Source of the DNA: Aeoliella mucimassa
Lineage (GTDB): Bacteria; Planctomycetota; Planctomycetia; Pirellulales; Lacipirellulaceae
Direction: 5' to 3'
Length of the DNA: 64,000 nt
NCBI RefSeq assembly: GCF_007748035.1
Contig: NZ_CP036278.1
Coordinates: 5,022,001 to 5,086,000 of the forward strand
Below the pieces are notes generated by a model. The model did no database searches. It saw only the letters and a program-made list of their open reading frames with translations, and was not told the origin of the DNA. Shown piece after piece: positions 1-64,000 of the stretch. Both the position numbers and the translations under genes were made by a program. Numbering within the stretch: position 1 is the stretch's first letter; each line of letters begins with the position of its first letter.

Positions 1-2
1 CT

Positions 3-1118
3 GTGGGCGAAGGCTATTCGTCTCCCTCCGTGGTTGGCGACCGAGTCTATCTAAACGACTACAACGAAGAGACCAAAGAGTGGATGGTCCGCTGTCTGTC
101 GTTCGACGATGGCGAGGAGCAGTGGACCTACAAGGTAAAGAAGGAGATTCGCCCAAACCACGGCATCACCCGCTCGGCACCAGCCACCGACGGCGGATTT
201 GTGTTTGCCATCGATCCCAAGTGCGAGCTGCACTGCCTCGACGCCCGCAATGGCAACCTGATCTGGAAAAAGTTCCTTCCTAAGCTGTACGACAGCATGA
301 TTCCCGCCTGGTACAACGGCCAATGCCCGCTGATCGAGGGCGATCGGGTGATTATCGCTGCCGGCGGCAAAGCACTGCTGGTAGCCTTCGATAAAGCAAC
401 CGGCGAGCCGGTGTGGGAAACGCCCAACCCCGACCAGCAACTCATCACTCACTCGTCGGTGATGCCGGTCGAGCTCGATGGGGTTCGCCAGTACGCGTAC
501 TACACCATGCAAGGCCTGGTCGGCATCGACGCCGAAACCGGCGCGATGCTCTGGCAGTTCCCCTGGAAGTTCAGCACCGCGGTCCCCACCACCCCACTAG
601 CGCTCGGCGACGGCAAGTTCCTGGTCACCAGCAGCTATGGCGCCCGCACCGCGGTCTGCCAGGTAACTCACGACGGCGATACCTGGAAGGCCGAAGAGCT
701 GCTATCGCTGGCTCCCCCGACCGACGGTTGGAACTCCGAAGTACACACCCCGATCGTCCACAACGGCAAAATCTACGGGGTCGGCAAGAAGAGCCGTGGC
801 CTGTGGACTTGCCTCGATATGGAGTGCAATGAGGTGTGGAACAGCCGCCGGAAGTCGTTCGACCTCGGTGGCTACGTGCTCGCCGATGGCATGTTCTTCG
901 CACTCGATGGCCGCTCCGGGGCGCTCCGCCTGATCGATGCCGAGGCCGACGAGTACCAGCAACTGGCCGAAGCCAAAATACTGAGTGGCCCCGACGTGTG
1001 GGCCCCGCCTGTGATTGTTCGCGGCAAGCTTCTGGTCCGCGACTTAGGCAAAATGCTGTGCTTGGATGTTCGTGAGCAAACCCTTGCGGCGGACACCAGC
1101 GATTCGAAGCTTCAATAG
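3..1118 (+). CDS. PQQ-like beta-propeller repeat protein (5' end outside the window)
   Basis: The frame is open to the left edge, so this is probably the C-terminal 371 residues of a longer protein. Repeated blades of the PQQ/WD-like type are visible: segments such as LDARNGNLIWKKF, FDKATGEPVWETP and IDAETGAMLWQFPW follow the A-x-[DN]-G-x-x-x-W pattern of PQQ-like propellers. No cofactor-binding or catalytic residues are evident, so it is more likely a scaffold or an exported binding protein than a quinoprotein dehydrogenase. It ends 11 bases before the next propeller gene and heads a six-gene redox operon, suggesting a periplasmic subunit or partner of that complex. The family is clear; the role is inferred from context. 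Confidence 0.75.
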   Translation: MGEGYSSPSVVGDRVYLNDYNEETKEWMVRCLSFDDGEEQWTYKVKKEIRPNHGITRSAPATDGGFVFAIDPKCELHCLDARNGNLIWKKFLPKLYDSMIPAWYNGQCPLIEGDRVIIAAGGKALLVAFDKATGEPVWETPNPDQQLITHSSVMPVELDGVRQYAYYTMQGLVGIDAETGAMLWQFPWKFSTAVPTTPLALGDGKFLVTSSYGARTAVCQVTHDGDTWKAEELLSLAPPTDGWNSEVHTPIVHNGKIYGVGKKSRGLWTCLDMECNEVWNSRRKSFDLGGYVLADGMFFALDGRSGALRLIDAEADEYQQLAEAKILSGPDVWAPPVIVRGKLLVRDLGKMLCLDVREQTLAADTSDSKLQ

Positions 1119-1129
1119 ATGAACCTGCT

Positions 1130-1969
1130 ATGAGATTTACCCATCACAAGTCGCTAACCATCGAACAGGGCAGCCGGGTGCTGTTCGAAATGAGACTCGC
1201 CGGCATCGCAGTCGATCCCGACGATCGACTACTGGCCGTCGGCGACGATCATATCAAGCAGTTCTCCGATACCGGTGAGCTGGAGCAACAGATCCCGCTG
1301 CCAGGTCTGGGATGGTGCGTGCTGGCGGAAGACGACGCGCTGTGGGTCGGCATGGATGGCGCGCTATTCCAGCTCGACCGAGAGGGCAAGCGGATTCGCA
1401 CCATTCGCAACAATCAGCTAGGGCGAATCACGTCGATCGCCGCGGTGGGCGATCACCTGCTGCTGGCCGATGCCACGAATCGCACGATTCACGAGTTTAC
1501 CCGCGACGGTAAATACCTCGGCGAAGTCGGCACCAAGGCGAACACTCGCGGCTACATGATTCCCAACGGGCTGCTCGACCTGTGCAGCGAGGCCAGCACC
1601 GAAACGCTGCTTGTTGCCCATCCGCAGAAGCATCGCATCGAGCGCTTCAACGACGCTGGCGAGCTGATCGACAAGTGGGGCAAGTTCGGCATGCACTCGC
1701 CGGCCGATTTTGGCGGCTGCTGCAACCCGACGAACATCGCCGTGGCGGCCGACGGCGTGATCGCTGTCAGCGAGAAGGCCCCGCCCCGCGTCAAGTTTTA
1801 CAGTAGCGTCGGCGAGTACCTGACGCTCATCGAATCGCCATTGTTCAATCCCAACACGGCGAACATCGACCTGGCTTTCGACTCCACTGGCAATCTCTAC
1901 GTAAGCGACCCAGCCCGTCGAGCCATCGAACTGTTCTCGCTAGTTGCGGAGGAAGTCGCCATCCCATGA
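1130..1969 (+). CDS. NHL-type beta-propeller protein
   Basis: This 279-residue protein has NHL/SMP-30-like propeller blades. Examples are GIAVDPDDRLLAVGDDHIKQF, split by DTGELEQQ, and NIAVAADGVIAVSEKAPPRV. The last blade, LAFDSTGNLYVSDPARRAIELF, reads like a classical NHL repeat. No signal peptide is seen, and the protein starts directly with MRFTHHKSLTIEQG. Its stop overlaps the start of the next gene in an ATGA, so translation is probably coupled to the downstream ferredoxin gene. Six-bladed propellers of this sort usually bind proteins or small ligands; an enzymatic role is not supported. It may dock onto the exported or membrane Fe-S subunits encoded next. Confidence 0.75.
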   Translation: MRFTHHKSLTIEQGSRVLFEMRLAGIAVDPDDRLLAVGDDHIKQFSDTGELEQQIPLPGLGWCVLAEDDALWVGMDGALFQLDREGKRIRTIRNNQLGRITSIAAVGDHLLLADATNRTIHEFTRDGKYLGEVGTKANTRGYMIPNGLLDLCSEASTETLLVAHPQKHRIERFNDAGELIDKWGKFGMHSPADFGGCCNPTNIAVAADGVIAVSEKAPPRVKFYSSVGEYLTLIESPLFNPNTANIDLAFDSTGNLYVSDPARRAIELFSLVAEEVAIP

Positions 1970-2583
1970 GCGAAACCAATCGTCGTACGTTCCTCCAACG
2001 CTCTGGCCAGGTCGCCTGTGCCGCTGCCATAGGCGGTGTGGCGGTACAGCTCGGCCGGCGAGCGTCGGAGCACGACATCTGGACCATCTCTCCCAATCAT
2101 TGCGTGAATATCCGCTTGGGAGTCGCCGGGGCCAGTAACGTGTGCGAAGAATGTGCGACAAGCTGCGTGCTGCCACTCTCCGCCGTGCGGGCGGTGAACA
2201 ACCACGCGGAGTGTGGCCGCTGCTGCATTTGTCCAGCGTATTTCGACGTGATGAGCCCCGTAGGCCCCGATGGCCTGCCAACCAAGAAGCTCTGCCCCCG
2301 CGACGCGATCACGCGGACCCCGATCGGCGTGTTCGACGAGTACGACCCGCTCAACAACTACTACGAGTACACCATCGACGAGCAGAAGTGCAACGGCTGC
2401 GGGCGGTGCGTGATGGAATGCAAAGCGCCGGCCGGGCTTGGTTCGATTCGGCTCGAAGTGCGGTCCGACCTCTGCTTGCGATGCAATCGCTGCACGATCG
2501 CGACCAACTGCCCCGAAGACGCGTACCGACGCGTCGGCCCCGAGCCCGCCCCGCCGACCACCCTCGAGGGAGGTCACGCGTGA
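1966..2583 (+). CDS. Tat-exported multi-cluster ferredoxin-like protein
   Basis: A 205-residue protein with a twin-arginine signal (NRRTFLQRSG, then a hydrophobic Ala-rich stretch), so it is predicted to fold with its cofactors and be exported. Three Cys-rich blocks follow: CEECATSC with CGRCCICP (about residues 62-95), the ferredoxin motif CNGCGRCVMECKAP (about 144) and CLRCNRCTIATNCP (about 170). It resembles NapG/NosR-associated periplasmic ferredoxins carrying at least two [4Fe-4S] clusters. It starts within an ATGA overlap and its stop codon overlaps the GTG of the next gene. By analogy with NapG-NapH it should pass electrons to or from the polytopic Fe-S protein encoded downstream. Confidence 0.8.
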   Translation: MSETNRRTFLQRSGQVACAAAIGGVAVQLGRRASEHDIWTISPNHCVNIRLGVAGASNVCEECATSCVLPLSAVRAVNNHAECGRCCICPAYFDVMSPVGPDGLPTKKLCPRDAITRTPIGVFDEYDPLNNYYEYTIDEQKCNGCGRCVMECKAPAGLGSIRLEVRSDLCLRCNRCTIATNCPEDAYRRVGPEPAPPTTLEGGHA

Positions 2584-3659
2584 CAAACGCGGACTGCGGG
2601 TGCAACATGGCAAACCAGAAGGATCGAACTTGGACTGCGCGGCAACTCATGGCCGTGCTCGTGCTACTCGCCCTGCTACCCTACGCTTTAGCGCAGGCGC
2701 AGGACTATACGCACCAGGAATACACCCGCCAGGCAACCACCGCTCCGCAGGTTGACGACATCGGCGGCGACTACGCTTTGCCCGAAGTGCAACAGTCGCT
2801 CCCTCGCTCGGTTTGGCTACAAGGGTTGGACGTAATACTGCTGATCGCCGGCATGGGGGCGATCGCCTACGCGGTGCATCGCGGGCGTCGGCGGTGGGTC
2901 ATCACGGTGGTCACCCTCGGTTCGCTCGCCTACTTTGGTTTCTACCGCCAAGGCTGTGTCTGCCCGATCGGCGCAACGCAGAACGTGGCCGCTTCGATCG
3001 TCGATCCCGAACTGGCCGTGCCGATGGTGGTGCTGGTGTTCTTCTTGCTACCGCTGCTCGCCGCGCTGTTGTTCGGCCGCGTGTTTTGCGGTGGAGTCTG
3101 CCCACTGGGAGCGATTCAGGACGTCGTGCTCTTGCGGCCGATGCAACTGCCCGCCTGGATCGATCGCTGGGGAGGACTCTTTAAGTACGTCTACCTTGGG
3201 CTGGCAATCTGGTTCGCGGTGCTGCCGGCCGAGCAGCGCGACTTCATCATCTGCCGGTTCGATCCGTTTGTCGGCTTCTTCCGCATGACCGGCGTCGCTT
3301 GGCTAATGGGCCTCGGCGTCGCGCTGCTGCTCATCGGCACCGTGATCGGCCGCCCCTACTGCCGATTCCTCTGCCCGTACGGCGGGCTGCTGGCCATCGT
3401 CTCGCGGTTCTCGTTCTGGCCAGTCAGCATCACCCCCGACGAAGAACTCGACTGCGGGCTCTGCGTCGATAGCTGCCCGTTCGGTGCGATCGAAGACCTT
3501 CGCGCCAAGCGATCGACTTGCCTGGCGTGCGGGCGGTGCTTTGCCCATTGCCCTCGGCAACAACTCAAGTGGGGCCAGATCGAGCTGGTCGACATCGAAA
3601 ACCTGGTTAGCGAGCAGAAACCAGCAAGCGATCCCGCCACCGCAAAGGCCGCCAAGTGA
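2580..3659 (+). CDS. NosR/NapH-like polytopic membrane Fe-S protein
   Basis: The chosen start is GTG at 2580, inside the upstream stop (GTGA overlap), because GGGAGGT lies six bases before it; ATG 2607 is an alternative. The 359-residue product has about six hydrophobic segments and the paired CxxxCP motifs of NapH/NosR membrane proteins: CVCPIGATQ, CGGVCPLGA and CRFLCPYGG. Two ferredoxin motifs, CGLCVDSCPFGA and CLACGRCFAHCP, lie near the C-terminus, presumably on the cytoplasmic side. In known systems such proteins move electrons between quinol or cytoplasmic donors and a periplasmic ferredoxin. Here the neighbours suggest a conduit between the NADH-oxidising subunit and the Tat ferredoxin. 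Confidence 0.82.
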   Translation: MTNADCGCNMANQKDRTWTARQLMAVLVLLALLPYALAQAQDYTHQEYTRQATTAPQVDDIGGDYALPEVQQSLPRSVWLQGLDVILLIAGMGAIAYAVHRGRRRWVITVVTLGSLAYFGFYRQGCVCPIGATQNVAASIVDPELAVPMVVLVFFLLPLLAALLFGRVFCGGVCPLGAIQDVVLLRPMQLPAWIDRWGGLFKYVYLGLAIWFAVLPAEQRDFIICRFDPFVGFFRMTGVAWLMGLGVALLLIGTVIGRPYCRFLCPYGGLLAIVSRFSFWPVSITPDEELDCGLCVDSCPFGAIEDLRAKRSTCLACGRCFAHCPRQQLKWGQIELVDIENLVSEQKPASDPATAKAAK

Positions 3660-6220
3660 GGATTGCTCTCCCAGCACGACTGCGACGACTCGCCGGCTAC
3701 GCGACCGCGGCCGTGCTGGCGGTTTGCCTGGTGGTGTTGCTGGTAGATTCGGTCCATTGGAGCAACACCTACGCTGCGAGTCGCGAGAGCCTCGACCAGG
3801 CGGAGCAGGCTGCTCGTGAGGCTCCCACAGCGAACGACGCACTCTACTCGTTGGTCGAACAGCAAACCGACGAGTCGCTCGCCCGCGACCGCCGGATTCG
3901 TACGTTCAGCCTGGGAGCGATCGTTTCGACGGCCGTCATGGTGCTGCTGCTCCGCAGCCCAGCGACGGGCCAGCCCGCTTTGCCAGAAACCATTCAGCAC
4001 AGCCTTCCGCGACCGAACGACACGACTCCAACCAGCACCGGCGACGAGCCCTCCATCGTTGCACCTGCGAGCACCGGGCAGGCTCCACCGCCGATTGACC
4101 TGACGAAGGTTAGCGACATTGTCGACCGCACTGGCAACACACCGCAGCAGCTGATCGCCCAGTTGCATGCGATTCAGGAGGAGTACCGCTACCTGCCGAC
4201 CGAAGCGCTCGACGAACTCTGCCGCATCACCGGCACCACGCCCGCCCATGTCGCCGGGGTGGCTTCGTTCTACGCTCGGTTCCGCACTACGCCGTGCGGC
4301 AAGCATCGCGTCGAGGTCTGCCGCGGCACCGCCTGCCATGTCGCGGGGGCCGACCGCGTAGTCGAAGAACTCTACCGCCATTTCGGCATCGCGCCGGGCA
4401 ACGACACCGACCTCGCCCAGCAGGTGACGGTCGAAACGGTCGGCTGCCTCGGCTGCTGCGACCTCGCGCCGGTCGTATCGCGCGACGGAGAACTCTCGGC
4501 CCACGTGCGTGTGGAAGACTTGCCGGAGATCGTCGAGGCGTGCCTCGAGTCGCCGAAGAGCCGCAAGTACCGCCCGCGCAAAGGTGGCAACAACGCAACC
4601 GCGAATGGGCAACTCTCCTGGCAGCAACTGCTCGACTGGTGCGCCCGCCGCCTGGGGGGAGAGTCCCCCGCCGACGACTCGGCGCACGCAGTGCCCGCTG
4701 CGGAGTTGCTTTCCAGCGCGGAGTCGAACAGCGATACCAGCATTATCACCGGACTCTGGGCGGGCAATCGTCAGCAGTCGCTCGACGAGTACGAGCAACA
4801 AGGGGGCTTCGCCGCGCTGGCCAAATGCCTTTCGGCTCTCAAGCCCGTAGAGGTGCTGAGCGAGATCGACATCAGCGGACTCCGCGGCCGCGGCGGGGGT
4901 GGTTTTCCCACGGTCCGCAAGTGGCGCATCGTGGCCGATGGCTCCGGCGACAAGTACGTGGTCTGCAACGGCGACGAAGGCGACCCCGGCGCGTTCATGG
5001 ATCGCTCGATCATGGAGACGTCGCCGGCCAGTGTGCTCGAAGGCATGCTCATCGCTGGCTACGCGGTTGGGGCGAGTCGCGGGGTGGTTTACGTCCGCGG
5101 CGAGTATCCCGTGGCTGTTCGCCGGATGCGGGAGACCATCGAGCAACTCAAGGCCAAAGGCTATCTCGGCCAAGGTATCCTCGGCAGTTCGTTCGACTTT
5201 TCCATCGAGCTCGTCGAAGGTGGCGGCGCTTTTGTATGTGGCGAAGAGACCGCGCTCATCGAGTCGATCATGGGCCACCGCGGCACCCCCCACCATCGCC
5301 CCCCCTACCCTGCGGTCGCAGGTTTGTGGGGCCGCCCCACGCTGGTCAACAATGTCGAAACCCTGGCCGCGGTGCCATGGATTCTCCGGCACGGCGGCCA
5401 GCCATTCGCCGACCTGGGAAGCACCACCAGCAAAGGAACCAAGGTGTTTTCGCTCGCCGGCAAGATTCGCCGTGGCGGATTGGTCGAAGCCCCGATGGGT
5501 ACTACGATCCGCCAGCTGATCGACGACTACGGTGGCGGCGTGCCCGAAGGTCGTACCCTGAAGGCGGTGCAGATCGGCGGCCCTTCCGGCGGATGCATCC
5601 CCGCGGAGCTGTGCGACACGCCGGTCGACTACGAAGCCCTCCGCGAACTCGGCGCGATCATGGGCTCCGGCGGTTTGGTGGTACTCGACGATACCGACTG
5701 CATGGTCGATGTCGCCCGCTACTTCCTCGAGTTCACCCAGCAGGAATCTTGCGGGCACTGCACGTTCTGCCGAGTCGGCACCCGCAAACTGCTCGACCTG
5801 CTGAACAAGCTGTGCGAAGGGAAAGCGTCGCCACACGATTTGAACGAAATCGAATCGCTCGCCCACGGCATCACACTCGGCAGCTTGTGTGGCCTTGGCA
5901 AAACCGCCCCGAACCCGGTGATCACCACGCTGCGATACTTCCGCCACGAGTACGAAGCCCACCTCAAGGGGCATTGCCCGAGCGCGCGATGCAAGCCGCT
6001 GGTCGACTACGTGGTGACCCACGATTGCGTCGGCTGCACGCTCTGTGCCCAGCATTGCCCGGTGGCCGCCATCGAAGCAACGCCCTACAAGCAGCACACC
6101 ATCGACCTTGATCTCTGCACCCGCTGCGATGCCTGCCGAACCACTTGTCCCGAACTGGCGATCGAAACCGTGAGTCCCCGCGCGAAAGCCGCGCCGCGCA
6201 AACCAGTGGGGATGAGTTGA
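3656..6220 (+). CDS. Membrane-anchored NuoE-NuoF-ferredoxin fusion (NADH:acceptor oxidoreductase)
   Basis: An 854-residue fusion. Residues 12-32 and 84-99 are hydrophobic, giving a membrane anchor not found in ordinary NuoE or NuoF. A NuoE-like thioredoxin-fold [2Fe-2S] domain follows (about 145-300; CRGTACHVAG and VGCLGCCDLAP). Next is a NuoF-like domain with the NADH/FMN signature GLRGRGGGGFP and NGDEGDPGAFMDR, an SLBB region and the N3-type cluster motif ESCGHCTFCRVGTRK. The C-terminus has two [4Fe-4S] motifs (CVGCTLCAQHCP and CTRCDACRTTCP). This layout matches HydB/HndC-type subunits. It starts at GTG 3656 overlapping the previous stop. Predicted role: oxidise NAD(P)H, or reduce NAD(P)+, at the membrane. 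Confidence 0.85.
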   Translation: MRIALPARLRRLAGYATAAVLAVCLVVLLVDSVHWSNTYAASRESLDQAEQAAREAPTANDALYSLVEQQTDESLARDRRIRTFSLGAIVSTAVMVLLLRSPATGQPALPETIQHSLPRPNDTTPTSTGDEPSIVAPASTGQAPPPIDLTKVSDIVDRTGNTPQQLIAQLHAIQEEYRYLPTEALDELCRITGTTPAHVAGVASFYARFRTTPCGKHRVEVCRGTACHVAGADRVVEELYRHFGIAPGNDTDLAQQVTVETVGCLGCCDLAPVVSRDGELSAHVRVEDLPEIVEACLESPKSRKYRPRKGGNNATANGQLSWQQLLDWCARRLGGESPADDSAHAVPAAELLSSAESNSDTSIITGLWAGNRQQSLDEYEQQGGFAALAKCLSALKPVEVLSEIDISGLRGRGGGGFPTVRKWRIVADGSGDKYVVCNGDEGDPGAFMDRSIMETSPASVLEGMLIAGYAVGASRGVVYVRGEYPVAVRRMRETIEQLKAKGYLGQGILGSSFDFSIELVEGGGAFVCGEETALIESIMGHRGTPHHRPPYPAVAGLWGRPTLVNNVETLAAVPWILRHGGQPFADLGSTTSKGTKVFSLAGKIRRGGLVEAPMGTTIRQLIDDYGGGVPEGRTLKAVQIGGPSGGCIPAELCDTPVDYEALRELGAIMGSGGLVVLDDTDCMVDVARYFLEFTQQESCGHCTFCRVGTRKLLDLLNKLCEGKASPHDLNEIESLAHGITLGSLCGLGKTAPNPVITTLRYFRHEYEAHLKGHCPSARCKPLVDYVVTHDCVGCTLCAQHCPVAAIEATPYKQHTIDLDLCTRCDACRTTCPELAIETVSPRAKAAPRKPVGMS

Positions 6221-7782
6221 TGGTAAAACTACACATCGATAACGTGCCGGTCGAAGTGCCTGATGGCTCGACCATCCTCGAAGCGACCCGGCAAATCGGG
6301 CTCGACGTGCCAGCGATGTGCAAGCTCGATGGTCACAAAGCCCACAACTCCTGCATGGCCTGCCTGGTGCGAGTCGAAGGCTCGGGCGTGGTCCCTTCGT
6401 GCTCGACGCAGGTCACCGACGGCATGCAGGTGGCCAGCGAAACGCCAGAGATCCATGACCTGCGGCGGATGAGCATCGAACTCCTGCTGGCCGACCACGC
6501 AGGCGACTGCCGCGCGCCGTGCCAGAACACGTGCCCCGCGCACATGGACGTGCCAAACATGCTGCGTCTGGTCGCCGATGGAGAGTATCGCGCAGCCTTG
6601 GCAACCGTGAAGCGCGAGATTGCCCTGCCTGCCATCCTGGGGCGAGTCTGTCCCGAGGTATGCGAGCATGCTTGCCGCCGGGGTCAGCACGACAGCCCAG
6701 CGGCGATTTGCAAGATCAAGCAGTTCGTGGCCGATCGCGACTTGGCGAGCGACGATCGCTACGCCCCGCCGATCGCCCGCTCGACTGGCAAACGCGTGGT
6801 AGTGATCGGTGCCGGCCCCACCGGACTCACGGCCGCGTACCATCTGTCGCAGCGTGGGCACGCGGTGCAAATGATTGACGACCATCCGGAGCCAGGCGGT
6901 CGGCTCGCTAACGACTTTGCCGACAAATTGCCGGCCGAAGTGCTGCGGGCCGAGGCTTCGGTGGCCCTCGCCCAAGGGGTCGAAACGCAGTCGCTCCACG
7001 CGGTCGACTCGTTCGAGCGTTTCACCGCGCTCGAGCAACAAGCCGACGCGGTGCTACTGGCGACCGGGCGGGTGGAACTCACGTGGCTCGTCGAGGCCGA
7101 CATCGCGACCACCAAGAGCGGCATTCAGGTCGATGGCCAAACTCGCATGACCAGTCGCCCCGCGGTGTTCGCGGCCGGCAACGCGGTTCGCACCTACAAG
7201 CTCGTCGTGCAATCGGTGGCCGAAGGCAAACTGGCCGCCGAGTGCATCGACCACTGGCTTCGCGGAGTCGATCCTCCCGACCGCCGGCGGACCTTCGAGT
7301 CGCGACTCGCCCGACTCACGAACCAGGAGCTTTGCGACTTTTGTGATGGTACCGTCGACACCCCGCGCGTCGATCCGAAGTTACTAACCATCGAACCCTC
7401 CGACGAAGCCGCCAGCCGCGAAGCGGAGCGGTGCCTGGAGTGCGACTGCCGCGCACTGGCCAATTGCCTGCTGCATCACTACGCGGCCATGTACGAGTGC
7501 GATAGTCATCACTACCGACACGAAGGGCGACCTTACGAAGGCAAGATCGTGGGGACCGACGTGCAACTCGAGTCGGGCAAGTGCATTCTCTGCGGCATCT
7601 GCGTGACGCTCGCCCGCGAGGCCCCCGACGCAGCCGGCCTGGCGATCATCGGCCGCAGCATCCACACCCGCCTCGCCCCCCCGCCCGGCTACACGCTCGA
7701 CCAGGCCCTCGGCTCTGCCGCCCGCGAGTGCGCCGAGTCGTGCCCCACCGGGGCAATTCAATTGCTAAAGATGCCGGTTTAA
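6220..7782 (+). CDS. NuoG-N [2Fe-2S] / GltD-like FAD oxidoreductase without a second Rossmann domain
   Basis: The start at ATG 6220 (TGATG overlap) is preferred over upstream in-frame starts because residue 1 then begins the ferredoxin fold. Residues 1-80 are a NuoG-type [2Fe-2S] domain (CKLDGHKAHNSCMACLV). Then comes a GltD/DPD-like N-terminal Fe-S helical domain (CRAPCQNTCPAHMDVP, CPEVCEHACRRG) and an FAD Rossmann fold (VVVIGAGPTGLTAAYHL, late ATG motif FAAGNAVR). The second NAD(P)H-binding GxGxxG domain of GltD is absent; VLLATG runs almost straight into the final FAD motif. The C-terminus has CILCGICV and CAESCP cluster ligands. It probably relays electrons within the complex and does not bind NAD(P)H itself. 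Confidence 0.82.
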   Translation: MVKLHIDNVPVEVPDGSTILEATRQIGLDVPAMCKLDGHKAHNSCMACLVRVEGSGVVPSCSTQVTDGMQVASETPEIHDLRRMSIELLLADHAGDCRAPCQNTCPAHMDVPNMLRLVADGEYRAALATVKREIALPAILGRVCPEVCEHACRRGQHDSPAAICKIKQFVADRDLASDDRYAPPIARSTGKRVVVIGAGPTGLTAAYHLSQRGHAVQMIDDHPEPGGRLANDFADKLPAEVLRAEASVALAQGVETQSLHAVDSFERFTALEQQADAVLLATGRVELTWLVEADIATTKSGIQVDGQTRMTSRPAVFAAGNAVRTYKLVVQSVAEGKLAAECIDHWLRGVDPPDRRRTFESRLARLTNQELCDFCDGTVDTPRVDPKLLTIEPSDEAASREAERCLECDCRALANCLLHHYAAMYECDSHHYRHEGRPYEGKIVGTDVQLESGKCILCGICVTLAREAPDAAGLAIIGRSIHTRLAPPPGYTLDQALGSAARECAESCPTGAIQLLKMPV

Positions 7783-8184
7783 AGCGGATCGCAAACAGGA
7801 TTCCCAAGCACCTACCGCCCACGTGTTAGGTACCAGCCAAGTGTTTGCACGACTCTCATTCGTATTACAATTCGACACCACGTTCCCACGCGACTTCGAT
7901 GGTACCATGCGGATTTTTCTCTTCCTCCACAACCATTTCCCCCTCCCCCCTTACCTGGTTTGCTCTCGGTTGCTGACAGGTATCGGGGTCACTAGCCTTA
8001 GGCACGAAAAGCAGTTCCAATGCACTCTAGTTGCACGACTTTTGTTGCGGAATCGGAGGGCGACTAAAACGGCACTCGCCTCGTACTGGTCGCGTCGCGC
8101 TATCCTCGCATTCTCTTCCAATTTCTAGGCAGCATCTTCACTGGTTTCCGTTCAAGCATCTATCCCATTTGGTAGGCCTCAACA
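7783..8184. other. Intergenic region, no gene recognised
   Basis: About 400 bases between the redox operon and the SUKH gene. A 101-codon open frame at 7823-8128 has no homology signature I recognise and no convincing ribosome site. No strong terminator hairpin was found by eye after the operon. Confidence 0.5.
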
Positions 8185-8769
8185 ATGTCTAATATTCAAG
8201 CATCCTGGCAATCACTGGAAGCATGGTTGGCCGAGAACGTTCCCAGTTTGGCAGACGCTTTGCCTGGTCCTACTTCAGGACAAGCCATCCAGGCTATTGA
8301 AAAGAGGATAGGGTTCGCATTCCCGGCAGACTTGAAAGAATCGTACCTCACTCAGAATGGTGTGGAATATGGGGAAGGCGAGTTGAATATCTTCCCTGGG
8401 CTGGCTGACGAGATGGCATTTTGCCTACTACCTATTGAACAGATCGGCGACGAGTGGAAGATTTGGAAAGAGTTGATCGACGACGGAGACTTCGATGACG
8501 CCGCCGCCGATCCAGACACGGGTATTGATGAGGTGTGGTGGAGCGAAGGCTGGATACCGGTTGCCGGCAACGGATGTGGCGACTTTATCTGTGTCGACAT
8601 GAAGCCCTCTTCGGAAGGCAGCGTTGGACAAGTCATCTATGCCCCGCACGACATGGACGAACGCAAACTGATCGCTCCTTCGTGGGCTGCCTATCTCCAA
8701 CTTATCGTGAAGGGAGTCGAGAGCGGGGCACTTACCTACGATGAAGACGAAGGGCTCATCTACGTATAG
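8185..8769 (+). CDS. SMI1/KNR4 (SUKH) family protein
   Basis: A 194-residue acidic protein with the SMI1/KNR4 core: an N-terminal helix with paired Trp residues, then AIQAIEKRIGFAFPADLKE followed by SYLTQNG, which is the diagnostic ALPxxLK.xyxxxNG-like region. Further on are WWSEGWIPVAGNGCGDFICVD split by the usual Gly-rich turn, and a C-terminal helix. SUKH proteins often act as immunity proteins to polymorphic toxins, but many planctomycete copies are solitary and of unknown role. No toxin gene is adjacent. The neighbouring small minus-strand gene has no toxin motif I recognise. Confidence 0.8.
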   Translation: MSNIQASWQSLEAWLAENVPSLADALPGPTSGQAIQAIEKRIGFAFPADLKESYLTQNGVEYGEGELNIFPGLADEMAFCLLPIEQIGDEWKIWKELIDDGDFDDAAADPDTGIDEVWWSEGWIPVAGNGCGDFICVDMKPSSEGSVGQVIYAPHDMDERKLIAPSWAAYLQLIVKGVESGALTYDEDEGLIYV

Positions 8770-8822
8770 TTATTTCAAACGACTTCGCTGCACGCCCAGA
8801 TGCTTGTGTACCTGTGAGGATG

Positions 8823-9218
8823 TTATTCCGTGTCGTTCTCCTTGGAGCCCGCACGATCTGGGTTCACGCCCCGGGTGAGTAAATGGCTCACCACTTTAAT
8901 GTCGGCTGCCACACTAAGCGGTTGAAGAATGGGGAACACGACGTTGTAGCTCCCAATCGGCTGGGAGCGGTCGAAGTAAAAGCGCAGATCCTGATTCACG
9001 AGATATTCGTACCACTCGTCGTAAGGGTCAGCCCCTTCGCCAACTGTCGTGTCGACTCTGGTAGCAATACGATCGGGTTCGTAGGTTGCCACTTCCAGAA
9101 ACTCCGCCTGCTGCGCGGCGGTGAGTTCGTTCCACCACCGTTCAATCGCAGCCCGGTCGTGATCGTCGACCGCGATGGCGAGTGACTCTGGAACTGGAAG
9201 CCTGGAAGCTGCTGCCAT
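8823..9218 (-). CDS. Hypothetical protein, 131 residues
   Basis: Not recognised. The start is supported by TAGGAG six bases before the ATG at 9218. The product is soluble and acidic, with no signal peptide. It is Trp/Tyr-rich in the centre (ERWWNELTAAQQAEFLEV, YDEWYEYLV, LRFYFDRSQ). It is convergent with the SUKH gene, the two stop codons lying 53 bases apart, so the two are probably expressed separately. Confidence 0.6.
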   Translation of the reverse strand: MAAASRLPVPESLAIAVDDHDRAAIERWWNELTAAQQAEFLEVATYEPDRIATRVDTTVGEGADPYDEWYEYLVNQDLRFYFDRSQPIGSYNVVFPILQPLSVAADIKVVSHLLTRGVNPDRAGSKENDTE

Positions 9219-9694
9219 CGATTTCTCCTACTATTGCCAAGGACAGGCAGACCTCACGCGATAACATCCCATCCGCGAAATGCTTCGATGGCATCAAGCA
9301 GATTCCGGCCTATTTGCGGCATTTTGTCGCTCGTCATCTCTCAAGTTTTCGATAGCAATTGGCCACCAAATGTGCTAATGTACACGTGACAGTTCCGTAC
9401 TGTCACATGCACAACTCACTCCTATTCTCATTCCGCTAGCCGCGCTGCTGGGCACTCTGCCAGCCGCTGTTGCTGGGGGAGATGCTGTCTTACTGCGCGG
9501 TTGCTAACTTCTTGCCGCGCGTCCATTTCTAAGGATTGGTTTCCCATGATTCGAATAAAGCCCCCAGTGGGACAATTGAACTTCGACTTACGACAACGAC
9601 CTGTGTCGCAAGTGGTTGCAATGACGCAGGTTACGCGATCGCACGGTGTCGTAAGAAATGCCCCCACGGATCGTTTTTCGGGAAATGGGGGAAC
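9219..9694. other. Intergenic region with a short palindrome
   Basis: No gene is supported here; the open frames lack recognisable domains. It contains the GTGACAG/CTGTCAC inverted repeat annotated separately and, at its right end, the terminator of the B12-radical-SAM gene. Confidence 0.5.
9386..9406. repeat. Perfect 7-bp inverted repeat GTGACAG-N7-CTGTCAC
   Basis: The two arms at 9386-9392 and 9400-9406 are exact complements around a 7-base centre, the spacing expected for a dimeric repressor operator. It lies about 170 bases upstream of the minus-strand hypothetical gene. There is no T-run, so an operator is more likely than a terminator. Functional assignment is speculative. Confidence 0.35.
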
Positions 9695-9737
9695 AAAAGC
9701 GACCGCCGAATCTCGGGTGGAGAGATCCGACGGTCGC
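9695..9737 (-). terminator. Rho-independent terminator of the B12-radical-SAM gene
   Basis: Read on the minus strand, GCGACCGTCGGATCTC pairs with GAGATTCGGCGGTCGC around a 7-base loop (CACCC core), giving a 16-bp stem with two wobble pairs. It is followed by TTTTGTT. It sits 56 bases past the stop codon at 9793. Confidence 0.85.
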
Positions 9738-9792
9738 AACCACGGTGCTTTGCTAGCTCGCTACTGTCGAGCGAGTGAGGGGAGTCGGCCGA

Positions 9793-11274
9793 CTAAGGCG
9801 ACGCCAAACGAAGTCGGCAGACCTCGCGGAAGTGATGCCCGTAAATCCAGAGCCGCACCGCCAGGGCGAAGTGCTGGGGCCGGCGGGCGACGGTCCAGCC
9901 GAGCAACCGCCAGAACTGCCAGCGGCCGCGATTCACCACGCCGAGGCCCCACATGCTGCGGATTAGCGTCGCGATTTGCGACCACGCGATGCCCTTCGAA
10001 ACGTCGGGCGCTTTGTAGTCCTTGAGGAACACTTTCACCCGTTTGTAGTAAGCCTCCGGCGAGTAAATGTTATCCATGATGCTGCGATACCCATTTTTCA
10101 ACAGATCGATCGGCATCTTCGTAATCACGTTGGTCGAGCCATCGACGTTGTCGCCCGTCATGTTGGTGAGCAGCCGGCCTTGCTCCTTCAACGTTTCGTA
10201 CAGTCGCGTGCCGACCGGCGCCTGCAACAATCCCACCATCGCGGTCACGATACCACTGTTTTGAATGAAATCAATCTGGCGTTGAAATATGGAGGGCGTA
10301 TCCGAATCGAATCCCACAATAAAACCTGCTTGCACCTGCAGACCCGCGCGATGCAGCTTACGAACGTCGGCCGTCAGGTCGCGACTGCTGTTCTGGGTTT
10401 TCTTGCACTCCTTCAAGGCGGTCTCGTCGGGAGTCTCGATGCCCACGAAAATGGTATCGAAGCCCGCATCGACCATCGCCTTTTGCAACGGTTCGTCGTC
10501 GGCCAGGTTGATGGTTGCTTCGGTGTACAGCGGAAGCGGCTTCTTACCTTTGCGCCAGGTAGCGATCTCCGGCAAAAGCCTACGTACCTCTTTGCGATTG
10601 CCAATCAGATTGTCGTCGACAAAAAACACCGGTCCCCGCCAGCCAGCGGTATACAGGGCGTCGAGTTCATCGATCACCTGCGCCGGCTGCTTGGTACGCG
10701 GCTTTTTGCCGAGCAACGCAGTCACGTTACAAAAGTCGCAGTCGTACGGACAACCACGGCTGAACTGCAGGCTCATCGAAGCGTAATGCTTCATGTTAAT
10801 CAGATCCCACCGCGGAGTCGGCGAGCTATCAAGCTCCGGCTTGAGCGGGCTGGTATACACCCGCTCGACCTCGCCGGCTTGCAAGTCGGCCAGGAATGGC
10901 GGAATTGTCACTTCCCCTTCGTTGAGCACCAGATGATCCGCGTCGACAAACATATCGGGCTCGCAGGTCGCCATCGGTCCGCCGACGATCGTAGTGACTC
11001 CGGCCGCTTTGCAACGCGCCAGGATGTCGAGCGCCGACTCCTTTTGAATGGTCATGCCGCCGATCCACACCGACTCGGCCCAGGCGATGTCTTCGTCGGT
11101 CAGTGTACTCACATTGGTATCAACAACACGCAGCTCCCACTCACGCGGCAGCAACGCAGCAACAGTCAACAACCCCAGCGGCGGGAACGACGCTCGCTTG
11201 CGCACAAATCGCAACGCATGGCGAAACGACCAAAAGGTGTCGGGGAACTGGGGGGCAATAAGCAAGGCACGCAT
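9793..11274 (-). CDS. B12-binding radical SAM protein (DUF4070 type)
   Basis: The second ATG (11274) is chosen because AAGGAG sits exactly six bases before it; the first ATG, at 11280, abuts the SD. The 493-residue protein begins with a cobalamin-binding Rossmann-like domain (FPPLGLLTVAALLP, VDTNV, GGPMATCEPD). It continues with a radical-SAM domain carrying CPYDCDFC (CxxxCxxC) and ends in the DUF4070 region (YKRVKVFLKDYK). The family includes hopanoid and lipid methylases such as HpnP, and other radical methyltransferases or ring-forming enzymes. The exact substrate cannot be read from the sequence. It is divergent from another radical-SAM gene across about 400 bases. Confidence 0.85.
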   Translation of the reverse strand: MRALLIAPQFPDTFWSFRHALRFVRKRASFPPLGLLTVAALLPREWELRVVDTNVSTLTDEDIAWAESVWIGGMTIQKESALDILARCKAAGVTTIVGGPMATCEPDMFVDADHLVLNEGEVTIPPFLADLQAGEVERVYTSPLKPELDSSPTPRWDLINMKHYASMSLQFSRGCPYDCDFCNVTALLGKKPRTKQPAQVIDELDALYTAGWRGPVFFVDDNLIGNRKEVRRLLPEIATWRKGKKPLPLYTEATINLADDEPLQKAMVDAGFDTIFVGIETPDETALKECKKTQNSSRDLTADVRKLHRAGLQVQAGFIVGFDSDTPSIFQRQIDFIQNSGIVTAMVGLLQAPVGTRLYETLKEQGRLLTNMTGDNVDGSTNVITKMPIDLLKNGYRSIMDNIYSPEAYYKRVKVFLKDYKAPDVSKGIAWSQIATLIRSMWGLGVVNRGRWQFWRLLGWTVARRPQHFALAVRLWIYGHHFREVCRLRLASP

Positions 11275-11679
11275 GGCCATCTCCTTATCCGTTTAAACAT
11301 TGTGCAACCACTTACCGCGATTACACCAGCGAACTTGAACTTTACACCTTGTAGCGATTGCGCACGAGAGCGAACTTACGCTGCGCACTCGCTAGCGGGC
11401 GGAAGCGACACGATTTGCGTGGTAGCATGTGCCACGATCGCACACCGCACACTCCGCAATCGGGTCGATACGCTTCGCCAGCGGCGAAAGCGATTGAGAT
11501 ACCGCGACGACACGCCCGATAGTATTAGTACGAACCAATGCGCTCTTGGGTTGATTCCGACCCGCGAGTACATTGATTCGAGCTTGTCGCTTCCTTGTCC
11601 AAACGTTGCGCAGCTCGCTTGGCCGCAGTTGTGCCCTTCGTTGCATCTATCTCAACACTTGTCGAGTAGGAGTACCGTG
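11275..11679. other. Divergent intergenic region between two radical-SAM genes
   Basis: About 405 bases holding both promoters. AAGGAG (minus strand, just beyond 11280) and AGGAG (11668-11672, plus strand) are the two ribosome sites. No palindrome or riboswitch-like structure was obvious. Confidence 0.5.
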
Positions 11680-12966
11680 ATGCTAACCCACCGCCAAGAT
11701 GTTCAAGCCATGCTGAGCGATTACAAGTACCTGCAGTTCATCGTGGATATGGATCGCGAGTTCCGCAACGACCCGAGTTACCGTTCGCGAAGCCAGCTCA
11801 AGATTCTCGAAGGTGCCGCGCGCGGGGAACGGATCATCCCGTTCGACGACAAGTACGTGGTCAGTTCGTTCTTTCCGCCGATGCCATCGCCGGCGTTTAA
11901 GACGTTCCTAAGCGGTGCGGCCAACACCGAAACGATGTTCAGCGACCTGTCCCAAGGGCGACGCTCGGCTCCGCTGTCGACGCATGTTTGCATCACGACG
12001 CGCTGCCAGTATCGCTGCGAGCACTGCGGAGCAACCACGCCCGACAAGTGCAGCGAGTTGTCGCGAGACCAGTGGAAGAAGGTGTTCGCCGACCTGCAGG
12101 ATTTGGGAGTCGCCTACTTTGGCATCTCGGGCGGGGAGCCGTTGTTGCGTCGCGACTTGGAGGAGATCATTCGCTCGATCGACGACCGCAGCACGACGCT
12201 GTTGTTCACCAACGCCAGAGCGTTGTCGCCAGAGCGGGCGGAGTCGCTCAAAGAGAGCGGGCTGTTCTACCTGGCGGTGAGTCTCGACTCGCCGGATGAG
12301 AAAGAGCACAACCGCTTTCGTCGCAATCCGCGGGCGTACGAATACGCTTTGACCGGCATCGAGAACTCGTCGCGGGCGGGGCTCTACACCATTGTTTCCG
12401 CGGTGGTCTACAAGAACCTGCTGACTCGCGACAACCTGCTTCAGTTGTTCCGCACCGCTGGAGAGCATGGTGCTCACGAGGTGCGCATCCACCAGCCAGT
12501 GCCGAGCGGTGAGCTGTCGGACACCGAAGAAGCCGAGGACATTTTCTACACGCCCGACGATATCAAGATGCTGCACGACTTGCAGTTTGAGATCAACGAG
12601 CTACGCCTCGACCTGCCGAAGGTCAGCTCGTTTACCTTTACCGAGGGACCGGAGAAGTTCGGCTGCGGAGCGGGGGTGATGCACTCGTATATTAGCTCGA
12701 CTGGCGAGCTCTGGCCTTGCGACTTTGTGCCGGCGTCGTTTGGCAACGTGCTCGAGCAACCTGTCGCGGAACTCTACCAAAAGATGAACTGCGCAGCCCG
12801 CGCACCGCGCACCGAGTGCCTGGCCCGCACCGCCGCCCGACAGCTACAAGGCAAGAACCTGCCGCTGGTGGGGGACGAAGCGGTGGAACTGTGCGCGAAC
12901 TGCAATAGTGGGCAGCTACCGCGATTCTTCGCCGACCTGAAGTCAGGCGATATGCACGCGGCTTAA
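11680..12966 (+). CDS. Radical SAM/SPASM-type protein
   Basis: The start is ATG 11680, with AGGAG seven bases upstream. A long upstream extension of this frame is only the antisense of the divergent gene. The 428-residue protein has the [4Fe-4S] SAM motif CQYRCEHC (about residue 107), the GGEPLL loop, and a Cys-rich C-terminal region. That region includes FGCGAGVMHSYISSTGELWP, then CDF and CANCNSGQLP, as in SPASM auxiliary-cluster domains. Such enzymes modify peptides or proteins (for example PqqE/AlbA-like proteins) or act as heme or lipid maturases. No precursor peptide is seen nearby, so the substrate is unknown. Confidence 0.82.
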   Translation: MLTHRQDVQAMLSDYKYLQFIVDMDREFRNDPSYRSRSQLKILEGAARGERIIPFDDKYVVSSFFPPMPSPAFKTFLSGAANTETMFSDLSQGRRSAPLSTHVCITTRCQYRCEHCGATTPDKCSELSRDQWKKVFADLQDLGVAYFGISGGEPLLRRDLEEIIRSIDDRSTTLLFTNARALSPERAESLKESGLFYLAVSLDSPDEKEHNRFRRNPRAYEYALTGIENSSRAGLYTIVSAVVYKNLLTRDNLLQLFRTAGEHGAHEVRIHQPVPSGELSDTEEAEDIFYTPDDIKMLHDLQFEINELRLDLPKVSSFTFTEGPEKFGCGAGVMHSYISSTGELWPCDFVPASFGNVLEQPVAELYQKMNCAARAPRTECLARTAARQLQGKNLPLVGDEAVELCANCNSGQLPRFFADLKSGDMHAA

Positions 12967-13000
12967 ACCAGCCTTAATTACGCATGGCGACCCGCCTGGC

Positions 13001-16000
13001 TTACTTCTTCAGCTTCTCGAGCGCTAGCTTGATGCTGTCGAGTTGCTTTTGGGCGTCGGCCAGTTTGTCGCGCTCGGCCTTTACCACTTCGGCCGGAGCG
13101 TTGGCAACGAACTTCTCGTTGCTGAGTTTGCCGTTGAGCGAACCAATGTACTTGGTCAGCTTCGTTTCTTCGGACTCGAGCCGCTTGGTCTCGGCTTCGA
13201 CGTCGATGTACTGGCTCACGTCCACATGCACTTCGATGCCAACCAGATCGCCCGCGAGCGGGATGCTCGCGGCGATGTCCGGCGCGGTGACCTTGGGGCT
13301 TAGCTCCGTCGCCGTGGCGTTGGCCATCTTGGCAAAATAGGGCTGCATCGCGTCAAGTCGCTCAGCGACTTGCGGCGGACAGTTCACTCGGAACTCCAGC
13401 GAGTCCTTCATGTTGATATTCTGCCGACTACGAATCTCGCGAACCGCGCCGAGCACTGCTTGGAACTCGGCGAACTGGGCTTCGATGTCGTGATCGACCC
13501 AACCCCGCATATCCCGGAACTCGGGCCAGGTGGCAATGCAAACGCTCTCTTCGGCCGCGGCCGGGGTCGGCACACCACGTTCGGGGCAAACCTTACCTAG
13601 CAAGCTCCAGATTTCTTCGGTCAAGAAAGGAACCATCGGATGCAGCAAACGCACGAGCGTGTCGAGCGCGTAAGCCAGCACTCGCTGGGCCGTGGGGCGT
13701 TGCTCGGGCACATCGAAGCGGGCCTTGGCCATCTCGATGTAGAAGCTGCAGAACTCGTCCCAGGCAAAGTCGTACAGCGTCCGCGCGGCGTCGGCGTAGC
13801 GGTACGTGTTCAGCGCGTGCGAGGTCTGCCGGGTGACGGTCGCCAGCCGCGACAGCAGCCAGCGATCCTCGAGCAGAAGATCGGCATCGGTCACCTTGCC
13901 AGGCGTGTAATCTTCGAGATTCGTCAGCGAGAACCGCGCGGCGTTCCACAGTTTGTTGCAGAAGTTGCGGCCCAGCTCGAAGCGGTCGCTCACCACCGCC
14001 CCGCGTTTGAGAGCAAGGTCCTCGTCGCTTTCGGCCCACTGCGTGCTGAACGACTCTCCACACTTATCGCACTTGATCGCAGGAAGCACACGATTTTTCT
14101 TGGTCTGCTTGATCAGCGCATCGCAGTGCGGGCACTCGAACTCCACCGGCATGCGAACGTCTTGCGTCTCGGTGGTGAGGTACGCAATACCAAACCGCAA
14201 GGCGTCGGCCCCGAACTTCTGGATCACGTCCAGCGGGTCGATACCGTTTCCCTTCGACTTGCTCATGGTCTCGCCAAAGCCGTCGAGGATCTTGGGGTGA
14301 ATGTAGACTTCGTGGAACGGCACCTCGCCCATGTTGTACTCACCCATCAGCACCATGCGGGCGACCCACAGCGTAATGATGTCGCGCGAGGTAATCAGCG
14401 TGGTGGTCGGGTAGAACGCATGCAACTCGTCGGTCTCTTCGGGCCAACCCAGCGTCGAGTGCGGCCAGAGGGCGGAGCTGAACCAAGTGTCAAGGACTTC
14501 TTCGTCTTGCTTCCAAAGTCCCATTGCTTCAAGTTCACCAATAATTTCAGGGTCATCATCTCTTACACACAACATTTCAAAACTATAGCGAGGATCCAAA
14601 ACCTCAGCTTCTTGTTGTGCAGAACTCAATCCTTCAGTTCTTCCCCGATTTATAACTGCAACTCTTCCTTCCTCTTTCCAGTGTTCAATCTTATCTTCGA
14701 TTACCTCGTCTCTGGCCAAGAGCTCTTCCTGCGTATAACCACTGGGATCAGGCTGAGTCAAAGTCCACACTGGAATCCGATGGCCCCACCACAACTGGCG
14801 CCCAACCGGCCAGTCGCGTTTTTCGCTCAGCCAGTCGAGGTAGGTCTTTCCGTACCGCTCGGGGACGATCTTCACCTTGCCGTTGGTCACGGCGTCCATC
14901 GCGGTCTGCGCCAGCTCGTCCATCTTCACGAACCACTGGTCGGCCAGGTAAGGCTCGATCGGGGTCTTCGAGCGGTCGCTGTGCGCCAGGTCTATCTCGC
15001 GGTCTTCGCGATCGGTCTCGGGATCGTGCAGGCCCAGCTCCGTAAGGTCGTCGACAACCGCTTCGCGGGCCTTCTTCATGGTGAGGCCGCGGTACTTCTC
15101 GGGCACGCTATCGTTCAGGGTGCCATCGGGGTTGAGGATGTTGATCGCGCCGATCTCAAGATTGCGTTGCCAGACGTCGTAGTCGTTCGCGTCGTGCGCG
15201 GGGGTGATCTTCACGCAGCCAGAGCCGAGTTCTGGCTTCGCCCAGATGTCGGCGACCAGCGGAATGGTACGCCCGGTGAGCGGCAATTCGAGCTGCACTC
15301 CACGGAGGGCCATATCGCGAAGGGTTTCGAGCTGCTTGAGCTTGGTTTGTTTGCGCTCGGCCAGGGCTTCGAGCTGGGCCTCGATGGGAGCCTTCTCTTT
15401 GGCAGGGGCCGCGGCCAGTTTCTCCTGCAGTTCGGCCTCGACCTTGGCGAGTTGCTTCGCCGGGTCGGGATGCACCGCCACCGCGGTGTCGCCCAGCATG
15501 GTTTCGGGCCGGGTGGTGGCGATCGTCACGTGGGTCGGCTCGCCGGGCTTGGGATCGATGACCGGATAACGGAAGTGCCAGAAGTGCCCCTTCACGGCTT
15601 CGTGGAACACTTCGTCGTCCGACACGGCGGTCTGCAGGTAGGTATCCCAATTCACCAGCCGCTTGCCGCGATAGATTTTGTCATCGCGAAACAGCTTGAA
15701 GAATGTTTCGCGAACCGCGCGGGCGCAGGTATCGTCGAGCGTAAAGCGGGTTCGCTCCCAGTCGCAGCTGCAACCGAGTTGCTTGAGCTGGCCAAGAATG
15801 CGGGCTTCGTACTGATCTTTCCATTGCCAGATGCGGTCGACCAGTCCCTCGCGGCCGAGGTCGTGCCGCGACTTGCCTTCGGTCTCGAGCAGTCGCTTCT
15901 CGACGCGGGCCTGGGTGGCAATGCCGGCGTGGTCGGTGCCGGGCATCCACAAGGTGTTGTATCCCTGCATCCGCTTCATGCGAATCAAAATATCCTGCAG

Positions 16001-16195
16001 CGTATTGTTAAGCGCGTGCCCCAGGTGCAGGGCCCCCGTGACGTTCGGCGGAGGGATGACCACCGTGTAAGGCGGCTTGCCATCGGGAACTTGCGACAGC
16101 TTGGGATCGGCGTGGAAATACCCCTTTTCTTCCCAGAATGGGTACCATTTTTCCTGGGCGGCGGCGTGATCGTACTGCGAGGGCAGGGATTTCAT
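13001..16195 (-). CDS. valS: Valine--tRNA ligase
   Basis: A class I synthetase charging tRNA-Val. The start is taken at ATG 16195 (MKSLPSQYDHAAAQEKWYPF), where similarity to the family begins; the preceding 38 codons look untranslated. Signatures are PPNVTGALHLGHAL (HIGH class), the editing CP1 domain, ETMSKSKGNGIDPLD (KMSKS) and a C-terminal coiled coil. At 1064 residues it is longer than the E. coli enzyme (about 950). Extra segments are a charged helix inside the editing region (KVEAELQEKLAAAPAKEK), a zinc-ribbon-like insertion after KMSKS (CPHCDAL and CDKCGESF) and an insertion before DTWFSSALW. The last has a distinct AT-rich composition (about 14,530-14,757). Confidence 0.95.
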   Translation of the reverse strand: MKSLPSQYDHAAAQEKWYPFWEEKGYFHADPKLSQVPDGKPPYTVVIPPPNVTGALHLGHALNNTLQDILIRMKRMQGYNTLWMPGTDHAGIATQARVEKRLLETEGKSRHDLGREGLVDRIWQWKDQYEARILGQLKQLGCSCDWERTRFTLDDTCARAVRETFFKLFRDDKIYRGKRLVNWDTYLQTAVSDDEVFHEAVKGHFWHFRYPVIDPKPGEPTHVTIATTRPETMLGDTAVAVHPDPAKQLAKVEAELQEKLAAAPAKEKAPIEAQLEALAERKQTKLKQLETLRDMALRGVQLELPLTGRTIPLVADIWAKPELGSGCVKITPAHDANDYDVWQRNLEIGAINILNPDGTLNDSVPEKYRGLTMKKAREAVVDDLTELGLHDPETDREDREIDLAHSDRSKTPIEPYLADQWFVKMDELAQTAMDAVTNGKVKIVPERYGKTYLDWLSEKRDWPVGRQLWWGHRIPVWTLTQPDPSGYTQEELLARDEVIEDKIEHWKEEGRVAVINRGRTEGLSSAQQEAEVLDPRYSFEMLCVRDDDPEIIGELEAMGLWKQDEEVLDTWFSSALWPHSTLGWPEETDELHAFYPTTTLITSRDIITLWVARMVLMGEYNMGEVPFHEVYIHPKILDGFGETMSKSKGNGIDPLDVIQKFGADALRFGIAYLTTETQDVRMPVEFECPHCDALIKQTKKNRVLPAIKCDKCGESFSTQWAESDEDLALKRGAVVSDRFELGRNFCNKLWNAARFSLTNLEDYTPGKVTDADLLLEDRWLLSRLATVTRQTSHALNTYRYADAARTLYDFAWDEFCSFYIEMAKARFDVPEQRPTAQRVLAYALDTLVRLLHPMVPFLTEEIWSLLGKVCPERGVPTPAAAEESVCIATWPEFRDMRGWVDHDIEAQFAEFQAVLGAVREIRSRQNINMKDSLEFRVNCPPQVAERLDAMQPYFAKMANATATELSPKVTAPDIAASIPLAGDLVGIEVHVDVSQYIDVEAETKRLESEETKLTKYIGSLNGKLSNEKFVANAPAEVVKAERDKLADAQKQLDSIKLALEKLKK

Positions 16196-16315
16196 GAAAA
16201 GGCGATTCGGATAGGGAAAGGGCAGAGGGCAAAACGTCGATTTTCGCGGAAAATCGCGGGTGCGCAAAGGGTGATCGCAGGCCTTCGGCACCCCAAAATC
16301 AGGCTCCAACAGTCC

Positions 16316-16504
16316 TCAATCCACGAGTTTAAGCCCCGGAACCGACTGAAAATGGACATCGCGGGTGTAGAGCAGCAGGTCGTGCTGCAATGCCAGGGCG
16401 GCGATCCACAGGTCGTTCGTGGGAATCTGCTTACCCAACTTCCTGAGAGCGACAAACAAATCGCTGTAGTAGTGAGTCGTCGATTCGTCGGCCAACAACA
16501 GCAC
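16316..16504 (-). pseudogene. VapC-type PIN toxin, C-terminal remnant
   Basis: The frame encodes only the last 62 residues of a VapC/FitB-like PIN ribonuclease. The conserved C-terminal block NDLWIAALALQHDLLLYTRD and the ending VPGLKLVD are present. The N-terminal half, which carries the first catalytic acidic residues (the LLDTN-like start), is missing. Only 13 bases separate the frame from the antitoxin stop, so a deletion of roughly 200 bases is inferred. The remnant cannot be an active nuclease. Confidence 0.8.
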
Positions 16505-16517
16505 GACTCACCTGCTT

Positions 16518-16760
16518 CTACTGCCAGATTTCCGGCTCGACACGACGCTGATCTCCTATCGCCTTCAGAACTTCAGGTTCCAGCGGAACACCCGGAAAAA
16601 TGTCGGCGAGTTCTCCGGCCACCGGGGCTGATGGTTTGGACGATAGCCCACGTGTCAGTGCTTCGAGCAGCACGACATTTACCGACTTCGACTCCTCTCG
16701 CGCCCGCTCCTGAATGGCGGCGTCGAGGGAATCGTTCACGTTATGTATGGTGTAATCCAT
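16518..16760 (-). CDS. VapB/FitA-like ribbon-helix-helix antitoxin
   Basis: This 80-residue protein has an N-terminal beta-strand and RHH core (DYTIHNVNDSLDAAIQERAR, then EESKSVNVVLLEAL), the DNA-binding fold of FitA/VapB antitoxins. An acidic, Pro-rich tail follows that would normally wrap the toxin. It appears full-length although its toxin partner downstream is truncated. It may persist as an orphan repressor of its own promoter. Confidence 0.75.
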   Translation of the reverse strand: MDYTIHNVNDSLDAAIQERAREESKSVNVVLLEALTRGLSSKPSAPVAGELADIFPGVPLEPEVLKAIGDQRRVEPEIWQ

Positions 16761-16816
16761 TGCTGTTTTCTACCCCACGCTCGAAGTGTATCAAGCAAAT
16801 CGCAGTTTACGCTACG

Positions 16817-18385
16817 CTACGCCATTTTCCCCTCGTCTTTGCAAAGCTTGTATTCGATGCTGTCGACCAGGGCGTCCCAGCTGGCTTGAATGACGTTTTC
16901 GTCCACCCCGACGGTGCCCCAGACTTCGCCATCGGCATCGCGGCTTTCGATCACCACCCGCACGCTGGCCGCGGTGGCTGCCTCGCTGTTGATGACCCGC
17001 ACTTTATAATCGACCAGTTGCATGCCCCGCAGGTTCGGGAACGAACCGTTCAGGGCTTTTCGCAGTGCCGCGTCGAGCGCGTTCACGGGACCATCGCCTT
17101 CGGCCACTTCGTGTCGCACCTGGTCGTCGACCAGCAGTTTCACCGTGGCCTCGGTCACCGGCTGGCCTCCTCGGCTTTCGACCGACGTGTGGAACTTCAC
17201 CAATTCGAAGTGAGGAGCATAGGTGCCCGAGATGCGTTTGACGAGCAAATCGAACGAAGCGCCGGCCGATTCGAACTGGTAGCCCGCATTCTCCTTGTCG
17301 ACCACTTCGCGCAAGATGCGATCCATCAGCGCCTTGTCTTCGTCGATATCGTGTTTGGTAGTCATGGCGATGATGTTCGACCGCCCCGACAACTCGCTCA
17401 CCAGCACCCGACGCTCGTTGCCGACCGTCTCGGGGGCGATGTGCTCGTAGCTCTCGGCGACTCGGTTGACCGCGTGAACGTGCATGCCACCTTTGTGAGC
17501 GAACGCGCTCGAGCCGACAAACGGCTGGTTGATGCGGTAGCTCATGTTGGCGATTTCGTACACGTAGCGCGACAGCTCGGTAAGGTGATCGAGCTCGCCC
17601 TGCTCGAGCACTTCGTAGCCTTGTTTCTTGAGGGCCAGATTAGCGACCACCGAAATCAGATCGGCGTTGCCGCACCGTTCGCCCAGGCCGTTGATGGTGC
17701 CTTGCACGTGGATCGCGCCGGCGTCGATCGCGGCCAGCGAATTGGCCACGGCCAGTTCACAGTCGTTGTGCGTATGAATGCCGAGCGGCTTATCGACCTT
17801 CGCGGCCGCCTCGCCGGCGATGCGGGCGACTTCTTCCGGCATGGTCCCCCCGTTGGTGTCGCACATCACGATACGCATCGCCCCGGCCGAAGCAGCCGCA
17901 GCGATCGTCTTCGCGGCGTACTCCGCGTTGGCTTTCCAGCCGTCGAAAAAGTGCTCGGCATCATAAATCACCTCTCGGCCCTGCTGCACGAAATACTCGA
18001 CCGTCTCGGCGATCATGTCGATGTTTTCCTGCTCCGACACCCGCAGCACTTCTTTCACGTGAAAGTCGCTGGTCTTGCCGACGATGGTGATCACCGGAGC
18101 TTGCGACTCCATGAGTGCTTTCATGCCGGGGTCGTCGGCCGGCTTCACCCCCCTGCGACGGGTCATGCCGAACGCGCAGACCTTGCTGTGCTTAAGGGGC
18201 TCGGCCACCATGCGCTGGAAGAATTCGGCATCCTTCGGATTCGAAAGCGGGTATCCCCCTTCGATGAAGTCGAATCCCATCTCGTCCAACCGCCGGGCGA
18301 TGAGCACTTTGTCTTCCAGCGAGAAATTAACACCCTCACCTTGGGCGCCGTCGCGAAGCGTCGTGTCGTAGATTTCGATGTGCAT
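16817..18385 (-). CDS. cimA: (R)-citramalate synthase
   Basis: Condenses pyruvate and acetyl-CoA to citramalate, the first step of the threonine-independent isoleucine route. The N-terminus (IEIYDTTLRDGAQGEGVNFS) and the HxH-type metal motif (GIHTHNDCELAVANSLAAI) belong to the DRE-TIM metallolyases. GTINGLGERCGNADLISV and the C-terminal LeuA-dimer regulatory domain (residues about 385-515) follow. The 522-residue length and the N-terminal signature match the CimA (TIGR00977) group more than LeuA. No Shine-Dalgarno sequence precedes the ATG at 18385. An isoleucine-rich leader peptide and terminator lie 130-275 bases upstream, indicating attenuation by isoleucyl-tRNA supply. Confidence 0.9.
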   Translation of the reverse strand: MHIEIYDTTLRDGAQGEGVNFSLEDKVLIARRLDEMGFDFIEGGYPLSNPKDAEFFQRMVAEPLKHSKVCAFGMTRRRGVKPADDPGMKALMESQAPVITIVGKTSDFHVKEVLRVSEQENIDMIAETVEYFVQQGREVIYDAEHFFDGWKANAEYAAKTIAAAASAGAMRIVMCDTNGGTMPEEVARIAGEAAAKVDKPLGIHTHNDCELAVANSLAAIDAGAIHVQGTINGLGERCGNADLISVVANLALKKQGYEVLEQGELDHLTELSRYVYEIANMSYRINQPFVGSSAFAHKGGMHVHAVNRVAESYEHIAPETVGNERRVLVSELSGRSNIIAMTTKHDIDEDKALMDRILREVVDKENAGYQFESAGASFDLLVKRISGTYAPHFELVKFHTSVESRGGQPVTEATVKLLVDDQVRHEVAEGDGPVNALDAALRKALNGSFPNLRGMQLVDYKVRVINSEAATAASVRVVIESRDADGEVWGTVGVDENVIQASWDALVDSIEYKLCKDEGKMA

Positions 18386-18516
18386 GGGGAGGATTCAGGG
18401 GTCGGGGGACAGGGGTCAGGGAGTAGTGATCCGGGTTTCGAGCCTTTGCCTCATTGGCTATCAGCTTGTTTTCGTCAAACGCAGTGCCAGCTTCTTACGT
18501 CGACCGGCGAGTCCAC

Positions 18517-18548
18517 AAAAAAACCCCGAGGCTTGTGGCCTCAGGGTT
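18517..18548 (-). terminator. Attenuator terminator upstream of cimA
   Basis: On the minus strand AACCCTGAGGC pairs with GCCTCGGGGTT around a 5-base loop, followed by seven T residues. It lies about 130 bases before the cimA start with no gene ending nearby, so it is a leader terminator. Its 5' arm (CCCTGAG) can alternatively pair with CTTAGGG, which overlaps the stop codon of the leader peptide. That would be a competing antiterminator. Confidence 0.85.
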
Positions 18549-18577
18549 GGGATTGTACCGGGTTTTGCCGTACCGCC

Positions 18578-18658
18578 CTAAGACCGCCGTGGGTTGCCAA
18601 TAATAATTCGACCGCGAATCGCAGTGGGCCGATCGGTTATTTGGCGGACTTGGGTCAT
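18578..18658 (-). CDS. cimA leader peptide, 26 residues, isoleucine-rich
   Basis: A short frame starting ATG at 18658 and ending TAG at 18578-18580. The peptide begins MTQVRQI and has Ile at positions 7, 14 and 18-20. The last three are consecutive ATT codons (18,599-18,607), and the end is GNPRRS. It is too short for ordinary gene calling. Its position before a terminator and an isoleucine-pathway gene, and its Ile codon run, are those of a transcription-attenuation leader. No strong Shine-Dalgarno site is seen. Confidence 0.75.
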   Translation of the reverse strand: MTQVRQITDRPTAIRGRIIIGNPRRS

Positions 18659-18775
18659 GGGAGTTTCTCGCGGGAAACGGCTGGTAAGCCCTCAAGTGTA
18701 CTACCGGATGCAGGAGAATCAAGCCGAGGCAAGCCGCAAACCACCGAGCGATGGCTCGCAGGCGCGACGGATCGA

Positions 18776-19705
18776 CTACTCGTCCTCGGCGGTTTCTTCC
18801 TCGTTTTCGTGGCTAAACTCGTAATCGGGGTTATCGCGATCAAAGTCCTCGTCGGTGAGTCCAACATTCAGCTTTACGTCGGTGTAGATGTACTCTTCGA
18901 GCAGGCGAGGCGGACCTCCCTCTTCGCGAGGCCAATAGTAAGCCGCGTAACCGACCGGCAATTTGTCTTCGTCATCCACGAACACCATCGCACGGTAAAA
19001 GGTAAAGTGATCACGCTTAACCGGATGAATCACCTCGATGCGAGTGCACTTACGATCGCCGACCTTGGCCCCTTCGAAGTACTTTACTTCGCATTCATCG
19101 TATTGAATGTCGTTTTCGATCACCTCGACGAGTCGCTCGATCATGCGCTTGAAACCGATGTCGGTAATTGGGTACCGGTTCTCCCTCATCGCCAACGGGC
19201 TGTCGGGCTTGATGTAGGTGCTCATGTACGACATCCGCTGCCCGCCGCGGCGAACAAACACCTTGCCGGCATGCTCGCCTTCGACGTACAGCGCTTCGCG
19301 ACCTTCGACCGACGCAGGCTTTTCAAATCGCAGATACACGCTGAACGGCACGTCGGTCTCGTCGCTCTGCTGCGGGTGACGGACCTTGGCACGCATGAAC
19401 TCATAGCTACGCAGTTGGCCTTCGATCCGCTCGCGACGAACGATATTGCAGGTGTAATCTTGCACGTTTTCGTTGATCGACTGCAGCGACTCTTCGGCCA
19501 ACTTGAGCGCCGGATAGAGCGGGTGTTTTTGCCGCTCGGTCCTGGGCTCGGTAAGGGGAGTCACGTACGAAGCCAGCTTTTCGGCGTGCTCTTCTTTTGC
19601 TTCCTCCTCTTGAGCGAGGAGCGAAGAGCTAGAAGCCAAGGCCAACATGGCCGCGAATGTAGCGAATGTTCTGAGTAGCATTATCTTATGGGTGCGCAAT
19701 ACCAT
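18776..19705 (-). CDS. DUF1571 family exported protein
   Basis: The start at 19705 is chosen because TAGGAG lies about seven bases before this ATG; an earlier in-frame start at 19786 lacks one. The product (309 residues) has a signal peptide (MLLRTFATFAAMLALASSSS, then LLAQ). It continues into the DUF1571 domain: YTCNIVRRERIEG, FSVYLRFEKP, ALYVEGEHAGKVFVRRGG and GYAAYYWP. These proteins are frequent in planctomycetes and resemble outer-membrane lipoprotein-sorting folds. Function is unknown. The C-terminus is very acidic (DYEFSHENEEETAEDE). Confidence 0.75.
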   Translation of the reverse strand: MVLRTHKIMLLRTFATFAAMLALASSSSLLAQEEEAKEEHAEKLASYVTPLTEPRTERQKHPLYPALKLAEESLQSINENVQDYTCNIVRRERIEGQLRSYEFMRAKVRHPQQSDETDVPFSVYLRFEKPASVEGREALYVEGEHAGKVFVRRGGQRMSYMSTYIKPDSPLAMRENRYPITDIGFKRMIERLVEVIENDIQYDECEVKYFEGAKVGDRKCTRIEVIHPVKRDHFTFYRAMVFVDDEDKLPVGYAAYYWPREEGGPPRLLEEYIYTDVKLNVGLTDEDFDRDNPDYEFSHENEEETAEDE

Positions 19706-19984
19706 CCGATGACTCCTAATTTGATGAGCTAACAACGACCTCGATGTCGCCGTCGGTAGAAAAGACCTTGATTGATTGTAGGTCATAGGTAAGGTCTCCC
19801 ATGCTCAAGCGAGGGTGCCCCCGCAATTTCTCGCCTGCACTTGTCGTCACAACCGTCAGAACAGGTGCAGTTTAACGCACGCTCTCCGCGACCGCGAACA
19901 CTTAAAACAGTACGGAGCAAATCGCAAGATGGATCGCTGGAGTGCTAGCACCCCCAGACCACCCGAACACCCCAGACGCCCAAC

Positions 19985-20983
19985 TTAGACCTTATTCGCC
20001 TTCTTGAAGTTCACAATGTCCGTGTGCCGGCCCATTACGATCATCGTATCCCCAGTTTCAAACTGGGTGTTCGCGTCCGGTGCAAACAGCATCTCCCCGT
20101 CGATCCGGCGAATGGCAATCACCAGCACTTGGTGGGTGCTGCGGAGCGCTATCTCGCGGATGGTCTGGCCGAGAATCGGGCTTTCGTCGGTGATCAGCAC
20201 TTCTTCCAGGTCGGCGTCCATCGACTTGTTGCCGGCCATCAGGTCCATGAGTTCCGCCGTGTGGGGACGGGTGACCATGGCTGCCATCCGGCGGGCTCCG
20301 ATCAGCGCGGGCAGCACCACTTCGTTGGCCCCCGCCTGGCGAAGCTTCTTCTCGGTGGTGGAAAGCTCGCCGCGGGCGATGATGCGTAGCTCCGGATTCA
20401 GATTGCGAGCAGTCAGGGTGAGAAACACGTTGTCGGCATCGGAGTGCAACGAGGCAACAAACGTAGCCGCCCGCTCGATGCCGGCGGCCATCAGGGTTTC
20501 CTCGTCGAGGGCATCGCCGGTGACGACCAGCATGTTCTCCGCCCGGGCGGCGATGGCAGCGTCGTTATCGTGCTCGACCACCACGTAGCGCACACCTCGG
20601 CGATCGAACTCGTCGGCCAAGGTTTGCCCCATGCGTCCCAGGCCGCAGATAATGGTGTGCCCCTTCAGCTTTTCGATTTCTTGATTCATGCGTCGAATAC
20701 CCAACATACGATTGATTTGGCCTTCGATCATCACCTGCAATAGCAGCGTAATGGTGTAACCCAGTACGAACATGCCGATCAGGATGACAAAGATCGAGAA
20801 GAGCTGCAGCTTTGGTTCGACGCCGCTTTCCTCGGTGTATCCGACACCCGACACGGTGATCACGAAGTAATAGATACTCTCCAACCACGGCTTACCAGTA
20901 AGCCAGTGGTGCCCCACCACGGCCACGACGAATACGATGGCCAGTGCCAGCACAGCTTGGCGGATTCGGATCAGAGCCGTCAT
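19985..20983 (-). CDS. Potassium-channel-like protein with RCK (TrkA-N/TrkA-C) domains
   Basis: A 332-residue protein with one two-helix pore unit (residues about 10-90) followed by an RCK Rossmann domain (HTIICGLGRMGQTLADEF, about 113) and a TrkA-C domain (about 250-330). This is the layout of MthK/YugO-like channels gated by ligand binding to the RCK ring. The pore loop reads ITVSGVGYTEE where TVGYGD is usual, so the third filter glycine is Thr and the pore selectivity is uncertain. Its start overlaps the argJ stop by four bases, so it is probably co-transcribed with argCJ. Confidence 0.82.
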   Translation of the reverse strand: MTALIRIRQAVLALAIVFVVAVVGHHWLTGKPWLESIYYFVITVSGVGYTEESGVEPKLQLFSIFVILIGMFVLGYTITLLLQVMIEGQINRMLGIRRMNQEIEKLKGHTIICGLGRMGQTLADEFDRRGVRYVVVEHDNDAAIAARAENMLVVTGDALDEETLMAAGIERAATFVASLHSDADNVFLTLTARNLNPELRIIARGELSTTEKKLRQAGANEVVLPALIGARRMAAMVTRPHTAELMDLMAGNKSMDADLEEVLITDESPILGQTIREIALRSTHQVLVIAIRRIDGEMLFAPDANTQFETGDTMIVMGRHTDIVNFKKANKV

Positions 20984-22173
20984 GTGGTGTAGTCGGCGTT
21001 CAGGCGAACGTACTCGGCGGTAAGGTCGGTAGTCCAGAAGCGAGCGGCGGCCGAACCTTCGTCGAGAATCAGCAGCAGGCTGATTTCCTTCTCGCTTGCC
21101 ATCGATTGCGATACGACTTGCTCGTCGAACTTGACCGGTGCGCCGCGTTCGTAAACCAGCATGGCATTAATATGCAGGCTTACATTGCGGGGGTCGAACG
21201 AAACCCCTGCATAACCAGCGGCCGAAACGATTCGGCCCCAGTTCGGATCGGCACCAGCGATAGCCGTCTTCACGAGCGGGCTATCGGCGATGGTCTTGGC
21301 AATCTTCACCGCCTCGGCCCGCGTGCGACAGCCATGCACTTCGACCGTGACCAGATGGGTGGCACCCTCGCCATCGGCTGGAATCGACTGGGCCAGGTCT
21401 TCGCAGACTTCGAAGAGCGTCGTCCGGAACATGTCGAGCCCGCGACCCGAGAGCACCGGGCCGCCGGCCGCGCCGTTGGCCAAGAGCAGCACGCTATCAT
21501 TCGTGCTGGTGTGTCCGTCGACGCTAATGCAGTTGAAGGTTTCGCTTACCGCGTCCTTGAGCGCCTGATGGGCGTCGCGCATCGTCACGTTCGCGTCGGT
21601 CATCACCACGGCCAGCATGGTCGCCATGTTGGGACCAATCATCGCCGCCCCTTTGGCCAGACCAGTGACGTTCAGAGCTACGTCGTCCACCTTGAAGTCG
21701 CGTCCTCGAATCTTGGTGACCGTGTCGGTGGTCATCATACCTCGCGCGGTTCGTTCGAGGGCGTCGTTGTCGTTGGCTAGAGTTGCCGACGACAGGCTAA
21801 TTCCCTTGGCAATTTTCTCCATCGGCAGGTGCACGCCGATCACGCCGGTGGAGAGCACCAAGGTTTGCCGCTCGTCGAGGCCACAGGCTTCGGCAGTCAA
21901 GCGGGCCATTTCCTGGCAATCTTCTTCACCTTGCTGACCGGTGCAGGCATTGGCCACGCCCGAATTGATAGCGACCGCGCGAATTGTCTCGCTCGGTGTC
22001 AACTGCCGATCGAAGTCGACCGGCGCGGCGCAAACTAGATTCTGGGTATAGACTCCCACTCCCACGGCCGCGCGGTCCGATACCACGAGCGCGACGTCCT
22101 CCTTGGTCGACATCTTCTTAATGCCAACGTGAACTGCGCTACCTGAAAATCCGGTGGGGAATCGAGCGGTCAT
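20980..22173 (-). CDS. argJ: Bifunctional glutamate N-acetyltransferase / N-acetylglutamate synthase
   Basis: Transfers the acetyl group from N-acetylornithine to glutamate, closing the cyclic arginine pathway. At 397 residues it is a typical ArgJ length. The self-cleavage site is visible as GPNMATMLAVVMTDA, where the Thr after MA becomes the N-terminal nucleophile of the beta chain. Further support comes from SGVANACTGQQG and the conserved end of the family (RLNADYTT). It lies 43 bases downstream of argC on the same strand and overlaps the channel gene, giving an argC-argJ-channel operon. Confidence 0.93.
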   Translation of the reverse strand: MTARFPTGFSGSAVHVGIKKMSTKEDVALVVSDRAAVGVGVYTQNLVCAAPVDFDRQLTPSETIRAVAINSGVANACTGQQGEEDCQEMARLTAEACGLDERQTLVLSTGVIGVHLPMEKIAKGISLSSATLANDNDALERTARGMMTTDTVTKIRGRDFKVDDVALNVTGLAKGAAMIGPNMATMLAVVMTDANVTMRDAHQALKDAVSETFNCISVDGHTSTNDSVLLLANGAAGGPVLSGRGLDMFRTTLFEVCEDLAQSIPADGEGATHLVTVEVHGCRTRAEAVKIAKTIADSPLVKTAIAGADPNWGRIVSAAGYAGVSFDPRNVSLHINAMLVYERGAPVKFDEQVVSQSMASEKEISLLLILDEGSAAARFWTTDLTAEYVRLNADYTT

Positions 22174-22216
22174 AAATGGTTAGGGTCTAAGGGCAGTATT
22201 TAGGAATGGAGAGGTT

Positions 22217-23230
22217 CTAGATTAACCCTGCGATCTCGTCGTGTCCAAACATAAGGTTGAAGTTCTGCACTGCTGCACCACTCGCACCTTTTATCAAATT
22301 ATCAATCGCGCTCACCACCACCGCTCGGCCGCGAACCACTCGGGCGGTCACATGACAGCGATTGGTAAACGCAACATGCTTGGTCGCCGGCAGCGTGTCG
22401 ATGACATCCACAAAGGGCTCATCGCGATAAAACTCTCGCAGCACTTCGAGCAAGCCACCGGTATCTGTACCCTTGGCAAGCGACGCATAGCTAGTGCTTA
22501 GAATACCACGATCCATCGGTATCAGGTGAGGGGTAAATATCACTTCCACCGCATTGCCGGCCGCTTCAGTGAGAAACTGATCGATCTCCGGCATGTGACG
22601 ATGGGTCCCGACGCCATAGGCGGAGAGGCTTTCGTTGCACTCAGGATAGTGGAACGCCGGCTTCGGCGTACGACCAGCGCCTGAGACACCGCTTTTGCTG
22701 TCGACGATAATTCCCTCACCGGAAATCGCGCCAGCTTTTAGCAAAGGATATAGTGCAAGAATGGCCGACGTCGGATAACAACCGGGATTCGCTACCAAGT
22801 CGGCTTGCTTGATTTGATCGCGGTACAATTCGGGCAGGCCATACACGGCCGAGGCCAGCCGCCCGGGATCGGGATGGGTCACCTTGTACCACTCTTCGTA
22901 CACCGCGACGTCGCGCAGTCGGTAGTCGGCACTCAGGTCGACCACCTTGAGTCCTTCGGCTAGCAACCCAGCCACTGCCTCGGCACTGGCCGCATGTGGC
23001 AAACAACAGAATACCGCATCGGCCCGTTCGGCGAGCTGCTTGGCCGAGAGTGGTTCGAGGCGCAGGTCGAGCTGACCAGTCAACGAGGGATGTACCTCGG
23101 ACACGTGTGGGCTTTCTTCCGAACGCGTACCGAGCGCGGTGATCTCCGCCGCAGGATGCCTGAGTAGTAGTCTTGCGAGTTCCAAACCGGTGTACCCGGA
23201 GGCTCCAAGGATCGCAACACGAGTTTTCAT
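22217..23230 (-). CDS. argC: N-acetyl-gamma-glutamyl-phosphate reductase
   Basis: NADPH-dependent third step of arginine synthesis. Residues 3-20 form the Rossmann start (RVAILGASGYTGLELARLLL). The catalytic cysteine is in ANPGCYPTSAILAL, and SGAGRTPKPAFHYPE and the HRHMPEI block are present. The 337-residue length is normal. GAAGG precedes the ATG at 23230 by five bases. It is the first gene of the argC-argJ pair. Confidence 0.93.
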   Translation of the reverse strand: MKTRVAILGASGYTGLELARLLLRHPAAEITALGTRSEESPHVSEVHPSLTGQLDLRLEPLSAKQLAERADAVFCCLPHAASAEAVAGLLAEGLKVVDLSADYRLRDVAVYEEWYKVTHPDPGRLASAVYGLPELYRDQIKQADLVANPGCYPTSAILALYPLLKAGAISGEGIIVDSKSGVSGAGRTPKPAFHYPECNESLSAYGVGTHRHMPEIDQFLTEAAGNAVEVIFTPHLIPMDRGILSTSYASLAKGTDTGGLLEVLREFYRDEPFVDVIDTLPATKHVAFTNRCHVTARVVRGRAVVVSAIDNLIKGASGAAVQNFNLMFGHDEIAGLI

Positions 23231-23443
23231 GACAACCTTCGCTCAAAGTAAACGGACGCAAACGCTCGATAAAGCATCTGATTTTAGCGATTTCCGAGGC
23301 CCATCGCTACAGGAGGGAGCCACGCTTTCGGATGGCCAACAGACCCGTGAAAGTGCCCAGGGGTTCGCTAAACGTCCGCTGCGAGCAGGGTTTGAGTGGG
23401 ACGAGCATTCGCCGGACGAGCCGAGAATGATGGCGATCAGCGG

Positions 23444-24436
23444 TCAGGCTACCTGGCGGGCCACCGATTCGGAACTCGGCAGGTCTTCAGGCGATATCGC
23501 CTCGCCATTGTTCGATTTCGGAGTCGAGAGTCCCCGCAAACGCTGGCTCCAATAGTGCTTTACGGTCTCGCCAAAGTGCCTGGCTCGCACCAGCCATGGC
23601 ATACGAGTGTGCCACGAAATCGACATATAGCTCCGCCATTGCTGCAGGGTTGGGCGCTGGATGGTCTGGAACTCACGATGCAATGCCGGCGCAAGACTCT
23701 CGACGCCATATCCCATTTTATTCGCGTACCACTGCTTCAAGCGATTCACTGCCATGGCGTGCTGCAGCTTGGTCACGCTATCCGACTGCTGCCCTGCAAA
23801 GTGATTCGATTCGTGCACCCGATAGTCGATGAGCGACTCTCCTAAATGAAACTTGCGGGCACCGACAATCGATGAGGCCAGTACGAGCACGTCGTCGGCC
23901 CGGGTACGCCATTCGCTCTCGGCCGGATAAGGCAGCACCAACTCAGCGATGCTCCGCCGCATCGAAAGCGCCGACGTTGGTCCCCCCACGTACGCATTGC
24001 CAAGCAGGGTAGCAATGGTGGAGTAACCAAGGTCGCGTCGTGGCGCTGTCTTGCGTTGGCCAAGACGATCGCAGCCAAAGTTCGCGGCTCCTGCAATCAC
24101 GAAGTCGGCTTCGTGCTGTTGGTAAGCATCGAGCGCTTGCTCGACATACTGCCGGCGATAGCGATCGTCGGCGTCCAGGAAGAAGAGCACTTCGCCGGTG
24201 GTCCGCTGAAACCCCTTATTGAAGGTGGAAAGCTGCCCGCCGTTGGCCTTACCGAACACGGCCACCCGCAACTCGTTGCGATAGTGTTCCTTGAGATGCG
24301 AAAGGCTACCGTCTTCCGACCCATCGTCGATCACGACGATCTCATCGAAGGGGACCGATTGGTCGAGCGCACTATCGACTGCTTCGCACACAAAACTGCG
24401 ATAGTTAAAATTGCTAATTAAACAAGTCGTTCGCAT
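23444..24436 (-). CDS. Family 2 glycosyltransferase
   Basis: This 330-residue GT-A enzyme starts with TTCLISNFNYRSFVCEAVDS and has VVIDDGSEDGS, GKANGGQLSTFNKG and the metal-binding FFLDADD motif. Next comes an acceptor-side segment, then about 100 residues of helical C-terminus. No membrane segment is obvious. The donor sugar and acceptor cannot be assigned. It stands alone between argC and an unassigned region; the role may be in surface polysaccharide. Confidence 0.85.
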   Translation of the reverse strand: MRTTCLISNFNYRSFVCEAVDSALDQSVPFDEIVVIDDGSEDGSLSHLKEHYRNELRVAVFGKANGGQLSTFNKGFQRTTGEVLFFLDADDRYRRQYVEQALDAYQQHEADFVIAGAANFGCDRLGQRKTAPRRDLGYSTIATLLGNAYVGGPTSALSMRRSIAELVLPYPAESEWRTRADDVLVLASSIVGARKFHLGESLIDYRVHESNHFAGQQSDSVTKLQHAMAVNRLKQWYANKMGYGVESLAPALHREFQTIQRPTLQQWRSYMSISWHTRMPWLVRARHFGETVKHYWSQRLRGLSTPKSNNGEAISPEDLPSSESVARQVA

Positions 24437-24853
24437 TTGCTGATCAGCTTCCGACGAAACCGCCCATCACTCACCGCCCCATCTTGCCTGCATTGCTAGC
24501 ATCTGGCCCGCCAGCAACAAAACCACTGTCGCCCCGATGTGGGACTTATCGGCTAAGTGACATCATCTTTCATCACACGGAATACCGTTACCACGTTGCC
24601 TGCCGGCAAGTATGGCAATCCGATCGACTGGCATCCCTTCCAACGGAGCGGAGAATCCCACCAAGCGACAATCACTATAAAACCAGTACTTATCGATCCC
24701 GAAACGGGCAGTGCACGAGTACTCTACATCGCAACCGATCGAGAGCAAGCTGCTTAGGTAGCTTCTTAAGACCGCATGTCGCGAATCGGAACCATAGCAA
24801 AGCCACCACGTTGCTCGGAATAGCAAGTTCCGAAAGAAGAGGAAGAGCAAAAC
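24437..24853. other. Intergenic region, nothing recognised
   Basis: About 415 bases upstream of the glycosyltransferase and downstream of the CobW-type gene terminator. The long open frame reading through it on the plus strand is antisense to the CobW gene and is not supported. Confidence 0.5.
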
Positions 24854-24889
24854 AGGCATTGCTGGCCGTCTCGACGACCAACAATGCCT
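24854..24889 (-). terminator. Terminator of the CobW-type GTPase gene
   Basis: On the minus strand a 17-bp stem (AGGCATTGTTGGTCGTC with GACGGCCAGCAATGCCT, two wobble pairs) and a two-base loop are followed by GTTTTGCTCTT. It lies about 45 bases past the stop codon at 24934. Confidence 0.85.
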
Positions 24890-24933
24890 GCCTGGTAGTT
24901 CCGCATGAATCTTCGCCGGACGCGATGACCAGC

Positions 24934-26172
24934 CTATTCCTCGGCTACCACATCGGGCTCACCCCATTCGTATGTCGGCAGCGGATCCTCATAGGTGCTC
25001 CAGACAGCGGGGCCTTGGCTCAATTCGTCGTTCGTCAGCAAGCACTCCTCCAACAACGACTCAATGACCGGTCGGTCCATGTCGACCCCGATGAACACAA
25101 TCTCCTGCCGGCGATCGCCATAGGGGCCCTCAAACTCCTTCTTGATTTCCTCGAGTATCTCAGCATTCTCCGGAGAGTCGAGCGGCCATGCATCGTCGGG
25201 TGCTGCTGCCCACCAGATGCCCGCTGGATTGAGTTGCACCGAGACGCCCGCCTGCGACCAAGTAAACGCCTGGTCGTGACGCGAAGCAAGCCAGAGAAAT
25301 CCCTTGGAGCGTACCACGCCAGCGAGAATGCCATCCACATAATCCAGGTTCTCCCACAGGCGACCAGCGTGAAACGGACGACGCGCGCGATAGACAAAGC
25401 TGGTGATACCGTACTCGTCGGTTTCTGGCTGCTCCTGACCACGGGGAACTTCCAACCAACCTGGCTGGGCACTCGCTTCATCGAGCGAAAACAACTCGGT
25501 GCCGACAATCATCGAAGGTTCGACACGCCCTCGCACGGTTTCGATGATGCGAGCCTTCGGGTTGAGATTGCGAAGCACTCCGAGCAGTGTTTTCTTATCC
25601 ACTTCGTCGATCAGATCGCACTTGTTCAGCAAAATGATATTGGCAAACTCGACCTGGTCGGTCAGCAGGTCGACGATGTTCCGCTCGTCTTCGTCGCTTA
25701 GCCCGATGCGGCGGTCGACGAGGCTTTCAGACGATCCAAAGTCTCGAAAGAAGTTGCACGCATCCACCACGGTTACCATCGTGTCGAGCTGTGCCACGTC
25801 CGACAGGCTCTGCCCCTCTTCGTTGGCGAAAGTAAACGTTTCGGCAACCGGCATCGGTTCGCTAATGCCGGTCGATTCGACCAGCAAATAATCAAAGCGG
25901 CCTTCCCTGGCCAATTCTGCGACCTCTTGGAGCAAATCTTCACGTAGTGTGCAGCAGATGCATCCATTCGTCATTTCGACTAGCTTCTCTTCAGTTCGGC
26001 TCAACGAGGCTTGACCACCACGCACGAGCGAAGCATCGATGTTTACTTCGCTCATGTCGTTGACAATCACCGCTACGCGTAATCCTTGGCGATTTGCCAA
26101 CACATGATTCAGAACGGTGGTCTTTCCGGCTCCTAAGAATCCGGAGAGTACCGTGACAGGTAGTTTATTCAT
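24934..26172 (-). CDS. CobW/ZNG-type GTP-dependent metal chaperone
   Basis: A G3E-family P-loop GTPase of 412 residues. Walker A is [17 protein letters not shown], the metal-binding CxCC motif is [13 protein letters not shown], and the GTPase motifs [11 protein letters not shown] and LNKCDLI follow. The C-terminal CobW_C domain begins about residue 255 ([14 protein letters not shown]). Members deliver zinc or other metals to client proteins and are often Zur-repressed. The gene lies downstream of a Fur/Zur-type regulator on the same strand, which supports zinc homeostasis over cobalamin synthesis. The C-terminus is acidic. Confidence 0.85.
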
Positions 26173-26390
26173 ATCAAGAGTTCCTAATTTGGAGTTGCGT
26201 TTATTGTGTTCGTCGGGCGTGGCTTAGATGCGAGAAGTTCGCGAGCGTCGAATTGCAGCGAGGATGGCAAGCAGACGGGCAGCCCCAGCGCATGCGCGCA
26301 GTGACACTCAGATACACTTCACACTCGACTCGCAGCGCACATCTCGCCAGGGGACAGAGCCACACAACACGCGAAATTATTACCCACGTG

Positions 26391-26405
26391 CAATTGAATT
26401 GCAAG
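26391..26405. promoter_or_regulatory. Candidate Zur operator upstream of the CobW-type gene
   Basis: TGCAATT-G-AATTGCA is a perfect 15-bp palindrome in the 249-base gap between the regulator and the CobW-type gene. TGCAA/TTGCA elements recur upstream of the regulator gene (26,928-26,950). Binding by the neighbouring Fur-family protein is inferred. Confidence 0.45.
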
Positions 26406-26421
26406 TACGCCCAGCAAGCAT

Positions 26422-26874
26422 CTATTGTTTCGCGAGGCAGTTGCCGCAGTGCCCCTTCAGAAGCACTTCGGTAATCTCGCCAATCTTGTTGCGACGTGGG
26501 CCTCGACTGGGGGAAAGCGAGAAGGTGAACTCCTCAAGACACGAGAGCGTGCCACAATCAACGCACATGAAGTGCGGGTGATTTAGCTCCTGATCACCTT
26601 CCGTGGTGCGCAGTTCGAACCTGCGAACCTGATCCCCAAGGTCGAGTCGAATCACCAGACCTGCGTCGGATAGCTCCTGCAAGCAACGAAAGATGGTGGA
26701 TTGGTCGAACCCAAAGTCACGGAGACACTCCACCACCTCGGCGTGACTCACCGGAGTGCCGATTCTGCCAAGTTGCTGAATCACCGCAACGCGAGCTGCC
26801 GTGCTCCGCAGCCCCGCCCCCTTTAAGAGCCCTTTTGCCCAGGCAACAGTGAAGTCTTGGTCGGCGGATTTCAT
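26422..26874 (-). CDS. Fur-family transcriptional repressor, probably Zur
   Basis: A 150-residue Fur-fold protein. An N-terminal winged helix (LRSTAARVAVIQQLGRIGTP, DQSTIFRCLQELSDAGLV) is followed by the metal-sensing region NHPHFMCVDCGTLSC and a second CxxC (HCGNC), which form the structural zinc site. Its location beside a CobW/ZNG-type metal chaperone suggests a zinc-responsive regulator. Peroxide or iron sensing cannot be ruled out from the sequence. Confidence 0.8.
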   Translation of the reverse strand: MKSADQDFTVAWAKGLLKGAGLRSTAARVAVIQQLGRIGTPVSHAEVVECLRDFGFDQSTIFRCLQELSDAGLVIRLDLGDQVRRFELRTTEGDQELNHPHFMCVDCGTLSCLEEFTFSLSPSRGPRRNKIGEITEVLLKGHCGNCLAKQ

Positions 26875-27867
26875 GGTACGCGAGTCCGAGAAAACAGGTG
26901 AGATAGAGGACTCTAAAAGTACCCCAATTGCAGGTTCATTGCAAATGCAAGCAGACTGTATGTAGGTCCACAGGAGACCTTCGACGAATAGATTCCCAAT
27001 TTACCCACCAATGGGAAAATTGAATCTGCACGCACGCTACAAAACCAGTGGTTTTCGCGCTCGAATAGATTCCCATTTCCCAAAACGCATCGAGTGGGAA
27101 TCTATTCTCTCGCTGGGAATATATCGCAAGTCGTTTACCAGTAAGAAGTTGCATCAACACCTCCACGGAAAGTGCCTAAAATAGATTCCCATGGGTGGGA
27201 AAGTATTTTGAGTTGGCAGACAATTGGGGATTTGGGATAGCGGAATGTCATCCTGACGGGAGCTTCCAGCGACTGAAAGATCTCAGCCTACCGCTTACAG
27301 CCTAAAGCCTACAGTTTTGACACCCGCGCAGCAGCGAACCCAACACAAGGGCCATCGCGGTCAGATACCGCTCCTACAGCGCGCTTGCGTGGCAGATGGT
27401 TTCACTGAATTTCATGTTCACTCGGTTACATTTTTCCATCCTCCAACAACGGACTACTGACGACTAACAACGGACCACACACCACCTATCCATTAGAACA
27501 CCACCGGTGGCCAATTTCCAGCAAAAACTGATAAGAAAAGATAGCCTGTCGTGGCCACCCTCCTTCAGGCTCCGCTGCGCCCGCCGAGGACCTCACACAG
27601 GTCCTGTCCGTTGCAGATAATCTCGGCGCAACGAATTCCCAACCACTTGCGTCTTGGTCTTGCTGACCGGACACACCCCCACACACTCAACTGGGCAAAC
27701 AATGGGCCGAAGAGGCGTTGAATGTCCGCTTTTCTGTCCTCAGAAAGGAGCAGTGATCACTCATGGCGATTAGGCACTAGAATGGTTAAGTGCCCCCTTC
27801 TGCCACAAGCGATGAGGTGACTGTCCGAATCGTGTGAGCGATGGTAATGGAGTCTAAGCTACGCTGC
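26875..27867. other. Long intergenic region (about 1 kb), no supported gene
   Basis: The region between the Fur-family gene and a small hypothetical gene lacks credible coding frames; the 66- to 76-codon frames have no domains. It contains TGCAA elements near its left end and the dispersed AATAGATTCCCA repeats. Its right half has short-word low-complexity text such as the ACTGACGACTAACAACGG region near 27,460. Similar text appears at about 63,680. Confidence 0.5.
26987..27191. repeat. Four copies of AATAGATTCCCA, one inverted
   Basis: Direct copies lie at 26,987-26,998, 27,064-27,075 and 27,180-27,191, and an inverted copy (TGGGAATCTATT) at 27,095-27,106. The second copy and the inverted one form a 13-bp stem around a 19-base loop. 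They may be protein-binding sites or a decayed palindromic element; no ORF is associated. Confidence 0.7.
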
Positions 27868-28269
27868 CTATGTTATGCGAGCCTTGATGCTTGCTACCAG
27901 TTGCTCCGCCTCTACTAACGGAAAATCCATGTCCTTCTGTCGGAAGAACTCGAATGCAACAGCATTGGCGCCGTAGAGACTTTTGATCACAAAGTCTTCG
28001 GGATTTGCAGAATTAACAATGTTCTCAGGTACCGCAACCACAACCATAAGCAGCTGCTGCTGACGCGAAAATTTGGTGTTTTGCAGTCCATCCCAGTCAG
28101 GACTTCCCGTACTCCCTGGCACGTGAAACACGACATTCACAGCGGGACTGCTGCCGAACTTGAACTCCCCTCGAAGTTCTGCTGCCGCCTTGGTTGCCGC
28201 CATTATCGCACTGTCGATTTGGGAACCTGATAACTCAGGCCCTTTTAGTACGCTGCCAAGTGAAATCAT
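27868..28269 (-). CDS. Hypothetical protein, 133 residues
   Basis: Not recognised. The ATG at 28269 is preferred over a TTG at 28293. The product has alternating strands and helices (AVNVVFHVPGSTGSPDW, QQLLMVVVAVPENIV, EDFVIKSLYGANAVAFEFF), no signal peptide and no Cys clusters. The pattern resembles small immunity or effector-like alpha/beta proteins, but that is only a guess. Confidence 0.55.
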   Translation of the reverse strand: MISLGSVLKGPELSGSQIDSAIMAATKAAAELRGEFKFGSSPAVNVVFHVPGSTGSPDWDGLQNTKFSRQQQLLMVVVAVPENIVNSANPEDFVIKSLYGANAVAFEFFRQKDMDFPLVEAEQLVASIKARIT

Positions 28270-28537
28270 CGGTTCGCTCTCGTACGTGCCCAAGGCTTAA
28301 GGTTTAGTGGTCCGGGTAGAGTGGTCGACGTACTTCGGTGAAAAGCTGGCGGTGTTGTCCCAATGCACCTGCTCGTCGGCCAAGAGCTTCGCACTGCTAC
28401 TGGCGGTCGTCGCCGGAAGGGTCGACAACGTGTTCATCTGTCCGCCGTTTTGGACCTAAGCGACGCATCGGCACTGTTGCCAAGATCCCTGATTCGCGCA
28501 AGTAATACGAAATCCAGTTCGGCAACAGGCTACGCCA

Positions 28538-29968
28538 TTAAAGTTGAGCTGGCAAGGAGACTTCGCATCCCACGGTGCGGTGCAGTTGGGCCATCGCTCC
28601 CGCGAGGGTGGCCTCGGCTCGGGCGACTTGTAGTTCGATCATCAGCACGTCGGAGAAATCGTCGGTCACTTCGCCGAAGTCGACCAGGCGGCCGCGGTAG
28701 TCGGCCGAGGCAAGTTGCAGAGCGGTTCTTGCTCGGGGCAAGATTCGCTCGTTGTACAATCGCAATTGCTCACTGGCAGCGTACACCTGCTCGGTAAGTC
28801 GACGAATCTCTCGGTAGGTATCATCCCGCGCGGCGTCATACTCGCGAGAAGAAGCGGACACCGCGGCCGAGGCTTCGCGAATCGAGGCGTCGATTCGGTC
28901 TCTCCAGACGGGAAGCGTTACCCCTACCATGAAGTTCACATTGTCGCGGCCATTCGCTACTGGCGACACGGCATCGGTCTCAGTGATGGACTGCCAGCCG
29001 GCCCCCAACACGAAGTCGGGGCGAGTGTTCAGGCAAGCCAGCTTCTGCTTCTCGCGGTCCCGCGACACTGCCCAACGAAGCTCGCGGAGCTTCGGGCTGC
29101 ACTCGGCTGCTGCTGCAAACAGGGCATCCACCTCGTCGTAGGTCGAAGAACTATCCAATTGGTCGACCGCGACGATGCCCTCGGCGGCTGGCTGCTGGAT
29201 GAGCGCGGCCAAGTCAGCTTGGGCCAGACCTTTGCGTTGCCGAAGCTGAATAAGCTGGTCGTCGATGTTGTCGACTTGCAATTCCGCCCGAAGGACGTCC
29301 TGCTGACTACCGCCCGCCTGATTGCGAGCCTTGGCGAGCGTGATCAGCTCAACGGCAATCTCTCGGTTCTTCTCGTTGATCGAAATGGCCCGCTGCACAA
29401 ACCAGAGTTCATAGTACGCGAGCTTTACCGACTCCTCGATTTCCAGCTCGGTCTTCTCAAGCATCGAGGCGGCGATTTGAGTCTCGCGACTGGCGATCTC
29501 TCCCTTTGTCCACCGCTTTTCTGGCCAGGGATATTTCTGGGAAACCGAGAGCGTGTTGCCGGCGCGGCCAGCGGCAGTTTGCAGGGCTTGGTCGGAGATC
29601 GGATAGAAACTGTTCGTCAGCAGCGGGTCTTCTAGCGATTCGGCTTGAGGAACCCGTTGGCTCGCCGCGGCGACTCGCGCCCGAGCTGCCTGGATTCTGG
29701 GATGAGTGGAGCGAGCGAGACTGACATAGTAATCGACTGGTCGCGCCTCGCTGATCGGGCTCTCGGGAAGCTGGACGATGGATTCCTCCCCTTCTGCCAT
29801 CTCGTGCTGCACCAGTTGAAGGTCCGACGATTCCTCGTCACCAGCAACGACAGTGGGAGGAGCGGTAGTGTCGACTGCAGCTTGGAATACTGGGTCCTGC
29901 CGGCATCCGCACGCAAGTAGCGTAGCGGCCAGAATCCAGCAGAAAACAGCGACTCTGGGGGGGGCCAC
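28538..29968 (-). CDS. TolC-family outer-membrane efflux lipoprotein (CusC/CzcC-like)
   Basis: A 476-residue outer-membrane factor. The start is GTG 29968. The N-terminus WILAATLLACGCRQD contains a lipobox with the acylated Cys in ACGC. Two OEP repeats of long helices follow (YYVSLARSTHPRIQAARARV; LREASAAVSASSREYDAARD-like region), with conserved LAKARNQAGGSQQDVL. It forms the exit duct for an RND pump. It is transcribed away from the Cys-rich gene, and the adaptor and pump genes lie on the opposite strand a short distance away, so it is the probable third component of the metal efflux system. Confidence 0.82.
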   Translation of the reverse strand: MAPPRVAVFCWILAATLLACGCRQDPVFQAAVDTTAPPTVVAGDEESSDLQLVQHEMAEGEESIVQLPESPISEARPVDYYVSLARSTHPRIQAARARVAAASQRVPQAESLEDPLLTNSFYPISDQALQTAAGRAGNTLSVSQKYPWPEKRWTKGEIASRETQIAASMLEKTELEIEESVKLAYYELWFVQRAISINEKNREIAVELITLAKARNQAGGSQQDVLRAELQVDNIDDQLIQLRQRKGLAQADLAALIQQPAAEGIVAVDQLDSSSTYDEVDALFAAAAECSPKLRELRWAVSRDREKQKLACLNTRPDFVLGAGWQSITETDAVSPVANGRDNVNFMVGVTLPVWRDRIDASIREASAAVSASSREYDAARDDTYREIRRLTEQVYAASEQLRLYNERILPRARTALQLASADYRGRLVDFGEVTDDFSDVLMIELQVARAEATLAGAMAQLHRTVGCEVSLPAQL

Positions 29969-30092
29969 GAGCTTGCTTTCGTAAAAAGGGACTTTATGAA
30001 AGGCGGTTTCGAGCTAACATTGATTAGGCTAGCCGTCCACGCGATAATGTTCCTGTTGTCGCGAAACACGCTTTAACCTATCGTCCCTCTCG

Positions 30093-30608
30093 ATGATGAA
30101 ATCCCGTTCATTCCGATTAGCCGTTAATCTTTGCGTAACCGGTGCGTTGTTGCTGCCGGCCGCTGGATTGCCGGCTGCAACGCGAATGGACTGCGAGGCC
30201 CAGCCAGCCGAGTCCACCACCTGCCAAGGGTGTGGGTGCTGTGCGGTAAATGGACCGGACGATCGCTGTTGCTGCTGCGGCCCACCGAAGCAAGCAACCG
30301 CGAAGCCTGAGCAAGATCTGGCAAAGAGCTGCTGCGAGCAAGAATCGCTCAACACAGAGCAAAAAGACGTGGCCCCGGAATTACTGGATGTATGCACTTG
30401 CGGGCTGTCGGACCGAGTTCCGGCGATTCCCTCGCCCGAGCAGCAACCAGTCGCTCAACAGCTAGTACTTAAGCTAACAATGGTCGGCGATTCGTTGGCA
30501 CTCTGCAACGACGAAGCTTGCAAACTGCCGACAGGTCGCCAGGAATCTTTATCCGCGACTCTTCTCTCCGACGGCGCCCAACAACGACTCTGCGTCTGGC
30601 GGATCTGA
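30093..30608 (+). CDS. Cys-rich exported protein of the metal-efflux locus
   Basis: A 171-residue protein with a signal peptide (FRLAVNLCVTGALLLPAAG) and a mature part rich in Cys pairs: TCQGCGCC, DRCCCCGPP, KSCCEQ and VCTCG. About 16 Cys residues are present, the pattern of metal-thiolate proteins. I do not recognise a named family. It lies 125 bases from the divergent TolC gene and 161 bases before the RND adaptor gene, so a periplasmic metal-buffering or sensing role in copper or other soft-metal resistance is inferred. Confidence 0.7.
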   Translation: MMKSRSFRLAVNLCVTGALLLPAAGLPAATRMDCEAQPAESTTCQGCGCCAVNGPDDRCCCCGPPKQATAKPEQDLAKSCCEQESLNTEQKDVAPELLDVCTCGLSDRVPAIPSPEQQPVAQQLVLKLTMVGDSLALCNDEACKLPTGRQESLSATLLSDGAQQRLCVWRI

Positions 30609-30769
30609 TTCGAAGGCTACCGGTGCGCGCTCTCTAGCGGTCCAAAGGCTGCTGCATGTCTTGAGCGATTCTCTCCGGTGGTAATTCTCCAAGCCGTTGC
30701 TCGCCCATCCTAGCCTGCAACGTTCTGCTATCCCTTCGCTTCATCCACTATCGCTCCAGGTCGAGTGCT

Positions 30770-32386
30770 ATGTCGAGGTTTACTCAGTTCGTGTCGAGTA
30801 GTGCGCAGTTTGCAATCAAATGCGCACTGGTCATCGCAACGGTGGTTGTCTGTCTGATCGTGATCGGACTCGGCCAGCGTTTCGGTTGGATCAAAATCGA
30901 ACACCACGTTCATAACATGTCCTCTGATTCGACTGCAGATGGCACCCGTGTCGAATACGTATGCCCGATGCATCCAGAGGTTCGTCAGGACACTCCTGGC
31001 AAATGCTTTAAATGCGGCATGAAACTCGAACCGCAAACGGTTGCAGGCTCGGCTCCTGCCCCACCAGCGCCGGAAGACATAGAGCTTTACGCATGCCCAA
31101 TGATGTGTACGACGCCGAGCGAAGAACCAGGTGACTGCCCAGTCTGCGGGATGGAGCTTGTGAAGATGTCGTCGGATTCAGGGGCACGAAGCGTGTCGAT
31201 TGATGCCGCGACCCGGCGGATCATTGGCATTCGTACCGCGAAGGCCAAACGAGACATGGTGTACCGATCCATCCGCACGGTTGGACGCATCGAATACGAC
31301 GAAGAGCGAGTAGCTACCATCGCGGCTTACGTCGATGGCCGACTCGAAGAGCTAATGGCCGACTACGAAGGGGTGGAAATTGCCGCAGGAGATCCTTTGG
31401 TGGTGCTCTACAGCCCCAGCTTGTACTCCGCGCAGGTGGAGTTTCTCTCGAGCCTCAACACGCCTTCACTCAACACGTTGGCGGCTGCCGGGGACAATTT
31501 AAGCGAGGTCGCCCGCGATAATCTCCGCGAACTTGGGATGACAGATCGACAAATCGAGGAGCTTCAGGCTAGCGGCAAAGCCCAGAAACGCTTGCAAATT
31601 GCTTCGCCGATTGGTGGGACCGTAATCACCAAGCACAAAGTCGAAGGCGACTACATCAAGACCGGCGAACCGATTTATCGAGTGGCCGATTTGAACACCG
31701 TGTGGTTGATGCTTGATCTTTACCCGAGCGATGCCGCGACGGTGCGATTTGGCCAGCAAGTCGAAACCGAACTGGCATCGCTGCCCGGCGAGATTTACAC
31801 CGGCCGCATCGCGTTCGTCGATCCGCTGGTGAGCGAGAAATCGCGCACCGTGGCCGTACGAGTGGAGATGTCGAACTTCGACCATCGCCTGAAGCCGGGC
31901 GACTACGCAACCGCGACTATTCGCGTGCCTGCTATTCCGCAAGACGAGGTGTACGATCCAGGCCTCGCAGGCAAATGGATAAGCCCGATGCACCCGCAGA
32001 TCATCCGCAACGCAGCAGGTAGCTGCCCGATCTGTGGAATGGATCTGATCCCTGCGTCGGACCTGGGGTACTCCGAGGTGCCGCTGCCAGAACAGAAGGT
32101 GACCGTTGTTCCTCGCACCGCAGTGCTGATGGCGGGGGACAATTCGGTGGTCTATGTGGAAGCGGAACCCGGTGTGTTTGAACTTCGTGAGGTCACCGTG
32201 GGGGCGATGACTTCGGACCAGGTGGTGATTGAAAACGGAGTGGAAGTCGGTGAATCGGTCGCCATCGATGGCAATTTTCTCATCGATTCGCAGATGCAAC
32301 TGCAGAACAAGCCTTCGCTAATCGATCCCTCGAAGGGTTCGGAGGACTCGACGACCATGAGTCAGGAGGCACCCCATGCTCACTAG
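30770..32386 (+). CDS. RND efflux periplasmic adaptor with three heavy-metal-binding modules (CusB-like)
   Basis: A 538-residue membrane-fusion protein: N-terminal membrane helix (residues about 15-40), then two heavy-metal-binding modules (YVCPMHPEVRQDTPGKCFKC; YACPMMCTTPSEEPGDCPVC). The HlyD hairpin and lipoyl/beta-barrel regions follow (VDGRLEELMADYEGVEIAAG; IASPIGGTVITKHKVEGDYI). A third module (ISPMHPQIIRNAAGSCPICG) interrupts the membrane-proximal part near residue 405. This repeated Cys/Met/His motif is typical of CusB-type adaptors. It overlaps the pump gene by 11 bases, implying translational coupling. Confidence 0.88.
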   Translation: MSRFTQFVSSSAQFAIKCALVIATVVVCLIVIGLGQRFGWIKIEHHVHNMSSDSTADGTRVEYVCPMHPEVRQDTPGKCFKCGMKLEPQTVAGSAPAPPAPEDIELYACPMMCTTPSEEPGDCPVCGMELVKMSSDSGARSVSIDAATRRIIGIRTAKAKRDMVYRSIRTVGRIEYDEERVATIAAYVDGRLEELMADYEGVEIAAGDPLVVLYSPSLYSAQVEFLSSLNTPSLNTLAAAGDNLSEVARDNLRELGMTDRQIEELQASGKAQKRLQIASPIGGTVITKHKVEGDYIKTGEPIYRVADLNTVWLMLDLYPSDAATVRFGQQVETELASLPGEIYTGRIAFVDPLVSEKSRTVAVRVEMSNFDHRLKPGDYATATIRVPAIPQDEVYDPGLAGKWISPMHPQIIRNAAGSCPICGMDLIPASDLGYSEVPLPEQKVTVVPRTAVLMAGDNSVVYVEAEPGVFELREVTVGAMTSDQVVIENGVEVGESVAIDGNFLIDSQMQLQNKPSLIDPSKGSEDSTTMSQEAPHAH

Positions 32387-35300
32387 TTTAGTCAAGTTCT
32401 GCGTGAAGGAAGCACCCCTGGTGGTGCTGCTTGCCATCGGGATCGTCGCCTTTGGTTGGTATAGCTTCCGGTCGATTCCGATCGATGCGATTCCCAACAT
32501 CGGCGAGAACCAGGTGATCGTGCTGACTCCCTGGCCAGGGCGTTCGCCGAAAGACATCGAGGATCAGGTCACTTACCCGCTTAGCGTTTCGCTGCTGGCG
32601 GTGCCTGGTGCTGAGAGCGTGCGCGGCAAGAGCATGTTTGGCTACTCGTTTGTGCAAGTTACGTTCAAAGACGAGGTCGACTTCTATTGGGCGCGTAGCC
32701 GGGTATCAGAGCAACTTGGCTCCGCTTCCGCCCAACTGCCAGAGGGGGTGACTCCCCAGTTAGGCCCCGATGCAACCGGTCTAGGGCAAGTGTTTTACTA
32801 CGTGTTGGTACCGCCGGAATCGGGAAAGAGCCTGGCCGACCTGCGATCGATGCAGGACTTCGTCGTTAAGTACGAACTTCAAGCGGTGGAAGGTGTAAGC
32901 GAGGTGGCCTCGATCGGTGGGTACGTCCGGCAGTACCAGATTGAAGTTGATCCCGACAAGCTTCGTTTCCACAATGTCCCCCTCGATCGTTTGATGATGG
33001 CGATCAAGGGCTCCAACGTCGACGTGGGAGCGAAGACGATTGAATCGTCGGGCATGGAGTTCATCGTCCGCGGCAAAGGCTTTCTCGGCACCGATGGAGA
33101 CACCGCCAAGGCAATTCGCGACATCGAACAAACCGTGATTGAGCAGCGAGAGGGGGTGCCATTGCGGATCGAAGATGTCGCCCGAGTGCAGCTTGGCCCC
33201 GATTTCCGCCGCGGTGCGCTCGACTACAACGGCGGCGAAGCCGTCGGCGGGGTAGTCGTCATGCGCTATGGCGAAAACCCTCGGGCGGTGATCGATCGAG
33301 TAAAGGCCAAGATAGAACAGATTACTCCCTCGCTCGAAGGGGTCACCATCAAGCCAGTGTACGACCGCACGGGTTTGATCGACGAGACGGTCGGCACGCT
33401 AACCACGGCCTTACAGGAAGAGATCGTGATTACCGCGGTCGTGATTCTACTATTCCTGTTGCACATTCGCAGTAGCTTGATTGTCGCCTCGACGTTGCCG
33501 GTTGCGGTGCTGCTGTCGTTTGTCGGGATGAAGGTGTTCGGCCTCGACGCGAACATTATGTCGCTAGCGGGCATCGCCATCGCGATCGGTACGATGGTCG
33601 ACATGGGGATCATTGTCTCCGAGAACATCTACCAACACCTGGCCGATTGGGAACAGGAAGAACCGTCCAATGAACAAACTCCAAGGCTGACGGTGATCGC
33701 GAACGCCGCGGCTGAGGTAGCTCCCGCGGTAGTAACCGCCGTGTCAACGACGATTGTTAGCTTCTTGCCGGTGTTCTTTCTCACTGGGCGAGACTACAAA
33801 CTGTTCAGCCCGTTGGCGTGGACCAAAACGTTTGCCATCGCCTCGGCGTTGATTGTTGCGATTACATTTGTGCCCGCGTTGTGCCGGTTGATCCTGCGGA
33901 CCGCCAGTGGCAAGCGACTCACCAGCTTCGCCCTCGCAATATCCACTGCGTTGCTGGCCGGTCTGTTGGTCTACTTCGTGTGGGCCGACGAGATCTCCGC
34001 CGCATACGGTCTATCTCCATGGATGGCAACAAGCATTGTCACCGCATTGGCCGCGGCGGCTGGCTGGCAGATGGGCCGGGAACGCATTCGCCCGATCGAC
34101 GAGAGCATCGTCAGCAAATCGATTGTGGCGACTTACGTGCCGATCTTGCGATTGTTCCTCGCCCACAAACTCTTCTTCTCACTGATACCAATCACGATAT
34201 TGCTGCTGGGACTTGGCGGCTACTTCGGCTTGCCCAAGATTATGGGCCCCTTTGAACAGGTGGCAGAAACACTTGGTGTCCGTCCCGATGAATTCCCTGG
34301 ATACGCAGACCTGAAGGATGAGTTTGGTGGATTGAAATCGGACGACTGGATTGCGCTCGACGAGGGAAGTTGGTTTTATATGCCAACGCTTTACCCGGCG
34401 GCCAGCTTTAGCCAAGCGATGCAGGTGCTTCAGGCCCAAGATCATCTGATTAAGCAGATCCCCGAGGTTAAGGATGTACTCGGTAAGATCGGCCGCGTCG
34501 AGTCGGCACTCGATCCCGCCCCAGCGGCGATGATTGAGACTTACATCATGCTGAAGCCGGAGGATCAGTGGCGCGAGGGCATCACCGCCAAGCAGGTGTG
34601 GGACGAGATTGTAGCAGTTGCCACCCTGCCAGGCATTACCAAGGCCAGCCCACTTCAGCCGATCGAAGGGCGAGTCGTCATGCTGCAAAGTGGTATCAAA
34701 GCCCCGATGGCTATCCGCATCTACGGCGACCGCCTGGAGGACCTTGCCAAAGCAACACTTTCCGTCGCAGATCACCTGAGAAGTTCTGCCTACGTAGACC
34801 CCGGCACAGTTAGTCCCGACATCGTGCTGGGCAAACCTTATGTTGAGTTCACCGTAGATCGCGAAGCGGCCGCCCGCTATGGCATGACCGTCGAGATGGT
34901 CAACAGTGTGGTGGAAACTGCCCTCGGCGGGATGAACCTGATCAACACCGTCGAAGGCCGAGAGCGATATCCAGTGCGTTTGCGGTATCGACGCGACCTT
35001 CGCGAACGAATTGACGAGCTCGCAAGAGTGCCCGTAGTCACCCACGCTGGGTCGGTAGTTCCCCTTGAGGAACTTACAAAGCTCGAGACGACCTGGGGAC
35101 CAGGTGCCATCAATAGCGAGAACGCTCGGCTCGTGGCACACGTCGCTTTTGCCACGAGCGATAAGGCGGGTGCGCTGGAATCGGTCGCGGCGATTCAAGA
35201 AGACTTGCACGCCTCGCAAAACTTGCCTGCCGGCGACCCCAATCGCTTGGAGCTACCACCTGGATATTCGCTCGAGGCCGTGGGCAGCTTCCGCAACCAG

Positions 35301-35897
35301 ATCGAGGCCAATCAGCGGCTGTTTTGGCTGGTACCGCTCGTGGTGCTGATCAACCTGTTGATTATTTGTCTTCAGTTTCGCCATTGGCCGATCACGCTGG
35401 CCATTTTTGCCGGTATTCCAGTGGCCTTCGCTGGTGGAATGATTCTGCTGGCCATCTATGGCACCGAAATGAATACCGCAGTTTGGGTGGGGTTCATTGC
35501 TCTGTTCGGGATTGCGGTCGACGACGGTGTGGTGATTGCCACGTACCTCGACCAGGTGTTCACGCGACTCAAGCTCACGAGTGTCGAAGACATTCGCTTC
35601 GCCACGATCGAAGCGGGCAAACGACGGATTCGTCCCTGCTTGATGACCACGGCTACTACCGTGCTGGCTTTGCTGCCAGTGTTAGTGTCTACCGGCCGAG
35701 GAGCCGATGTCGCCAGAGCGATGGCTATTCCCGTGTTCGGTGGCATGCTTGTCGAGCTGGTTACGCTCTTCGTCGTACCGGTGGTGTTCTGCGCCTACAA
35801 AGAGTTCAAGATGCAAATGGGACTCGCTGATCGGCACTGGGAAGGTGTCGAAGAGGAAAGCCCACTCGATTCATTGGTTCCTGCTGCAGAAGGATAA
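32376..35897 (+). CDS. Heavy-metal-efflux RND pump (CusA/CzcA-like)
   Basis: The 1173-residue inner-membrane transporter has the HME-RND features IPIDAIPNIGENQVIVLTPW, FGYSFVQVTF, the two large periplasmic loops and TM4 GIAIAIGTMVDMGIIVSENI. The second half mirrors this (FGIAVDDGVVIATYLDQVF). It is longer than E. coli CusA (1047), with an extra hydrophobic segment near residues 510-570 (LAISTALLAGLLVYFVWADE). Substrate is Cu+/Ag+ or a divalent metal; the Met/Cys-rich adaptor and YHS neighbours favour copper. It uses the proton gradient with the adaptor and TolC partners. Confidence 0.9.
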   Translation: MLTSLVKFCVKEAPLVVLLAIGIVAFGWYSFRSIPIDAIPNIGENQVIVLTPWPGRSPKDIEDQVTYPLSVSLLAVPGAESVRGKSMFGYSFVQVTFKDEVDFYWARSRVSEQLGSASAQLPEGVTPQLGPDATGLGQVFYYVLVPPESGKSLADLRSMQDFVVKYELQAVEGVSEVASIGGYVRQYQIEVDPDKLRFHNVPLDRLMMAIKGSNVDVGAKTIESSGMEFIVRGKGFLGTDGDTAKAIRDIEQTVIEQREGVPLRIEDVARVQLGPDFRRGALDYNGGEAVGGVVVMRYGENPRAVIDRVKAKIEQITPSLEGVTIKPVYDRTGLIDETVGTLTTALQEEIVITAVVILLFLLHIRSSLIVASTLPVAVLLSFVGMKVFGLDANIMSLAGIAIAIGTMVDMGIIVSENIYQHLADWEQEEPSNEQTPRLTVIANAAAEVAPAVVTAVSTTIVSFLPVFFLTGRDYKLFSPLAWTKTFAIASALIVAITFVPALCRLILRTASGKRLTSFALAISTALLAGLLVYFVWADEISAAYGLSPWMATSIVTALAAAAGWQMGRERIRPIDESIVSKSIVATYVPILRLFLAHKLFFSLIPITILLLGLGGYFGLPKIMGPFEQVAETLGVRPDEFPGYADLKDEFGGLKSDDWIALDEGSWFYMPTLYPAASFSQAMQVLQAQDHLIKQIPEVKDVLGKIGRVESALDPAPAAMIETYIMLKPEDQWREGITAKQVWDEIVAVATLPGITKASPLQPIEGRVVMLQSGIKAPMAIRIYGDRLEDLAKATLSVADHLRSSAYVDPGTVSPDIVLGKPYVEFTVDREAAARYGMTVEMVNSVVETALGGMNLINTVEGRERYPVRLRYRRDLRERIDELARVPVVTHAGSVVPLEELTKLETTWGPGAINSENARLVAHVAFATSDKAGALESVAAIQEDLHASQNLPAGDPNRLELPPGYSLEAVGSFRNQIEANQRLFWLVPLVVLINLLIICLQFRHWPITLAIFAGIPVAFAGGMILLAIYGTEMNTAVWVGFIALFGIAVDDGVVIATYLDQVFTRLKLTSVEDIRFATIEAGKRRIRPCLMTTATTVLALLPVLVSTGRGADVARAMAIPVFGGMLVELVTLFVVPVVFCAYKEFKMQMGLADRHWEGVEEESPLDSLVPAAEG

Positions 35898-35944
35898 GCA
35901 GCGGGATTGGTTTTGTTTTTTACCAACGAGAAAGGAAGGTAGAA

Positions 35945-37099
35945 ATGGTTTTGCGATTTACGCTTAGCTTTGTGCTACTCACACTGTTCGGAGCTTCGGC
36001 TGCGAATGCCCAACAACCGAGCGAGTCGCCTTCGCCGGCTACTCACGAGATGGCTCCGGCAACCGACGCCAGCCACGCTGGGCATGAGATGGCTGAAGAG
36101 CCAAAGCAGGCCCTCCCCGGCCCTCACGGCGGTGTCGTGAGTCAGGCAGGCGACTTCCAGTTTGAGACACTGCTCGAATCGGGAGGTATCCATCTATTTG
36201 CCTACAATGCCCAGGGGCAACCGCTTGATGTTCAGCAAGTTCGCGGGGCGGCCACCCTGCAGTTGAAGGGCGACGCGAAGCGCTACCGCTACGACCTCTA
36301 TCCCGAGGTGGAGCAGGACAAATCGGCCAAGTCGCTGAGTGTTTCGGTCGACTTGAGTCGTGTAGCAGGTCGCGAAGGTGAGCTGACGTTCCAACTGGCA
36401 GGCCTGGCGAGTTCGAATCGTCGCCCGGTGTCGTTCTCGACCCCGTTTGTGGGTCCGCTTTCCGAAGCACAGAAAACGGCAGCAGCCATCGCCGCCCAAG
36501 GTATCTGCCCTGTTAGTGGACAGCAACTCGGCTCGATGGGCGAACCGATCGCCGTGACCGAAGGCGAGCAGACCATCTACGTCTGTTGCGCGGGCTGTGT
36601 CAACAAGGTAAAAGCCGACTTTGCTACGTACCTGAAGAAGATCGAGCAAAAGATCGTCGCCGCGCCGGCAACCGAGGCCGACGCCGAAGCGATCAAACTG
36701 CAGAAGACCTGCCCGGTGACCGAGGCTCCTCTTGGATCGATGGGATCGCCGATCAAAGTGACCGGGCTTGATCGCGATGTCTATCTCTGCTGCCAAGGTT
36801 GCCTGAAAGCACTGGAGAAATCGCCCGAGAAGTACCTGGCAAAACTTCCTCCGCTGCCTACTCCGAAGCCGGTAGTGGTCCTGGCAACGAAGGACGACGC
36901 GGCCTTTGTCGCAGCACAGAAGCTCTGTCCGGTAATGGATGAACCGCTCGACGCGATGGGCGGTCCCTACAAGACCGTTGTCGAAGGCAAGGTTGTTTAT
37001 CTTTGCTGCCCTGGTTGCGCAAAGATGCTCAACGCTGAGCCCGAGAAGTACCTAGCCAAGCTGAAGGAGCAGGGTATCACCCCGCCTGCGGCCAAGTAG
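35945..37099 (+). CDS. Exported protein with three YHS-like metal-binding repeats
   Basis: The 384-residue product has a signal peptide (residues 1-22), a His/Met-rich linker (HEMAPATDASHAGHEMAEE) and a beta-rich domain. Three repeats of about 70 residues follow, each with CPV near the start and a CC.GC motif: CPVSGQQLGSMG/YVCCAGC, CPVTEAPLGSMG/YLCCQGC and CPVMDEPLDAMG/YLCCPGC. These resemble YHS or TRASH domains that bind copper or zinc. It lies 47 bases after the pump gene and probably supplies or buffers metal in the periplasm. Each repeat ends in a PEKYLAKL-like helix. Confidence 0.8.
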   Translation: MVLRFTLSFVLLTLFGASAANAQQPSESPSPATHEMAPATDASHAGHEMAEEPKQALPGPHGGVVSQAGDFQFETLLESGGIHLFAYNAQGQPLDVQQVRGAATLQLKGDAKRYRYDLYPEVEQDKSAKSLSVSVDLSRVAGREGELTFQLAGLASSNRRPVSFSTPFVGPLSEAQKTAAAIAAQGICPVSGQQLGSMGEPIAVTEGEQTIYVCCAGCVNKVKADFATYLKKIEQKIVAAPATEADAEAIKLQKTCPVTEAPLGSMGSPIKVTGLDRDVYLCCQGCLKALEKSPEKYLAKLPPLPTPKPVVVLATKDDAAFVAAQKLCPVMDEPLDAMGGPYKTVVEGKVVYLCCPGCAKMLNAEPEKYLAKLKEQGITPPAAK

Positions 37100-37120
37100 C
37101 TGCAAGCGCAACTACGAAAC

Positions 37121-37155
37121 AGGGGCAGAGCCAGGCCATGGCCTACTCTGCCCCT
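37121..37155 (+). terminator. Terminator after the metal-efflux operon
   Basis: AGGGGCAGAG and CTCTGCCCCT form a 10-bp stem with an inner GGCC/GGCC pairing, 22 bases past the stop codon. There is no T-run after it, so efficiency is uncertain. Confidence 0.6.
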
Positions 37156-37470
37156 GATTAATGAATAACCATGGTTACAAGTTTGGAAACCAACTTGCCA
37201 TAACAGACCAATCGAACGGAACCATCGTGGTCGGTTCGCTGTGCGATAGCAATTCCGGATGCCCCGTGCATTCTCAAGGAATGCGCAGGACTTTCCACAA
37301 AGCTCCACTGACTGCCCCAACTTCCCCCGTCATGGAGCCTGATCCTGAAACGCTGCAAAATCTGGTGCAGCAATCGTCGGAATGGTACGGAACTGCACCT
37401 CGCCTGGTACCGACTGAACCCCACGAATCGCCAAAAAGGGATATGCCCAAGGCGAAACACCGTTCACAAC

Positions 37471-37525
37471 TAGCCGAGGCGGGACTCGAACCCGCACGTG
37501 GGTTACCCCACACTGGATTTTAAGT
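37471..37525 (-). repeat. Displaced 3' half of tRNA-Leu(UAA): left attachment site of the island
   Basis: Bases 37,471-37,498 are identical to the acceptor/T-arm part of the intact tRNA-Leu (48,638-48,665). Bases 37,510-37,525 repeat its anticodon-side segment (ACACTGGATTTTAAGT). Between them the variable arm differs but still folds (GTGGG-GTAA-CCCAC on the minus strand). The 5' half is absent. This is the original chromosomal 3' end left behind when the element inserted. Confidence 0.88.
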
Positions 37526-37618
37526 GTACTGAATGTACGTTCAGGTTACTGCCATGCACTCCAGGCTCGCGTTTTTTGCTCTCTTTTCACGTTCTGAGCG
37601 ATGCAAAAAACTGATTTC

Positions 37619-37639
37619 AGGTAACACCCAAGGTAACAC
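37619..37639 (+). promoter_or_regulatory. Paired AGGTAACAC repeats near the left end (candidate integrase arm sites)
   Basis: Copies at 37,619-37,627 and 37,631-37,639, 12 bases apart start to start, about 93 bases inside the left core repeat. The same pair and spacing occurs near the right end. Confidence 0.55.
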
Positions 37640-37771
37640 TTGGAGTCGCTATCGCAAGTGGTTGGCGGTGCCGGTCGTTATTACGATTGCCCCCCCATGC
37701 TTGACGCTAGCTAGGAACACCTGTTACATTCCTTGCCGCAACAATTTGGTAGCAGCGGCACCTGACTTAAC

Positions 37772-37813
37772 AAAGCCACCAGAGTTCCCACGTGGAACCC
37801 TGGTGGCTTTTTT
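37772..37813 (+). terminator. Bidirectional-looking terminator near the left end of the island
   Basis: AAAGCCACCAG...GTTCC, a 5-base loop, then GGAAC...TGGTGGCTTTTTTT. The stem is strong, and a T-run follows on the plus strand and an A-run precedes it. It shields the island genes from chromosome-side transcription. Confidence 0.8.
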
Positions 37814-37959
37814 TATTGCCTACTCAGTAGCCCACCGAAGCGATTTTTGTTTTTGAACTTTAAGTGTCGAGATTTTGAGATTTGCGCCGAAAGAGCGTAA
37901 GAGGTGCTTACGGAAGCGCCACCAACAACACCACCAATACTTGCAAGGGAGTTTGGGTA

Positions 37960-38193
37960 ATGCCAAGGAAACTCACAAACCAGAAAGCGATCGGAATCGA
38001 CCCGCGAATGCGTTACACGCTCTTGGGATTCAAGCAGGCGGCTGGCGTGGGCGACAAGCTGATTCTCGCAGCGGCGAAAAAGGGTGTCTCGCTTCGCAAG
38101 AAGCGGATTGGCAAGCGGGTCTACATCGACGGCGAGGACGCGATTCGTTACCTCGACGAACTCGAAAAGTTACCAAAGCCGATTTGCGGGTGA
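37960..38193 (+). CDS. Excisionase-like HTH protein, 77 residues
   Basis: The ATG at 37960 is chosen because AGGGAG precedes it by about eight bases. The protein is small and basic, with a winged-helix DNA-binding region (FKQAAGVGDKLILAAAKKG) and the typical recognition wing KKRIGKRVYIDGEDAIRYLD of MerR/Xis-like proteins. Position at the far end of the element from the integrase fits a recombination directionality factor, but a regulator of the adjacent initiator gene is also possible. Confidence 0.6.
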   Translation: MPRKLTNQKAIGIDPRMRYTLLGFKQAAGVGDKLILAAAKKGVSLRKKRIGKRVYIDGEDAIRYLDELEKLPKPICG

Positions 38194-38202
38194 GGGCTGA
38201 AC

Positions 38203-38241
38203 AAAAAAACCCCGCCGAGTGAGTGGAACACCTCGGCGGGG
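38203..38241 (-). terminator. Hairpin with minus-strand T-run between the Xis-like gene and the initiator gene
   Basis: CCCCGCCGAG and CTCGGCGGGG form a 10-bp stem; the A7 run on its left gives T7 on the minus strand. It would stop a transcript coming leftward out of the initiator gene, as an antisense copy-control RNA might. On the plus strand it lacks a T-run. Confidence 0.7.
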
Positions 38242-38275
38242 CGAACATCGTGTAGCACACGGAGTGTAGCAGACC

Positions 38276-39310
38276 ATGGGCATTGATGCTAGCCAAAAGC
38301 CGCTAGATTTTGAGTCTAGGAAGCGCGAACGGTATGTGATGCTTGAATCGGCGTTACGAATTTCTGGTGCGTCTGCAAAGGTATGGGCGTTGATCCGAAC
38401 GATCGAGAGCGTTTGTGGCAGCACGGGAAAGCCCCTTAGGTGGAGCTACCAAACGATCGCGGAGAAACATGGTTACTCACGGTCGACCGCGAAGCGTGCT
38501 GTTGCTGACGCGATAAAGTCTGGCTTGGTCACTCTGACCACCGGAACTAACTATAACGGATCCCAAGCTGCCAACGAGCTCTCAATCGACTGGAATGCGG
38601 TTCGTCATCTTGCGATTAATCGCAGTGCCGAATACTCGCATCAGAGAGAATACAACCGCACCACTTCGACACCGGTAAAGGCACCGGACCACAGTGACCA
38701 CCCCCCGGGTCAACTTGACCCCCCGGGGGGTCAGATTGACCCTACCCCCCGGGTCAATTTGACCCTACCCCCGGGTCAGATTGACCCCCCCTATATAGGA
38801 ATAGATACAAAAGAAACCTCCACCACCACCGCAGACGACTGGGAGGAGGTGGAGGGGGAGGTTTTCAAGGCGGGTGTAAACGATGCAAGCAGATGCACTG
38901 CCGATGCTCGATCGAATGGCTCCCCCCCATCACAGGTTCGCGAGGTGCTTGCCTGGTGGAAAGAACACCGCGGTGGCTTCGACCACCCAGAAGCTGCTCT
39001 CTACAACCGCATTCGAAGATGCGAGCCAAGTACCGACGCCGATCAAGGCTGGCCCTCGTGGCGAGACGGGTACACACCACCAGAGGTGGAACGATCAAAG
39101 CAGGAGGAAGCTCGCTGGCGAATGCTTCATCAGAAGTGGGGCCCGGTTATTGAAGGTTGGGACAAGCGCGAGAAACGACGGTGGGCCGAACGGGTTGTGG
39201 CTGACCACCCTGAACACAAAGGGGATGGAAAGCAAATCTATCGATCCATCGTGCAAATCTTGGAAAGCGATTCCGATTACTCACCAGTGCCACAAACGGT
39301 TGAAATCTGA
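38276..39310 (+). CDS. Lambda-O-like replication initiator with an in-gene origin
   Basis: A 344-residue protein. The N-terminal half has a winged-helix region (SYQTIAEKHGYSRSTAKRAV, then ADAIKSGLVTL) like the origin-binding domain of phage O-type initiators. The centre (residues about 140-170) is a Pro/Gly/Asp repeat, PPGQLDPPGGQIDP, that is the translation of four DNA palindromes at 38,707-38,787. The C-terminal half (AWWKEHRGGFDHPEAALYNR; RRWAERVVADHPEHKG) is not recognised and may contact the replication machinery. The stop overlaps the next ATG (TGATG). Assignment rests on the architecture, not on a database match. Confidence 0.6.
   Translation: MGIDASQKPLDFESRKRERYVMLESALRISGASAKVWALIRTIESVCGSTGKPLRWSYQTIAEKHGYSRSTAKRAVADAIKSGLVTLTTGTNYNGSQAANELSIDWNAVRHLAINRSAEYSHQREYNRTTSTPVKAPDHSDHPPGQLDPPGGQIDPTPRVNLTLPPGQIDPPYIGIDTKETSTTTADDWEEVEGEVFKAGVNDASRCTADARSNGSPPSQVREVLAWWKEHRGGFDHPEAALYNRIRRCEPSTDADQGWPSWRDGYTPPEVERSKQEEARWRMLHQKWGPVIEGWDKREKRRWAERVVADHPEHKGDGKQIYRSIVQILESDSDYSPVPQTVEI
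38707..38816 (+). other. Candidate origin of replication: four palindromic iterons plus an AT-rich tract
   Basis: GGGTCANNTTGACCC occurs at 38,707-38,721, 38,728-38,742, 38,751-38,765 and 38,773-38,787. Start spacings are 21, 23 and 22 bases, about two helical turns, and each is preceded by a C-run. An AT-rich stretch beginning CTATATAGGAATAGATAC follows at once (38,791-38,816). Phage lambda's origin has the same plan: four dyad iterons and an AT-rich region within the O gene. Confidence 0.7.
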
Positions 39311-39552
39311 TGGTTAGAACTCTGAGCGTGCTTCCCAACGACGTAGATCCCTTTCACAGAGATCACTACGCACAGGTTAGGAAGCTTGGCCGCGACGAAG
39401 CTGAAACACTTCTGCGAGACAACTACCCATTGGTTGCGAGTGCGATCTTGAACAGTTGGCCACCGAACGAGCCACCAAAGGGAATCGCGTTGGCTTCATT
39501 GCTGGGAATTATCTCGAACAGGGCCGAACCCGTGTCCAGGTGGAAGCGATGA
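39310..39552 (+). CDS. Hypothetical protein, 80 residues
   Basis: Not recognised. It is coupled on both sides: its ATG shares a base with the initiator stop (TGATG) and its TGA overlaps the next ATG (ATGA). The product is small, soluble and helical (VRKLGRDEAETLLRDNYPLV). By position it could be a helicase-loader-like partner of the initiator, but the sequence gives no ATPase motif to support that. Confidence 0.6.
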   Translation: MVRTLSVLPNDVDPFHRDHYAQVRKLGRDEAETLLRDNYPLVASAILNSWPPNEPPKGIALASLLGIISNRAEPVSRWKR

Positions 39553-40148
39553 ACAACACGAGCAGCAAGCAACTAGTTTTCGTTGGCGACGTCGGCCGCG
39601 GCGAGGCTGCAGGCGAGGTTTTTCAGGAGTGGCACCCGTCGCTCGACGTGCTTCGAATGAGTGGCACGATTGATTTCGATCGGTGGGTGGAAGCGGCTGA
39701 CCTGATTGAGAGCTTCACGCGGCCGACGTTTATCGTTTTCGACTCAGCCACCCAAGCCACGCAGGGATTCGCGTTCGCTCGTCAGGAAATCGACTGGCTG
39801 CGAGATCTACGCAAGCTTCCGGTTGGCCTGTTGCTTCGTAATGGTAGCGGCTACGGGCTCGAGTTGGCCACCCTCGCAGATGTAGTGTTCATCGTGCCGG
39901 AATCAACGGTTGGTATGACCGCAGCGCGCACGCTCGACGCCGAGCTGGCAACCGGCTGGCGGTGGCACGACGCCCAGGTGCCCGGCCCCGGTGTCGGCTG
40001 GCAGGTGTCACGCGAACGATTGTTGTGGCTGCGGGACAATCGCATCGGCGCGGAGTTGGCCGAGTCGTTGTTCGGCCTGTTGCTTTCCCGAGATGAAGCG
40101 TTTGCATTCGAAACGTTCACCGAAGTTACGCGAGGTAATTCACAATGA
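39549..40148 (+). CDS. ClpP/crotonase-fold protein, probably catalytically inactive S49 relative
   Basis: The start at 39549 (ATGA overlap, AGGTGG upstream) gives 199 residues. The run FIVFDSATQATQGFAFARQE, then LRKLPVGLLLRNGSGYGLEL and ATLADVVFIVPESTVG, follows the same fold order as the next gene's S49 domain. However, the conserved SPGG oxyanion motif is replaced by SATQATQG, and the nucleophile region AYW is replaced by GYGLE. It may be a structural or regulatory partner of the active protease. It overlaps the protease start by four bases. Confidence 0.55.
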   Translation: MNNTSSKQLVFVGDVGRGEAAGEVFQEWHPSLDVLRMSGTIDFDRWVEAADLIESFTRPTFIVFDSATQATQGFAFARQEIDWLRDLRKLPVGLLLRNGSGYGLELATLADVVFIVPESTVGMTAARTLDAELATGWRWHDAQVPGPGVGWQVSRERLLWLRDNRIGAELAESLFGLLLSRDEAFAFETFTEVTRGNSQ

Positions 40149-41065
40149 AACACGAATTGGCAGCAGTGCTGCCGGCCGCGGCGGCTGAACTTCAAGAAGC
40201 GTTGGCGATTTCGCCAACGCACCAGGTTGTGCGTTTTCGCGAGGACTCGAAGCTGGTCGCCACCTGCTGGGTCGAAGGCGTGTTGACGCCTTGGTATCTG
40301 GAGCGGGTGCGCGAGAGGCTGTACTCGATTCTGCGTAATGATGCTGTTGGCCATGTGATAATTCGCATGAGTTCGCCGGGTGGTCTAGTCGCAGGCGTGC
40401 CTGAAACGGCCGACTTGGTGCGAGAGTTCAGCGAAGCGAAAGCGGTAACTGTTATAGCAAGTGAGTACCTAGCGAGCGCCGCCTACTGGATCGCTTCGCA
40501 AGCCACCACAATCATCGCTTCGCCTTCAACGGTGGTGGGCTCCGTTGGTGTGATTTCGGTGCTCACCGATTCGAGCGCCGCTTATGAAGCGGCTGGCATT
40601 AAAGTGATTCCGGTTGCCTCGGCAAATGCGAAGCATCGCGGAATGCCCGGCGTGCCTGTCACTGAGGGCGATATCGAAGCGGTTCGCGCACAGGTCGAGG
40701 AAGTTAGCAGATGGTTCCTGCAATACATCAATCGCGTGCCTCCCAAGTGCAGCCGACGCCGCATGACTTCCGACCAGGTACTGAATGCGATTTCCGCCGA
40801 AACCTACTATGCAGAGGAAGCGTTGAAGCGGGGCTTCGTTGACGAGGTGGCAGCCCCCGAGCAGGCCATCGCGGCGGTACTCGCGAACGACAAGCACGCC
40901 GACCTCCGCGGCAAGGATGCTTACGACAAGTACGCCGAGCTGGCTCTCGCCGCGCACCCCGGCGTTGACTTTTTGGCAGACCTCAGTGAATCACAGGAGG
41001 CTGCTTTGCGACGCAAATACCCAACACTTGCCGAAGCTGCCGACGACTACCGGCGGCTCCACTAG
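40145..41065 (+). CDS. S49 (SppA/phage prohead) family serine protease
   Basis: A 306-residue protein with the S49 signature: oxyanion motif RMSSPGGLVAG (about 74-84), nucleophile Ser111 in LASAAYWIAS, then SPSTVVGSVGV. A Lys (about 163, AKHRGMPG) is in the position of the general base. No signal peptide or membrane anchor is present, so it is not the signal-peptide peptidase SppA and fits phage-type prohead/scaffold proteases such as lambda C. It follows the inactive-looking paralogue with an ATGA overlap. No capsid gene is seen in the island, so the substrate is unclear. Confidence 0.82.
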   Translation: MKHELAAVLPAAAAELQEALAISPTHQVVRFREDSKLVATCWVEGVLTPWYLERVRERLYSILRNDAVGHVIIRMSSPGGLVAGVPETADLVREFSEAKAVTVIASEYLASAAYWIASQATTIIASPSTVVGSVGVISVLTDSSAAYEAAGIKVIPVASANAKHRGMPGVPVTEGDIEAVRAQVEEVSRWFLQYINRVPPKCSRRRMTSDQVLNAISAETYYAEEALKRGFVDEVAAPEQAIAAVLANDKHADLRGKDAYDKYAELALAAHPGVDFLADLSESQEAALRRKYPTLAEAADDYRRLH

Positions 41066-41109
41066 AAAAAGCAAATCACTCTCCCCCCCACCACTACAAG
41101 GATTGAAGA

Positions 41110-42084
41110 ATGGGAAACGCAACAGAAACCAAGCCCGCCGGCAAACGAGAAAAGCCTGTCACTGACGAGGCCACTGCGATCGTCGAATCGGAACGCCACA
41201 ATGAGTTGATAAGGCTTGTCGCACTGGAGCAACTGTTGGATGAGCTGGTGGACCGTCACGATGGTAATTTTGTATCTGGCGAGCTGATCGTCACGCCTGC
41301 TGAGTGGTCCTTTTTAAAGTCGCACCAAGTACAACACCTCCAGAGGAAGGTCGAGAGCGTCCACGAATTGGCGATGCTGCTTCGCTCGCGAGCAGGCACC
41401 ATGCGAATGCTCGAAGAACTCGGCGGCGACTACAACGCAGTCGTTGCTGCGAAGGCAGAACTCGACGCCGCCGAGAAGACCCTCGCGAATACCAGAGCCG
41501 AAATGGAAGACCTTGATGTTACCGAGGGGTCGCGCGAGCCGGTGCTCGCGCAGCAGGCAAGTTCGCTTGCAAAAAAGCTGCGAGAGCTGGTAGCGATTCG
41601 CGATAAAAAGAGAGCCGCATTTGAGAGTGTTCAAAGTTGTTATGAGCGGCTTCTCGAAAGGGCACCTCAGCCGCTTCGCGACAAGGTCGCGTTCACGCGG
41701 CGTGAACTAAAGGCAGAGTTCTCCGAGCTATTCATATTGAAAGATGAAATCGAGCAGCACAAAGGTTGGGTTTCAATCGAAGGATCGCAATCACTTCGGC
41801 GTTGGGCGAGTACCGGCGGCCACGCTTTGATCGTTTGGGAAGCGGTTCGATTATATTGCCCGGCAGCGATCGATGAACGAGAAAAAAATAACCCCAAGCT
41901 AGATGGCGAGGTATGGATTGCCTGGCTGAATGAAATCGAAGCGGCGCTGCCTGAAAAGATCGAACGCAGAGATCAACTGCAGGCCGAGTTCGACGAAAGA
42001 GCGCTGGCAGCTCGCGAGCCGATCCATGCGTGGATGAGAATGAAGCGGCTTGAAGTGTCTATGATCGCCGACGACTCCGAGTAA
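41110..42084 (+). CDS. Coiled-coil protein, 324 residues
   Basis: Not recognised. Long charged helices dominate (DAAEKTLANTRAEMEDLDVT; RRELKAEFSELFILKDEIEQ; EIEAALPEKIERRDQLQAEF). There are no membrane segments or Cys motifs. It lies 44 bases after the protease gene in the same direction. By position it may be a scaffold-like substrate of the protease, which is inference only. Confidence 0.65.
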   Translation: MGNATETKPAGKREKPVTDEATAIVESERHNELIRLVALEQLLDELVDRHDGNFVSGELIVTPAEWSFLKSHQVQHLQRKVESVHELAMLLRSRAGTMRMLEELGGDYNAVVAAKAELDAAEKTLANTRAEMEDLDVTEGSREPVLAQQASSLAKKLRELVAIRDKKRAAFESVQSCYERLLERAPQPLRDKVAFTRRELKAEFSELFILKDEIEQHKGWVSIEGSQSLRRWASTGGHALIVWEAVRLYCPAAIDEREKNNPKLDGEVWIAWLNEIEAALPEKIERRDQLQAEFDERALAAREPIHAWMRMKRLEVSMIADDSE

Positions 42085-42136
42085 AGCAAAACAAACCACT
42101 CCCCCCCACTTTGTTACACAGAGAGAGAAAAAAGAC

Positions 42137-42334
42137 ATGTTTGCATTTCCAACAAAAGCATCGATCGAAGCTACCCCTGAAGCGGACCGGAAGGCGAAGC
42201 TGGTAGCCATCGCGACCGCGTACCAGCAGGAGAAGAACTGCCGCTGGAGCGAGGCTTGCCTTGAGGTCAAGAGGCGGTACGGCGGGGTTGCGTGTGACGC
42301 GTTCAGCGCGCCTGCCCCGAAGGCGTTTCGGTAG
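42137..42334 (+). CDS. Small hypothetical protein, 65 residues
   Basis: Not recognised. A short helical protein (EADRKAKLVAIATAYQQEKN, WSEACLEVKRRYGG) resembling small phage structural-region proteins in its amphipathic repeat and ACLEV motif. The ATG has a purine-rich leader (GAGAGAGAAAAAAG). It lies in the same transcription unit as the preceding gene. Confidence 0.5.
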   Translation: MFAFPTKASIEATPEADRKAKLVAIATAYQQEKNCRWSEACLEVKRRYGGVACDAFSAPAPKAFR

Positions 42335-42736
42335 TCGTGGTGAGTGTGGCGGCGGCGGGCTGGCTCTGCTTTGGTCGGACAGGTGTGAGCCACCCGCTGC
42401 CGTTTGAATTCACCAGCGGGCTGCTATTGCGTTGGGTTGACGAAAAGGGCTCAGGTGATGAGCCAAAGCAAAAGCCAACGCGAGGCGTTGGCAGGCGAGC
42501 TGTGGCGAGCCCTGGGGCACCCCCCACCCCCCCCGGGGGCCAAGGGTCCTTTGCCGCCCCCCCTCCCGCAGTGGGCTCCGCCCGCAATCGCGGCACTTTT
42601 ATTTGTTCGAGGCAGAGAGGGTAAGTAAGTAAGTCGGCGCGGCGAATGCCCCCAAAAGGGCGTTTTCTCTGGGATTCCAGCACTTACACCCCGCCGAATC
42701 ACTTACTTGCAGAGGCTCTTAGAAAGGATTCCAGCC
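42335..42736. other. Gap upstream of the tape-measure-like gene
   Basis: About 400 bases rich in C and G homopolymer runs (42,519-42,560). It contains a possible 56-codon frame at 42,458-42,628, with a Pro-rich product and GGTG before the ATG but no recognised family, and the multi-branched inverted repeat listed separately. In tailed phages a pair of frame-shifted chaperone ORFs sits here, but no slippery heptamer is clear. Confidence 0.45.
42625..42710 (+). repeat. Multi-branched inverted repeat before the tape-measure-like gene
   Basis: GTAAGTAAGT (42,625-42,634) and CGGCG (42,635-42,639) pair with CGCCG (42,692-42,696) and ACTTACTTGC (42,701-42,710). Two small hairpins are enclosed: GCCC-CCAAAA-GGGC, followed by GTTTT, and CTGG-GATT-CCAG. 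It could be a terminator or a regulatory leader. Confidence 0.5.
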
Positions 42737-44557
42737 ATGGGCACAAAGTTCGAACTTCAAGGTTCCGGTCGCGGTGCGGTCGAGTTGATTCGTCAGCTCA
42801 ACGCGGAACTCGACAAGTCGGAACAGCAAGGGGCCGACGCGGCGAAAGGCCTCGCGAAGCTCAAGAGCGAGGCGGAGCGATTCGCGGCGACTGGCGACAA
42901 GGTCGAGCAGTACAACCACAAGCTCGCCCGGCTCGCCCACTACGTCGAGAAGGGAGCCTTGGAGCAAGGCAAGGCCGAAGCCGCTGCGAATCGCTGGCGT
43001 CAGCAGCTTGATCGGCTTGATCCGAAGCTGAGAGAGGCGGCCGAGAGCGAACGCAAGCTGGCAGCGGAGTCGGAACGGGTAAAGCAGGCGCTGCGGCAGC
43101 AGGGTGAAACGCTCAGGCAGTCGCTGGAAACCCCGCAGGAATCGTTCAACCGCCAGCTACGTGAAACGATCAAGCTGCACCGGGCGGATGCGATCAGCGT
43201 CGAAACGCGGCGCCGAAGGATCGCTCAGCTTCGTGGCGAGCTGCACGCGGCAACTTCGGCCACGAAGGGTATGTTCAGTAAGCAGGTGCTCAGCGGTTTG
43301 GCAGCTGGCGTGACTGGCCTGCTGGGCGTGGGCTCGGCGGCCAGTACGGCCATGCAGGCCCTTCGGCAAATGGAGCAAACCGCGCAGTCGGCCAGCAGCG
43401 CGGTAGTCGAAAGCCTCGGCAGCTTGGGCGAGCTGCAGCAGGTCAGCGATTCGCCGGAAGATTACCTAGCTAATCTCGGCGTGGCTCGGGAAGCGGTCAA
43501 ACGCGGCATCTTCGAGAATTACTCGCAGGGCGGTGATTTCGCGATCGCTGTGAAGAATGCAGGCTACTCGAAAGAGGACGTGAGGGCGCTCCTCGATATC
43601 GGCGAAAGCAGGCAAATCGCTGGCGACAAGCTCATTGAGTTCGGAAAGTCGGCTAGCAAAGTCGGCAATCTGTACGATGGCCGGTATTCATTGCGCGAAA
43701 TCGCCGACAGAGTCAGCGTTAGCTCAAAGGAAACGCAGGTGTCGGCGGCTGAGACCGCCCAAGCCTCCACCAAGTTTGGGCAGCAGTCGCGAGAACTGGG
43801 CTACGCCGGCGATTCGTCGATGGCGGCTCTGGCGGTGTTGGAAAAGCAAGCGGGGAATATCGATCAGGCGGGAACGCAGCTCGGCGCGTTCTATAATTCG
43901 CTTCTCCGTCGCGGCCTGGCTAAAGGCACGCTAGTTGAAACGCTCGATAGCATTCAATCGCAAGTAGATGCTGGCAGTACGGCTATCAATGTGTTGGGCG
44001 AATCGAACGCGGCGATGGCGTTCTCGGCGTTGCAAAACGATCGGGAAGGCTTCGCTCGCATTCGTAGCAACCTGGCAAACGCGGATGGCTACCTAGATGC
44101 TCGCCGGTTCATCGAAGTCGATCCTAGCGTAAGCGCGGCCAATATGGTGCCCGCATCGGCGGGTCGGTTGAAAGACGCGGCGCTTCGGTATGGCGACATT
44201 GAATCGGCGAGCGAGGCGGCCGCGAACGACATCGAAGCATCATGGCTACGCCGAGGCCATCCAACCATGGCCGCGATCGGTCGCGGCGTGACTAACACGC
44301 AAGATTCGCTAGGTTATGATCGCAGTATCGTGCTAGGCGCGGCGCGGAACGAATATATCGGTCTTGAGAACCGGCTTGGGTACGCGAAGTATTTGCAGTC
44401 GACTCCCGGCAACGCAAACGAAGCGATCATTCTACAAAGGCTCATTCCGCTGCTGGAAGAGCAATTGGAGGTGCAGAAGCGTAGCCTCGGCATTCAAGAG
44501 CAAAAAGAAAGTAATACGAGCGAGCCGGCCGGCGGAACGACGAAGCAGGAGAACTAA
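42737..44557 (+). CDS. Tape-measure-like coiled-coil protein
   Basis: The start at 42737 is chosen for AAAGGA about eight bases upstream; an earlier TTG gives ten extra residues. The 606-residue product has long coiled coils at the N-terminus (residues about 15-180), a hydrophobic Gly/Ala segment (FSKQVLSGLAAGVTGLLGVG) and a helical domain. That domain has LGVAREAVKRGIFENYSQGG and STKFGQQSRELGYAGDSSMA, of the kind found in phage tail tape-measure proteins. It is short for a tape measure. The surrounding lack of other tail genes makes the exact role uncertain. Confidence 0.6.
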   Translation: MGTKFELQGSGRGAVELIRQLNAELDKSEQQGADAAKGLAKLKSEAERFAATGDKVEQYNHKLARLAHYVEKGALEQGKAEAAANRWRQQLDRLDPKLREAAESERKLAAESERVKQALRQQGETLRQSLETPQESFNRQLRETIKLHRADAISVETRRRRIAQLRGELHAATSATKGMFSKQVLSGLAAGVTGLLGVGSAASTAMQALRQMEQTAQSASSAVVESLGSLGELQQVSDSPEDYLANLGVAREAVKRGIFENYSQGGDFAIAVKNAGYSKEDVRALLDIGESRQIAGDKLIEFGKSASKVGNLYDGRYSLREIADRVSVSSKETQVSAAETAQASTKFGQQSRELGYAGDSSMAALAVLEKQAGNIDQAGTQLGAFYNSLLRRGLAKGTLVETLDSIQSQVDAGSTAINVLGESNAAMAFSALQNDREGFARIRSNLANADGYLDARRFIEVDPSVSAANMVPASAGRLKDAALRYGDIESASEAAANDIEASWLRRGHPTMAAIGRGVTNTQDSLGYDRSIVLGAARNEYIGLENRLGYAKYLQSTPGNANEAIILQRLIPLLEEQLEVQKRSLGIQEQKESNTSEPAGGTTKQEN

Positions 44558-44941
44558 ATGACGAAATCCTCTACGCTCGCACCGGCACCTCCCAACAAGA
44601 ATAAAGCCATGACGATCGACCAACACATTCGCAAGCTCTTCGTAGATTGCTACGTCGGCTTGCCCCACATCGATGTTCGGATGCACCAGGCCGCCGAGCA
44701 CATGACCGCGGCTTTCATTGATTGGCTGATTGAAGACCTGGTCACCGTCGACGAGGTCCGCGCGTGCAGCACGTTCGAAGAGTTGCTCACGCTCGGTAGC
44801 GAGGTCGCGGAAAAGCGAATCGCACAGTTGCCGCCAGAATTGCAGGCCGTCGCTCGCGAGTCGATCGATAACGCGAATAAGGTGCTGCGTGAGGAGTTGG
44901 CGTTGTTGAAACAGGAGGTCGGCCTGGTGCCACCGCCGTAG
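44558..44941 (+). CDS. Hypothetical protein, 127 residues
   Basis: Not recognised. It starts immediately after the preceding stop (TAAATG), so it is translationally coupled. The helical body (HIRKLFVDCYVGLPHIDVRM, AAFIDWLIEDLVTVDEVRAC) and the tail ALLKQEVGLVPPP show no catalytic motif. A terminator hairpin follows its stop. Confidence 0.6.
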   Translation: MTKSSTLAPAPPNKNKAMTIDQHIRKLFVDCYVGLPHIDVRMHQAAEHMTAAFIDWLIEDLVTVDEVRACSTFEELLTLGSEVAEKRIAQLPPELQAVARESIDNANKVLREELALLKQEVGLVPPP

Positions 44942-44969
44942 GCGGTGGTGGTCGATCGACTGGAAATTG

Positions 44970-44992
44970 CCGCCAAAATTGGCGGAGATTTT
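44970..44992 (+). terminator. Rho-independent terminator after the tape-measure-like operon
   Basis: CCGCCAA and TTGGCGG form a perfect 7-bp stem with an AA loop, followed by AGATTTTT. It closes the operon and ends only about 12 bases before the next start codon. Confidence 0.7.
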
Positions 44993-45003
44993 TGACCCAC
45001 AGG

Positions 45004-45300
45004 ATGGTCGCTGCTCGCGCTCGTGACATGTACGACAAGGCGGCGAAGGCCAGCTATGACGCTAATGTCGGAAGGCCAAAAAAGGGGGAGGAAAAATCGC
45101 CGGAAAAATTACCGGGGATTTCTAGGGACGCCCGCGACGCAGCCGGAAAGACAGTTGGCGTAAGCGGCAAGTCGGGTAGCGAAATCGGTGGCAAAAAAGG
45201 TCCGGCAACGTTGCCCGGACAAATCGCTAGTGAACACCAAGAAAGTACGCTTGAACTTTCTGGAGAAGTGCGTAAGATCATGAATGCTAAACCCGTTTGA
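45004..45300 (+). CDS. ParB-like protein, C-terminal fragment
   Basis: The 98-residue product (start ATG 45004) resembles the part of ParB/Noc-type and phage ParB-like proteins just after the nuclease fold. AARARDMYDKAAKAS is followed by RPKKGEEKSPEKLPG and then RDARDAAGKTVGVSGKS, the typical DNA-binding helix region. The N-terminal ParB nuclease domain is absent, so it is either a remnant or an autonomous DNA-binding module. The preceding terminator suggests it has its own promoter or is decayed. Confidence 0.5.
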   Translation: MVAARARDMYDKAAKASYDANVGRPKKGEEKSPEKLPGISRDARDAAGKTVGVSGKSGSEIGGKKGPATLPGQIASEHQESTLELSGEVRKIMNAKPV

Positions 45301-45459
45301 CCAACGGCGACAGGTGTTACCAGGAAGCTCGCACGCTGCATCTGATTGGCAGGCGAAAGCCGCATCGGAAGCAGCACGCGAGCGAAATGGTTGCCCCCTT
45401 CCAGCCGTGGTTCGACATTAGAGGACATCTGAAAATGCTAAATCCCTATCTGAAATCAG

Positions 45460-45552
45460 AGCGCGGTCGCGCGCAGGTTTGGGGAATCCGCGAGGACCCC
45501 GGGCGGTATCAGATGCCGCCTAGCAAAGCCTGTGCGCGGTCGCGCTTTCTTT
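45460..45552 (+). ncRNA. Candidate structured RNA: three-way junction plus terminator-like T-tract
   Basis: An 18-bp outer stem pairs 45,460-45,477 with 45,529-45,546 without mismatch, including three G-U wobbles that favour a plus-strand transcript. Inside are two hairpins. Bases 45,481-45,500 (GGGGAATCC, GCGA, GGACCCC) have a GNRA tetraloop, and 45,502-45,520 are an 8-bp stem with a CAG loop. TTTCTTT follows. It lies in a 295-base gap with no supported gene. A possible -10 (ATGCTAAAT) is near 45,435. No known family is recognised. Confidence 0.6.
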
Positions 45553-45595
45553 ATGGACCCGGCAATCTGCTGGGACCAGGGAAGGTGCGCCAACG

Positions 45596-46192
45596 ATGGC
45601 AATTACCCTTACACGAAATCTCCAGTGCTGGCTGGCTCACTTCGTAGCTTTCCGGTGGACCTGGCGGCGAATGCCCAACCGCTACCGGCCACTACTCCGA
45701 GCAGAGTTCTGCGCCGGCGATCAGTTCGCCGAGGCCATGTTCCTGCTGAATGCTGGATACCGGGCCGCGGCCGTCAGCACGTCGCGAACGGCCGTCGAGC
45801 GGTTGCTTAAGCGCGTGGCGCTCATGTGCCCTGGCTGGCGAACGCTTCGTCGACCGCAGATCCATAGATTGACCGAGTTCTTGCTGGCTGAGGGCGTCAT
45901 TAGCGAGCAGGAGAGGCGAGACTTCACGAGTTTCGGCAACATGGCCAGCAGTGTTATGCATGGAGGCGATTGCAACATGCACAAGGCGGCGAAGATCGTC
46001 GCCCAAGGGGAACGCATTCGCGCAAGCATGCTGCCCATTTTATATAACCTGGTCTGCACTCAGCCGGACACGAAACGCGAGCAGGCCAAGAGCGAGTGGG
46101 TTGAGCTAAGCAAGAATCGCATTGCTGACCTCGACCTCCCCCCAATCGTCGGGTCCGTCCAGGAGGGAGGGGCACCGTGCAAGAACGCATAA
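45596..46192 (+). CDS. HEPN/DUF4145-like helical protein
   Basis: The ATG at 45596 has GGGAAGGTG about eight bases upstream. The 198-residue product is helical with the pattern of DUF4145/HEPN-like proteins: EAMFLLNAGYRAAAVSTSRT (mid-helix) and then AVERLLKRVAL, HRLTEFLLAEGVIS and FGNMASSVMHGGD. The RxxxxH ribonuclease motif of active HEPN enzymes is not clear. Such domains often occur in defence or toxin proteins. It begins 44 bases after the structured RNA and overlaps the next gene's GTG. Confidence 0.55.
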   Translation: MAITLTRNLQCWLAHFVAFRWTWRRMPNRYRPLLRAEFCAGDQFAEAMFLLNAGYRAAAVSTSRTAVERLLKRVALMCPGWRTLRRPQIHRLTEFLLAEGVISEQERRDFTSFGNMASSVMHGGDCNMHKAAKIVAQGERIRASMLPILYNLVCTQPDTKREQAKSEWVELSKNRIADLDLPPIVGSVQEGGAPCKNA

Positions 46193-46482
46193 CAAGAGAA
46201 CACTTCAACCGAATCAAGCGAGAACTCGATTCGAACAACGGCACCCAACGAGCGATAGCGGAAAGGCTCGGCGTTTCACCGTCCACGGTCCATCTGGTTG
46301 CACGGGGTTGTCACGGCTACCAGCGAGAGCAAATCTGGCCAGAGGGAAAGGGCACCGACCCATCCCCCGAAGAGATCGCACGCCACTGCGAGGCGATCCG
46401 CAGGAGGCACGGCCACCACGTCGAAGAACCCGAGCGCGTCGAGATTCAGGTAGTGAGCCTGGCCGAGCTTGGCTTGATTTAA
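46177..46482 (+). CDS. Helix-turn-helix regulator, 101 residues
   Basis: The GTG at 46177 is preceded by the strong site GGAGGGAGGGG and overlaps the end of the HEPN-like gene. The N-terminal HTH reads NGTQRAIAERLGVSPSTVHL. A basic and acidic tail follows with no other domain. It probably regulates the small gene cluster around it. Confidence 0.65.
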   Translation: MQERITREHFNRIKRELDSNNGTQRAIAERLGVSPSTVHLVARGCHGYQREQIWPEGKGTDPSPEEIARHCEAIRRRHGHHVEEPERVEIQVVSLAELGLI

Positions 46483-46542
46483 GGTAGAGAGACCCACGCC
46501 GGCCGCAGCGTAGACCGCGGCAACGGTCGCGGCCGGCATGGG

Positions 46543-46571
46543 TTGACCAATACGTACCCGATACGTATTAT
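46543..46571 (+). promoter_or_regulatory. Sigma-70-like promoter with a palindromic operator in its spacer
   Basis: TTGACC (46,543-46,548) and TATTAT (46,566-46,571) are separated by 17 bases. The spacer and -10 carry the inverted repeat AATACGTA-N5-TACGTATT (46,549-46,569). A further TTACGTA half-site lies at about 46,579. It drives the RHH gene starting at 46,606 and is the expected layout for autorepression. Confidence 0.75.
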
Positions 46572-46605
46572 GCATCCGTTACGTACTGCAAAGCAGGAGT
46601 TAGCT

Positions 46606-47169
46606 ATGCCACAAAGTTACGTGAGGATGACCATCAGTATTCCGGCAGACGTTCGGAAGCGGATGGATCGCTGCCCCAAATCTACGAACTGGTCAGCACT
46701 CGCAGCGGAGGTGTTCTCCCTGGAGGCAGACCGCCATCAACCCAAACGACCCAGAGAGTTGAAAATGTCCCAAGTCGACGTTGCTCGGTTGCGTAAGTCC
46801 CTTGAAGGCTCTGAGGCGGAGCTGTACCGAGAGGGGCGTGTAGAGGGATTCGATTGGGCCTCAAAAATTGCCGAAGCACCGCAGTTAAAGAGGCTCTGGA
46901 AATATCGCCAAGACGCTGACGAGTATTGGACAGCGCACTTTCACGAGGAGAATTCGTCGATTCAGTGGTCGCACTTGGGCCCCATCGGAACCGTGATTGC
47001 GGCGATCGTCTCGGATGACCCTGAAGAGGTAGAGCCAAACGAGATTTCAGAGTTCTTTGACGACGCGATCGGAGAAGAGAATGTCACGCTCTACGACGAG
47101 GGTGAGTTCATGCGAGGGTTCTTCGAAGGGGCGATCGAAGCGTGGGAGCAAGCCGTTTCGATGATGTAG
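46606..47169 (+). CDS. Ribbon-helix-helix regulator with an acidic C-terminal domain
   Basis: The start at ATG 46606 has CAGGAG about six bases upstream; earlier in-frame starts lie in the promoter. The N-terminus YVRMTISIPADVRKRMD is followed by WSALAAEVF, an RHH/CopG-type DNA-binding motif. The remaining 120 residues are acidic and helical (SSIQWSHLGPIGTVIAAIVS, GEFMRGFFEGAIEAWEQAV). It is likely the repressor acting on the palindrome in its own promoter. It could also be an antitoxin-like protein, but no toxin gene is adjacent. Confidence 0.7.
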   Translation: MPQSYVRMTISIPADVRKRMDRCPKSTNWSALAAEVFSLEADRHQPKRPRELKMSQVDVARLRKSLEGSEAELYREGRVEGFDWASKIAEAPQLKRLWKYRQDADEYWTAHFHEENSSIQWSHLGPIGTVIAAIVSDDPEEVEPNEISEFFDDAIGEENVTLYDEGEFMRGFFEGAIEAWEQAVSMM

Positions 47170-47184
47170 TCCCATTGGGAAACC

Positions 47185-47202
47185 GGTGCCAATTTTGGCA
47201 CC
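47185..47202 (+). terminator. Hairpin after the RHH gene
   Basis: GGTGCCAATTTTGGCACC is a perfect 8-bp stem with a TT loop, extended by GAAAC and GTTTC on either side. It lies 15 bases past the stop codon. No T-run follows, so termination may be weak. Confidence 0.6.
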
Positions 47203-47217
47203 AGTTTCAGAGGGCGA

Positions 47218-47245
47218 AAGGTTCAGCCAAAAATGGCTGAACCTT
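47218..47245 (+). repeat. Perfect 12-bp inverted repeat upstream of the integrase
   Basis: AAGGTTCAGCCA and TGGCTGAACCTT are separated by AAAA. It forms a strong stem between the RHH gene and the integrase, and could be an operator, an Xis site or a terminator remnant. Confidence 0.7.
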
Positions 47246-47255
47246 CCCGCCGTCC

Positions 47256-47302
47256 ACGTAGGTTGTCAACGTATGTCAGCTACCTACGTCGACAACCTAC
47301 GT
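47256..47302 (+). repeat. Spaced 12-bp inverted repeat ACGTAGGTTGTC/GACAACCTACGT upstream of the integrase
   Basis: Arms at 47,256-47,267 and 47,291-47,302, plus extra ACCTACGT and AACGTA words between them. With the preceding hairpin it lies just before the integrase gene. Likely binding sites for the integrase, excisionase or a regulator. Confidence 0.6.
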
Positions 47303-47397
47303 TGAAAGTGAAAACTGCCAGAAAGGCAGCCACAGGATGCGTCAGAATCGCATGGAAGCAACAAACCCGACCCTTGAGACCTGGAGGCAAGCCAGCG

Positions 47398-48630
47398 ATG
47401 CACGAGGAGATAACGGTCCACGTTGTCGACATGGGCAGAACGAATCTCTACATGAGGTACCTTTGCCCGATCGAGAACAAGCATATCGCCCGATCTACCA
47501 AAACCTCCAATCAGAAAGCCGCCGAGAAAAAGGCCGCGATCTGGGAGGCCGAACTCCGCGAAGGTCGCTACGTGAGGTCGCCGAGAGTGACCTGGGAGGA
47601 GTTCGTTGAAGACTACCAAGAGAATGCACTCGGTGGCCTGGCACCGGCGACGGCCTACGGGTACGTACTCGCGTTGAATAAGTTCCGAGAGTATTTCCGA
47701 CCGAAGCGCGTTGGCGACCTGACCACCCACCGCATGACCGCCTTGGTTACCAAGATGCGAGCCGAGGGAAGCGCAGAGGCTTACATTGCTGGCACGCTGC
47801 GATCGCTCAAGAGGGCCAGTCGATGGGCACACAAGCAAGGCATGTTGGTCAAGCTTCCAGAGTTCGAAATGCCGAAGCAGCGAACTAAGAAAAGAATGAA
47901 GGGGCGACCGGTCACCACCGAGGAGTTCGAGCGCATCGAACAAGCAGCCGCGAAGGTGGTGGGCGAGCAAGCTGCCGAGTCCTGGGTGTTCTATCTTCGC
48001 GGCCTGTGGGAATGCGGGTTCCGGCTTGGTGAGTCGCTGCTGTTGAGCTGGGACGATCGCCCCGGCGCGATCGTGGTCGACTTCGACGGGCGCCGACCCC
48101 TATTTCGTATCCCTGGATCGGCCCAGAAGCGAGGGACCGACGAGCTGCTACCCATGACGCCGGAGTTTGCCAAGCACCTTGAGACAGTCCCTAAGCGGTA
48201 CCGGCGTGGTTGGGTGTTTCAGCTCACGGATGATTCGGGGGCACCACACAGCAGGTCACGTCACTCGGTTGGCCCGGTCATCACTAGCATCGGCAAGAAA
48301 GCTGGCGTCGTGGTCGACGAGCGAATGAAGCGCACCAACGACGACAAGGGCCGCCCGGTCGAGAAGCTAGTTCGCAAGTTTGCTAGTGCCCACGACCTTC
48401 GGCGTGGGTTCGGATTCCGCTGGTCACGCCGGGTCATGCCGCCAGTGCTGCAGGAACTGATGAGGCACGCGTCGATCCAAACAACCATGGCTTACTACGT
48501 TGGGCAGAATGCCGAGAGCACCGCCGACGAGCTGTGGAGAGCCGCAGAACGCGAATCAGGTAACACTTTAGGTAACAGTAAGCAGAAATCAAAGCCCCGT
48601 CGTAAAGGCGGGGGTCACAAAACTACTTAA
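47398..48630 (+). CDS. Tyrosine recombinase (integrase) of the island
   Basis: The start at ATG 47398 (GGAGG about ten bases upstream) is preferred over 47233, whose first 55 codons translate the inverted-repeat region. The 410-residue product has an arm-binding-like N-terminus (KTSNQKAAEKKAAIWEAELR), an SAM-like core-binding domain (residues about 60-150) and the catalytic set. That set is Arg in ECGFRLGE, Lys near SAQKRGTDELLP, HDLRRGF, RHAS and the nucleophile in TMAYYVG. It lies next to the tRNA-Leu gene that it targets, transcribed toward it. Confidence 0.9.
   Translation: MHEEITVHVVDMGRTNLYMRYLCPIENKHIARSTKTSNQKAAEKKAAIWEAELREGRYVRSPRVTWEEFVEDYQENALGGLAPATAYGYVLALNKFREYFRPKRVGDLTTHRMTALVTKMRAEGSAEAYIAGTLRSLKRASRWAHKQGMLVKLPEFEMPKQRTKKRMKGRPVTTEEFERIEQAAAKVVGEQAAESWVFYLRGLWECGFRLGESLLLSWDDRPGAIVVDFDGRRPLFRIPGSAQKRGTDELLPMTPEFAKHLETVPKRYRRGWVFQLTDDSGAPHSRSRHSVGPVITSIGKKAGVVVDERMKRTNDDKGRPVEKLVRKFASAHDLRRGFGFRWSRRVMPPVLQELMRHASIQTTMAYYVGQNAESTADELWRAAERESGNTLGNSKQKSKPRRKGGGHKTT
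48558..48578 (+). promoter_or_regulatory. Paired AGGTAACA repeats near the right end (candidate integrase arm sites)
   Basis: AGGTAACAC (48,558-48,566) and AGGTAACAG (48,570-48,578) have the same orientation and 12-base period as the pair near the left end. They lie 98 bases inside the right core repeat, within the end of the integrase gene. Confidence 0.5.
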
Positions 48631-48637
48631 AAACCAG

Positions 48638-48723
48638 TAGCCGAGGCGGGACTCGAACCCGCACGCCCATTTCTGGACACTGGATTTTAAGTCCAGAGCG
48701 TCTGCCAATTCCGCCACTCGGCC
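48638..48723 (-). tRNA. tRNA-Leu (UAA anticodon)
   Basis: An 86-base class II tRNA. On the minus strand the acceptor GGCCGAG pairs with CTCGGCT, followed by discriminator A. The anticodon loop is CTTAAAA (anticodon TAA) in the stem CTGGA/TCCAG. The variable arm is GTCCA-GAAA-TGGGC, and the T stem is GCGGG/CCCGC. CCA is not encoded. Its 3' half was supplied by the integrated island; the displaced native copy is at 37,471-37,525. Confidence 0.93.
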
Positions 48724-48858
48724 GTGGTGATCGGTAGCAATATGGTACGCCGTGGTTAGGCGGCAGGTCAAAGGGGTTATGTTTTCGTCGTTTTTTGCCG
48801 GTCGAGCGGAATCTCGGCTATGGCGTCACTGCAAGATCGCCCCGTCTGCACGGCTCTA

Positions 48859-50298
48859 CTACCCCAGTGGTTTATGCCAGGTGGGCCTGGGAGTGGGGAG
48901 CATGTCGCGGTCGACTTGAGGTGGTCCACTGGCTGCTGGTTCGCTAATGTGATAGCTGTTCTTTCCGGAACGCTTGGCCTGGTACATCGCTTGATCGGCC
49001 GAGTCCAGCAAATCGTGAAACGAGTTCATCGTCGCATCGGCAAAGGCGACGCCGATGCTGGCCGAAGGGGTAAACGACACTTCGCCTGGCAGCGAGCAAG
49101 GACTCGCAATGGCCTTTGATAAACGGTCGGCAATCACGTAGCCCGCCTGACGGCAATTGAGATCCTCAATGAGAATCGCGAATTCGTCGCCTCCCAGTCG
49201 GGCGATCACGGAGTCTGGCCGGCGAATATTTGCCTGCACGTTGTAGGTCAACGAAGCCAAGATAGAATCGCCCGCAGCGTGCCCGAAGTTGTCGTTGACG
49301 AGCTTGAAGTCGTCGACGTCGATATACACAATCGCAAATGTTCGGCTGGTATCGCGCTGGAACTGGGCGAACCGTCGCATGACTCGCTCGAGGAACAACG
49401 CCCGATTAGGCAGCCCGGTCAACGCGTCGACCGACTTCCCTTCGGTCACGTCGGTAAGCGATCCCGCCATGCGAGTCGCGCGACCATTTGCATCGAACAC
49501 GGCTTTGCCTCGGCAGAGCATCCAGCGATACTCTTCGTTGGCATGATGCATCCGCAGTTCCGAATCGAAGTGCGTAGTCTCACCATTCAGATGGGCCTTG
49601 AGACCTTGGAAAATCTGATCGCGATCGTCTTCATGGATACGATTGAACCAGTGATTCGGTGCGCCGAAGTGCTCTCGTTCCTCCAAGCCCAACATCGCTT
49701 GCCAGCGGGGGGAGAAATACATGCAATCGCCGAGCAGGTCCCAGTCCCACATACCGTCGTTGGTACCTTGCATGGCCAGCTGATAACGCAGAATACTCTC
49801 GCTCAACTGGCGCTGCATTTGTTGCATCCGCAAATGGGTACGAATGCGGGCGATCGCCGTGGCCGAGTCGAATGGCTTGGTAATGTAGTCGTTCGCGCCT
49901 AGCTCGAAAGCAGCGATAGCACTTTGTCGATCGCTGTCGGAAGTCACAATCACGACCGGCAGCACCGCTTCGCTATAGTGTTGACGGATAACTCGCAACA
50001 CTTCTAGGCCATTGTGCGGCGGCATATTCAGATCGAGCACCGCAAAGTCAAACTCCTGGCAGCTTAGTTTCCAGGTAGCCTCTTCGTAACTGGCGGCCAC
50101 TTCGCAGTGAGCGCCAATGTAAGAACAGATGTTTGCCAATACGGAACGACTAATCGGATCATCGTCGGCGATCAACACCTGGCATCGACGCGAGAACGTG
50201 GAAGTGGTGGAAAACGCCTGACTATGATACGTGTCGTGCAAGGGCTCCGAACGATGATCATTCGAAACCGGTTGATAGGGAAATGCAAAAGGGGGCAT
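48859..50298 (-). CDS. Response regulator with REC, PAS and GGDEF domains
   Basis: The 479-residue protein begins with a receiver domain (VLIADDDPISRSVLANICSY; phospho-acceptor Asp in FDFAVLDLNMPPHNG). A PAS/PAC region follows (GMWDWDLLGDCMYFSPRWQA, YRWMLCRG), then a diguanylate cyclase domain with ARLGGDEFAIL intact and ASIGVAFAD. It is predicted to make cyclic di-GMP in response to a partner kinase. The large hybrid kinase gene lies just upstream on the same strand and is a candidate partner. Confidence 0.9.
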   Translation of the reverse strand: MPPFAFPYQPVSNDHRSEPLHDTYHSQAFSTTSTFSRRCQVLIADDDPISRSVLANICSYIGAHCEVAASYEEATWKLSCQEFDFAVLDLNMPPHNGLEVLRVIRQHYSEAVLPVVIVTSDSDRQSAIAAFELGANDYITKPFDSATAIARIRTHLRMQQMQRQLSESILRYQLAMQGTNDGMWDWDLLGDCMYFSPRWQAMLGLEEREHFGAPNHWFNRIHEDDRDQIFQGLKAHLNGETTHFDSELRMHHANEEYRWMLCRGKAVFDANGRATRMAGSLTDVTEGKSVDALTGLPNRALFLERVMRRFAQFQRDTSRTFAIVYIDVDDFKLVNDNFGHAAGDSILASLTYNVQANIRRPDSVIARLGGDEFAILIEDLNCRQAGYVIADRLSKAIASPCSLPGEVSFTPSASIGVAFADATMNSFHDLLDSADQAMYQAKRSGKNSYHISEPAASGPPQVDRDMLPTPRPTWHKPLG

Positions 50299-50390
50299 GG
50301 AAGTTAGCTCAACAAAGTTACAAACTTCGACAGCAACTAATGGGAAGTTAAAAGTGTGCTGTTATTACTGCCGAAGCAATGACTACCGAC

Positions 50391-53300
50391 TTATCCGATA
50401 GAACTCTCCTCGTATTGAGCGACGGTGCTCGGAGCGACCGAACATATCGCATTTGTCGCCTGAAGTAGTTCTTGCACATCAATTGGTTTGGCGAGGCAGC
50501 CTTCCATGCCAGCCTCTTTACAACGTTGCCAGAAATCCGCACTGGCGTGAGCCGAGAGGGCAAAGATCGGCACCCTCGGCCGTGGATTCGCTTCTTCGTA
50601 TTCGCGTATCTTCTCCGTTGCTTGGAAACCATCGAGTTCCGGCATCTCGATGTCCATAAGCACCAGATCAAACGACTGAACGATAAACGCGTCGTAGGCC
50701 AACTGCCCGTTGTCGGCCAAGGTAACCTCGTGACCGAGTAGTTCGAGCATGCCTTTGGCGACCGCCTGATTTACAGGGCTATCATCCGCCACCAAAATGC
50801 TCAGCGGTTGGGCACAGTCGGACTCCATGTTATTCGTGCTGAATTGCTCTTTCTTCGATTCTTCGCGGCAAGCGGCTACGACTTCGATCAATTCGTCGCA
50901 GTCGACGGGTTTCATCACGGTGTGATCGATATTTAGCGTGCGACAGAGTTCCACCACCTCCACATTGCCCAGTGGCAGCAATGCCACGATTGGCAGCGAC
51001 GACGATTGAGCCTGACTCAGAATCGACTCCACCGCTTCAAGATCGCTGAGTTGCTCGGCGGTCACATCGATCAGCAGCATGTCGGCATCTGCGACATCGG
51101 CAAAGAGATCTTGCGATCGAGCGTTAGTCGCAGAACAGACTAGTTGCTTGACCACTTGTCCGCCTATTTGGTTTACCTGCGAAGCAGCGATGTCGGCCGT
51201 GAATGTGCTATCGGAGACCACGGCCACATTCCAACCATTGACGCTTGGCGACCTTGTTGAATCGCCTTCGACTTCGACCGTATCGAAGGGAAGTCGGGCG
51301 TGGAAACAACTGCCGACGCCAACTTCGCTGTCGAGCCACATCTCGCCTCCCATCAGCGAAGTGAGCTGCTGGGTAATCGATAAACCTAATCCGGTACCAC
51401 CATACTTGCGGGTGGTGGAGCTATCTTCCTGGCGGAAGGCCTCGAAGATGTCATTGAGCCGATCCTTGGCAATACCGACACCGGTGTCCTGCACATGGCA
51501 CACCAGCGTACAACCCGTATGGCGGGTCGATTCTACTTCAATCGAAACGGAGACGTGTCCCTTCTCCGTGAACTTCACTGCATTGCTGATGAGATTCACG
51601 ATGATCTGACGCACGCGATTTGGATCGCCTAGCAGATGATCAGGCACCGCAGGATCGACCTGGCAAACCAGTTCGATACCTTTACCGAATGCGGCAACCG
51701 CCATCAACCGCGCTGCGTCAACTACGACTTTATGCAAGCTAAACTCGATACGCTCCAAATCCATCCGACCGGCTTCGATCTTGGAGAGATCGAGGATGTC
51801 GTTTAACAACGACAACAGCGCATTGCCCGACTGCTTTACTGTGCAGAGGTAATTTCGCTGCTGATTGTCGAGTGGGGTGTTGAGCACTAACTCGGTCATG
51901 CCGAGCACGCCATTCATCGGCGTGCGAATTTCATGGCTCATGGTTGCCAGGAATCGGCTCTTCGCCTCGTTGGCCTGATCAGCGGCCACTTTGGCCGCAC
52001 GCAGTTCGTCTCGTGTATTCAACAGCTCGCGAGCGGTTCTTTCGAGTTCCTTGTTCGAGATCGCCAACTCGGCGGCCCGTGATTCGGCCGCAGCGGTTCG
52101 CTCGGCAACCCGTTCTTCCAGGGTGATGTTCAAGTCTTGCAGTTGAGCGAACCCTTCGGCGTTCTCCAGTGCCGCGCCAGTGATCGTGGCAATGAACTCC
52201 GCCAGGCGAGCTTCGTCGGGACCAAACAAACCTCGAATACCTGAGTGAGCGACGTAGAGCAATAGCTCCACGTTACCTCGCACGTAGATCGGTACACACA
52301 GTTCAGAGAACGCCGTTTCTTCGGCTGCAGCGATTTCGTCGGGGGTCGAATCAATATCGCCGGTACGCATCACGTTGCCGGTCTGAATGGCCTGCTCGGC
52401 GATTTGGATCGCAATCGTTCCAGGACGATCGATCGAACAGTGCTTCCAGCCTACTTCGCCATTTCGAGAAACGGGAATCACGTGACACACCTCGCCCCGC
52501 AACATATGCAGAGCAGCACTTCGCGCGTGTGAGTGAATGTTCTCCGGCAGCAACGACGAAGCGATCGCGCGGCCTGCGTCGAGCACGGTATCGAATCGAT
52601 CGATGAGCGAAAGGCTTAACTCTGGCCCTTGGTTACTTGTCGACTCGGTCGACAACGAGTCGTTTTGCGACTCGGCCAGAATGCGACGGGCTTGTCGTTC
52701 GAATTGCCCTGCTTCGTGCCAACCGGCCTCGTGACCGATACGCGAAGCTGCCAGCAACGTTTCGGCTTTCTGCAAGGTTTGCTGCAACTTCTCAGCACAT
52801 GCAATGGCTAGATGGAACGCCCGTTTGCCTTTGGCAAGCTTACCCCGCATGCAGAGCACAAGGCCCAACTCGCGGTAAGCGTGTGGCAAGTCGTTCTTGC
52901 AAACCATGCCCGCCCGCCCGGCTGCCCGGGCGTAGCGTTCGGCCTTTTTCAGGCATTCTTCACGATAGAACGGAGTCGCTCCTGAACTGGTCTCGGCAGC
53001 CACTCGTAACGCAGTGGCTCCCCAAGCGTACGGTGCAATGGTATACGCGTTTTGTACGCCCGCTTCGGAGGTTACCTTCAATGCTCGGTCGAACACCTCG
53101 ATGGCTTCGGACGTTTTACCGTCGGCCAGCAGGCAGACACCCTCGGCCAGCAATACCTGGCTGGCACCTTGAGCATCGCTTCGTTCCCGCTGCGATTCGA
53201 CCCGCATCATGTCTTTCGGCACGCGGCCGTTTGAGGCCCGCGCCCACACGTCGAGAATGATACCCGACGCTTGTTGGTCGCCAGTTTCGAGGCCCGATTT

Positions 53301-56300
53301 TCGATTGACCTTCGATTCCTCAATCGCACCGTGTAACTCCCCGAGATAATACATGCTGGCCGCAATCTGGTAGCGTGCCATATGGATTTGCCAATAGTCG
53401 CCCATCCGTTCGAGGATACGAATGGCCGCCCGACAGCTATCAATACATTCACGATAGCGCGAAGCGGCAAATAGCGTGATACCAAGGAACACGAGCGATT
53501 GACCGCGTCCCCAAGTGTCGTTTAGTTCGTCGCGCATCTTGATGCCGCGTTTCGCGTAGCGAACCGCTCGGCTGAAGTAGCCCACCACGGTCATCGCTGG
53601 GCCATGCTCCGAGTAGGCCTGAGCTAACGCCTCACTGGGCATGTACTTTTCGCCCATGTTAATATTGCGCAGGTGCGACCAGAGCATCAGCATCTGCTGC
53701 TTGGAATACCAGCATCCATGAGCCATGTAGCTAAGCAGACGCATCGTAAGTCGTTCCGACCGATCCGGCTTGCGGCGAATCCGATGCAAGAACACTACGG
53801 GAAACCAGGTATGTAGTGTTTGGACGACGACTTCCCACAGCACCATGAACAACAGCGAAATCACTCGCCGAGGAACATAGTATCCCTGCAAACGCAAAGC
53901 AGCGTCGAAACTCTGAATCGCGGCGGCCATCTCGCCCCGTTTGAAATAGAGTTCACCAATTTTCGCACGAATTTGAGCCTGGGGAAAACCAGGCTCTGCC
54001 AGCGGAGCGGCATCCTCGAACCACCGATCAGCCTCTTCGTAACGGCCTCGCAACATGAGCACGTCGCCGAGACCTTCCATGATCTGGTGTCGCTCGGCGT
54101 TCGTGGTAGCTCCGCGAAGGGCGATTTCGTATTGCTGTTCGGCTACGTCCAGTGCGTATTGCGCTCGCGCTTGCTCGGCCGCTTCGGTCGCAAAAGGAAA
54201 TGCCGACCGCGACTCGTCCCCCGCATCAAAGTGGTAAGCAACATCAGCAACTCGATCTGGAAACTCTTCCAAGAGGTATCGAGCGGCTGCCAGATGATAC
54301 GAGGCGCGTGTTTCATGATCGAGCCCCGTTAGCAACGTGGAACGAATCTTGTCGTGAAAGAACACGCAGTCCGATCCGTTGGGGCGCAACCACACCAGAT
54401 GACGTGTCTTCACGTCTTCGAGGGCTTCGATAAAGGCAGTCGGCGTCAAGTCGGACAGTTGCAATGCGGTATGCAAATCGAACTGTTTGCCAAGTATTGC
54501 ACCTACGGATAGAAGGTGTAGCGATCGAGGAGGCAGCAACTGCAGACGACGCGCCAAGAACGACCCCGCCTGCGACGACGATCCCGCATCGGCCAAGGCC
54601 TCTTCATCCACTACCCATCCTGATTCGCCCGGCACCAATGCTTGACACTCTACCAACCCACGCAACACGGCCGACGCCATGAACGGGCTGCCAGCTGCCA
54701 GGCGATTGACAGTGGTCACGACTTGTTCGGGTAGCTCGCCGGCCATCGAGAACGCCAGCTGGCGAATCTCGCTGGGAGTGAGCGGGTTAAGGCGGATCGT
54801 GGTTCGCACGTCGACCGCCCGCAATAGGTGATCTTCCGGAATTTCTTCCGACCGGTAAGCGAGCGACACCAATAGCGTACACGGACCGCGGAACGAAGCC
54901 GAGGAGAAACGCCGCAGCAATTTGTAAGTTAGTTCGTCCGCCCACTGGCAATCGTCGAGCAGCAACAGTGTCGGCTTTCCGAGATGGCCGAGCGACTCGA
55001 GAAACAGCACGAGAGCTTCCAGCGTACGAGCTTCACCAGTTTCTTCAGGAGCAACCCATTGTTCGTCGTAGGCCAATACGGTTTGCAGTTCAGGCAGGGC
55101 TGAAACCACGGTCTGCAAGCGGTCGCCCAACAATGCGGTGAGCGTACTGCGCAGCTTTGGATCGCTGGCGATCTCGGCAAGCAATCCATCTACGACACCA
55201 TCAAGTAGTCGGAATGGCGTCGAGGAAACCTCGTTCGCACCGATTCCCCGCAGTACTCGGAAACCTTGCTTGGATGCGTGGCGGAGCATTTCGGCAAGCA
55301 GTCGCGACTTTCCCGAGCCCGACTCGCCTTCGATCGACACTAGAACCTTCCGACCGTTCTCGGCATCGTCCATCGCTTCCGTTAAGGTGGTCATCTGCTC
55401 GGAGCGTCCGACAAAAGCGGGCTCCGTTAGCGTATCGCGACGGTCACGCGATCCCAAAACAATGTTCGAATTCGACTCTGGCGACTCCAGGTGCTTGGAA
55501 ATCGCCTCGAGATCCACCAGCGCGGCAACCGCTGTTTGGTAACGATCGCACGGATCCTTACGCAACAAGCGCTGGATGAAATTGTCGAGCACAATCGGCA
55601 CGTCGTTCTTGGCACCAGCAATATCAGGCACAGGGTCGGTAAGATGCTTGAACAACACCGAGCCAACCGTGTCGCCATCGAAAGGTGGCTTGCCGGTCAC
55701 GCAGCAAAAGAGGATAGCGCCTAAGCTATAGAGATCGGACGATGAGGAGACGCTACAGTCAATCGACCCCGCCTGTTCGGGCGAGGCGTATCTGGCCACT
55801 TCCAATGGCTGCAACTTCAGTGGAGTATCCGGCTCAACGGTCAAAGCCAGTCCATAGTCGGTAAGTTGCACCTGGCGAAGGTCTCGGCCTGCTTCGCAAT
55901 AAATGCTCTCTGGCCTGAGATTCCGATGCAGTACCTTGGCAGCATGCAGATCACGCAACCCCGCTAACACGCTGCGCGCTAAGTCGATCGTTTCGGCAAC
56001 CCCCAAAGGTCCTTGCTTCAACCGGCTATGAAGCGTCGCACCAGTGCAGGCCTCGTAAGCAAGAAAATAGTCGACTCCATCGGTTCCGGAATCGATTCGC
56101 TTAGCGAGAAACGGACTACTGGAGTCTTGCAAGACGCTGGTTTCGTAGTCCAGTCGCATCTGCACCGCGTTGGTGAGCATCGTTTCGGGAACGAGCTTCA
56201 GGGTCACCGACCTGTTGGTTGCCGAATCGAGGGCGGAATAGTACGTCGCCCCTTGTCGATTGGCTAAGAGCGACTTTAAGTGAAAGCGTCCCCCGACGCA

Positions 56301-56462
56301 TCTCTGCACCCCTTCGGCTGCAGCGCTAAACGAAACTTGTTCTTCGCTGTAATGCGACTCCGGCATCGACGCACAACTGGTGTATGAATGAAACTTATCC
56401 AACCCAAACGTGTAATCACTTGCTCTCCTCTTCGACAACAGGCCTTCGATTTCACGCGGCAT
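50391..56462 (-). CDS. Trifunctional protein: (pseudo)kinase, AAA/TPR, GAF, histidine kinase, receiver
   Basis: A 2023-residue signalling protein. Residues about 58-330 are a Ser/Thr-kinase-like domain (Lys89 in VTLKLV; HRNLRP at 179-184; DYG at 202-204), in which the usual catalytic Asp of HRD is Asn. An AAA/NACHT-like ATPase follows ([15 protein letters not shown], about 380; [12 protein letters not shown]), then TPR-like helices. Next come a GAF domain (about 1290-1440), a coiled coil, and a histidine kinase ([14 protein letters not shown], about 1510; ATPase boxes to about 1740). A degenerate receiver and an intact receiver ([19 protein letters not shown], about 1890-2010) complete it. 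The start at 56462 is provisional; ATG 56366 is possible. Confidence 0.88.
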
Positions 56463-56877
56463 CCCAAGGCGAACCTTTCTCTCGTGAAAGAGGATCGCTT
56501 TGGCATCTTGCTAGAAACGTGCAGGAAGAGGGTTGCTAGAAAAGCCTACGTCACCGCTGCAGGATGATGCGGAGTATCCCGAACTTGACAACAATTTGAG
56601 TGTTAGCGTGATTACTGCATTCGATTGCACGGTGACTCTCTGTCTCGAACAGTCCACCAGAAAGGGTGGTATCGATTGCACCTACCCCCTCTGCAGTACT
56701 GTAAAAGTAGTCCGATTGTACGAATGAATCCAATGGAATGAACGAAGTTCAACAGAATCGAATAGGTTTCTTCTGTGATTTGTAATTAGACTGTCTATCA
56801 TATTCCGATATCGCCTTCCCTTCTCCTTTGAACCGCCTCGCATTGTTTCGTACTCTGCTTTGAGCAGGAACTTCTGA
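56463..56877. other. Divergent intergenic region
   Basis: About 415 bases between the hybrid kinase and the methyltransferase fusion, relatively AT-rich, presumably carrying both promoters. No gene or notable repeat was seen. Confidence 0.5.
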
Positions 56878-58407
56878 ATGATGAAAAGTCTCGACGATGG
56901 CTCCAGAGCAGCCTCCGCTTTGTTTGAAATTGATTGGTCCGAGGATTTCGCCTGCCGTACGAACCCTCCGATGTTCACCGCGTTTCTTCGCGAACAAGTT
57001 CCGGTACTCGAGTATGTCGACTGGAAGATCACTGCGGTTCGACCTGGTGAGGTAGAAACCGTACTACCATTGAATCCCAACTCGACGAACCAACACTTCA
57101 CTCACCAGGCCGCACTCATCGTGTTGTCGGCCGACTATTCCGGTGGGGCTGCGTTGGCTTCGCTGTTTTTAGGTTGGCCGGTCATCGGCGTGCACCCGGT
57201 CGATTCGCAGAAGTCGGTCTCGATGTGGCTGCTCAAGGCCGAGATGAAATACGTCCGACCCAGCACTGGCGACCTTACCGTAAAGGCCTCGGTCGACAGC
57301 GATCGTCACGAACGCATTCAGAAGCGTTTTCTCCAGGGAAAACCGGTGATTGAGACCATCACCATGCAGTTCATGAATGGCGACGAATTAATTGCCGAAG
57401 GTACCTGCACGTACTTTGCGCGTCAGTCGACTGCGCTGCAGACCAACGGCATTAACAACGGCAAAATTAACTCACTGTACGCGCTGAAGCTTACGTCGTC
57501 GGCCGAGATGATCGCTGGTGTACGTGCGCAAGAGAATGGTACGTTGTTCTCGGATCCCTACGCCGAGACCATGGCCGGACAACACGGCGTCGCCGTGGCT
57601 TCGCGTTTCTGTCAGCGGACTCCCCAGTTGGGCCCCATGGTCGCCGCCCGCACCCGGCACCTCGACGAACTGATGCATCGCTTTATGCAAAGCGGTGGCC
57701 GGCACATCGTGAACATTGGTGTTGGCTGGGACATGCGTCTCTTCCGACTCAATCCCCCCGAGGGTACCACGTTCTACGAGTTAGATTTTCCGTCGACTCT
57801 CGACGAGCGAACCGTTCGTTTGGAAAAGAACAATTTCAAAATCCCCAAGGGCATCGCCCGCGTGCCGCTGCCAATTGACTTGCGGTGCATGACCTTGCCC
57901 GACGTACTCGACGGAGTCGTCCCCAAAGACGAACCCATACTGTTCGTTTGGGAAGGGATGAGCATGTACTTCGAGGAGCCCGATACATTGCGGATTCTCG
58001 GCGAGATCAAGTCGATGCTGACGCACTCCGATAGCATGTTGTGGTTCGACCTTGTCGATCGCGAACCAGTTGTGAATCCCGCGGCCTTCCCTGAGAGCAT
58101 TCAGAACTTCATGCATGGCATGCAGATTCTCGGCGAGCCCTTTGTGTTTGGCAGCGATGCCCCACAAGAATTGCTCGAGAAAGCCGGGCTGCGATGCCTG
58201 GATGTGGTGACCTCGGATGTCTACTTCCCCGAGACCACCGATCCTTTGTTCTCGATTTATCAGTTCTGCACCGCTGCAGGAGCTGCTACCGAGACGCATC
58301 ACGTGCCCAAGGCATTCCGTCGCCCCGACTTGCCGCACAAGGTACCAACGGTACCTCGTGGTCAGGTGGTGGTCGACAACTCACAATCCTCGGCGTCGAC
58401 CTCGTAA
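56878..58407 (+). CDS. Hotdog (DUF4442-like) domain fused to an LCM-type SAM methyltransferase
   Basis: The 509-residue protein has two parts. Residues about 30-190 form a thioesterase-like hotdog domain (NQHFTHQAALIVLSADYSGG, MKYVRPSTGDLTVKASVDSD), as in DUF4442 proteins that bind acyl thioesters. Residues about 200-490 are a leucine-carboxyl-methyltransferase-like domain (IAGVRAQENGTLFSDPYAET, VNIGVGWDMRLFRL, VWEGMSMYFEEPDTLRIL). The LCM group O-methylates small molecules and polyketides. The fusion suggests methylation of an acyl carrier or CoA-bound substrate. The substrate is unknown and no biosynthetic cluster is adjacent. Confidence 0.8.
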   Translation: MMKSLDDGSRAASALFEIDWSEDFACRTNPPMFTAFLREQVPVLEYVDWKITAVRPGEVETVLPLNPNSTNQHFTHQAALIVLSADYSGGAALASLFLGWPVIGVHPVDSQKSVSMWLLKAEMKYVRPSTGDLTVKASVDSDRHERIQKRFLQGKPVIETITMQFMNGDELIAEGTCTYFARQSTALQTNGINNGKINSLYALKLTSSAEMIAGVRAQENGTLFSDPYAETMAGQHGVAVASRFCQRTPQLGPMVAARTRHLDELMHRFMQSGGRHIVNIGVGWDMRLFRLNPPEGTTFYELDFPSTLDERTVRLEKNNFKIPKGIARVPLPIDLRCMTLPDVLDGVVPKDEPILFVWEGMSMYFEEPDTLRILGEIKSMLTHSDSMLWFDLVDREPVVNPAAFPESIQNFMHGMQILGEPFVFGSDAPQELLEKAGLRCLDVVTSDVYFPETTDPLFSIYQFCTAAGAATETHHVPKAFRRPDLPHKVPTVPRGQVVVDNSQSSASTS

Positions 58408-58423
58408 TCGGCCCCACGGCATT

Positions 58424-58450
58424 ACTCAGGTCTACTCAAGCGGCCTGAGT
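58424..58450. terminator. Weak hairpin between convergent genes
   Basis: ACTCAGG and CCTGAGT pair across a 13-base loop between the stop codons of the methyltransferase fusion and the FadL-like gene. There is no T-run on either strand, so it is only a candidate bidirectional terminator. Confidence 0.35.
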
Positions 58451-58467
58451 GGTACTCATTAACGCGA

Positions 58468-59763
58468 TTAGTACGACTTCTCGCCGGTACCGAAGGTGCG
58501 GGTGAACGAGATCGAAGCTGCGTGCGACTTATTGCGATGCACGCTGTTATCGAAATCACCGCCAATAAAGTCGCTGGTTCCTACTTCGACCGTCGGTCCT
58601 ACCGAAAACATGTAGGACAGATTGACGTCCCAGTCGAACATGTGAACCCCGTAGCCAAGCGAGAATGCGTTTTCCAAAGCGCCAGGCATCCATACGTTGA
58701 TCGTTTCGGGTGGAATGGGACTCTTGTGATGGACGTAACCAGCCCGCACGATGTGCCCATTGCAGAGCCGATGCTCGATACCGACGCGAGTGGAAAGGGT
58801 GTCGCTCCAATTCAGAGGGAAGCTCTCCACGGCCACGGCAGGATAAGCCACATTGGTTGGCGAGCTTAGATTGAGAACGAATTGGTCGAAGGCGTTCGAC
58901 CAGTTGGTCCAGATCACGTCGCAAGCAATCGTCGTGCGACTGCTGAGATCTTGCTTCAAGCCTAATCCAACCGAAGCGGGCCATTTGACCTCCACGTCGG
59001 TATCGTAGGTCGTACGTCCCAGCGGCGAGGTTAGCCCGACTTCGCCATCGGCGTCGACGTCCACTTGAGCCAAGTACGAGAAGCCCATCGACGTGCTTTC
59101 GGTCAGCTGACACGAGGCACCCAACGACCAAGTGAGCCCCGCTCCCTCGACACCTAAGTCAAGCAAACCGGGCAAACCAGCAGCCGTGGGTCCCTGCAAC
59201 GTGTATGGGCCTTCGACATTCACGAACGAAATCGCGGGGCCAATTGTTCCACCAAACGATACGTACTCGTGACCGCAAGGCGTGTACGACGCACCGAACA
59301 GCACCTTAGTCAGCGATCCAAACGACTCGTAATGCTGGGGACCACCAAAAGGTGCAGGGCCCTCCAGGTTATAGATCGAACCAAACCCAGTCGGCGTGTA
59401 GATACCAAAGCCGGAGGTCCACTGCTGGTTGAGCCGCTTGATGTAAGTGAATTCGGGCAGCGCGTACATTTGGTTCTGCGAACGCTGTTGCACATTGTCG
59501 GCATCGCCATAGTCGAACTGCGTGAACAGCGCGGTGGCACCGAGCTGTAGCATGACGTCGCCTTTCATCTGCCCCAGTGCGCCAGGGTTGTCGTGCAGCA
59601 TCGAGCCATTGTCGGCGAAGCCGAGATTCGTGCCGCCACGGCCGATGCTCACGGCCGAGACGCCATCGAGCGTAATGCCATCGCCCTGGCAACGACGTTC
59701 CATCAAAGCAGCAGCTGCCATCAGACAGCACAGCAACATCCACGACTTGATTGATCGACGCAC
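58468..59763 (-). CDS. FadL/OmpP1-type outer-membrane transport protein
   Basis: GTG 59763 is chosen because AGGGGG lies six bases before it, and the protein then starts with a signal peptide (VRRSIKSWMLLCCLMAAAAL). The mature protein has the FadL hatch-like start (SAVSIGRGGTNLGFADNGS and NPGALGQMKGD) and a beta-barrel. The barrel shows FGIYTPTGFGSIYN, LGASCQLTESTSMGFSYLAQ and a C-terminal aromatic pattern ending SISFTRTFGTGEKSY. It probably carries hydrophobic substrates such as fatty acids across the outer membrane. Confidence 0.82.
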   Translation of the reverse strand: MRRSIKSWMLLCCLMAAAALMERRCQGDGITLDGVSAVSIGRGGTNLGFADNGSMLHDNPGALGQMKGDVMLQLGATALFTQFDYGDADNVQQRSQNQMYALPEFTYIKRLNQQWTSGFGIYTPTGFGSIYNLEGPAPFGGPQHYESFGSLTKVLFGASYTPCGHEYVSFGGTIGPAISFVNVEGPYTLQGPTAAGLPGLLDLGVEGAGLTWSLGASCQLTESTSMGFSYLAQVDVDADGEVGLTSPLGRTTYDTDVEVKWPASVGLGLKQDLSSRTTIACDVIWTNWSNAFDQFVLNLSSPTNVAYPAVAVESFPLNWSDTLSTRVGIEHRLCNGHIVRAGYVHHKSPIPPETINVWMPGALENAFSLGYGVHMFDWDVNLSYMFSVGPTVEVGTSDFIGGDFDNSVHRNKSHAASISFTRTFGTGEKSY

Positions 59764-60125
59764 TTCATGCCCCCTAAGGTGAGTGATCGCCTGGCTCCAA
59801 ACCATGCTGAGTTTGGTAAGCCGGCAAACACGAAAGACACCATCAAGAAATGCGAACGGATCTGTACTCCCCTCGCGTCCACACTTCTATGGTTTCGAGC
59901 ATCGACTGGGGGCCAGATACCGCTTGATGCGATTCTAAGGCTTGTACCGAGAATCAAACGGGGGGGACGCGTTGTGCCGATCAGGCAACTTAGACAAAGA
60001 GAGGAGCTGGTACGCCCATCACGAAAGTGCAGTTGCTAGCAAAGAGCACATGCAGTTTTCTGCGGCATTTCGCTGCTAGCAGCACTGAACTAGTCTGGTT
60101 CGCAACGGCCCTGTTTGCGACAAAT
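59764..60125. other. Intergenic region, nothing recognised
   Basis: About 360 bases between the FadL-like gene start and the HD-GYP gene end. Contains no supported gene; a small minus-strand frame at 59,721-59,957 overlaps the FadL start and is unlikely. Confidence 0.5.
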
Positions 60126-61193
60126 CTAATTCGCGGCTAGCGGCTCACCGATACCGAAGAGCGATTCGGCGCTCGAGTGATTCTCGTCGGCCAGCGAGGC
60201 ATCCAAGTGATTGGACACTTCGACGAAGGCCTTCTCTTGGGCGAGGAAGGCTTCCACGATCTTTGGATCGAAGTGGGTGCCAGTCCCTTCGAGAATGATC
60301 TCTTTGGCCTTCTGCGTGCTGAACTTTTCTTTGTAAACCCGCTTCGAAGTCAGCGCATCGTACACGTCGGCCAAGGCGATCAAACGGCCGCACAGGGGAA
60401 TGTCTTCGCCACTGAGACCGTAGGGGTAGCCACTGCCATCGAACTTTTCGTGGTGGTACAGCGCGATGTCCCTAGCCATCTGCAGGTACTTGGCATCAGG
60501 AGCCACTTCCACCGCAGCGGCCAGCGTTTCGCCGCCGATCAGGGGGTGACGTTTCATGATTTCGAACTCTTCCCGCGAGAGCTTGCCAGGCTTTAGCAGC
60601 ACCGAGTCGGGGACGCCGACCTTGCCGATATCGTGCAGCGGCGACGTGAGGTACAGCATCTGCACGTAGTCGCCATCGACTTCGTCCTTGAATTCACTCC
60701 ACCCCGAGAGTTCCATCGCGAGAATCCGCCCGTACTCTCGCATCCGTTCCAGGTGCAAACCAGTTTCGTTATCGCGCGATTCGGTGAGCTTCGCGAGGGT
60801 GAACAGTAGCACGTCGCGGCTTTGCAGCGACAGCACCCGCTCGCCGGTTCGCAAGCGGACGATGAGTTCCTCCGGCTCGAATGGCTTGACGAGAAAATCG
60901 TCGGCCCCGGCCTTCAATCCCTGCACCAGATGCCCCATATCGGAATGGGAGGTAAGCAGGATGAAGAAGATGTAGCTGCTCCAATTTCGCTGACGCACTA
61001 AGCGGCAGAGTTCGTCGCCTGGCATGCCAGGCATGTCCCAGTCGGATATGACAATGCTGTACTCGCCGGTGCGAATCTGCTCGAAGCCTTCAATGCCGTC
61101 GTACTCGCAGCGAACCTCGTACCCGAAGTGCTGCAAGGTGCACTTTGCAATTTCTGCCGAGACAACGTCGTCGTCAATTACCAAGACTTTCAT
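60126..61193 (-). CDS. Response regulator with receiver and HD-GYP domains
   Basis: A 355-residue protein. The receiver (KVLVIDDDVVSAEIAKCTLQ; Asp in YSIVISDWDMPGMPG; Lys in FLVKPFEPEE) is followed by an HD-GYP domain (TSPLHDIGKVGVPDSVLLKP, KRHPLIGGETL, HHEKFDGSGYPYGLSGEDIP). The HD residues and the GYP signature are intact, so it is a predicted c-di-GMP phosphodiesterase. It follows an Hpt gene on the same strand by 30 bases, suggesting phosphorelay input. Confidence 0.92.
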   Translation of the reverse strand: MKVLVIDDDVVSAEIAKCTLQHFGYEVRCEYDGIEGFEQIRTGEYSIVISDWDMPGMPGDELCRLVRQRNWSSYIFFILLTSHSDMGHLVQGLKAGADDFLVKPFEPEELIVRLRTGERVLSLQSRDVLLFTLAKLTESRDNETGLHLERMREYGRILAMELSGWSEFKDEVDGDYVQMLYLTSPLHDIGKVGVPDSVLLKPGKLSREEFEIMKRHPLIGGETLAAAVEVAPDAKYLQMARDIALYHHEKFDGSGYPYGLSGEDIPLCGRLIALADVYDALTSKRVYKEKFSTQKAKEIILEGTGTHFDPKIVEAFLAQEKAFVEVSNHLDASLADENHSSAESLFGIGEPLAAN

Positions 61194-61223
61194 ACGAACT
61201 ACTTCGCTCTGCGAGACATGTTG

Positions 61224-61652
61224 TTATACCGACACCGCATTGCGATTGGTCATCTCGGCGCCCTCGACAGCGAACGCACCATGCTGGCTGTCGCCGGAGT
61301 TGCGATCGATCAGGTTTGTGAATTCGTTCCATTGATTGCGAAGCGATTCCACTTTTTCGCGCAAGCATCTTTCTTCTTGCGAGCGGGAAGCGTCACACAG
61401 CTCTTCGGCCGTGGAGCTCATCCGTTTGGCCGACGCGTTGGCGAAGGCACCTTTCAGACGATGGGCCACGTGATACAACTTCTCGTAGTCGGACTTGTTG
61501 AGCGATTCCTCTAACAAGGCGATATCCGCTTCGCCTCGCTCGGCAAGTAGTTCTAGAACTTGCTCGACAAACGCGACGTTACCAAGGCAACGATTTTTCA
61601 GGTCGTCGAGGTTGAGTATATCGGAGCGTTGTGAGAGTTGATCGATTAACAT
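61224..61652 (-). CDS. Hpt (histidine phosphotransfer) protein
   Basis: The start at ATG 61652 has GAAGG about seven bases upstream; the longer frame from 61712 is less likely. The 142-residue helical protein has the phosphotransfer helix HVAHRLKGAFANASAKRM, with the phosphorylated His in AHRLKG, within the Hpt four-helix bundle. It probably carries phosphate from a hybrid kinase, such as the one encoded at 50,391-56,462, to the adjacent HD-GYP response regulator. Confidence 0.85.
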   Translation of the reverse strand: MLIDQLSQRSDILNLDDLKNRCLGNVAFVEQVLELLAERGEADIALLEESLNKSDYEKLYHVAHRLKGAFANASAKRMSSTAEELCDASRSQEERCLREKVESLRNQWNEFTNLIDRNSGDSQHGAFAVEGAEMTNRNAVSV

Positions 61653-62406
61653 GCTTGGACCTTCATTAGAGAATTGCGACCTGTCACACTGCGAGACATT
61701 CGCGAGCCTCATTGCGATACCCTAATGTCCTGGTAGTCGTTCAGGACGATTCAGTGCCCGCCCTGTTGGACATCACAGGAAGTATAGTACCTACAAGTTA
61801 GTCTTCACGGTTTGTCTAAAAAGAAATGCCTCGTAGGTTCGTGATGCTCCAAATAGTGCGATTGTAGGAGGATCAACTGGTAGAAAGCACGCATATTCGA
61901 GCGTCCATCGGTTGTCCGTGATCGCTAAATTGTTTTTCGATAATCGCATCTAAACTTGCGATTTCACCGGCGAATCAAGGGATGGCCGCCTGGCCAGCAG
62001 AAGCTCATCGCTGGTGAGTGCCTTAGGCCTTTAGAGGCCGAATTATGCCCTAAGTGTCTGGTTCCATAGCCTGCATTGCAGCGAGACTAGACCGGTCCAG
62101 GTGTACGCTGCATGAGCTTGGCCTATTGGATGGACCAACGCAGTTCACTCTTGGATACCTGCAGGCGAGTTGTTGATGGCGGTGACGATCACGCAGGCTT
62201 AAGCGTTAGAACCAATCCAGCGCGAACAACCGCTACAAACAACCAGCTTCTGACACGCCGAGCGTAGTAGGGGTGCGACTTTGACAGTTAGTACAGTTAG
62301 GCATTCAAACCCTTGCCGCTCGATACCTATTTATTAGGCAACGTTTTGGGAGCGGAAACAAATCGACCTCGCCCGACAGTTTGCCAGGGCGGACCGGTAG
62401 CGATGG
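61653..62406. other. Intergenic region, no gene recognised
   Basis: About 750 bases between the Hpt gene and the cobalamin gene. Composition is lower in GC than the genes. I saw no credible ORF, tRNA, riboswitch or strong hairpin. Confidence 0.5.
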
Positions 62407-63642
62407 CTACTTGGTAACCGCGATCAGGAAGCTGGGATTCAGTGCATCGAACGTCAGTCGCTCGAGCTGCTCGGTGCCGCGGGAGATGTTGACCATCCAG
62501 ACCTGCACCCCGTCGTTCTTGGCACGCAGCGCCGTGGTGAGTTCGGTCAGGTTGTCGATACTCACCAGATTCACGACCAGGCGGCCGCTCTGGCGGAGCC
62601 GGGCGTAAGCGGCCTCGGCGATTCGGCAAACCTCACGACCACCTCCCGAAATGAATACACAATCGGGATCGGGCAGGGCTTCCCAAGCTTCGGGGGCCTG
62701 ACCTTGGATCGGCAGCACGTTTGCCACGTTAAAGCGTTTGGAGTTGGCCTTGATCAACTGGTGATCTTCGGGGTCCATCTCAATGGCATACACGGTACCT
62801 TCGGTCGCCAGCTGGGCGGCCTCGATGCTAACCGAACCGCTACCCGCACCAACGTCCCATACGATACTGTCGCGCCAGATGTCCATCTGGGCGAGCGCCA
62901 GCGAGCGAACCTCGGCCGGGGTGATCAAGCCATACTTCGGCCGCGATTGAATGAACGCCTCGTCGGGGTTGCCAAACAATCGCTTGCCGACTGCTTCGCG
63001 CGGACGATCGGGGAGCTCTCGCTGCCGCACCAGGATCATCACGTTCAGCGGTTCGAACGTTTGCTGAGCGATATCCTCGAGCGATCCGCGCGTCACCCGT
63101 TCGTTGCGGGCACCGAGGTTTTCGCACACGTAAGCATCGAAGTAATCGATCTGCTTCGCGAGCAGCGACTTGGCCACTTCGCTCGGACCGACTTCCGCGG
63201 TGGTGAATAAGCCCACCTTGTCGGCGATGCGACACTTCTCGATCACTGAGTCGATACTGTGGTTCGCCAAGTTGGTCAGGAACGCTTCGTCCCAACTCTC
63301 CATCACGCGGGCGAACGCCAGCTGCATGCTACTGACGTGCGGAATGACCTCGAACTGATCCTTGCTGAACTCGTCGGTAATGTAGCGGGCGAGTCCGTAG
63401 AACATGGGATCGCCAAACACCAGCACCACGGCAGCCCGATCGCCGACCTTGCGAATCTGGTCGGCCAGTTCTGCCAGATCTCCGCTCAGCAATACCCGCT
63501 CGCCGGAGACCGAAGTGGGCAGCAAATCGAGCGCCCGCTCCGGTCCCAGCAATACTTGGGCTTCTTCAATTCGCTTGCTAACCGCGGGGGACACCGCCTG
63601 CAAGCCATCGTCACCAATGCCGATAATGGAGATCTTTGTCAT
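62407..63642 (-). CDS. cobL: Precorrin-6Y C5,15-methyltransferase (decarboxylating), CbiE-CbiT fusion
   Basis: A corrin-ring methyltransferase of cobalamin synthesis. Residues about 1-200 are the CbiE tetrapyrrole methylase domain (ISIIGIGDDGLQAVSPAVSK, VLVFGDPMFYGLARY). Residues about 225-411 are the CbiT domain (KYGLITPAEVRSLALAQMDI, VWDVGAGSGSVSIEAAQLA, CVFISGGGREV). The two methylations and the decarboxylation at C12 are carried by these halves. The 411-residue length is normal for the fusion. No other cob genes are nearby and no cobalamin riboswitch was seen in the short upstream gap. Confidence 0.92.
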   Translation of the reverse strand: MTKISIIGIGDDGLQAVSPAVSKRIEEAQVLLGPERALDLLPTSVSGERVLLSGDLAELADQIRKVGDRAAVVLVFGDPMFYGLARYITDEFSKDQFEVIPHVSSMQLAFARVMESWDEAFLTNLANHSIDSVIEKCRIADKVGLFTTAEVGPSEVAKSLLAKQIDYFDAYVCENLGARNERVTRGSLEDIAQQTFEPLNVMILVRQRELPDRPREAVGKRLFGNPDEAFIQSRPKYGLITPAEVRSLALAQMDIWRDSIVWDVGAGSGSVSIEAAQLATEGTVYAIEMDPEDHQLIKANSKRFNVANVLPIQGQAPEAWEALPDPDCVFISGGGREVCRIAEAAYARLRQSGRLVVNLVSIDNLTELTTALRAKNDGVQVWMVNISRGTEQLERLTFDALNPSFLIAVTK

Positions 63643-63718
63643 TTGTCCGTTGTCCGTGGCGTGAGTTGAATTCGCTCAATTTACCACCGACAACAGACCA
63701 CTGACAACTGACCGCTCG

Positions 63719-64000
63719 CTATTCGGCTACATAGCAACGTAGCGAATGGTGGTCGAGCGTTACCGGCGAATGGCCAGAAATCACTGGACCATCGTGCTTG
63801 GGATACACGTCCTTGGGAGCCTCGGCAGCGGTGTCGATCAGCAACCGCCATTTCAGTTGGCGAGCTGTTTCGGGCACATGGAACTCCTGCGGCTGGCCAC
63901 CGGAGTGCATGAAGATCAACACGGGACGAGCCGCGGGATCCTCAAGCCAACAGGTGCCGAGCACACACGACAGGCTATGGAACGTGCTCTCCCAGTCGAT
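63719..64000 (-). CDS. glgX: Glycogen debranching enzyme, C-terminal end (cut by window edge)
   Basis: The frame is open to the right edge. The last residues (IDWESTFHSLSCVLGT; RPVLIFMHSGGQPQEFHVPE; WRLLIDTAAEAPKDVYPKHD) match the C-terminal beta-domain of GlgX/isoamylase-type debranching enzymes. The catalytic TIM barrel lies outside the window, so activity cannot be judged. The stop codon is 77 bases upstream of the cobL start. Confidence 0.75.
   Translation of the reverse strand: MDWESTFHSLSCVLGTCWLEDPAARPVLIFMHSGGQPQEFHVPETARQLKWRLLIDTAAEAPKDVYPKHDGPVISGHSPVTLDHHSLRCYVAE

Follow-up and report, generated by a model that had tools for sequence, protein, structure and literature searches.

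Comparative sequence analysis points to an isoleucine attenuator of cimA, with leucine and aromatic counterparts, in Planctomycetia

The window, the whole 64,000-nucleotide stretch of the Aeoliella mucimassa genome that was analyzed, contains a leader ORF, an intrinsic terminator, the citramalate synthase gene cimA, and the valyl-tRNA synthetase gene valS, which follow one another on the minus strand (Table 1). Upstream of the leader, a same-strand gene for a DUF1571 protein ends at 18776. The gap from the leader stop codon to the terminator hairpin is 29 nt, and that from the hairpin to cimA is 136 nt. Runs of CTGACCCCTGTCCCCCGACCCCTGA lie immediately before cimA (18385-18430), and GACCCCTGA-type runs are likewise found in two relatives (L003 and L083). 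In this genome, an 80-amino-acid ORF without a Pfam match (16518-16760, minus) lies between cimA and valS.

Table 1. Coordinates of features at the cimA locus (positions in the window) and of two further predicted attenuators in the same genome
Feature	Coordinates	Strand	Remarks
Putative sigma-70-type promoter	18695-18722	minus	TTGATT (18722-18717), 16 nt, TACACT (18700-18695); 8/12 consensus, weak
Leader ORF	18658-18578	minus	26 codons, ATG...TAG; encodes MTQVRQITDRPTAIRGRIIIGNPRRS; Ile-rich leaders conserved in relatives
Regulatory codons 18-20	18607-18599	minus	ATT ATT ATT (Ile)
Segment 2, antiterminator 5' arm	18585-18576	minus	GGTCTTAGGG; contains the leader stop codon
Segment 3, common arm	18546-18537	minus	CCCTGAGGCC; antiterminator with segment 2 or terminator with segment 4
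Intrinsic terminator hairpin (segments 3 and 4)	18548-18522	minus	AACCCTGAGGC-CACAA-GCCTCGGGGTT; 11 pairs
T7 tract of the terminator	18523-18517	minus	2 T inside the stem
cimA, citramalate synthase (predicted controlled gene)	16817-18385	minus	TIGR00977, 657 bits, cut-off 450
valS, valyl-tRNA synthetase	13001-16195	minus	identified by eye from sequence
Predicted Leu attenuator before leuA	own genome C1:1743153-1743250 (L166)	plus	leader MDTKTLLSLALLLLLAPSTP
Predicted aromatic attenuator before DAHP synthase	own genome C1:1617056-1617163 (L167)	minus	YWRFFWFSF leader; frame ending MQRNYWRFFWFSFTRPGSGDGGCA

The initial annotation, made from the sequence of this stretch alone, had proposed a 26-codon leader with Ile codons at positions 7 and 14 and an ATT run at 18 to 20, followed by a strong terminator ending in T7 upstream of cimA. 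All of these elements were found in the sequence. The leader ATG is the sole start codon in its frame downstream of the preceding stop, codon 7 is ATA and codon 14 is ATT, and the 11-pair hairpin and its T tract are followed by the TIGR00977 match. The proposed pairing of TCTTAGGG with CCCTGAGG, which includes the leader stop codon, is also present, but its length is 10 bp and not the 8 bp first given; over these 10 bp, GGTCTTAGGG pairs with CCCTGAGGCC, which serves as the terminator's 5' arm. The energetically best duplex in this genome starts 16 nt past the first base of the last Ile codon. Static folding gave −28.7 for the terminator versus −15.3 for the antiterminator, the latter before segment 4 exists. 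Because the static fold favors the terminator, switching must be kinetic.

We examined 120 cimA upstream regions from genome contigs and relatives (including Lacipirellula, Bythopirellula, Botrimarina, and Adhaeretor) with an agnostic detector, which calls a terminator with a preceding short ORF in which one residue occurs 3 or more times within 6 codons. An Ile leader with a terminator was found in 70 of the 120 regions, and this combination was absent from 360 dinucleotide-preserving shuffles, 194 tiles of the window, and 120 antisense regions. The next amino acid was Val (32 regions); at a stricter threshold of 4 in 6, Ile was called in 31 regions and Arg in 8. The leaders of relatives have a median length of 28 codons, with the run usually ending 5 to 9 codons ahead of the stop and the stop a median of 30 nt ahead of the hairpin, and their peptides vary widely outside the regulatory run. 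Ile codon usage (ATT:ATC:ATA) was 267:105:9 in the leaders versus 393:1080:33 in the cimA genes, with ATT favored in the leaders (odds ratio, 7). Slower wobble decoding or the avoidance of structure is a possible reason for this preference.

Across 57 aligned relatives, 93.8% of the cells in the terminator stem held standard pairs, and compensatory change was seen at 8 of 11 pairs. The Ile run and the terminator are conserved in relatives; the initial annotation had named a lack of such conservation as grounds for rejecting its reading. The antiterminator was paired in 78.6% of cells in the alignment columns, with modest covariation. MAFFT columns misplace some antiterminator arms, and pairing was therefore redone sequence by sequence. 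With each sequence taken on its own, the segment most complementary to the terminator arm overlapped the stop codon of the leader in 46 of 63 cases. Pairing of each arm with its own terminator averaged −15.0 kcal/mol versus −13.2 kcal/mol with permuted partners, and none of 2,000 permutations was as low, a difference to which kinship may contribute in part. In one group the arms have changed jointly, with CCCTCAGGTC and GACCTTGAGG replacing CCCTGAGGCC and GGCCTTAGGG. Both alternative helices are upheld across relatives, which supports the attenuator reading of the cimA leader. Some ribosome-mediated attenuators have a 1:2 protector hairpin, which forms if the leader goes untranslated. Such a hairpin is predicted at the window locus, and its conservation is weak: 95% of shuffles were surpassed by 9 of the 63 leaders (mean, −17.4 versus −16.3 kcal/mol).

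An alternative pair of terminator and antiterminator before an amino acid gene would also be expected of a metabolite riboswitch or a T-box, to which the ORF would be incidental. We consider this exceedingly improbable. Apart from the ORF run, the arm, and the terminator, the relatives showed no conserved domain. A search of the whole window against Rfam 15 at gathering scores returned only a tRNA-Leu (anticodon TAA, 48637-48723), the sole tRNA gene in the window, and a search of the cimA, leuA, and DAHP synthase leader loci at E values up to 0.5 found nothing relevant and no match to the T-box covariance model.

The putative promoter ahead of the leader in this genome is weak (Table 1); at the corresponding place, relatives carry TTGACA-17-TATNNT. 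Promoter-like sites were defined as those agreeing with TTGACA-16/18-TATAAT at 9 or more of 12 positions. Of 58 sequences, 41 had one in the 110 nt preceding the leader, compared with 2.6 expected from shuffles. The interval between the terminator and cimA contained such a site in 1 of 47 sequences, with 1.0 expected. Since promoter-like sites occur upstream of the leader and not between the terminator and cimA, transcription in the relatives very probably starts before the leader. A start downstream of the leader, which the initial annotation had named as an argument against its own reading, is not what these sequences suggest.

A covariance model of the leader gave full-length matches in the sense orientation at 55 of 80 and 19 of 29 cimA loci, two sets that share some genomes and include the 57 sequences from which the model was built. 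About one-third of the related cimA loci had no match in the sequence searched, including one from a genome of the same genus (L004/L085), and from the many missing matches loss appears to be frequent. In a sample of class-mates, mostly from another family with some from the same order, Ile leaders were found at 15 of 20 cimA genes. For other planctomycete classes, a first sample yielded Ile leaders at none of 30 cimA loci and a further sample at 4 of 20 (e.g., MNSRIASIIIISNHTKR and MNIQNIIISIIINIGGD). Outside class Planctomycetia, L348, L353, and L354 each carry an isolated Ile leader before cimA, which may reflect common descent or convergence.

The gene order around the attenuator was compared across relatives. 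valS adjoins cimA in 81 of 109 loci, and several of the remainder are contigs that end early; valS may be transcribed with cimA by read-through and hence also be under the attenuator. At four loci (L003:2057, L006:2116, L083:1089, and L095), a 23S_rRNA_IVP-type gene, for which the PF05635 assignment was tested on the L095 copy, lies between the attenuator and cimA, and the attenuator is displaced about 500 nt upstream. At L014:411-506, a strong attenuator match precedes cimA by about 2 kb, and a 648-amino-acid membrane/TPR-like ORF lies between the two; the attenuator may act on a longer operon there. PF00585, the regulatory domain of biosynthetic threonine deaminase, was absent in 22 of 23 genomes, including that of A. 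mucimassa, a count that covers only deaminases with PF00585. This absence is consistent with cimA as the entry to isoleucine made from citramalate.

Beyond what the initial annotation had described, we found parallel Leu (leuA) and aromatic (DAHP synthase) attenuators predicted in the same genome, and the arrangement seen at cimA to be spread through class Planctomycetia. On the A. mucimassa genome, the leader covariance model scored 69.8 bits at cimA, 44.4 bits at leuA, and 39.9 bits at DAHP synthase. Matches at or below 31.5 bits were inspected and showed no convincing amino acid leader. The leuA and DAHP synthase leaders share the layout of the cimA leader and differ in their regulatory codons and targets. 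The arms of the cimA and leuA attenuators are near-identical (CCTTAGGG and AACCCTGAGG), and their terminators are nearly alike. Among relatives, leuA has a Leu leader upstream in 27 of 30, and DAHP synthase a Phe/Tyr/Trp leader in 29 of 30. Consistent leaders were not found before ilvB (22 genomes), trpE (21 genomes), argC (23 genomes), or hisG (24 loci). An unbiased scan over 1.6 Mb of this genome, with 248 terminator-like sites, also recovered the leuA and DAHP synthase leaders; the rest were chance-like frames. An Ile-rich short ORF (at least 3 Ile in 6 codons) stood at 1 of the 248 sites and looks unrelated. At C1:3136257, a terminator is preceded by a Val-rich frame that was judged to be due to chance, as it overlaps, in a different reading frame, the apparent 3' end of an upstream gene and no biosynthesis gene lies downstream.

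At all three operons the identity of the codons corresponds to the end product of the pathway: Ile at cimA, Leu at leuA, and aromatic residues at DAHP synthase. Such leaders, fitting their genes, are not what would be expected if the cimA hairpin were a plain terminator of the upstream DUF1571 gene and the short ORF had arisen by chance. The same-strand gene ending at 18776 does need some terminator, but an Ile frame at near-fixed spacing in 70 of 120 regions, an antiterminator arm that has been maintained, and promoter-like sites just upstream of the leader in relatives all argue against this explanation, which we regard as highly improbable.

The position of the antiterminator arm relative to the regulatory codons is similar in the three leaders. 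In cimA leaders the arm begins a median of 14 nt (interquartile range, 11 to 17) past the first base of the last Ile codon. The corresponding medians to the arm start, counted from the last regulatory codon, are 13 nt for leuA and 11 nt for DAHP synthase. At 11 to 14 nt, the arm starts about where the front of a ribosome would be expected if that codon occupied its A site. The DAHP synthase leader differs from the cimA leader in that its stop codon lies far past the arm (median, 36 nt away), and the distance of the arm from the aromatic run is nonetheless unchanged. Thus, the antiterminator arm tracks the regulatory codons and not the stop, a geometry not easily accounted for unless a stalled ribosome is the sensor. 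A ribosome might also stall because the nascent peptide arrests it, or because a free small molecule is sensed in place of Ile-tRNA charging; TnaC is a precedent for a leader that stalls ribosomes through its peptide sequence. Either mechanism is nonetheless very unlikely here, given that leader peptides diverge widely beyond the regulatory run, that the run fits the pathway end product in three operons, and that the position of the arm follows the regulatory codons.

It is very likely, judging from the sequences, that cimA is under ribosome-mediated transcription attenuation. We infer that the leader is translated, that ribosomes stall on it, and that readthrough responds to isoleucine. Transcription would start a few tens of nucleotides ahead of the leader. 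With ample Ile-tRNA, a ribosome trailing RNA polymerase would move past the ATT codons to the stop and mask segment 2, so that segments 3 and 4 would pair and transcription would terminate at the T tract. When Ile-tRNA is scarce, the ribosome would stall on codons 18 to 20 with its leading edge just before segment 2; the free segment 2 would then take up the nascent segment 3, and the polymerase would read into cimA and perhaps valS. Comparative genomics could hardly provide stronger sequence evidence for this attenuator; the isoleucine response is what we infer from it. Classical ribosome-mediated attenuation of three committed synthases in class Planctomycetia is the best explanation of the data.

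The kind of regulation proposed here is already known and, for Proteobacteria, is textbook material. Proteobacterial leuL, ilvL, and ilvB leaders are leader-peptide attenuators of Leu and Ilv synthesis. They resemble the cimA leader in having a leader peptide rich in the end product, an arm common to terminator and antiterminator, and control of branched-chain synthesis. In contrast to them, the attenuator described here precedes cimA (the citramalate route), occurs in another phylum, has no Rfam match, and shows no clearly conserved 1:2 protector hairpin. The Corynebacterium ilvB-II uORF, which the two papers on it report only from that genus, likewise combines I/L/V codons with a terminator stem and a complementary antiterminator upstream of a branched-chain gene, but its codons are mixed, whereas the run here is dominated by Ile, and the gene and phylum are different (PMC10272879; PMC11109978). 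Actinobacterial attenuators were also discovered by comparative genomics, through conserved leaders and terminators before biosynthesis genes, although in Actinobacteria (PMC1262725). Leader-peptide attenuation has been placed in Proteobacteria, Actinobacteria, and Firmicutes (PMC2965389; PMC1262725; PMC10272879); Naville and Gautheret (2010) wrote that, to their knowledge, no case beyond Proteobacteria and Actinobacteria had been demonstrated prior to their additions from Firmicutes (PMC2965389). In the part of a leader-gene survey drawn on here, Planctomycetes are mentioned only for short leader-gene spacing (PMC4833913). We found no description of amino acid attenuators in Planctomycetes in the literature searched, and an earlier mention may exist, for example in the review of Lopatovskaya (2010). 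What is notable is the phylum, the set of Ile, Leu, and aromatic leaders, and the implication for coupling.

Planctomycetia, together with scattered members of other classes, probably possess an attenuation regulon comprising cimA, leuA, and DAHP synthase, built on one interchangeable layout of arm and terminator. Attenuators of this type need a ribosome close behind RNA polymerase, so the three genes would need to be translated while they are transcribed. For Gemmata obscuriglobus, a spatial separation of transcription and translation has been suggested (Gottshall 2014, cited in PMC5394234); the attenuator described here comes from Pirellulales, and it would serve as a natural in vivo probe of how transcription and translation are coupled in the phylum. 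The regulon would place three pathway-committing synthases under common control across much of class Planctomycetia, and it would give the citramalate route to isoleucine in planctomycetes a regulatory input that can be tested.
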